Below are positions 1 through 64,000 of a stretch of 64,000 nt of DNA, piece after piece. Both the position numbers and the translations under genes were made by a program. The stretch's first letter is position 1; every line of letters starts with the position of its first letter. Below the pieces are notes generated by a model that worked only from the letters and a program-made list of their open reading frames with translations, was not told the DNA's origin and made no database searches. This DNA is from Oasisia sp. SBJ-2009 (taxonomy: Eukaryota; Annelida; Polychaeta; Sabellida; Siboglinidae), in assembly GCA_964017155.1 (NCBI GenBank), contig OZ024856.1:45134610-45198609 (forward strand). The letters run 5' to 3'.

Positions 1-394
1 AGACATCCATCCAGACATCCATCCAGACATCCATCCATCCAGACATCCATACATACATACATACATACATACATACATACATACATACATACATACATAC
101 ATACATACATACATACATACATACATACATACATACATACATACATACATACATACATACATACATACATACATACATACATACATACATACATACATAC
201 ATACATACATACATACATACATACATACATACATACATACATACATACATACATACATACATACATACATACATACATACATACATACATACATACATAC
301 ATACATACATACATACATACATACATACATACATACATACATACATACATACATACATACATACATACATACATACATACATACATACATACAA
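1..394. repeat. Tetranucleotide microsatellite (ATCC then CATA)
   Basis: A short AGACATCCATCC tract passes directly into an almost uninterrupted (CATA)n run of about 340 bases. Length polymorphism is expected. No coding signal is present. Confidence 0.97.
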
Positions 395-698
395 ATTGTT
401 CTTTTACTTTACAAATATACAACCTCCATGTACATGATGGGATGACAGTAACACCCATAGGTTTATTTAGAGACCCTCCACCATCAGTTGGACAGGGTGA
501 TATCTGTTGGAGTGGGCAGACATTTGAGCTGACAGGGCCTGATTGTCATAAAACAGCAGGGCCACTGACTGGTAATCTTATCTTGTATGGCTACAATGAT
601 TTGTCCTCAGGAAGTGCCTAGTGGGTGGACAATGTTAAAAATCTAGGCTAATTACAGATGTGTGCCAAAGCCTAGGTGTGCATGTATACAGGCATCTG

Positions 699-765
699 CA
701 CGCACGCACGCATGCATGCACGCACGCACGCATGCACGCATGCGGGTGCGTGCAAACACACGCAA

Positions 766-842
<77 letters not shown>
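699..842. repeat. Compound (CACG)n/(CATA)n/(CA)n microsatellite
   Basis: CACG and CATG units are followed by CATA units and about 60 bases of pure CA. Open frames across it on both strands are repeat artefacts. Confidence 0.95.
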
Positions 843-845
<3 letters not shown>

Positions 846-1202
846 GAAAGTTTTTGACTGGCAAAAGTTTGACCCTGTATTGTTACTATTATCAATACAT
901 TTATTTATTGGCACTATTATTATTGTTAACAGTTTTAACATATACAAAACTATTTCTTACTTTCTTAGTTATACCTATACTGTCATTTATCAGTATCATT
1001 GTAATGTAATTATACACTAGATTAATTATTATGTATTTTTATGACTAATACGTAATTTATTTAAAAGTGCTACGCTTTTTAATACTGATTTAATTTTAGT
1101 TATGTATATATCTATACATATATTTTTTTACATTTATTTCAAAACATTAGTATTTGGCTTATTGTATACAATCTTTTTAATGTATTTTATATAGTAATAT
1201 GT

Positions 1203-1262
1203 TGTGAAGCGCCACGAACGATTATGGATGTGGCGCTATACCAAATAAATGTATTATTATAA
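1203..1262 (+). mobile_element. SINE-like 3' tail fragment
   Basis: The sequence GAAGCGCCACGAACG..ATGTGGCGCTATA followed by AATAAATGTATTATTAT resembles the AAGCGC...GGCGCTATATAAAT 3' tails common to many invertebrate SINEs. A related copy lies at about 35075-35150. Only the tail is present. Confidence 0.5.
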
Positions 1263-1329
1263 AGTCACCGTAATACTCCTACATAATGTACCCTGCCCTG
1301 CTGACACCCTGTCTGTTTCACCCCCACAG

Positions 1330-1600
1330 TTCATGACAAAGAACCCGTTGAAGCGCCTGGGGTGTGTGAAGGCCCAGGGCGGGGAGCGAGCCATCCTCAT
1401 CCACCCCTTCTTCCACGAGAAGATCGACTGGGAGCTGTTGGAGGAGCGCAAAGTGAAGCCGCCATTCAAGCCAAAAATCGTACGTGTTCGTGTTTGTAAA
1501 ATCGATTGTTGGTATGCACCGTGCCTGCTGGCGTAAGCTGTGCATACGTCACATCAAACAGTTTCTTCAGTGCTGTTCATTGTTGTTCAAAGTGGAAGTG

Positions 1601-1652
<52 letters not shown>

Positions 1653-2880
1653 TGTGTTTTGCAGAAACTTTAGGAGAGATAAAATAAGCTTTATTGTCAT
1701 GTGTTTTTACTGCAGTTACAATAAAACATTGGAATACGTTGTAATGTTGGGTCGTCGTACAAGTATATTCACATGACAATAATGACTTGTAATGTAATTT
1801 ATTGAGTTTGTCATATTTTAGCATAAATAGTTTCGGAGGCTATTAAACTTTGATGTAATGAGTGACATATCTGGAAGTCTAAGAATTCCTATGGAAGAGT
1901 CGATATGGCAATGGTTCCCATTATAAGTAGCATATTCTTGAATAACCTAAATTGTACTATTGATGTTTGCGGAAAGTACCAAATAAGCATCATGCTTCTA
2001 CTTCCATTTCTACTTCTACTACTACTTTCTATTTCTTCCATTTCTAATTTTTTTCGAATTCATAACTTATAATGTTGCACGTATTATAGTGTTATATTAA
2101 ATTAGAAGTAATTATGGTTGCTTGATTGGTTGACACGCTTTCTTCCAACAGAAATCACGAACGGACGCAAACAACTTTGACAAGGACTTCACATCGGAGG
2201 AGCCAATTCTAACCCCCATCGACCCAACCATCATCAAAGCCATCAACCAGGAGGAGTTCAAGGGATTCTCGTTCATCAACTCCGAGTACGGCAAACTGAG
2301 CCTCCTCATGGATCCCCCCCAGCCGGCAGACGCACCAGTGGCGACGACTGCTAACGAAATGGTTGCCACGGTGACAGCGGCCCCGGCAACCGTTGCCCCA
2401 GTGATCACTGCCCCGGCAACCGTTGCCTCGGCAACCGTTGCCTCGGCAACTGTTGCCTCGGCAACTGTTGCCTCGGCAACAGTTGCCTCAGCAACAGTAG
2501 CCCCGGAAACAGCCACCCCACCGACAGTTGCACCGGCGGCTGTTGCTCTGGAAACAGTTGTCACGGCAACAGCTGCACCGGCAACGGTTGCTACGGATAC
2601 AACCACTCCAGTGGCCGCCCCTGTCGTTGCCACAACGGCAGCACCAGCGACCGATACCCCGGCCACCGTTGCCCCGGCAACGGTTGCCATGGAAACGGCT
2701 GTGACAGACACGAGCCCCGTTGACGAGACGGTTGTGGAGAGTTCAACGTGCTCCACAGAGGTCGCCACTGTCACCGAGATGGTGGTCGACGCGTCTGAAG
2801 CGCTGCCATCAGAGGGCAGCATCAGTCCAGTGACGGCCGAAGAGGATGCTGGCGACACACCCGAGTCCTCGTCGTCATGA
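1330..2880 (+). CDS. PRKCE/PRKCH-like: Novel-type protein kinase C (epsilon/eta class), C-terminal exons with long extra tail
   Basis: Two coding exons are seen: 1330-1479 and 2152-2880 (TGA at 2878-2880), joined in phase 0 with GTACGT donor and CAG acceptor; the gene begins left of the window. Exon one encodes the end of the kinase C-lobe, including [11 protein letters not shown] and HPFF, then [10 protein letters not shown] entering the AGC tail. Exon two continues [13 protein letters not shown], the turn motif LTPID and the hydrophobic motif FKGFSF (the S is the expected phosphosite). These match PKC epsilon and eta, lipid-activated Ser/Thr kinases acting at membranes. Family members normally stop within about 10 residues of the hydrophobic motif. 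Here the frame stays open for about 200 more residues, rich in Ala, Thr, Val and Pro, with five consecutive ATVAS units encoded by a 15-bp repeat and an acidic/Ser end ([12 protein letters not shown]). Codon third positions stay GC-rich through the tail, which favours real coding. PKC identity is near certain; expression of the full tail is inferred. Confidence 0.92.
1596..1653. repeat. (TGCG)n microsatellite in PKC intron
   Basis: About 13 tandem GTGC/TGCG units lie in the intron between the two visible PKC exons. Confidence 0.95.
1676..1800 (-). mobile_element. 3'-end fragment of a LINE (same family as the 16-18 kb element)
   Basis: The block from AGCTTTATTGTCATGTG through ACAATAAAACATTGGAAT and GGTCGTCGTA to CACATGACAATA closely matches 15700-15800, the 3' tail of the LINE in the CAMKMT intron, in the same orientation. 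Only the tail was inserted, as expected for a heavily 5'-truncated copy. Confidence 0.75.
2386..2510 (+). repeat. 15-bp coding minisatellite (ATVAS repeats) containing palindromic X-box-like sites
   Basis: Units of 15 bp encode Ala-Thr-Val-Ala-Ser and keep frame. Each junction creates GTTGCCTCGGCAAC, a perfect inverted repeat with a 2-bp spacer, at 2422-2435, 2437-2450, 2452-2465 and 2467-2480, with a one-mismatch copy at 2482-2495. Further related sites are at 2668-2681 and 2683-2696. Confidence 0.9.
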
Positions 2881-4346
2881 CAACAGAAACTGGTCTTGAC
2901 CATAGCATAAGGAAATGTGTCCCATCACATCACGGAGACTGCTCAGTCATGTCGGGCGCCAAGACAACAGTTCATTGTTCCGTGCAAGTAGAGAACAGAG
3001 GGAGAAACGATGTTGCCAGTGCCGCACCGAGTTCGAGTCGCTGGTGACAGTGGAGAGACAGCGGAGAGCCCTTGTAGAGTCACGTCTGTGCAACCACACT
3101 ACTTCGCTCCAAGTCGCGTTGCTAAGTTACACCACCAGGTGGCGCAGTGACTGCCGACGTCTGATTTGACAGCCCTCTCATGCCGCTGCTACCATGGCAA
3201 CGTCATGACAACGCCAATGCCAGCCATTCACGGATATCACGTGTGAATCTTCCTGAAGTGTGTGTCTCCAAATGCTTGGCTACCATGCCCCCGTCTTGTG
3301 TCTGTGTGTGTGTGTGTGTGTGTCACTCGGCAAAAGGTGCACATCTACGTCATTTGTCCAGTGTCAGTGAGTCACTAAGCAGCTGACGTGTCATCGATGT
3401 CGAGTCACAGACCACACAGAAGTCGTCTCACTGGTCTCCGGTCTCAAGGAGTAGACTGTGAACCACTTCCAGTCCTCTGTGTTCAGCTTAGCAAATTCAC
3501 AAATTCTTCAACTACAGAAAATAAGGCGCAAAACTCACCGATTTCGGACGGCAAACGTGGAAATTATATAAGTATCGATACAAGGAAAAGTCCCGTTTGC
3601 GTTCTCTCCAGGATATGCATTGCAGAAAGAAGTCACTGTGTGTGCGTATTTGTGTGTGCGTCCGTGACGAAATAGGGCGGCCAAGTCACCAGTGGGGTTG
3701 TCGTGTAGTGCGCGGTGGCAGACGAGGGCAGACTTGCTGTGATGTCTGCGTCATCCCAAAGAGGGCGCCACGTGTGCGGCCGATCGACCGGACGGTGCTG
3801 GCAATCGAAGGGGCTAGGCTGGCCTACGCTCCTTCTACTCAAGTGCAATATGTAATCGTTTATCTTGCCAGACAAACAGCAGTGTGTACATGCGTGCGTG
3901 CGTGCGTGTCGGCGCGTCTACATGTGCATGCGAAGTATGTGTATATTTGATATATGTTTGTACATTCTCGGCAAACTACTGTTTGTGTGTGTCGCGTGTG
4001 CGTGCGCGCGTGGCTGTCACAGTCGCGCGTCATGGCTGCTATGCAGCGAATCTGGACAAAGGCACACGCAGGGGACGATACAAATGTGATGAAGATGATT
4101 AATATAATTATATATAAATATATATATCTATATATATATCCATCAGAGTCCTGACGATTGACTGATATTTTACTGGCGTCGACAATGAGATACCACTCTC
4201 ATGAACACTCGCAGATTATGGACATAAGTCATAACGCTTTCTTTAGTTCCCGCCACCGTCGGCATGGCGATAGCTTCAAGGAGAACCATCAGGATTGCCA
4301 GTATGTGGTTCGTTCGTTTTGTAAAGAGCGTATTGAATGGGTCGGA

Positions 4347-4348
<2 letters not shown>

Positions 4349-4424
<76 letters not shown>
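4349..4424. repeat. (GA)n microsatellite
   Basis: This is about 76 bases of uninterrupted GA dinucleotides. Apparent RE/LS-rich open frames over it are artefacts. Confidence 0.97.
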
Positions 4425-4425
<1 letters not shown>

Positions 4426-7400
4426 ATGCATGACGCTTGTACCGTCAAATTATTTGCTTCATATTGGAGCTTTTCTCTGTTCCTTTTTACACGTCGCCTC
4501 AAAACATGTCCAAGTTACCTACCCAGTAGTTGGGGCAAGAACAGACGGCAAAGGATGTTATGATTAGAATCGTTTCCTGTTTCAGTCGGTGAAATACTGT
4601 GGGCAGGAAGTGATCAAAACAAATCATTTCCGCCGTTTCAGTGTCCGTCACCATAAATGTTAGTCCAATTTGTTCATGAAGTAGGTGTTATACTACGACT
4701 TTGTTTTGTTAGCTATGACATTTATTTATTTGTTGCATAATGGGTAGCCTACCTGAAAAGTCTACATTAATAATCCACGGATAAACTCTACAAATACATC
4801 CAATATCCAAACCTGTTGATGATGTTTAATTATCTTTACTTATGCATAGCTTCAAATTCCAGTTGTGTATTCTAAATTATTATTGTGTGCAGTGCACAGT
4901 GATCTTTATTATACTTCATTTTAAATTGTTAATTGATTTTCCTATCACTTTGTTTATGGTTAGATGGGCTACAAGCTTTGCATCTGCTATAACATTTGAC
5001 TTCACTCTTGAGAAATGAGCTTACATTCAGGTTAGTCTGTCCGAAGGCATGCTGTCATCTGTGTCCAGGGTTTTCATTGGTGCAATGAAAAGGAGAATTC
5101 GGTGACTGTATCGGTGAAAACACTGTCTGGTCAACCTCGAGGATTTGATATTGATGTATTAGTTTGTCTACAGTTTTATCGCGTTCTACCTTGAATATAC
5201 GTAGGGCTATTCGGCTACACAAGGAACACGTCACAAACAACTGCAGGTTTTATGCTATATATTGTATTCTATTTTGTTTTTACTGGTTTTTCTACTTTAT
5301 GGCTGCGTCAATAGTTGTGGCAATACATGAATAGAATGGAGTTTGCGCTTACCGATGGGTCGAGTGAGAGGGAATATCTAACAAATTGTTTCTGTCAGTT
5401 TGTTCAACATTGTAGATTTTATCTTCAGAAGCTGAATATCAAAAATACAGCATTCAAGTTGCAAGATTGATGGGTAATTTATACAAATAATACTAAGAAC
5501 GTACTGTACAGAGAGAGAGAGCATTAAAAGTAATAATGAAGTTTTTTAATTAGGCGAGTTTTTATGAGCTGTTGGGGATTCATTTATGATCGATCAATAT
5601 GTTGATATAGATTTGGATCTGTTTTTGTGCTCCATCGGGTCATTCTCACTTTGGAACAGTTCAAATTCTCAGTTTGCTTGCTTCTAACATACGTAGCTTT
5701 CTCCTTTGAGTGTTAGTTTCTTATGAATGTTTTGGAATTGTTTCGCTGAGACTTGGGTAGTGCAAGCAGTAATTATGTGACGTCTGGAAGCAAGTTCAAC
5801 AAAATTGTATATCACAGTGACTTGGCCAAAGAAAAAATTAAACAAAATTCAACTGACATGACAGTGTCATCCTGTTTGGTTGGAACAGTAAAGCGTTCAG
5901 TTAGATAAGAGATGCCAGTCTAATGTAGTCAACCAAACAGAGACTAAGTGAGATTGTGCCAACCGATTTTCAATTGGATAAGATGGAAAATGTGCAAGAC
6001 TAACCCACTGCAATTCTCATGTCAGTTTATTTATTATGTGTGTTTGTTTTCTCAAACATACTACTGGTCTCAGTCCATGCAAATGGTAGTTACTCTGTCA
6101 TGATGACTTGTTTGTAACCGAGATCTGACAAAAATCATGGTTGCTAATTAATTTTTAACAGTAGCTTTTATGATTCGGTACGAGTATGTGATTTCTGTAT
6201 CGGTATATTTACTCGATAAGCATGGCTGTCAATCATGGAGTTGGTCACGATGAAATGCAGTGCTTGCCTGGACCTTCTATTTATTGTATTTGTATAGTAT
6301 TTATTCCCTGTTGTTGAAAGACAACCAGTGTGCAGGCGTACGTAATGGATCAGTACGGATACTTACGGAATGATCATATGCATGATTTAAAACCTGAGAA
6401 ACTGACATCATTCGGCTTGTTTGTTCAAATTGCCAAAATATGTTCAATATTACCATAACATTTGTTAGTTTTATCGCTCGGAATCTTTGCAGTAGAACCG
6501 ATTAGACGTCTGGAGCCGTGTCTGTATTGTGAGAAATGGATGTTGACAAGGTTTTTACAATTGTTTGTATTTTTCAGAGAAATTAACATTTGCGTGATAG
6601 CAGTTTTGTATCGATATCCAACAAAAAGAAACATCACTGTTTATAGACTTTTGCTGAAAATGGCTACGACTTCTGTTTTAAATGCTGCGTTTTTATTTTA
6701 GTAGAGTTACGCCCACTTCTCTTCTGCCCAGGATTTCGTGCCTGTGATGTCAGTCTGGTCCGACTGTTGTCATGACAACAGCAACGAGTGGTTACTATGA
6801 ATGTCGTGCCGTCTCATAAGTTGAATACTCTTTGGAACGTTTTATTGTTTTAAACGTTTTGTTCAAATGCCCGACCGACAACTGTCAGATGATCGGTGAT
6901 GCATACCTTAAGCGGTGGCTTGCGAAATCTTACAAAGTATTAAACAGCAGGGGACACCTGGTGTCTGCTGTGAGAACTAGTCAGTTTGCGGTGGATCTGA
7001 GAAGCCGTTCTCATCGCGAGAATCAACAGATTTGCGTTTAGCGTAGAAACAGCATCACGACCCGACTTTTAATATACTTTTTTAACCCCCGTATGATAAC
7101 AAGACGCTGCGTGGCTAGGCAACATGCAGTTTTGTGAGCGTGCGTGCGTGTGTGTGCATGCGTGCGTGCGTGGAGTTGTGAACTGAGTTTCTGTAGGAAC
7201 ATTTCGTGCATTGTCAGTGATCTTCCAGCCAAGCTATATAACATTGGCAGAGTGAGAGCACTAGACGGCGCCACTAGTTCCACTCCCGCCATGCGGACGG
7301 GTGTCGTTTTACTTGTACATTGTTCCGATTTTCTGTATCCTGTTTTGTCATTTTAGCTTCGGGTACAAAGCCACATACAGCAAGACTCGTTTTTATAAAC

Positions 7401-7639
7401 CAATGCCAAAGTGAGGGGACGCGGCGTGACGCAACGTGACGCGACGGTCGCCATCACTCTTTGGTTGTCGTTGTTGACCGATTGGCGAGGTCAACAGCGA
7501 AGCATGCAGTGGACACGAGTCCGTGTTTTAATGACTACGTAGATTGCTTTGAGGCTATATGTTGTATATTTTGAAAGCAATAATTGTAGAGAATGGGAAA
7601 TATCTGCTGTTTAGTTTACAATGAAACTTGGCTGTTGTA

Positions 7640-7645
7640 AATAAA
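7640..7645 (+). terminator. Candidate poly(A) signal of PKC gene
   Basis: A canonical AATAAA is followed about 20-45 bases later by a GT/T-rich stretch (GTGTTCTATTGTTTGTGCTG), the usual downstream element. It is the only AATAAA noticed on the + strand between the PKC stop and this point. Confidence 0.4.
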
Positions 7646-7728
7646 TGTCACATTTTACTCGGCGTGTTCTATTGTTTGTGCTGTGCTGTGCGTCGTCATT
7701 GACAACTGCATTTTATACAATTTTCAAT

Positions 7729-7734
7729 TTTATT
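7729..7734 (-). terminator. Candidate poly(A) signal of CAMKMT gene
   Basis: AATAAA on the - strand, 370 bases past the CAMKMT stop codon. With the PKC signal at 7640 it would make a tight tail-to-tail arrangement. Confidence 0.4.
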
Positions 7735-8102
7735 GTACACAACATGTACTTGATTATACATCCATAAAGGCATTCTGTACAGGACGTGTACATGGTAGTA
7801 AAAGGACACACACACATTCACCTCACTCGTATTATATACACACACACTCGTCAGTGCTTTCAACATAGCATAAATGGAAGACTAGGTTTTTTGCAAATTA
7901 ATCTCTGGCACTACCGGTAATAGCAAACTGTCACCACTTACTTTCCTTCATGACTTTGTATCATCTGCATATAATTTCATGGATTTATCTACAGGTAACT
8001 TCATGGTATCTATGGAATTATGCAATTATTCGACCATGTGCTTCCTATCACATGTGACTGTCTGACCCCATGTCACAGTTGTTAGACTAGATGGGTCTGT
8101 TT

Positions 8103-11100
8103 TCACTGCCTTGAGTCTTCCTTGAACAGCTGCAGAAGGAGGGGGTAGTGGAGATCTCGGTCGTACTCGGCGAGTCCTTTGGAGAGGTTCTGAAACACCA
8201 CACCAATAATGAATGCGTTAAGATAATGCTAGATACAGAAAGATCCCCGAAAGATAACGCTAGATACAGAAAGGTCCCTGAAAGATAACGCTAGATACAG
8301 AAAGGTCCCTGAAAGATAACGCTAGATACAGAAAGATCCCTGAAAGATAACGCTAGATACAGAAAGGTCCCTGAAAGATAACGCTAGATACATAAAGATC
8401 CCCGAAAGATAACGCTAGATACAGAAAGATCCCCGAAAGATAACGCTAGATACAGAAACATCCCTGAAAGATAATGCTAGATACAGAAAGATAACGCTAG
8501 ATACAGAAAGATCCCCGAAAGATAACGCTAGATACAGAAAGATCCCTGAAAGATAACGCTAGATACAGAAAGATCCCTGAAAGATAACGCTAGATACAGA
8601 AAGATCCCCGAAAGATAATGCTAGATACAGAAAGATCCCTGAAAGATAATGCTAGATACAGAAAGATCCCCCGAAAGATAACGCTAGATACAAAAAGATC
8701 CCCGAAAGATAACGCTAGATACAGAAAGATAACACTAGGTACAGAAATATCCCCGAAAGATAACGCTAGATACAGAAAGATCCCCGAAAGATAACGCTAG
8801 ATACAGAAAGATCCCTGAAAGATAACACTAGATACAGAAATATCCACGAAAGAGAACGCTAGATACAGAAAGATAAAGCTAGATACAGAAACATCCCTGA
8901 AAGAATTGTGAGAAGAGCAAAAAAATGTACGCAACAGCCTAACACGAGTGGACGATATCTATGCTGGAATTGTCGTGGCACACGCAAAATAAATTTTGAA
9001 AGACAAGATCACCCATTATTCATGTGTCTCAAAAAGCTGTCATCAAGGGAAGACAACTGCAGGTTTATAAGGCAAGGAGCAGCCATTATCTCTTTTGTTG
9101 TTGCACCTCTGGGTTTGAGTTCTGCAGATACCGGTACATAAGAAGTCAGTACTGCTATTACAGATAATGAGGCAGAGACAGTATTTAGTTTTTATTTCTG
9201 TATATTCTGTATGTTTTGTGTTGAATTCCCATGAAGCATATATAAAATTCCTTTGCAAAGGCATGTTAAGATATCTAATGAAACTAAATAAGACATAAAA
9301 ATATATGATTTAGACCTTAGTTTGACTGTATGTGTTACTGTATTGTCGGAGAAGTAATGAAATTTGATGAAATTGCATTACCACACACACCCATGGTTAA
9401 ATAACAATACACATAATGATGTCAACAAAAGTTATGACATGCAATATCATGTATCAAGGCACCTGACGCAGTGTTGTTGCATTAAAGCAGGGCTGCCTAC
9501 CATTACGCATTTTCCGTACTCACTACGGAAATTGACCTCAGATTATGGTAGTACGGAAACTGGCCCTGTATTACGGAAATCAGACTTCAAACTAGTATAC
9601 ACATCTAAGAACTGCAACACTCAAGTTCATACCATGTGGTCTACCTAAAAAAATGTAATAATTCATTTGTTGCAATTTATCAGTAAATGTAGCCTGTGGA
9701 TGCTATGGCAGGGGGCAAACTCAGACTAGAGGGAAAGAAACAATTCATCAACGTTTTAATGATGTGGGATTTAGTTACAAACCCGACACATCCACCCGCG
9801 TGACCATTACGGAAAAATATTTTGTCAAGAAGGCAGCCCTGATTAAAGGTATAAAACGTCATGAAACTATATTAAATCCACATTTTTGTAAATATAGATT
9901 AATTATCTTGCTCAAACATGGACTTCACAAAGGCATTTTATGAATGCACATGAAATCATTTGAATGGAATGCACTGATGCATTGCATTCCTACACTACAT
10001 TCTGTCAATATTCTTCTAAAAACATCCTAACTACTGGATATTGCAATTTTTCACAAGAAACTGCCTTTACCTGCTGGTGAGTTCTCCAGATGTCTTCGTC
10101 ATATCTTTCTGTCCGACACACCCTGAACTTTGACCTGGCAGATGCTTCGAATGCCTCAAACGTTTTCCCTCGAGTTGGCGCAAAAATAATTGCTTCTCCC
10201 TGAGGTTTCATTATCGTGTGTAGCACATTGACAAGGTGTGGTCTGTAGTCATCGAAAAATAAGCTAAAAAGAAATATGACAGTATAAATAAATTTAAACA
10301 AATCATATGTCAACAATGGCATTATCTAAAAAATTGAAGTTTTCAATTGACAAATAATTTATTGATCAGCTAACTATATAAGTCAAGTTCAAAAATGTAC
10401 TGCAAATAAGAATAATTTATGTATGTTATATAGTGAAATAATTGTTTTTGTAGCATTACTAATGTTATCTGTATACGAAATATATTGGTTTTTTTAACAA
10501 GTATTTTTATCCAGTTGACATCTACCATCTGCCGTGACTATATACATGAGCACATACATCCTGCATAGTAATTAATGATCATTTATATACAATCTCTACT
10601 GGTCTGCTTTTGTTAATATATAAGTTGAATGGTTAATTGTTACTCACCAGTCAGCACAGATAACGTAGTCAAAAACTCCCATGAGATCTTTGAAGCACGT
10701 TTCATCATCCCACCTCAAGATCCTGTTAAAAATAACTCATCGGCTTATAACATCATAAATACTATGTTGTATGTATTGATACATGGGTTATAGCATAGTA
10801 GTATTAACACATAGCTTTATGCAGAGACCCGTCCACCCGTCATTTGGATGGATAAAAACCGTTTGTGACGGGTAGAAATATGGGTGGACAGGTAAATAAA
10901 TTAAGGCGCAAAAACAAAAAAGGTCTTCCAAAACCTTAGATATTGTCAGATATGCCTCAAAAGTGAGTGTAAATGGTGTCACGTGTGTTTGCAGTCCATT
11001 TTAGGTCTTCACAGACATTTAAAGTTTGTAAACTGGCTTAACAGTTAACATCCATGTGTCCACCAAAACATGTGTGACTGGCAATAATTTGGTCCTGCAT

Positions 11101-13747
11101 ATAGCCCAGTATTAACATGAGTCAATCAGCCATGCATACAGGTGAACTTCACATAAACCTAACAAGACTGTCTTCCAAAAATACAGACATGGCTAGTGAA
11201 GTGGCTAAGCACATCCGCCTGTTTTGCACTGATGTTAGTGGCCCAGGTTCAGTACCCAGTCAGGACTGGCATGGTATATTTGGTGTAAAAACCTGGCTCT
11301 CAACATTTGGGACTATGTATCCCTTTTGAATCAGATAAGCATGTTAATGTCCGTCTCGTCTCGATTTTGAGTGCCAGCATCTAGAAAGCTCAGCTTGCAT
11401 AAACAATCTGAAAAAGACTGTCTAGTTCAATGAGACTTCATGAGAGCATAACGCTGTAATCACAATAAATACAGATACCAGGTAATCAGGAACCTTGCTG
11501 AGTGCTGGAAACAACTAGAACTAGAACCTGCACAATGAAACCTTTAGTTTACTGAAAGTCCAAACATTGCCTACCCACTAGTGTACAGCTTTCCCTGTCA
11601 TATCACTGTGTTATTATTTATATCATTTCAGTTATCAGGTCTTTTATTGGGTTTGTTGGACCCTGAGTAAATACAATGTAATTCAATTATCTCAAGTAGG
11701 AAGAAAACCACCTAAAACAACAAAACACTTAAGTAGAGCGCAATGGCTCAGAGGTAGAGCTTCAGACTCTCGACTACGAGAACCCGGGTTCGAATCCTGT
11801 GCTGCAGAGTTAAAACCTTGGGCAAGTTTTTTCACTCTACATTGCTCCAGTTCACTCAGCTATATAAATGAGTACCCGACTATAGACAGTGGTACGAGCA
11901 GCCTTTGGCATTAATTGTAGTATATGGCTGGATGTTTCTTAGAGAAGCCGAAATGAAAGTAAAGTGTAAAGCACTTTGAACAGTCCTGAGGATTGGACAC
12001 TGCGATATATAAGAACTTGCCTTTTTTATGACTACCAGTGTTTTCTGAAATACATTACCATCTGGTAGACCAGAGGCATCAGAGATGTAGCTACAACAGT
12101 CCTAAGTTGGCATATTAACTTATATGTGTATGCAGTATAGTTAACTACTTTTACACTAAAGTCTGAAAAAAACTAAGTAAAATGAGACGAGATGGAAACT
12201 AATAAGAAATAGTTGCACTGAACTGATGTCGTACCGAGACAATACTTCTTTGCTGGCAAACTTGCCTTTGTTTTCTTGAATGATTACTTGCACATCTGTA
12301 AAAGGAAGTAAATGTTTTATGTTGAGAACGTATTTACTTATGACAAAGTGAAATTAAACAAATCGCTCATACTTTTTTGAAACAAATGATTCTAGGAGAG
12401 ATTTTCATTAATAATTACAATACACTGTAATGAAATATTTACAGGTTGTTATAAACTAAGAACACTGTGGCCTTGCTAATGCTAATACCCAAAGATCTAA
12501 CATAAATTAGAACCATTTCATCATTATCCAAACTATGACATTTGGTTTATGTTTTGACCTGATACATATGCAGTACAATAAAACGCACACTACAGGAACA
12601 CGTAAGCAAGGCAGTGTTTCAATGCACTAAGTTTAAGGATGCAAGTTACAATGTTAACATGAACATTACATCATTTCTGTTTCTATACAGACAAAATGGT
12701 ACATGCTTTACACCTCGTCCATCATTTCAGTTTAAAACTACTTCCACACGAGGCACTAGACTTACTTGTGACTGACTGTTCGTTGCCGTCTGTCAACATC
12801 ACTTGAGCAGCCCTGGAGCATTTAGCCACCTAGACAACACACAAACCATGTCCGTAATAACTCTGTACAGCGTACATTGTACATTTTATTTAATTTTTTT
12901 AGTCTGTATACAAACAAATCAGTCAATGAACTCACCATCAGTGAATGATCAGGACGGACAAGGTGAGAAAATGAACAGAAAGAGAAGGTAAGTTCTTAAA
13001 GATTTGTTCTTATATGGCACGGAATCCACTCTTCCTAAGTGCTCAGTGTGCGTTGTGCTGTAGTCACTGACAGATCTGTCCAAACAAACACCTGTGTACT
13101 TCTCTGGGAAGCATTCAGCCATTCAGCAGCTACTGTGAAAAGACAACTCATCCACAAATCTCCACCCCTGTCTATAGCCAGGTACTGATGCAACTGGCGC
13201 AACGCAGAGTGCCCAAACTTGCCCAAAGTTGGATATGGCAACAAAAGTTGAGCAGTCTGCTGCCTTAACCACTACACCACCACAACCACACAGATTCTGA
13301 TGCCCTAACCATTGTGCCACTGCATCCCAAACACAACAGAAAATAAGTTGAAACAGAGTGACACCAAAAACTACAAAACAATGCTACATCTAATCGCTCT
13401 ATGTAGGTAGGGAATACTCTCCAAGAAACTGAGATGGTGATTGACAGAACAAGGCTGCAACAGAGAAAAATGCTAGTTCCAAAAATTGCATCCTGTGTTA
13501 TGTCTGAACTTATCTTTATCTACACTATATCACCGAGGTAGACAGTCGACTTACCGCCAATCCAGCCAGGCTTGTCATTCCACCTCCCAGTTCACAAACC
13601 CGACAGCCACTGGAAAAAACATAATTTAATCTATGATTTGTTTTAGAATGGCCGGACATTTGTATTAAGGTACATTATAAGGTATATATATATACATACA
13701 TATATAATATATATATATATATACATACACATATACATACATGTACC

Positions 13748-13793
<46 letters not shown>

Positions 13794-16700
13794 AATATAT
13801 AATATAATATATAATAACATAACATACTAATTTATTATATAATATAAAACATATAATATATAAGATAATAATTCTGGTATGCAGAGAATGTATTATGATA
13901 CTGGGCCAGGCAAATGCTGCAACTCATATTGGGAGTGCACCCCTCTTATCCCACACCGCTCCCTGTATAGCAAAGCTGTAAATGTGTCACATTTAGTAAT
14001 GTGCAGACAATTCATTATAATTATAGCATTCTGTGTATGTACAGTGAGAAGAACCAGAACCAGAAGTATCCTGATATGAATTTTGTCTGAGCCACACATA
14101 AATACTCACTCTTATAATTAGCCATGGATAAAATCCATTAAATATGTTGTTGTGACTTGTGAACTTACTTGAATTGGCTGCTTCTCTGGAGGCAGAAATA
14201 AGCGAGAACTTCTTCAGCGGGCCAAACACCTGCACAGACACAGTCCCGCTGATAAATGTTCCTGTAGACCATTCACTTCAGACTTCTATGATTCTATTAT
14301 ATTGAAAATTCCCATATCAACATGTTTTTCTCAAATGCTCACTGCACTACCCAATAAGTAGTATCTCCCGATAACACAGAGATGATATGAGATGATGACA
14401 TTGTGATCAAAGTCTTCCTTGAGAATGCTATATCAGGCCTAATAAAGGGTTCTGGATGAACTTCAAATTCATTACCGTAAACAAATGTACGCCACTGGAA
14501 TAACTTGCCAATCGAAAGTAAACAATGTCATTCTAAAATATTTTTTGAAAACAGGCAAAGTTCTTTAAAATATGGTTGTCGAGGAATATAATTTGTTTAG
14601 AACTGTAGGCTAGCTACTAACTTTGTCTAAATAGTTTGCATGTTTTATTAGAGTATGCACATGGCAGGTGGAATACAACATATTGTGAGTATCCAACTTA
14701 CAACGACAAATAGCTAAATTCTTTGCCATCTTCCTCAATATTCGGAGTCATGCATCCACAGCAGTATCTTATGAATAGGAACATACTACTTACAGACATT
14801 GCCTGTATTGTTGAATCCTCGCAATTCCCTCATGCTGAATGGTTTGTTGTAGTGTCTGATAGAAAGAAAAATATTTTTTATTTTAATCCGTGCTGGATAT
14901 TGGACAGAACCAGTTATGTTTTTATTGCATTAATAAAAAATATATATATACTGTAATGATGCAAAACAAATTATACTACTCTGAAGTTCATATAAAACTG
15001 TGTTAAAATGTTTTTGGCCATTCACAATTATCAACAAACAGCATGCCAACATTAATCATAATAACTCAATTAGTTGATTTTGTAATTAAAAGTTTAATAT
15101 ACATTTGTTTATGTAATAACTATAATTGCATAATTATTACATAAACAATTAAATATTATTCATTAACTTTTCTGCATATGTACCAGGATTGTACCTAGAA
15201 CAGTCACAAAATAGTCTCAATGACCTAGGAATATATAAGTAGTTTATAGTCAAGTCACCTGATTTGTGCTGAGAATGAAGGAAATGCAGGACAGGTGTAG
15301 AGATACCAGATGTGCTGTTTATCTCCATCTGTGTGTGTTTCTTCTGTCTTCATAAGTCCAAATGAGTGAAACCGTCTCACAGACACAGTCACTGTGTCAT
15401 TGGCACGGTTTCGCTTGATTGCCTTGAAACATATCATATAATTATATTATATATATTATGTACTACATGTAGTCATGCTATCGTCGTTGATTCACAATCA
15501 CAGTCATACATATCACATATTACAAGACAAGATAGCAACGTTACCAGAATAACATAAAATAGTTTAAAAGTATAAATAAGTACACACATCTTTAAGCATA
15601 ATTATTGTTATTTGTTAATTTTATATTGCTTATAAAACAGTCAGGAGTCACACTAGTACTCATGGAGGTTTAGACCCTAGTCTAAGATAAGAAGATAAGA
15701 TAAGATAGCTTTATTGCCATGTGTTCACATTGTAGTTACAATAAAACATTGGAATGTGTAATGATATTGGTCGTCGTAATAGTACATTCACATGACAATA
15801 CATTCACATGCACCAAACAATGATGTTAAAATATACTACTACATTAAATAAAATAAATAAGAACAATCACATAAAAAGGTCCGAATAAAAAATTGCTCAT
15901 TATAACATCGGTAAATAATTGATACGATCTAGTAGAAATATAGTAGCTTAAAATGTAAAATATGAAATAAAAAAAATTAAAATATAAAATATAATAAATT
16001 ATGATAAAATATGCATACTAAAACTCATCGGAAAGTGGACTATGTGTTTGCTGCAGGTGGGAGAAAATCACTTCTGTTTTGACAGGGCTTGAACGGCTAA
16101 GGGGAAAAAGCTAGTACTAAAGCGGTTGGTCCTGGTTTTTATGGATCTGAATCGGCGACTAGATGGGAGAGGTTCAAATAGGTCATGGGCAGGATGGGAT
16201 GTATCTTGAGAGATGAGAGTCGCTCTTCCTAACAGACGCTGCTGATACAGTATTTCAAGACTGGGAAGGTCTCTGCCAATGATTCGGGAAGCAGTTTTCA
16301 CAACTCTGTTTAATCTGAGCGTTTCCTTCTGTGTAATCGATCCAAACCATACTGAGATAGAAAATGTCAGAACACTCTCGATTACAGCTCTGTAAAAGTT
16401 GAGCATGACCTGTGTGGTCAAACCAAACGATCTTAACCTTCTTAAAAAGTACAGCCGCTGCTGGGCCTTTTTGACAATATTTACAACATTTAGTTCCCAT
16501 TTAAGATTACTGGAGATTGTTGAACCGAGAAATTTGAAATGTTGGACGATTTCAACTGTCCTGCCATCGATCACTAGAGGCGAGGGTGGAGAAGATTTCT
16601 TTCTCCTAAAATCCACAATCATTTCTTTCGTTTTATTTACATTAAGTTCCAGATTGTTATCGCTGCACCAACTGATGAGTTTGTTTACTTGGTCCCGATA

Positions 16701-18275
16701 TTCAGATTCATCAGAATTTGTTATAAGCCCTATCATTGTAGTGTCATCGGCAAATTTCAGTATTTTAGTACCTACGTGACAAGATAAACAATCATGTGTA
16801 AAAAGAGAGTATAACATTGGTGACAGAATACAGCCCTGAGGCGTGCCAGTGGATAACGTAACTGATGATGATAAGTTGTCGCCTATTTTTACAACCTGCG
16901 GCCTATTTAAAAGAAAATCGAGGATCCACAGACACATGGATTGAGGAACACCGAGACTCTGTATCTTATCGAAAAGTTTTGATGGGATAATCGTGTTAAA
17001 AGCAGAGCTAAAATCAACAAAAAGGATCCTAGCGTAAGTATTTGGGCTGTCGAGATGTTTAAGAACGTGAAACAATCCTATGGCGACAGCGTCGTCAACG
17101 GATCTATTGTTGCGATATGCAAATTGAAATTGGTCAAGCAATGGATCGATAATTGATTTCAGAAACTGCAGGACCAAGCGCTCGAGTGTCTTCATGACTA
17201 CAGAAGTCAAGGCAATAGGCCTGTAATCGTTTAAACAAGAGGCTGCAGATTTCTTGGGAACAGGAATGATAGTTGATTTTTTGAAGCAATGAGGGATTTT
17301 ACATTGGGAAAGAGACACATTGAATATGTCTGTGAATACACTCGACAGCTGGTCGGCACACAGTTTAAGTAGACATGGAGAGATGTTGTCCGGACCGGCA
17401 GCTTTTCTGCTATTTAAATGTTGAAACATGCTTCTAACAACATATTCATCCACTGCGAAAGGAGGGAGGGATGAGGAGGGAGTGATACAGGAAGGAGAAG
17501 TAGTGTTCAGTTTATCAAACCGGCTATAAAAGTCATTCAATCTGTCAGGAAGATTATTAGTGTCGGTAGCCGTAGTGTTCTTGGGAGACGGCTTGTAGTT
17601 CGTTATGGCCTTCAGTCCCTGCCAAATGTTCTTGGAGATGTTGGTGGACAGATTCTCTTCAAGTTTGTCACGGTATTTCGCCTTGCCGGTCTTGATGGCA
17701 TTTTCCGCTTCATATCTCGCTTTCTTGTATTTATCTTTATCATTGGCTTTGAATGCATCATGTTTCACCTGAAGCTTGTGTTTAATAGACGTATTGAACC
17801 ACGGTTTGCCGTTGGGGTAGATTGTTATTGTTTTAGTAGGTATACAGAGGCCCTCGCAGAAGGTGATGTAATCACTGACTGTTTCGGTGTACTCGTCAAT
17901 GTCGGCTGCGGCCTCTTTGAATACTCCCCAATCGGTGCATTCAAAACAGCCGCGAAGTGTCTCCATTGCATTCACTGACCACTGTTTCACAGTTTTCAGG
18001 TCTGAGCTATAGACATGCATACTGTCAGTAGTCATGCATGGCCATACTAGCTAGCCCAGGTCCAGGCCGGACAAGTGAAGTGAGTGTACAACATTCAAAG
18101 AAAATCAATGAAAGTGATGTTTCTGATGCTCAATCTGAAACGCGAATAAGCTGATGAAGTGCATCTCATTGTTACTGACACTTACATCGCTAAGTATCTT
18201 CCATCTCTTTTTCGGAACAGATATGATATCCGCTGACAACTTCTCTATCTTATCTGTCTTGTTTACAGGTGTCAT
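8103..18275 (-). CDS. CAMKMT: Calmodulin-lysine N-methyltransferase, complete, ten exons
   Basis: This class I SAM-dependent methyltransferase trimethylates a calmodulin lysine (Lys115 in vertebrates) in the cytosol. Exons on the - strand, 5' to 3': 18275-18186, 15422-15259, 14855-14794, 14229-14169, 13609-13555, 12829-12766, 12295-12235, 10722-10648, 10263-10071 and 8189-8103 (TGA). All introns are GT..AG and every phase closes, giving 912 nt and 303 residues (human about 323). Recognised blocks in order are KKRWKIL near the N-terminus, VSVRRFHSF, NTGNVCVWPAEEVLAYFC, the SAM-binding motif ELGGGMTSLAGLA, VMLTDGNEQSV, ILRWDDET, ADCLFFDDYRP, IIFAPTRG, YDEDIW and LHYPLLLQLF near the C-terminus. 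All match the family in order. The start is the ATG in AGCACCATGA; an upstream ATG opens only a short out-of-frame uORF. Intron 1 holds a sense-orientation LINE. Intron 9 holds a minisatellite ending about 25 bp from the last exon. The gene is divergent from the dehydrogenase-RING gene. Confidence 0.95.
8212..8905. repeat. 31-bp minisatellite in the last CAMKMT intron
   Basis: About 22 units of GATAACGCTAGATACAGAAA plus GATCCCYGAAA, some shortened, start about 25 bp from the last CAMKMT exon. Read on the gene's strand each unit contains CTTTCTGTATCTAG, a pyrimidine tract followed by AG that resembles a splice acceptor. Confidence 0.95.
8906..10070. other. CAMKMT intron 9 remainder
   Basis: Apart from the MITE at 9488-9841 no repeat or exon was recognised in this AT-rich stretch. 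The donor GTAAAG of exon 9 is at 10065-10070 on the - strand. Confidence 0.6.
9488..9841. mobile_element. MITE with terminal inverted repeats and 7-bp target duplication
   Basis: The left end CAGGGCTGCCTACCATTACG and the inverted right end CAGGGCTGCCTTCTTGAC share terminal CAGGGCTGCCT; both arms then reach TTTTCCGTA. Flanks are ATTAAAG at 9481-9487 and again at 9842-9848. The 354-bp size, lack of an ORF and CAGGG termini suggest a non-autonomous hAT-like element. It lies in a CAMKMT intron. Confidence 0.8.
10723..12234. other. CAMKMT intron 7
   Basis: It holds a full-looking SINE (11732-12028). A weak inverted-repeat-like block near 10825-10890 (GTCCACCC with GGGTGGAC) may be an old MITE. 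No exon is seen in the rest. Confidence 0.5.
11732..12028 (+). mobile_element. tRNA-derived SINE
   Basis: A tRNA-like head contains box A TGGCTCAGAGG (11744-11754) and box B GGTTCGAATCC (11787-11797). The body ends in AAAGCACTTTGAACAGTCC, GGATTGGACACTGCGATATA and AAGAACTTGCCTTTTTTATG. The same tail closes the SINE at 26.6 kb, so both belong to families sharing a 3' domain, usually borrowed from a partner LINE. Confidence 0.85.
13118..13328 (-). mobile_element. SINE fragment(s), tRNA-like head
   Basis: On the - strand the sequence reads GGGATGCAGTGGCACAATGG and then a second tRNA-like start, TGGTGTAGTGGTTAAGGCAG. A body follows with TTGGGCAAGTTTGGGCACTC and GGCTATAGACAGGGGTGGAG. Related - strand fragments occur at 43165-43315. 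Confidence 0.65.
13681..13865. repeat. TA-rich microsatellite block
   Basis: TATATA, TACATA and TAATATA runs lie in CAMKMT intron 4. No gene is present. Confidence 0.9.
15686..18062 (-). mobile_element. 5'-truncated non-LTR retrotransposon (CR1/L2/Rex1-like) in CAMKMT intron 1
   Basis: A reverse transcriptase frame (16068-18035) is followed on the - strand by an AT-rich 3' region. That region ends in a GATAAGATAAGATA-type short tandem tail at about 15690-15705, typical of CR1/L2-type elements. The apurinic endonuclease domain expected upstream is missing; the frame is closed by a stop just before the first ATG and host-like sequence follows. It has the same orientation as CAMKMT. A tail copy sits at 1676-1800. 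Confidence 0.9.
16068..18035 (-). CDS. Reverse transcriptase ORF of the LINE, intact for 655 codons
   Basis: This single-exon frame encodes the linker and reverse transcriptase of a non-LTR element, which copies element RNA into DNA at the target site. Visible landmarks are GPDNISPCLLK, the palm block LTSVVMKTLE, FADFS-like FVDFSSAFNTI, GTPQGCILSP, the catalytic FADD at residues 428-431 (16743-16754), then FKFLGSTIS and the C-terminal SVLTFSISVWFGS and RTNRFSTSFFPLAVQ. Full-length ORFs of this group run to about 900-1000 residues because of an N-terminal endonuclease, which is absent here. There are no internal stops or frameshifts, so insertion was probably recent. It is not a host gene. Confidence 0.9.
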   Translation of the reverse strand: MTTDSMHVYSSDLKTVKQWSVNAMETLRGCFECTDWGVFKEAAADIDEYTETVSDYITFCEGLCIPTKTITIYPNGKPWFNTSIKHKLQVKHDAFKANDKDKYKKARYEAENAIKTGKAKYRDKLEENLSTNISKNIWQGLKAITNYKPSPKNTTATDTNNLPDRLNDFYSRFDKLNTTSPSCITPSSSLPPFAVDEYVVRSMFQHLNSRKAAGPDNISPCLLKLCADQLSSVFTDIFNVSLSQCKIPHCFKKSTIIPVPKKSAASCLNDYRPIALTSVVMKTLERLVLQFLKSIIDPLLDQFQFAYRNNRSVDDAVAIGLFHVLKHLDSPNTYARILFVDFSSAFNTIIPSKLFDKIQSLGVPQSMCLWILDFLLNRPQVVKIGDNLSSSVTLSTGTPQGCILSPMLYSLFTHDCLSCHVGTKILKFADDTTMIGLITNSDESEYRDQVNKLISWCSDNNLELNVNKTKEMIVDFRRKKSSPPSPLVIDGRTVEIVQHFKFLGSTISSNLKWELNVVNIVKKAQQRLYFLRRLRSFGLTTQVMLNFYRAVIESVLTFSISVWFGSITQKETLRLNRVVKTASRIIGRDLPSLEILYQQRLLGRATLISQDTSHPAHDLFEPLPSSRRFRSIKTRTNRFSTSFFPLAVQALSKQK

Positions 18276-18597
18276 GGTGCTGTCAGTCTCGCCTTGGGGC
18301 GACCGACGAGTGCCGGACAATGCATGCTCCCTGGCAAAATGTCAAGAAGGTTACGCATCCAGAAGCATGCTTAATAGAAAGCCAGTATAATCCTTACTGC
18401 ACAAATAACTTCCAACTAATATCAAAACGTGCCATAAAAACTTAAGTAGTAGTAATCAAACGTGTTCAAATACAAATCTAGCAGCTGCACATAATGAAAC
18501 ATCCCTCTCTTTCCGCACCATCCTGCGGGTCAAGGCCGCATAACAAATCAGGATGAGTACTGTTTTCTGCTGATGTTTTCCGTTTTTTGGCACGAAG
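18276..18597. promoter_or_regulatory. Head-to-head promoter interval between CAMKMT and the dehydrogenase-RING gene
   Basis: Only 322 bp separate the two divergent start codons. There is no convincing TATA box at a start-proximal position. A short uORF (17 codons, out of frame) precedes the CAMKMT start on the - strand. The arrangement suggests a shared bidirectional promoter; binding sites were not identified. Confidence 0.6.
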
Positions 18598-21124
18598 ATG
18601 GTGAAAGTCGCAGTTCTAGGATGTGGCTTGATGGGAATAAAGATAGCAGGTTGGTCGAAGACTCTCGAGTCTTTAAAAATTTGGCAATTCTTGTTGTGTA
18701 CACGAGCCCGAAAGAAATATTCACGGAGAATTTACATACTACAAGTACATAACATACCTGCCAGGCTGAATCGACGATGAATGAGGGTCTTCCACTCTAT
18801 CTAGGCTCTAGCACTACATACATCTATAATTCTATGACTCGTTGGTAATATCTTGGTAATTGTACAACAAGAAACGACACATGTCTAATATCTCGACCCA
18901 CCTGGAAATCACTTTTACAAGAAGAATGTTCAATGTACAGTAACTGCCTGGTTAAATTGGTCATAACGCACAATTATTTTATGAAACGTGTTTATACTAC
19001 ACATGTCTACATGTATATTAGTTATTGAATGAACATGATCAATGTTATAATTATTGTTCACAAAAATACACATTGAATCATCCTTTAAGCTTGATTTTTG
19101 CTCGTCAAACAGGCTCTATGACTATGTACCATGTTCATGTTGTTACATGCCTTCTATGACAAGGCAAAAGGCGCAAGATGGCACTTGACACTTGTGCAAA
19201 GTTAGACATGATGATCATGTTGGTGATAAAATGTATGTTTTTATGAACATAATTTTCAGTAACTTACATATACCTACCATAACCGGATTACCCCCATAAC
19301 CTACCATATGTTGACCTTGTTTGTAGGTGAGATGGCATATCATGGTCACAGAGTCAGGCTGTATGACAACAACGTGAAGTCATTGAACAGTGCCTACATG
19401 AGGATAGAAGAAGACAAGAAATACCTCCATGAGCAAGGCCTGCTTTTGCACAAGAATTTTGTTGTAAGATATCCAGTTCTGTACTGATCTATACAAACCA
19501 AAGATTAGGATTCCATTAGTAACTTGCAGATCTCAACTTGCAGAAACGTTGTATTATTTGTTCTGATAAACTCAAATGGTGGCTGTTAATCATTTTGTTA
19601 AATTTCTTTCAAAAATGTAAATCATAAAGTATTTTACCATCATAAAATGTATGCAGTAATTGCAGCTTTTAATCATTACATGATTATTGAATGTTGCTAA
19701 TTAAAACTGTTTTTCTTTTAATCTTTCACAGGGCCAGATTCTGTGCCTGAGTCGACTGGAGGAAGCCGTGAGAGACGTTGACCTCGTCATCGAGGCTGTC
19801 ATTGATGACCTGCAGATTAAACAGGACTTGTTTGAACGTGAGTCCTGTAGCTCTACTTCTAATACATTCACTGCACTTACAGAGGCTTACAACTACCATT
19901 CCCAAGTCTTTTCTCAAGGAATTAACTTCCCTGTATGCCTATAATTATATCGTTATGGTGGTAAGAATGAGCATGTAATTAGTGAATAACTCACCAGTCC
20001 AATTTTTTTATCTATAGCTATTTAGGTATGGTGCCTGCAATTCCACTGTCAGAACACACTGCTCTCAATCAAAACAACAGTACTTGGTGTGAAAGGTATA
20101 TTTTATCAACACTTAATGTTCACTGTGTTATCTGCATGTTTCAAGGTGTGCCACACATCTTGTGTTCAATATAATAATAATATAGTTTTTTTCACTCTGG
20201 GCAATTATAGAGATTGAAATGGATACATAAAACATGCAAAGTATATTTGTTAAAAATAGATTGAAATAATATATAATTTAAGACATTAGCATAATTATAA
20301 TATAGAGAATATACAATATGTATCTATAAAACTAATTTAAATAATTTAGACATTAAAACATAGTTTCTGTGATTATTTGACAACACTTATAAACAGTTTA
20401 AAACATTAAAATAAATAGATCTAAAAAATAAATTAAGGCGTTACAATATTTTACACATATCAGCATGCACGAAAGTTTGTTTAGAGTCACTGGGAGTTCT
20501 ATTGATTGAACATGTGATCAGCACTTGTTTCTTGACATGTCATACACGTATGTCACCTAACAGTTCACTCTGTCATTTGCTTGTGTTTCCAGGTGTGTTA
20601 ACTCACTGTGTTGTCTATGTGTGTTTCTAGGTGTGTCACGCAGCTGTAGTCCAAACACAGTCATCACCAGCAACACACTTCGCATCGACATGTCGGCAGC
20701 TGTTGAACGGACAGAAAACAAAGCAGTGCGTACACATCTGCAGTTTCTGTAATTTTCCCATGAACTTTACAGCTATTCTGTTGTGTTGGATTGTACACAA
20801 AACATGTTTACTAAAATATAGATAACTTGCAGTATATTGGTAAAATATTTCTGTAATGCGTTATCATTACTTGTTCTTTCCTAGTACACGTGTTGCTGAT
20901 ACGTGAAGTGGTGATTTATCTTGTAGAGAACAGTAGGCCTGAGGTTTCTGTATCCTGTTTACTGCATTCCTGAAGTAGAAATCACCCCTAACAAGTATAC
21001 GTCGTCAGAAACGATAGAAAAGGGTAAGGTTTCTTCATGTTAATGTCAACAGCAAATTCTAACTGTAAAATGGTAATAATTGAGCCTATCCGGTACTTCA
21101 GATTTGTATGTATGTTAATTTATA

Positions 21125-21198
<74 letters not shown>

Positions 21199-23288
21199 AT
21201 TGTATTGAATTTATTGGAAAAAAATAGCAGTATTTGGCAAATTTTACATACATTATACATGTTGTGTGTATGCTGAGGAACATTGGTAACAAATCCAAAC
21301 ATTATGAAAAGTAATGAAATCACCCGATGACTAATCTGTTATAGTCTTTGTGGAGATTAATGGCTTACTGGAAAACAAACAAATCATGGCATGACAGCCT
21401 TCATTGGTACCCTTAAAAACAAAAATAAATTACACTGAGAGAAAGTTTAAACTGTTCTGTTCTCATTGACCTGTGTTGATGTTTCCAGTACGGATGGTTC
21501 TGGAACAGATGGGGAAGACGTTGTTCTTCCGATCGGGAGGCCAGCCCCTGATACTGAATGAGGAACAGAGGGAAGCGAGGGTACAAGGTGGGGACTTACC
21601 TTGTCTTCCACAATGCTAGTGTAGACGTTCACTCTGATGTAACAAGAGTTGCAAGACCATGCAAAATATGCAATATTAAGCTTGTGCACTAAGTTGAGGC
21701 ATCACAATTTGCATTAGATGGATGCATTTATTTAAATATTGTGTATTTTAAATATTTTTTTGAACAAGACAATGTTTTTTGGGTATGGGAGATTTTAAAA
21801 CAATGAGCAGATTAGGGTTTTGCACTGGTATCAGCAATATCGGGTTTTAGCTCCTCATAGGCAAAATCTTTTGAATATTTAGTTATGAGCAAGAGAATGC
21901 TATTGGGGGCGTGGGACATTTTATACATAAACAATGATTATGCAGTGATGTTTGCACTGTACCAGAAAGATCAGAGCTATAACATTTTAGTTTTCCAAGT
22001 CCAAAGTAGTTGACATTCAGAGGTTCTAATACAGACAGTGCAGTGCTTTACTTTTGAGGCAAGCGATCACTCTCACTCCCTATCACTCACACAAATTACC
22101 TATCTAGGGAACGATTTATCACTCGTGCTAATTACGATAAGTGCTCCTGTTAAAATCATGTGGTGTGACTTACTTAACTGGCACTGATCTTCATCTTGCA
22201 GCTCGCATTGAACAGGTGAAGAGTTCTTGTGGTCTGGGAAACTTCTTTGAGAACACAGTGCCTACCTTGGCTCACAATGGCAACGTGACTCCTACGTCAG
22301 ACAATGAGCTAGGTATGTTTTACTGTCAGTGTCCGAGTGTCAGCATTCAAGTGATCATTGTAGAAAAAGAACATGGTTATTTGAAGTTGTTTGCTAAGAT
22401 GTTTTTAATGTGATCTATTACTCCAGGGTCTTTATCCTGATTGAGTGATGCTCAGTTCTTCAAACGTCACCACTAATAATGAGTGGCTTCATGGGTTTAA
22501 GTTTGTTAATTAAAGTGGCATAAATATGCCTTAAATACAAGTTCATGTGGGTAACTGGACCATAAAAAGTTATAATGATTATCTGTTTTATATGGCACCA
22601 CAACCACTGCAGTCCATATCATTTTAGACTCTTTCATTTTATGTTTCAGGGTCCGTACGGGGCCTTGAAAGTCTTGAAAAGCCTTGAATTTGATTGGACC
22701 AAATTCAAGGCTTTGAATTCCTTGAATTTTACAAAGTAGTCTTGAAAACTCTTCAATTTAATTGTGGTCAATAAAATATTGTTTTGACTCAATTGTTGTG
22801 ATGAATAACAGCCGGAAAAGGAAAAGCCTATGCACAAAATAACTCATGTATACATTGGGCAATCAGCATTTCATTGTGGTCAGCGCTATTTTAGTCAAGT
22901 AAAAATTGTAATGTTAACTTAATTTACTGCACTTAAAAGTACATATGTTGTTAAAACAGTCTTGAATTTCTTTTTCAAATAGCCTTGAAAAGTCTTGAAT
23001 AACCTTGAATTTCAAATGTCCGGATGTATATGGACTCTATATTTGCTACATAGAATGTGGGTTGTCTTCTCCTGAAAATGCATCTTGAGACTTGTCGTTG
23101 CAGTGTCGTTCGCGGAGCACGAACACGACTGTGCGATCTGCATGGACCGTCACCGCGACTGCCTGCTGTGTCCCTGTCACCACATGGTCACCTGCAGCGA
23201 GTGCGCCAAGTCCCTGCTCAACAGGAACGACGCCTGTCCCATCTGTCGCAACGATATCACAGAGATCATCCGCGTGTATCACTCGTGA
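18598..23288 (+). CDS. 3-hydroxyacyl-CoA dehydrogenase NAD-binding domain fused to IAP-type RING finger (putative pseudoenzyme E3 ligase)
   Basis: Exons: 18598-18649, 19327-19463, 19732-19837, 20631-20725, 20927-21023, 21489-21587, 22202-22312 and 23104-23288. All introns are GT..AG and phases close to 293 residues. Residues 1-185 follow the 3HCDH N-terminal Rossmann domain: GCGLMG at 8-13, D31 at the end of strand 2 (NAD preference), DLVIEAVIDDLQIKQDLF at 80-97, and a GLRFLYPV block at 134-141. Active family members have NTSSL and GMHFFNPVP at the corresponding places. Here these read NTLRI and GLRFLYPVY, so the catalytic Ser and His appear lost (His to Arg). The C-terminal 3HCDH helical domain is absent. 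A linker of about 50 residues leads to a C3HC4 RING at 242-280 (C242, C245, C257, H259, C263, C266, C277, C280). It ends in IIRVYHS, the position and form of the short C-terminal tail IAP RINGs use for dimerisation. Family knowledge predicts ubiquitin ligase activity; NAD(H) regulation is inference. The start ATG begins the first beta strand directly. The exon 4 donor (GCA/GTGCGT) is the least certain junction. Confidence 0.87.
21126..21197. repeat. (CA)n microsatellite in dehydrogenase-RING intron 5
   Basis: About 70 bases of pure CA repeat. Open frames on both strands are artefacts. Confidence 0.97.
22648..23038. mobile_element. MITE-like element rich in CCTTGAA motifs
   Basis: The ends GGGTCCGTAC and, inverted, GAGTCCATATAC form a degenerate terminal inverted repeat. 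Subterminal regions are full of CCTTGAAAGTCTTGAAA-type motifs in direct and inverted order. There is no ORF. It sits in the last intron of the dehydrogenase-RING gene, about 65 bp before the RING exon. Confidence 0.5.
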
Positions 23289-24545
23289 TACACCCAGATG
23301 ATATCACAGAGATTATCTGTGTGTGTCACTCATGATATATTCTATCTGTTACAACGATGTCATGGAGATATTCCGAATGTATCACTCATTGCATACTCCA
23401 TTTGTTACAATGATATCACAGAGATCATCCTGGTGTATCACTCATGATACACTCCATCTATTACAATGATATTATGGAGATATTCCGAGTGTATCACTCA
23501 TGATACACTCCATCTATTACAATGATATCATGGAGATATTCCGAGTGTATCACTCATGATATACTCAGTCTGTCACAATGGTATCACAGAGATCATCCGG
23601 GTGTATCACTCGTGATACACTCAATCTCTCAATGATATCACAGAGATCATCCGAGTGTATCACTCATGATATACTCCATCTGTCGAAACGATATCACAGA
23701 GATCATCCGAGTGTATCACTCATTGTATACGCCATTTGTTACAATGATATCATGGAGATCATCCGAGTGTATCACTCATGATATATGCCATCTGTTACAA
23801 TGCTATCACAGAGATCGTCCGGGTGTATCACTCATGATATACTCCATCTGTCACAACGATATCATGGAGATCATCTGAGTGTAGCACTCATGATATACTC
23901 CATCTGTCACAATGATATCACAGAGATCATTGGGGTGTATCACTCATGACATACCCATCTGCAGCAATAATTTCATGGAGATCATTTGAGTATATCACTC
24001 ATGATAATTATATGCCATTTGTCACAACGATATCAGAAATCATCCATATGTATCAAGCTTGATATACCACATCTACCGCGACGATATCACGGAGATCATT
24101 CAAGTGTATCACTCATGATATACTGCATCTGTTGCAAAATATCACGGAGATCATTCAACCTTATCCCTCATGATATACTCCATCTGTTGCAAAATATCAC
24201 GGAGATCATTCAACCGTATCCCTCATGATATACTCCATCTGTTGCAAAATATCACGGAGATCATTCAACCGTATCCCTCATGATATACTGCATCTGTTGC
24301 AAAATATCACGGAGATCATTCAACCTTATCCCTCGTGATATACTCCATCTGTTGCAAAATATCACGGAGATCATTCAACCGTATCCCTCATGATATACTC
24401 CATCTGTTGCAAAATATCACGGAGATCATTCAACCGTATCCCTCATGATATACTCCATCTGTTGCCATGATATCACATAGATCATCCGAATGTATCACTC
24501 ATGATATAACCCAATTTTCACAATGATATCACAGAGAATGTGTCA
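23228..24545 (+). repeat. ~57-bp tandem array derived from the RING gene's last coding segment
   Basis: About two dozen diverged units run from the end of the RING exon. The unit ATCTGTCNNAACGATATCACAGAGATCATCCGAGTGTATCACTCATGATATACTCC (given here in outline) copies the gene's codons for ICRNDITEIIRVYHS plus the stop. Several units still translate to CRNDITEIIRVYHS. A subset from about 24120 to 24470 has a variant, more homogeneous unit of about 58 bp (GTTGCAAAATATCACGGAG). It probably forms the 3'UTR. Confidence 0.9.
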
Positions 24546-24718
24546 TGCCATATCACCCATATGTCGTAAAGATATAAAACTGATCAGTTCCATAGTCGCA
24601 AATGTATCACCGAGATAATTTTTGAGTTATTGCTTAGAATACAACCTATAGCTGTCTTCTGTGGATGTATAATTTGTGATAAGGTCCACTGTCTCTAGCA
24701 AGGAGACATCTTAATACA

Positions 24719-24721
<3 letters not shown>

Positions 24722-24772
<51 letters not shown>
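24722..24772. repeat. (TA)n microsatellite
   Basis: About 50 bases of pure TA. Confidence 0.97.
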
Positions 24773-24773
<1 letters not shown>

Positions 24774-27700
24774 CTTGATTCACCCCAAAACACACTAGTT
24801 GCAACCCAGTGTATTTGTATGAAAGCTCTTGCTTTACTATAATCAAACTCAAACAGACACCACACAATTTCCACTGATGATCTCTGTAACATTTGTTAAT
24901 TTATTGTAATGATGGTTGAGGTGTAAGAAGTGTGTTATAGTCAATCCCGTCCGTCCCTTAATCACCTAATTCTCCCCTAGGGATGTGTCCAGCCATCATT
25001 TCTTGCAGACTTTCTGTAAATTTACCAGTATTATTTATTCCTTTGTTACTTAACTGTGGGTGTTAACAGTAATTTGTTGCAATCCTCAATTATTTACGTA
25101 ACTGACCACGAATTTTTCAAGTGTTGTATCTACCTGCAATTCTGTGTTTTCTTTGATAAATTGGTTTTAGTGCAGTTATTAGGGAGTTAGTTTAATTTAT
25201 AAATTATTATTAAATTATTTTTTTATGTGGTCAGAAGTTGATTTGCCAGTAATTTGCTTGTGTGATGTGTATAGTTCCTTTTCATTATGTGAGTTTTCTG
25301 CTGCGTCCTTCATTACCAAAATACTTGTTTGGACAATTCAAAGTTTTTCCAGAAATGTATGTAATTGTAGAGTAATGAATGCTCCCATTATTACATACGG
25401 CTAGTGTATAAATAATTAAGGATCTTTTAGTATTGATATTGTTTCATGTATGTATTGTTCTTATTCATCAGGGCCTATTATCTTTAAAGAAACAAATTTG
25501 AAAATCAACTTTTCAGTCAATATGACAACAAACTACCCCCAAATATCTAATTAAAAAAATTAATATGTATGCAGGTCTTATGGTTTTGGCTGGTATTTAA
25601 CATGGATTGTGAAATACTTTAGTATGCTTATTCGGTATTTAACACATCAGTTTCTATACTATTTGTAGAGATGCACATGTAGGGAACTCCCATAGCACAG
25701 CTGGCTTTGTTGGTATATTTAAGAAAACCTTTGAGTAAAAATCTTTTGCCAAGAATATGGGCCTTGATGATAGAGTGAGACAGACCTATGTATTCACGTT
25801 GTCTTCCTAGTACAATGGCTTAGTGTATATATATTTTCTTTTGTCATTGTCGTCAAACATATATATACCTTGTTAAGTTTGAAACTGTATTGGATTCACT
25901 GATAAATAAAAATGTAGCTTCCAGTATCACTTGTAAATTGTATACTGATGTCTTTAATATTTGTTACAGGACAATTTTTTTTGCTGAAATCTTGTGTTCT
26001 GCATTCCAACTGCCCCGCCCCATCTTATGATGTATGTCTGACAGCTGCCTGGTGCACCAGTCATGGTTCAGAAATAGCTCAATGAAACATCTCCCAACAA
26101 CAACACTTTACACCAACTGGTCGCGCCGTAGACGGCCGGACTGTCAATCGAGTGGACCGTGGTTCAATCCCACCTGCCGCTGGTGTGAAACTTACACAGT
26201 TTCGTTCACCCCACATTTGCCTGTGTCGTTCGGAAGAGACACTAAAAGCCGGTGGTCCCTTCTATCTGGTGTCTAAGCCAGGGGAAGTAAAATATCCCAC
26301 ACAGGGTAAATGTGTAACCTGTAGTGGACTCACTAATTCCAGAGAAGGACAACTCCTGCATTAATTAGCCCAAGTTTGGGCTGTTTGGAGGAAACCACCC
26401 CGAGACTTGAGCACCATCCCCAATCTCCCAGTGCACCATCCCCAATCTCCCCAGGTACTCAACACACAACCTTAATGTCCTGATATAATATATTAACAAC
26501 ACCAGTTAGACAACTAAAGTTAATGACATGACACAGTGGAAACTTCAAGTCAAGATGGTGTTCAATTGATCAGATCGACCTGGGAGTAGTGTTAGGTGCT
26601 TTGGGCAGTCCAAAGGATTGGATACTGCTCTATAAGGACTTACCTTTTTAATGGATATATAATTGACCAGCTACTTGACATACATTCATTAAGACTCATT
26701 TCTTTTTACTCTCTTTTCTCATGGCATAGTTTAGTTAATTAGTTGTAGTTTACTTATATATTAACCTATTTATTTACTTACATATTTAATTATTTATTAT
26801 ACCTACCCAGTACATACACCAGTGCAGCTAAATTAATTGATCTCATTAATACATATACATTATTTGCGCTAAGATTATTATTTTAGCATACATGTTAAAT
26901 GTCTGTATTTATTTATATTCTACATATATTAGTTTATAATTTAGAAATATTACAATCGATTTTAATTCATGTAAAATTGCTGTATATGTATTCTACATAC
27001 TGCAAAGTGCAAGGAACGATTGTAATTGGATTTGGCAGTGTATACATGAAATGTATTATGATTATATGGCTGTCAGCTGATGCTAAGCTCCGACTCAACT
27101 ATAATTACCTTCCAACATCCAAGGCTTGTTTTATTCAGGTTTGAGTCTCACAGGAAGTACCGCCCAGATCACAATCTAGTCTTCTATTTAAAGAATTTCC
27201 ACATTTTCTGACAGGAAATTGATTATGAACTTCTAAACGTAGAGGGACAGTAGGGTAGTTTACTGTTGCACATGACTTTATTTTCTTAAAAGAAACAGAT
27301 TATGAACTTTAAAAGTGGGTGTGTAAGTTAGAATAATCCCTCCAAGTTGTTAGTTAGTTACGTGCATATCATCATTGCACCTGTCCCACCCTGGTTACAA
27401 AACAGTCTAGTTATAACCTATGCTTCACAAAGGTCCTAGCCCAGCTCTCTCCAGCTTTCAATAATGCTTGTATCTCAGATGCAATGTTCAGACCCGGGTC
27501 CTGTTTAAGGAATTGAATGAAAGTCCTGTTTTATTTATAAATGCTAACTAAAGATGTTAACTCTGTGAACAGAAGCAAATCTGAATTTTGCTTCCCCTGA
27601 CATATAATCATATTTGAGATCACAGAATAGTGCTTGTAGTCTCTTCCATGTGATGGTTATGTCTGATTGTTCTGTGCTTTCATTCTCAAAGTCTTGTCAT

Positions 27701-30480
27701 GGCTTCATGCTGCTTTGTGTAACAAGCATTTCCACATACAAAAGTAATCCAGTCACACATGAAACAAACACGAATACACACGTTCAGTTTTACGTTACGT
27801 TTATTTCTCGTTCTGTCATATGTTAACAAATTATTTCATGCAGTCAACATGTAACAAATGTATACGAACTACGGCATACTGTGATAAAAATACAACTAAG
27901 CTGTATACAAGATGAAACCTTAACCCTTTTGTCAGCAGTACGTGTCTCTATTGGCAGTTGTGAAAATAGTACATTATATCATGTATTTGCAATAACAGAT
28001 ATGCTGTAGAATTTGATTTCACGTATAAACACATTTGTTCGCACAATTCACAGCAGAGCTTGATACACGAATCACACATTCAGGTTCCAAACCCCACCAA
28101 AACAAACAATCGTTAACAGTTATCTAAATGCATCAACATGATTAATTAAAAGACATTATATACTACAGTGTATATATAATTACATAAATGACAAGAACAT
28201 TGCAACTGTACAACGTTGTTGCTTTGAGGTAAATGTTATCAAATCAAACATCTAGCATTAAAAATGTATCTAAAAATATAAGCCTTAGTATTCATAATGT
28301 TTTGCCTACATTTATTTTGAAGTTTCAAACAACCACATTCACAGTTGTTATGTGGAAATAACTTTTTTCTGTAAGCAAAAATGGATTTCATAATTTCAAA
28401 TCAGATATGGATTCTCTCCGACTTTGACCCCGTGAAACTTGATTTGTTTTTTTATTTTTACCCAGCAGGGGTTTGATTTTTACTGAGACATTAAATTATC
28501 CAACTATTTTACCAAACAATATGAAACATCATTGTTTGCAGAATCAATGCCTGAAATATTATTCTCTGCAAATTAAGAAATAAGAACATGGAATTTTTTA
28601 AGAAGACCGGAGCCGAGATTAATTAAAGCTACCGTAGCTCAAGGCAACATATTGGTGCACAAACATTATAATATACATAAAATATCAGTATTACACTGTC
28701 CATTCATCAATCCCGGAAAGCATTATAAGTTAAAACCAAAATATAACGCTGTGGACATATGCTGCTTAAAGGGAATGTATGAGATGTTTAACTGGTTAAA
28801 ATAGGCACTGCAACATTTACATTTAATATAATTAAAACCACAAAATTCTAGAATTTTTCCAATCTCATAAACATCTAAAATATCATATTTTGATCTTTAT
28901 TTTTGTTGCATCAATGCCATCAGAAAATGCACAAAACATTAATTTTACTGACTTCTCAAATATCCAGTGACTTTTTTGTGTTTTATCTTCAAGGTTAAGA
29001 TTTACTGGTTTGTCTTTGGATTGGTCTGTGTTGTAAAACAAGTCTATTTTTATTGATTGACAATTCATATATTTTCTAAACTAAAAATGTTGTGAAAGGC
29101 AATAGCAGTGAATATTATGTTTATTTAGTGAATATTTGAAATAAAAAATAGCTCATTTAAGAACTGTTTTAAGTTTATTATAAGTGCTAATAAATTAAGA
29201 GTTATACAAAACAGTGGATCTGTTAACCAGTAAAAACAACCAGTATGTATTCTGTTTAACATAAACTCAGCAGTGCTGTAAACTGACGTTTTTGTTCCAA
29301 CAGCTGCCATAGAGCTTTCAGACTCCACTGATATTAAAACACTTTCATTATATAAATCAGAAAAGGTTCAGCGACCTCTGGGTAAATGCTTACATTTGCT
29401 CAGTTGAACACCCAAAAAATACTTCTTTGGCCCTGCTGGTTGTTGCAGGGAAGAGGTAAAACTGCTAAAGCATTTTGTTGTAATTTAAATTTATAAAATA
29501 TGCTACTAAAATGGAACCATGCTCACAAGTGACTACAAGCAATAGCTTAGTAGTAAATGTTTTGTTTGTAGTCACTTCTGTTAATGTTACGTAAATGCAG
29601 AAATCTAAAATACGCTGGATTTTTATCTGATCAACAAAAATGGCTGTGTACATTGTATAAGTGCTACACAATCCACCTGTGTAAGGTATGCGTGGTAGTA
29701 CACATGTTATCAATGAGTTGTATAAAACACTTTGTTTTAGAATCAAGGCATCATGGCTCATGTGCATTCACTAATACCACCTTCCATGATTCATATCATG
29801 TATAAAATAACCAACTCCATACTAGAGACTTTATACAACATAATTTCAACACTGTTCAGTCTAAGATATCTACATGTTTATAAATTGCCTTAAATAGTCA
29901 GCTCAATAACATTAATGATTCAGTCTTGGAAGAACAACACCTGATTCACGGAGGTTCTAAAAAGCAACATTTGATTTGGCAGCATACAAAAAGTTAAAGC
30001 CAGGAATTATGTTTATAAAGTAACCTTGCAGTAGCTTCCCTAACTTAGTGCATTTTTAGATTTCCTGCAGGGTCTTTGGGGCCCACTTATAAAAAGGGGC
30101 ATGAAGACTTAGGTATATTCCATACATTCCCATGTCAAATTCCTGAGAAAGAATTTATATTTATAAATTATTGTTCAGTTCTCAATACCTGTGTACTACA
30201 CTACCAAGTTTTTGCACTAGTTAACATTTTGAAATTTGCCACCTCAGCAGCCCAGAATGATTTTCTGTTTTGAGAATTTAAAATAATCTAAAAACATTTA
30301 TCATGAACCAGCTTTAAAACACATTTTGCATTTAAAAACACAGATATTTCAATTGATATGATAATGAATCATGGTCACACACCAGGACCACAGTGTCATA
30401 TCAACTCCACAGTTTGGTCAATTAAAATCATATCATAATTCATAACTGATATTAAAATTGTCACATTGGTCCTGGTTAAA
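24773..30480. other. Intergenic/UTR stretch between two convergent genes
   Basis: No coding exon recognised. It contains one SINE (26118-26662) and otherwise AT-rich unique-looking sequence. An AATAAA at about 25907 could end the dehydrogenase-RING transcript. Several TTTATT sites (for example about 27797, 28896, 29175) could end the - strand PDZ transcript. None can be chosen from sequence alone. Confidence 0.5.
26118..26662 (+). mobile_element. Long tRNA-headed SINE
   Basis: Head: GTAGACGGCCGGACTGTCAA with box B GGTTCAATCCC at 26161-26171. The body contains TTCGTTCACCCCACATTTGC and CTTCTATCTGGTGTCTAAGC; the tail has TGCTTTGGGCAGTCC, GGATTGGATACTGC and AAGGACTTACCTTTTTAATG. The body recurs inverted at 39109-39345. 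It could be a composite of two SINEs because it is over 500 bp. Confidence 0.8.
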
Positions 30481-30657
30481 AGCTTTCAATGTTGATGAAA
30501 GGATATGTAACTGTCCCACTTTGAGCAAACATATCCTTTTGCACACAGACACCCCATTGGCACCAGTGTCCGATTCTCAATCTCTGGAACAATTTCCATA
30601 GATCTTGCGACCTGAAAACAACTTTGATACATTATGTCGGAACAACGTGGCTCAGTT

Positions 30658-52204
<21,547 letters not shown>

Positions 52205-52424
52205 CTAAAACACGACACAAATAAATCAGATATGACTTCAAGTTGACAGGTATGAGTTACACACAATTTTGTGTTTTCTTGTCCAACAGTTGCTCCTATG
52301 TTTGCAACTATCTGTGTCTTAAAGTAACGATTGTAATTCATATTTTAAATTAATAATATAATTAACACTAGATTCAGTATGCTGAAGGCAACTGCTTACT
52401 ACAGTTGTAACTGTGTTTTGCTAC

Positions 52425-54073
52425 TGGTAAGCATTAAGGAAATGCTGTTTCCATTGAATAGCTGTACATAGTCGTTGTAGATATTTTACAATTTGCATAT
52501 TTTATATGTCATGAAAATGTCAGAAAAAACAATAACAGAATGTTGAACACTAAAAAATGATGTAAATAGGACAGTGCAATATGAGTCATACAATATTATG
52601 TAAACACTAAACATACTAATGATTAATTAATCCTGACCTAATTGTATGGACTGTAGCACATGAAGGAATTTGACATTTGCTTTTAATCCAACAGAAACAT
52701 TGTTTGCATTTAACCTGCAATAAGTATAAAAACATTCTGGATAACTCTATTACCTAGTATGACATTTACTGGCTCATTAATCCACAAGAAAAGGCAATTA
52801 TTTGGTTAACTTCCCGTTAACAACTGCCACCCAGGTTGCCTCCAGGCTGCCGAATGAACAATACATTTTTCATGGGAACTTTCTTGATCTTACTATTACT
52901 TTTAGACTGTTACAACCTCCATTTGTATCATTATTGTATGGTCAAAATAAATATGCATGTTTGTTTGTCATTAGATATGATTGCAACCGATGTGATGGAT
53001 AGTTAGTATCATCACCAATGATCACATCACATACTAAAATATTTGTCTTTTTATTATACTCTTTTTGCATTCAGTGGCAATAAATGAATGCTATGGTTAT
53101 GGCTTTAAATGGTTAATCTCAATCTTGTGAAATATTGTTGTAACTGGTCATCTAAATCAAGTGAATATTGATCTTACATATTATGCAACCTCTTACATAC
53201 ATACCAATTCATTACATATCAATTACGTATTACTACCTGTATGACGTGGTACAGACAATTTGATATATGAAATATTGTACCACTGTCACATCATACATTA
53301 TGTGACAGTGACAACTGGATATCAGATGTCATGCCATCGTCACCGTTAAGATGCATTCACCTGCCTACTGTTGCAATGACATAGAAAATCTATAAAACTA
53401 CCATTGTCACACTTCTAAGTATCACAGCAAGACTGCTAACAAAACCGCCAACGTTGTATCATAATGCTACCATGAGACAGACTTGTGACATAGCCTGGCC
53501 AACATGGCTGCATTATCAGTGAACATGACACTAGCAAACTAGACTTCAACTTAACAGTGGAGGAAACAGACCCAACAGTTCCAGCCTTATCTAATGAGCC
53601 AGTCACCGGAATGAGTTGTGCTATCACAGTTCTCCAGTTGCTGTCTACTGTAGTGTAATTATAACTGCCACAAAACATACAGCTGGTCAATTGTATCGTT
53701 ATGTTGGCGTACATTAACACTACTTCAGCTTATACATGAAACTGCATTTGTAATGAATGAAGCAAATCAAACTATAATAAAATCATTAGATCGTGCTTAA
53801 TACTGTCATTAGTATGTCTTAGTTCCAAGCCTTCATGTGCTACATACAGTCCATACAATTAGGTCAGGATTAATTAATCATTAGTATGTTTAGTGTTTAC
53901 ATAATATTGTATGACTCATATTGCACTGTCCTATCTACATTATTTTTTAAGTGTTCAACATTCTATTATTGTTTTTTTCTGGCGTTTTCATGATATATAA
54001 AATATGCCAATTATAAAATATCTACAACGATTGTGTACAGTTATTCAATGGAAACAGTGTTTAATGCTTACCA
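52425..54073. repeat. Long inverted repeat, ~243-bp arms with 1.16-kb spacer
   Basis: Arm 52425-52666 (from TGGTAAGCATTA to CACATGAAGG) is repeated inverted at 53830-54073 (from CCTTCATGTGCTAC to TAATGCTTACCA) with scattered mismatches. The spacer has no recognised ORF. It could be two head-to-head copies of one mobile element or a foldback element. Confidence 0.88.
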
Positions 54074-57000
54074 TTAATCAAGACAACAAACACACATTAA
54101 ACTACCTAAATTCACACTGCTCGTTTGTGTAAGAAACATGTCACTATGACGAAGCACAGATGGCACACCGACATTAGTGCAACAGTGTCATATACACATC
54201 ATAAACCGCAGTGCCTTTCTCAAAGCAATCATACTTTGCAAAGGGATACGGAAGTCAGTACACCTGCACGAGGAACGAACAATGACCCGGGACAAATATA
54301 GCAACAGGATCATAACCAGCGGCAAGGAAATGTCACTGCATATATCTTCCGAGAGTCACGGGAGCTTAGAAGGGTGGGGAAGCAATTCTAGGGTGTCTAG
54401 TCCTGATTATTCAAGCTTGTGGTTGCTGAACCGGATATCGGTCTGCTTCTAGTTCTAGGTATCACGTTGAACACCATGGTTCACCTACACTGCAGTACAA
54501 GTCTATGGTAATTACTGGCCTAACTACCAGACAGTCATTCACCCTGCATCTCAGGTACATATATGTCCCTGGGTGTGACATCAACACAGGCAAAACTGTA
54601 TAATCAGCTCGGCTCATTTTCGTACTACTTTGCACAAAGACAGTGGAGTCTTAAAATGCACACAGATTACATCAGTAACAGACACATATGATGTATCGCT
54701 TTACTCAAGTTTCTAGTGCATGGTGTCTGGGAAAGACCAATTTAAGGCAGCCACTAAGAGAAGCAATTACTAAAACTTGTCAAAAAATGGAAATCCACCA
54801 CTGATGATGGAAAGCACTTAGAAGATTGCATCAAAAGCAAAACGTTGCTTTGTATAGGACAAAGAAAGTCATGCATTTGAACTCACTTGAAAGGAGACAC
54901 AACTGCATGAATCCGAATGAAAACTTGTTAAACTGTTTGTCATTGCAATTAAGCCCCTTTGATCAAAGGCAAAGCTGACAAAACCAAACGAGATCCGATG
55001 TGTATAGAGTCTGAGAGTGCAAGACTGTTTAGGCAGCTTGACAAAAAAACTGTTGACTGATATTATCATACAAAACTAATGAGTCGAAATGTTTATTAAA
55101 ACAGTTGTGCGCTTGCGTATAACACTATAATAATATTATGATGATGCCGATAACGCGCCAGTCCTAAATCAATGAAATTTGACAATCGACAGACAGCTGT
55201 AGCCAGTAGAGCGAATCCGAAAGTAACAACAAACAAACACGGAAACAGGTATCTCAGAAATCCACTTCCTGGACAATCCTACGTACAACCCCAAGCCATA
55301 TGATATTGCAGTTCTCCGTTTTAGAATTACTGTTGAAATCATACGCTAAATGTACCTAGTAATCAAAGGTTATAACTGTTAACCCGATCATCATACAAGT
55401 TGTTCCCTCCCGCCTGCCGACCTATTTATAAGGGATTTGGCGGTAATCGCCAGGTGGCGCACAACAGGACGCCATGGTCTACATATTGATTGACCGCGAT
55501 CTTAATACCTAGAGTATTGTATTGTGCGTGTAATTACAATCGTGTAATTTTGCTTCGTCTGAATTGATTAATTACTGCAAGATTTCAGCTGTGAATATAT
55601 TAGTACAAATGTACCAACGACTGGCACATTTAAACTGAGTCTGAGATACTGCAATGAATGTGTAACTGTAGTGTAAGTGTAATTCAACAAAGTGGTTTCA
55701 GTTATTATTAGTCTTGGTTTAAAATTATTAGATTTGGTTATGCATAATTTGTCATGTCGGGAGACAATAAGTAAAGGACCCATGAGAGTGTGTGTACGTA
55801 TCAGTCCGTTTTTACTGTAAACTCGCTTGTAACCGTTGCCAAAGTGACTGTTCCCAAAAACAAAACAGACGTGTTCAGCATTTTCAATAACAAAACACGA
55901 TTCGGGGGGCTAGTCACAAATTTCAGTGACGTCAGTGTACCTTTGGCCAGAAGTACCAAATGAATATAAAATGAAACTATATGTACAACTGCGTGCGTAT
56001 ATGAATCAACGTTGACAGGCGTGCATTGCATCGCCGTCGGCGGTAATTCCAACATTCCACGATGGCGTGTTGTGGTTTGGTTATCGAAGGTACACAGCGT
56101 CGTAAGTGGCTCCATTTTCCGCAGGAGAAATGCTTTACAACATATCGACCTGCCTGCATGCTTGGAAGCATTTACTTTCATAACGGGTCAACGCTGTATT
56201 CATATGGTACACGATAGAAACACCACTTCCGGTGTGAATCAGGCATCATTTACATTACACCCCCGTCAACAAAAAGGCAACGTTTTTATAGCGTCAGCGC
56301 TCTTCTTTCCAGTCTGCTTTACTGCGTTTTTGCTAGTGTTCCTAGTCAGATATGTATATTGATAAAGGCATTGAATTTACTGGGTTTGGCTACGATGACA
56401 TAGTCCACCAGTCACCACTGCTTCACTTTGGCGTCTAACAGTTAGTGTTTGTTAGCTATAATATTTTTATTCATTGAAATCAACCAGATGCATCTACTCT
56501 CTCATCAAACGTTCATGGCAGGAGACCTAATGGTACGCGGATACATGGAACACCATTGAACAGGGTCGTATCCACGAGTGAGTCAGCCACCCAATCAGTC
56601 TGTAGTAAAGTTATTATAAAGCCATAACAAATTATTGCATGCCTAATAATGACGGATATGTTGATTAGTCTAAATTAGACATCCTTTACAACAACCATAC
56701 ACGCCCAAGCATCTTTATCCTTTGCATTTATCCATATACGGAAAAACTGCATGTTCACCACACAAATGTTGTGTAAACTAATCAAATGTTAGCAACAAAA
56801 TGACTTGTTTTTTAAAGATGTATTTGGCTGTGGACATGCAACTGGATCTCTGCATAAATTCGACTCGAATATAGAAATAAAATGTATTTAATTAAATCTA
56901 CGCAAAAAGAGTGGTATAACGCTCTCCCTAAAGACGTGTATTCCTTGAAGCGTTTTATGGACGGCATCCAAGGTGAGGTGTTAATGAAACGCAATTTTTA

Positions 57001-57118
57001 TTTTCTATCCTAGTTAAGGAGCCAGATAATATATTGTTAATAATGTTTTTAAAGTGGGATCAGTTGGTCTACAAAATTCTGATTTACGACAATATTGTCG
57101 TTACTGAATAGCAATATA
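54074..57118. other. Sequence upstream of the first visible PDZ-gene exon, no confident gene
   Basis: The missing 5' exon of the PDZ gene should lie here or further right. A donor-like GTGAGT on the - strand at about 54888 follows a phase-compatible ATG (MQLCLLS), but support is weak. No repeat was recognised otherwise. Confidence 0.3.
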
Positions 57119-57125
57119 CACAAAT

Positions 57126-57208
<83 letters not shown>
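57119..57208. repeat. (TA)n microsatellite with GTATATG interruptions
   Basis: About 90 bases of TA, immediately before a GC-rich hairpin. Confidence 0.95.
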
Positions 57209-57213
<5 letters not shown>

Positions 57214-57214
57214 C

Positions 57215-57233
57215 GACCCTCGCGTTTTGCGAG
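57215..57233. other. Perfect hairpin CCCTCGC-GTTTT-GCGAGGG
   Basis: A 7-bp GC-rich stem with a 5-base loop directly follows the TA tract and marks a sharp rise in CpG content. Function unknown. Confidence 0.7.
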
Positions 57234-58320
57234 GGTACGTGGTAGTATATTAACATCAACGCCCATATCCGGTGGTAAATTACCTTGTCCACCATCGGGT
57301 TTGCGTGGCTCAGCGGTGCGTCCCCTTTCGACGTCCCCTTGGAAATTCGGGTTTTCGTATACGTGATCTGTAGTGGCGCTTGTCCCGTTCCGCTTCGTCG
57401 CGTCTTGCTTTGCTGAAATCAGATAAGTCCGAGTTAAATAACGTAGGTTACGCGAATCCGCGAAGACGATCGTCCGACTATAAGCGGGCTTAATTTCCCT
57501 ACACTACTAAGATCTCCGTTCGAACTACTTGCACGCAAGATCGCGTGTCTGTCAGCCGAGTGATCGACCACTGTCGCTATTAACCGTGACCCCTCGGGCA
57601 GTGTCTCCTTTGTGTCTCGTGCTGTCCCCTAAATTATGACGGGATATATTATGTTGTTTCGCGATCCGACAATTGTCCGCGTCGCGACGACACAAACGAT
57701 TCCGTCCTGGCTAGTGTGTCTACTTATGTCAGAATCTCATTGTACAAATGATAAATTATACCTGTTGAAGCGACTTATTCGGTTACATATTGCAGGGGTG
57801 GATGGGGCGGATGGCGTAGACGGGATGGATGAATGGCGGCGAAGATTTTTTCCCAGAAGAAAGGTGCTTCGTTATCACATAGCATCGGTGTTCCCTGTCG
57901 GAGCTCAAAGGTACAGGTTTTTGTAAAACGACGTTTTCCTGTATCTATACGGGCCTCCAAGATAACGTCCGACATAACTCTCCGTGCCGTCTCGACCTGC
58001 TCTGTCGGTCTTTTGTGAGTTACTAGCTACGCGACGCCCATTCCGCCATCTTAAAGATGGCTGCCATTAAGGCGAACTTGAAAGCAACAAGATTGATGTG
58101 GCCCGTAAAGTCCCGCGAGGAACGCTACAAATCAGCGAAGCCACCACCGCTATTTGTTAGGGCGGCTCATAAAGACGACCACAGTCAACGCCTCTGCTCT
58201 ATATGATAATTGGTAGACGCTTTGATCCAAGTGCCCGCACCTCAGCTAACTCGAAGTTACCGTGCGTTGGTGCTAGGTCAACATTCGTCGGGGTCCATAA
58301 CCTCAATAAATAATATTTGA
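57234..58320. promoter_or_regulatory. CpG-rich stretch with YY1-type motifs, possible promoter
   Basis: CpG density is visibly higher than in the preceding introns. At 58043-58061 two AAGATGGC motifs face away from each other (CCGCCATCTTAAAGATGGCT), the form of YY1 sites found near start sites of TATA-less genes. On the - strand an ATG at 57975 opens 66 codons; on the + strand an ATG at 58057 opens 49 codons (MAAIKANLKATRLMWPVKS). Neither product is recognised. This may be the PDZ gene's promoter or an unrelated start. Confidence 0.35.
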
Positions 58321-60204
58321 TCGGCACGATTAACTTGTAGCGATGGTGTGACAATGCAAACTATAAATGGTGACACATCGTGAGATCGATTCTCCCTCAA
58401 ACCTATTATCCCGCAGTGAATAGCTGACGTAAAGAATGTGGATACCATCGTTGTGGATTGGTCTTTGGATAAAAACGATAAACGTTATAAGCTTTGCAAT
58501 TCTCGGGAGCCTGTAGACCGCGAAGCAGCGAACACAACTAAATCTGACGTGATGTCCATACTAAACCCTGTACACAGTGAGTTTCGAAGACATGGTAGGA
58601 TGTATCATTGCAACCCGAGTCCTCGGTAGAAACATCATAATCGAGCAATTTCCTTCCTAACTTACTTTAAGAATTTTTTTCATATATTGGGCTGGGTAGG
58701 CTGCTACTAAGATCACCATTTTCGTGTACGCATGACAATGCAGCAATGTGTGACTGTCTGCAAAGGGAACTGTGGTGACATAATACGTGACAACTGTAGT
58801 AAAACCTAGAGATAAAGCGTATGGACACTGCCGCTGTTATTATAGAGAATGCCGCTGAAGAGGCAATATTCTGGAACCGAAACGTAGAGAGCCTGGGTCA
58901 CGTTTCGCGACGTTAATCTGACACTGAAGAGCTCCAGGGTTGTCTAGGGTAACTGAGGTACAGGTTGTAAAGGGAGACTGACATAAATGCGGGCAAGAAA
59001 CGTAGTGAAACCCTTCTGGGTTAATGGGAGCTGAGTCACATGGCACGGGTTGTCTGCGGCTTTCACGGTCGACTGAACTTCGGTTTTGCGTTCTTGTTTC
59101 TGTACGACGACGTTGCACCAGTTATTACGAAGGCTGCAGAAAGTGACACGGTGAGATAGTTCAACGTTATATAACACATTAAAAAAGTGTGTTTGATTGT
59201 TTGTTTGAATTGTGTTGAATTAATGCTATGAAAATAATCACTGTGACAGCCGACGTCGGACCCTCTTGTAGTATCATACAATTGTGCTTATATTGCTGTA
59301 CTTTTGTGGTTAAATAGACATGTGTAGTGATTCTTCCTTTGCAAGAGAATACTCAATTGTTGTCATGCTGTGAAGAATGTGATTGTGTTGAACTTGAACG
59401 TTGGCAGAAAGAACACGAAATCCCACCCACCTCTCGACTGAGTGGACTCGATTTAGGATGTCGTGAATAGAACGAATATAAATGGAGGTCACCGGGCAAG
59501 TAAATATACGTACTTATTGTCCAGCTCGGTGATTCTGCGGGCAAGTGTCACATGACACGAGCCACAACTTCCAACACTTATCTTCACCGTGCAGGTTGTC
59601 TTACACCCACTACAGCGCTTTGATAAACATAGTCACTATCGGGTGTCCGTTTATGACGGTATGAGTGTTACGCACATACCAAACGTATACGTGTGCGTAA
59701 ATGCGTGCGTGCGCGTGTGTGTGCGTTTGCGCGCGTGTGTAAGTATGCCTGCTTGTGTTCAGTTTAACATATGATAGATGCCATACTAGTGCATGTTGTC
59801 CCAGTAGGGGTGTTGCATTACAAAAGACCACAATGAGAATTCTAGGTTTTATGCGAGTCTCAAAAGTCCTGTTTATTCATTGCGAGTCGCAAATCCCCAT
59901 TGGACATCGGAAGCGGGATGTTGTTGGAGACCTGACGTGAAATCTTGGAGATATGCTTTTATTCCGGAAATTATAAACCCCCTGAGACTTCCCGGAAATC
60001 CGGGGGTGTTGGCAGGCTTAGGCATGTGGCTGCCTATTATTACTTTCAAAGAACACTGTACATAAATATTTCAAAATGTAATCGTTATAGTAAAATTTAA
60101 TGTGTGCATGTATGTGCATGTGTGGATGCGTGCATGAATTTGGACTAGTCTGTAGCCTAGAAGGGGAAACGAAGTTATCTGTCTCTCCCGAAATCCCAGT
60201 CATA
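58321..60204. other. No gene recognised
   Basis: Moderate-GC sequence. There is a small TGCG/GTGTGC-rich patch at 59698-59742. No exon or known repeat was supported. Confidence 0.4.
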
Positions 60205-60325
60205 GCCATCAAAGTGAACGAAATTGCGCAACTTTGTAAACGATAGGTTGTGTACCCAAAGTCTAGTACCCTCAGTTGACAATAAGGTGTTCTACCACAA
60301 AGCCACCGCGCCTCCTTCCACAGCA
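60205..60325 (-). mobile_element. SINE fragment
   Basis: GTGAACGAAATTGCGCAACTTTG, TGTAAACGATAGG and ACCACAAAGCCACCGCGCC resemble, in inverse orientation, the head and body of the SINE at 26.1 kb and 39.1 kb. Confidence 0.55.
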
Positions 60326-60479
60326 TAACACCAGCACACGATTACATATCCCGCTACTTTCTATACAGTGAACACTCCAGCGAGAGCACCGTATAACGAC
60401 CGCACGTTTAACCGTGGACACCGGTGGTATTCTCTATCGCACTGCAGAGTCTAAACGTACTTTACTCTCCATTAATATT

Positions 60480-60900
60480 CGCGTTCCCGCACGCTTGACT
60501 GGTCAGCGTAAATGCCCACCGCTTCCCGAGTGTCTGCGCCGGCCTAGGCCTGGCAGTCGCCGCGAGTGAGAACGGACCTCGACCGCCGCGCCCGAGCGCC
60601 AAATGTTCGTGCTTTAATTAGCGTGACACGCTGCTCTACTAAGCCTATTTAAATTACAACACGGCCGTCGGCGCACACACTGGGCCTATGACAAAAGCGC
60701 GCCCAGTTCGGACGTGTCTCCCACAAAGAACAGGTATTTTATTTCCGCAACAATGGTGGTGTCCCGTTGCGGAATTGACATGCGACGCAATTTGCGGCGA
60801 CTTTCGACCATCAGTCGTTGGTGTCGCCGTCGAGCCTAGGAGAGAAGGCGTCCTAATAGACCACTGCCCGTCCAGCCACATCAAAGCTCCGTAGACGCGG
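60480..60900. promoter_or_regulatory. CpG-dense stretch, possible promoter
   Basis: The highest CpG density of the window lies at about 60480-60610 (for example GTCTGCGCCGGCCTAGGCC and GACCGCCGCGCCCGAGCGCC). A TATTTAAAT box at 60648-60656 lies beside it. It is a candidate start region for the - strand PDZ gene or for a gene off the right edge. No exon was confirmed. Confidence 0.35.
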
Positions 60901-63900
60901 TGGGTAGGACGGAATTGGGGTAGGGCGGAGAGGGACGATTACCCTGGTCAGTTGACCCTTCTGTGACGGGAGGTTTGCACTTTCTGAGGAGCCTCTTCTG
61001 CACACTCCATCTATCGAGTTTCCATCCGTACCAACTGCAAGGGTTCTGTTTCGACTGATTACCGATGTAGATTAATTAAGAGTTTTGGGTCAAACTTTTA
61101 ATAATTTACCGGGTGTCCCTAAACCTCCGGCACGCTGACTTCACATCTTGCTGTTTTCCGCCGGATACTTGGGTCATATATAACGTATGTGGGGTATATC
61201 CTGCATAGTAAACAAAAACAGGAAATGTCTAGTCTGCACAGAACGTTCGTTGTATATTTATATATTCCCTGTACTCCTGTAGATGTGCGTTCTCTTGTAT
61301 GCGAAAAAGCACAAAGATCTGCAAATAACAGAGCTTTGATGAAGGATGTTCACATATGTAATAATTAAATTACAGATACCACATCCGCCTCCATTCCAAG
61401 AAAATAACGCGCACTGGAAGGCGACAATTTTGTGTTATCGGCAGTCTTGGCAGATCTGACGGTGGAGTTAAGTGAATGCTATCGGTGTCGCAGTAGAAGT
61501 TTTCGTTGGTGTCTTTCCAGCGAACGTGTTTAATCGCTAAACAAGTCACATAGCTAGTAAAGGTCATTGTCATAGGTAACGTGAGATGTTTTGTGAGAAT
61601 ACATCATCACAGCGGTGGTCACGGGTGATGGTCCCTCTAGCACCCGGAGCGCGACCACCGACACGTCGTAACTACACCGTCGTTGTGAGACCACCTCGTT
61701 AAATGTGAGTTGGCCGTAGGTGTGCTGTGGGTCGGGTCTTGCTGCTCTTTTTGTTGTAAGATGGTACAGTTACATCGCAACAACAGTATTCCCACTCTTC
61801 CCATGGTTTGAAGTCCCTCATATGTCGATGTTACGGCAAGAAAAAATAGACAAAGAGAGCGTGGGAAACATAAGAGGATTCTAGAGGGAGAAGAGGGAGA
61901 CGGACGCTGGAGTTGAGCGGCAATGCAAAGAATATCTTGAAATTGCAAAGCTGAACCGCTGAGGTGGAACACAGTTGAACAAGATCGATTAAGTAGCGTG
62001 GTGTGGTATCGTCGAACGGTTTGAAAGAGGTGGCTCTCTTCCCACAAGGGATGGGTCCCTTCCCACAAGGGACCAACGGGGAGAAAGAAACAGTTTTCTG
62101 CTGCACGGCAAATGTCGCTTTTGTCAGGTGCAGTCAGTGGACTGAAAACAGGATTATGTAGACCGAGTACCGCGGCCAGTGAATGTAGGCCCATTTGTGT
62201 ATTCAGCGAAGCGAGTCCGTCCAGGTGGACTGCTGATTGTCTACGCTCGACTGCGGCAGCGTGGTTACGTAATAGGCCTACAGGTAAGAGTATCACTAAC
62301 AATGGTCATGAGTCAACGTTCGTATGCAGGAGGCAAACACTGAAATGTGCGTTTCGTGTATGGTTCAACGTACGTGACTCTGCAACTGTATTGCTGATGG
62401 TAAATGGTGACTTACTGTTTAATACTACATTGATTACAATGTCTCTTTCTGTGACTTGTGTACCCCACTGATGAAGGACGTGTGACACTCTTTGAGTAAC
62501 TGTCTTACAAGTAGTGGCACTTCAACAACAATGATCTGACAATGGCGCAGTTGTGACACTGTTTACCAATGGCCTTTACAAGAGGTGGCATTGTTAGAGT
62601 AATGGCTTTCATGTTGTGACACTGTTTTCGTAATGCCAGCTCACGCTGTGTGGTGCGGTTTAGACAGTTTTTGCATGGAACTATTAAGCCGAAGCAATTA
62701 CTTCGGAATCATCGAGTGACACGTAATAAAAAGTTGTTTCCGGCTGAGTTACGATACGTATGAAAGATCACCCCATGAGTACGGGAGCTGGGTATTTGCT
62801 ACCCCTCCACGTACAAAATAATGCATGTAAATGCCTGATGTCAGTTTTGTCAAAAGTGCCTTCTATCTAACTGAATCAAATCGAATATAATCTAAATAAA
62901 TATAACTTAACCCTAAACCTAATACTAAACTTAAATACGTTGGTATATAGGAACAGTCATGAAAGGGTATTCGGACGTGGAGGGGTAGCAAATAGGCATC
63001 GCCGTGAGTACGTGGGGTTCCTGAGTGGTTGTGTTATATCAACAGCCAAGTCGCAGTCACAACATCGGACCGAGGTGAAGGAGACCAGGTTATAATCTGT
63101 ATATTAACCTGTGTTTCTTGTCATATGAAAGAATTATACCCGGGACATTACTTAAATTTGTGGTAACAGAAACATAAGTAAATTAATTCAGTTATGTGAA
63201 ACGCCATAAACTCTTGGGAGATTAGAAATGGAATAGAATTTGAAGGCAACAGAAGCAGCGGGAAATCTGGGAAAAGGTTGTGGAAGATTGGTTAAGTCTT
63301 GGAAAAGAACTTGCGTTTTATAAACAATATACTAAAGCGGCTGCGTCAAAAAACTGATGAGCAAATTCTTTAGTAAAAATTCGCACCTATATAAATTCCA
63401 TCAAAACGAACTTCTGGCCGAAAGTTCCTGTTGAACGCGGGCACGGGTGCAGAATTTGCTACATATCGCCATCGGCGAATCAGCATAGTTACAACGTCGC
63501 CAGGACAGGGTAATTGGACAGGAACTTTGTAAATGATGTCATGTCTGCGTCGCTATCTACCAGCAGAATATGTAACCACTATCTGCGTGGTCGTTCGTTG
63601 GCCGGGTGGGTTCATAGCCCCAAGAAACGGCGCACGTCTGTCAGGAGACTTCAAATGCCGACATGGGCGATGTCTTCAAGCGCCGCCAACACCGGGCGAG
63701 TCTTTGTGTCGTCCACTCGATATGTATATGTCTGGTTCTTTGCCCGCGGCAACCGGGTACAACAATGTCCTAGTGCTCACGACTCCGTGCCTCCAGGCAG
63801 TGGAAGTAGGCAGTCGCCAACGTTAAAAAACCGCACCTTATAATGTTCCAAGTTTGAACTACCCAATTGTGGCTTTAACTCCTGGTCGAAGGTTTCGTTT

Positions 63901-64000
63901 GGTTCAACTACGATAAGTTGTTCCATTTCAGGTTCCAATAGTAAAGTGTAACACATAGTTGTTTAAAATGCTGGTAATTACTGGAGAGTTAAGCGCATAC
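60901..64000. other. Right end of window, no gene recognised
   Basis: Open frames occur, including 221 codons on the - strand at 61637-62302, but none shows a known domain or splice-supported structure. Notable items are a small tandem duplication of CCCTTCCCACAAGGGA near 62035-62075 and a 20-bp inverted repeat at 62793/62975. Confidence 0.4.
62793..62994. repeat. 202-bp segment bounded by perfect 20-bp inverted repeats
   Basis: TATTTGCTACCCCTCCACGT at 62793-62812 is matched by its exact reverse complement at 62975-62994. The interior is AT-rich with CTAAACCTAATACTAAAC. It could be a small MITE; no clear target duplication was seen. Confidence 0.7.

What the first reader, a model, noticed from the sequence alone, without database searches (positions are those of the whole stretch)
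18598..23288. A dehydrogenase NAD-binding domain fused to an IAP-type RING, with catalytic residues apparently lost
Eight phase-compatible exons join a 3HCDH Rossmann domain to a C3HC4 RING. The NAD motif (GCGLMG, D31) is kept. The catalytic blocks NTSSL and GMHFFNP appear as NTLRI and GLRFLYP, and the helical substrate/dimer domain is replaced by a linker and RING. The RING ligand spacing C-x2-C-x11-C-x-H-x3-C-x2-C and the terminal IIRVYHS match IAP-family RINGs. A metabolite-binding pseudoenzyme controlling a ubiquitin ligase would be a new type of NAD(H)- or acyl-CoA-responsive E3. Fusion and residues are read from sequence; the sensing role is inference.
Basis: partly seen in the sequence, partly recalled or inferred. 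Interest (0 to 1): 0.9.

Follow-up and report, generated by a model that had tools for sequence, protein, structure and literature searches.

The report
Animal ubiquitin ligase with dead dehydrogenase
This gene, found in at least eleven animal phyla, joins a dehydrogenase's NAD-binding domain that has lost its catalytic serine and histidine to a RING domain, so it is predicted to be a ubiquitin ligase that likely uses a retired enzyme to sense NAD(H) or a related ligand.

The parts
18598..18649 (+). exon 1: start codon and GxGxxG NAD-binding motif (residues 1-18)
   Evidence: tblastn
19327..19463 (+). exon 2: rest of first Rossmann unit; NAD-ribose Asp31 at 19365-19367
19732..19837 (+). exon 3: contains invariant Glu84 and Lys93 (HAD Glu106 and Lys115 columns)
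20631..20725 (+). exon 4: NTLRI block; catalytic Ser replaced by Leu115 (20678-20680)
20927..21023 (+). exon 5: GLRFLYPVYCIPEVE block; catalytic His replaced by Arg136 (20942-20944), partner Glu148 kept (20978-20980)
21489..21587 (+). exon 6: end of Rossmann domain with invariant Arg177, start of long helix 187-204
22202..22312 (+). exon 7: helix and low-confidence linker with invariant Pro216 (125/125) and near-invariant Leu218 (122/125)
23104..23288 (+). exon 8: RING (zf-C3HC4_3, residues 239-286 at 23121-23264), C-terminal tail ending IIRVYHS, stop
23298..24537 (+). 56-bp minisatellite (about 22 copies) whose unit repeats the end of exon 8, including the codons for PICRNDITEIIRVYHS; presumably in or just after the 3' UTR

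Best explanation
This gene encodes a 293-residue fusion of a 3-hydroxyacyl-CoA dehydrogenase NAD-binding domain without its catalytic Ser and His to an intact C-terminal RING, and it is predicted to be a ubiquitin ligase whose retired-enzyme domain likely binds NAD(H) and would pass that state on to the RING. Shown: gene structure, fusion, deep animal conservation, loss of the Ser137 and His158 equivalents, no match to the helical substrate/dimer domain, retention of cofactor-site and zinc-ligand residues. Inferred: NAD(H) is bound at the kept site; the invariant Arg136-Glu148 pair where the His-Glu dyad was binds a ligand or a protein end instead of doing hydride chemistry; occupancy of that cleft, through the helix 187-204 and the conserved linker motif, controls RING dimerisation or target choice; the RING works with an E2 through its invariant Arg281 and the C-terminal aromatic tail. 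The Rossmann domain starts right at the first Met, leaving no room for a presequence, so the protein is likely cytosolic or nuclear.
Against: No biochemistry or expression data were available. Eight of 114 rows, bivalves where named (5 of 8), have Ser instead of Asp31 and no obvious consistent compensating basic residue, so NAD(H) binding may be absent or altered there. With the C-terminal domain gone the NAD cleft would be open on one side, which could weaken binding. A near-invariant NAD site could be structural and not regulatory. The single-chain model cannot show dimerisation or communication with the RING; the linker is of low confidence (under 50 at 206-219 and 224-236). Five of 120 rows lack the tail Tyr/Phe.
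Confidence: 0.5

Rival explanations
1. The NAD-binding domain is a substrate-recruiting module, with NAD(H) at most a structural cofactor: its former active-site region (Arg136, Glu146, Glu148) binds a protein target that the RING ubiquitinates, with no metabolic sensing.
For: Of the twelve non-glycine domain and domain-end columns conserved at 98% or more, six (R136, L138, P140, V141, E146, E148) lie in the former catalytic block. The eight Ser31 rows keep that block while losing Asp31.
Against: The cofactor residues are also nearly invariant outside those rows, and a purely structural role is an added assumption.
Confidence: 0.33
2. The protein is still an enzyme: an NAD(H)-dependent oxidoreductase of changed specificity, with Arg or Tyr in the catalytic role, that also carries a RING.
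For: The cofactor site and the catalytic Glu column are kept; many database entries are named 3-hydroxybutyryl-CoA dehydrogenase-like.
Against: No row of 128 has the Ser or the His; the substrate/dimer domain PF00725 gives no match; Arg is a poor general base (general knowledge); the 5 enzyme alignments shown all have Ser and His.
Confidence: 0.08
3. The fusion is a gene-model artefact joining two neighbouring genes.
Against: The same order and similar length recur in relatives from eleven phyla, and 111 of the 120 listed carry both Pfam domains; tblastn supports every exon.
Confidence: 0.01

Closest known systems
L-3-hydroxyacyl-CoA dehydrogenase HADH (PDB 1f0y, 3hdh) and bacterial 3-hydroxybutyryl-CoA dehydrogenase (4kug)
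   Different: Ser137 -> Leu/Met/Ile, His158 -> Arg, Asn161 -> Tyr/Phe/His; no match to the helical dimer/substrate domain; no room for a presequence; RING added.
C-terminal RINGs of cIAP1/BIRC2, MEX3C, MUL1 and MDM2
   Same: Zinc-ligand pattern, CPIC/CPxC motif region and a short tail after the RING; an aromatic near the end in the family.
   Different: Ten residues between ligands 6 and 7 against six in cIAP1; no BIR domain; a dehydrogenase domain instead.
CtBP and NMRAL1/HSCARG (NAD(P)H-responsive dehydrogenase-like regulators; recalled, not searched)
   Same: Works-like comparison only: a dehydrogenase fold used for regulation.
   Different: Other dehydrogenase subfamilies and no RING (recalled); response to cofactor is untested here.
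Invertebrate database entries such as '3-hydroxybutyryl-CoA dehydrogenase-like', 'AIM1-like', 'L-carnitine dehydrogenase' or 'RING-type domain-containing protein'
   Same: These are the same family.
   Different: The enzyme names assert an activity that the missing Ser and His speak against.

Membership tests
3-hydroxyacyl-CoA dehydrogenase (active enzyme) | NAD-binding Rossmann domain PF02737 | tested here: met
3-hydroxyacyl-CoA dehydrogenase (active enzyme) | catalytic Ser137 and His158 | tested here: not met
   0 of 125 and 0 of 127 non-gap rows; window has Leu115 and Arg136
3-hydroxyacyl-CoA dehydrogenase (active enzyme) | Glu170 partner | tested here: met
   127 of 127 non-gap rows
3-hydroxyacyl-CoA dehydrogenase (active enzyme) | helical C-terminal domain PF00725 | tested here: not met
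   no PF00725 match among the 13 families listed to E 1
3-hydroxyacyl-CoA dehydrogenase (active enzyme) | Asn208 | tested here: inconclusive
   register beyond residue 180 is by eye; the candidate columns are 186 (S70 T36 N10 D5 K4 C1; the window itself has Asn) and 187 (mostly Glu)
3-hydroxyacyl-CoA dehydrogenase (active enzyme) | hydride transfer activity | not testable with these tools
   needs an assay
RING ubiquitin ligase | eight zinc ligands | tested here: met
   C3HC4 intact in 120 of 120 rows with all eight columns filled, window included; PF13920 E 2.4e-13
RING ubiquitin ligase | Arg after the last Cys (linchpin position) | tested here: met
   Arg281 in 120 of 120; role from passages of PMC8897509
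RING ubiquitin ligase | E2 binding and ubiquitin transfer | not testable with these tools
   needs an assay
IAP family | RING resembling cIAP/XIAP | tested here: met
   best solved match is cIAP1, E 8.5e-10, but not exclusive: MEX3C 7.4e-9, MUL1 1.5e-8; ligand 6-7 spacing differs
IAP family | BIR domain | tested here: not met
   no BIR among the 13 Pfam families listed to E 1
NAD(H)-sensing pseudoenzyme | kept cofactor site with lost catalytic residues | tested here: met
   exception Asp31 -> Ser in 8 of 114 rows
NAD(H)-sensing pseudoenzyme | ligand-dependent change in activity or partners | not testable with these tools
   needs an assay

The most novel reading that the evidence does not exclude
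A metabolite-gated E3 ligase present since the common ancestor of cnidarians and bilaterians: an NAD(H)-loaded dead dehydrogenase uses an invariant Arg-Glu pair, where the catalytic His-Glu dyad was, to read an acyl or carboxylate ligand or a degron, and sets RING activity accordingly, coupling redox or fatty-acid state directly to protein degradation in invertebrates.
Probability: 0.33. Interest if true: 0.87.

Novelty: new variant of a known kind. Interest (0 to 1): 0.66.

Why it matters
RING ligases and dehydrogenase-derived regulators are both known kinds, but a single chain carrying both, present from corals to sea urchins and often named as an enzyme in databases, would be a directly testable link between NAD(H)/acyl-CoA state and ubiquitination. 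It would also correct a misannotation repeated in many invertebrate entries. It may have gone unnoticed because no vertebrate or insect member appeared among the named rows that were listed, so the usual model animals may lack it (a lead, not a result).

Tried and rejected
Gene-model chimera: rejected. Prokaryotic origin or relatives of the Arg-type domain: three peptide patterns from the alignment in the 84,980-species genome collection matched 202 stretches, none confirmed by tblastn; this is limited by the pattern method. Other copies or a C-terminal-domain exon in the window: tblastn with two proteins that carry PF00725 (P0127, P0128) gave nothing convincing outside the gene's own exons. 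Rfam: 0 matches at gathering score in the window. RING folded alone without an alignment: mean pLDDT 59.5 and an all-helical model, not used. The structure comparison tests model residues 1-186, so the RING was classified by sequence only. Literature on the fusion: seven searches. Searches returned no papers; the four papers (zebrafish peroxisomes, two on pea protein in rats, turbot muscle cells) were seen only as listing and start of abstract and do not concern it. Three more searches served other ends: Ridgeia genome; HAD residues; RING chemistry. Most subscription papers and preprints are not held, so 'not in print' is limited to these searches. The Ridgeia genome paper PMC9921365 was searched for five terms: ring, dehydrogenase, ubiquitin and np493 do not occur in its main text and 'accession' occurs once, in the data statement.

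Full report
What is in the sequence. The region 18598-23288 on the + strand holds eight exons with standard splice sites and matching phases that encode 293 residues. The window is most likely from the tubeworm Ridgeia piscesae or a very close relative: a database protein from that species matches with a single difference (D95E) over the shared part, apart from its end. Searching the window with the proteins of Capitella, Lingula and Saccoglossus finds the same eight exons with each of the three, and no second full copy.

A family, not a one-off. The first protein search gave 206 relatives, 120 listed, of which 111 carry both Pfam domains by my reading of the table. A second search from a coral protein added Nematostella and Desmophyllum, and a third added bdelloid rotifers. 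Named members with both domains come from Annelida, Mollusca, Brachiopoda, Nemertea, Priapulida, Arthropoda (chelicerates), Platyhelminthes, Rotifera, Hemichordata, Echinodermata and Cnidaria. A tree of 31 chosen named rows plus the window needs 10 label changes for 11 phyla, the minimum possible, as expected for descent. It is not well resolved: 12 of 29 inner branches are well supported, 10 are open, and taken singly Mollusca needs 3 changes and Annelida 2; the root is a midpoint. No prokaryotic relative was confirmed.

Catalytic site. In the five enzyme alignments shown the enzymes have Ser and His where the window has Leu115 and Arg136. Over 128 relatives (131 fetched, three left out) the His158 column is Arg in 127 of 127 non-gap rows, the Ser137 column is Leu 89, Met 29, Ile 7, and the Glu170 column is Glu in 127 of 127. 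In human HAD, His158 takes the proton and is anchored by Glu170, and Asn208 of the dimerisation domain stacks against the nicotinamide and substrate (passages of PMC10988713). Ser137 and His158 lie beside the nicotinamide (passages of PMC6333283). So Ser and His are gone, Glu is kept, and the domain that carries Asn208 is not recognisable. Whether the window's Asn186 corresponds to Asn208 cannot be told by eye; only 10 of 126 relatives have Asn there. By inference the domain is a pseudoenzyme, and the Arg that replaced His is under strong constraint.

Cofactor site. G8 99/101, G10 99/99, G13 104/105, E84 123/123, K93 124/124 and D31 106/114 are kept. These six columns average 0.98 identity against 0.65 for the rest of the domain, and 0 of 20,000 random sets of six domain columns did as well. 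The columns were chosen from recalled HAD chemistry, and glycine motifs are conserved in Rossmann folds generally, so this shows retention, not binding. Against it: eight rows have Ser at position 31; the five that bear names are Mercenaria, Ruditapes, Mya, Dreissena and Mactra, and no consistent basic residue follows that would mark a switch to NADP.

RING. All eight ligands are intact in 120 of 120 rows with complete columns, and Arg281 is 120 of 120. Tyr or Phe stands at the tail position 291 in 115 of 120; the five exceptions include the database Ridgeia protein with a different end. The best solved matches are cIAP1, cIAP2, MEX3C, MUL1, XIAP and MDM2. An Arg at that place and an aromatic from the dimer partner help RINGs hold the E2-ubiquitin conjugate in its active state (passages of PMC8897509). 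Ligase activity is therefore a prediction. 'IAP-type' is only partly right: ligands 6 and 7 are ten residues apart here against six in cIAP1, and no BIR domain was found.

Mechanism. My best reading is a cytosolic or nuclear RING ligase whose pseudo-dehydrogenase domain binds NAD(H) and, in the former active site, another ligand or a protein end, and passes this on to the RING. The main rival keeps the same anatomy but makes the domain a plain target-binding module. Sequence cannot decide between them; the invariance of Arg136, Glu146, Glu148 and Arg177 fits both. Linker residues Pro216 (125/125) and Leu218 (122/125) stand out in a region of low model confidence and may form a short docking motif (inference).

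Novelty. Databases hold the family, many entries under enzyme names and others as hypothetical or RING-type proteins. Seven paper searches for the combination returned nothing that describes it; the library lacks most subscription papers and preprints. I rate it a new variant of a known kind: known parts, an ancient combination for which I found no report, function untested.

Noticed in passing
23298-24537: A 56-bp minisatellite of about 22 copies starts 9 bases after the stop codon and copies the end of exon 8; one unit (23678-23722) still translates to ICRNDITEIIRVYHS and others to variants of it. The coding tail from about 23239 is in effect unit zero, so slippage here could change the protein's C-terminus.
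   Followed up: partly
23265-23288 versus database protein P0001: The Ridgeia database protein lacks exon 1 and ends GCITRDILHLSQ instead of RVYHS; this may be an annotation error, an allele or an assembly difference in the repeat, and it lacks the tail aromatic.
   Followed up: partly
16071-18050 (-): 660-codon open frame with a reverse transcriptase domain (RVT_1, E 6.9e-33) followed by an ALKBH8_N match, probably a LINE-type retrotransposon, directly upstream of the gene.
   Followed up: partly
2134-2877 (+): Open frame with a protein kinase C-terminal domain match (PF00433, E 2.6e-14), probably the last exon of an AGC kinase gene.
   Followed up: no
40669-41304 (-): Open frame matching DUF6451 (E 6.8e-15); by eye it resembles the end of a LINE reverse transcriptase.
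   Followed up: no
22650-23010, intron 7: Intron 7 holds an internally repetitive stretch of CCTTGAA/TCTTGAA words, some inverted (by eye), perhaps a mobile-element remnant.
   Followed up: no
family column 31, rows P0016, P0023, P0024, P0026, P0029, P0031, P0033, P0042: Asp31 is replaced by Ser in these rows (Mercenaria, Ruditapes, Mya, Dreissena, Mactra where named): a natural experiment for NAD dependence.
   Followed up: partly
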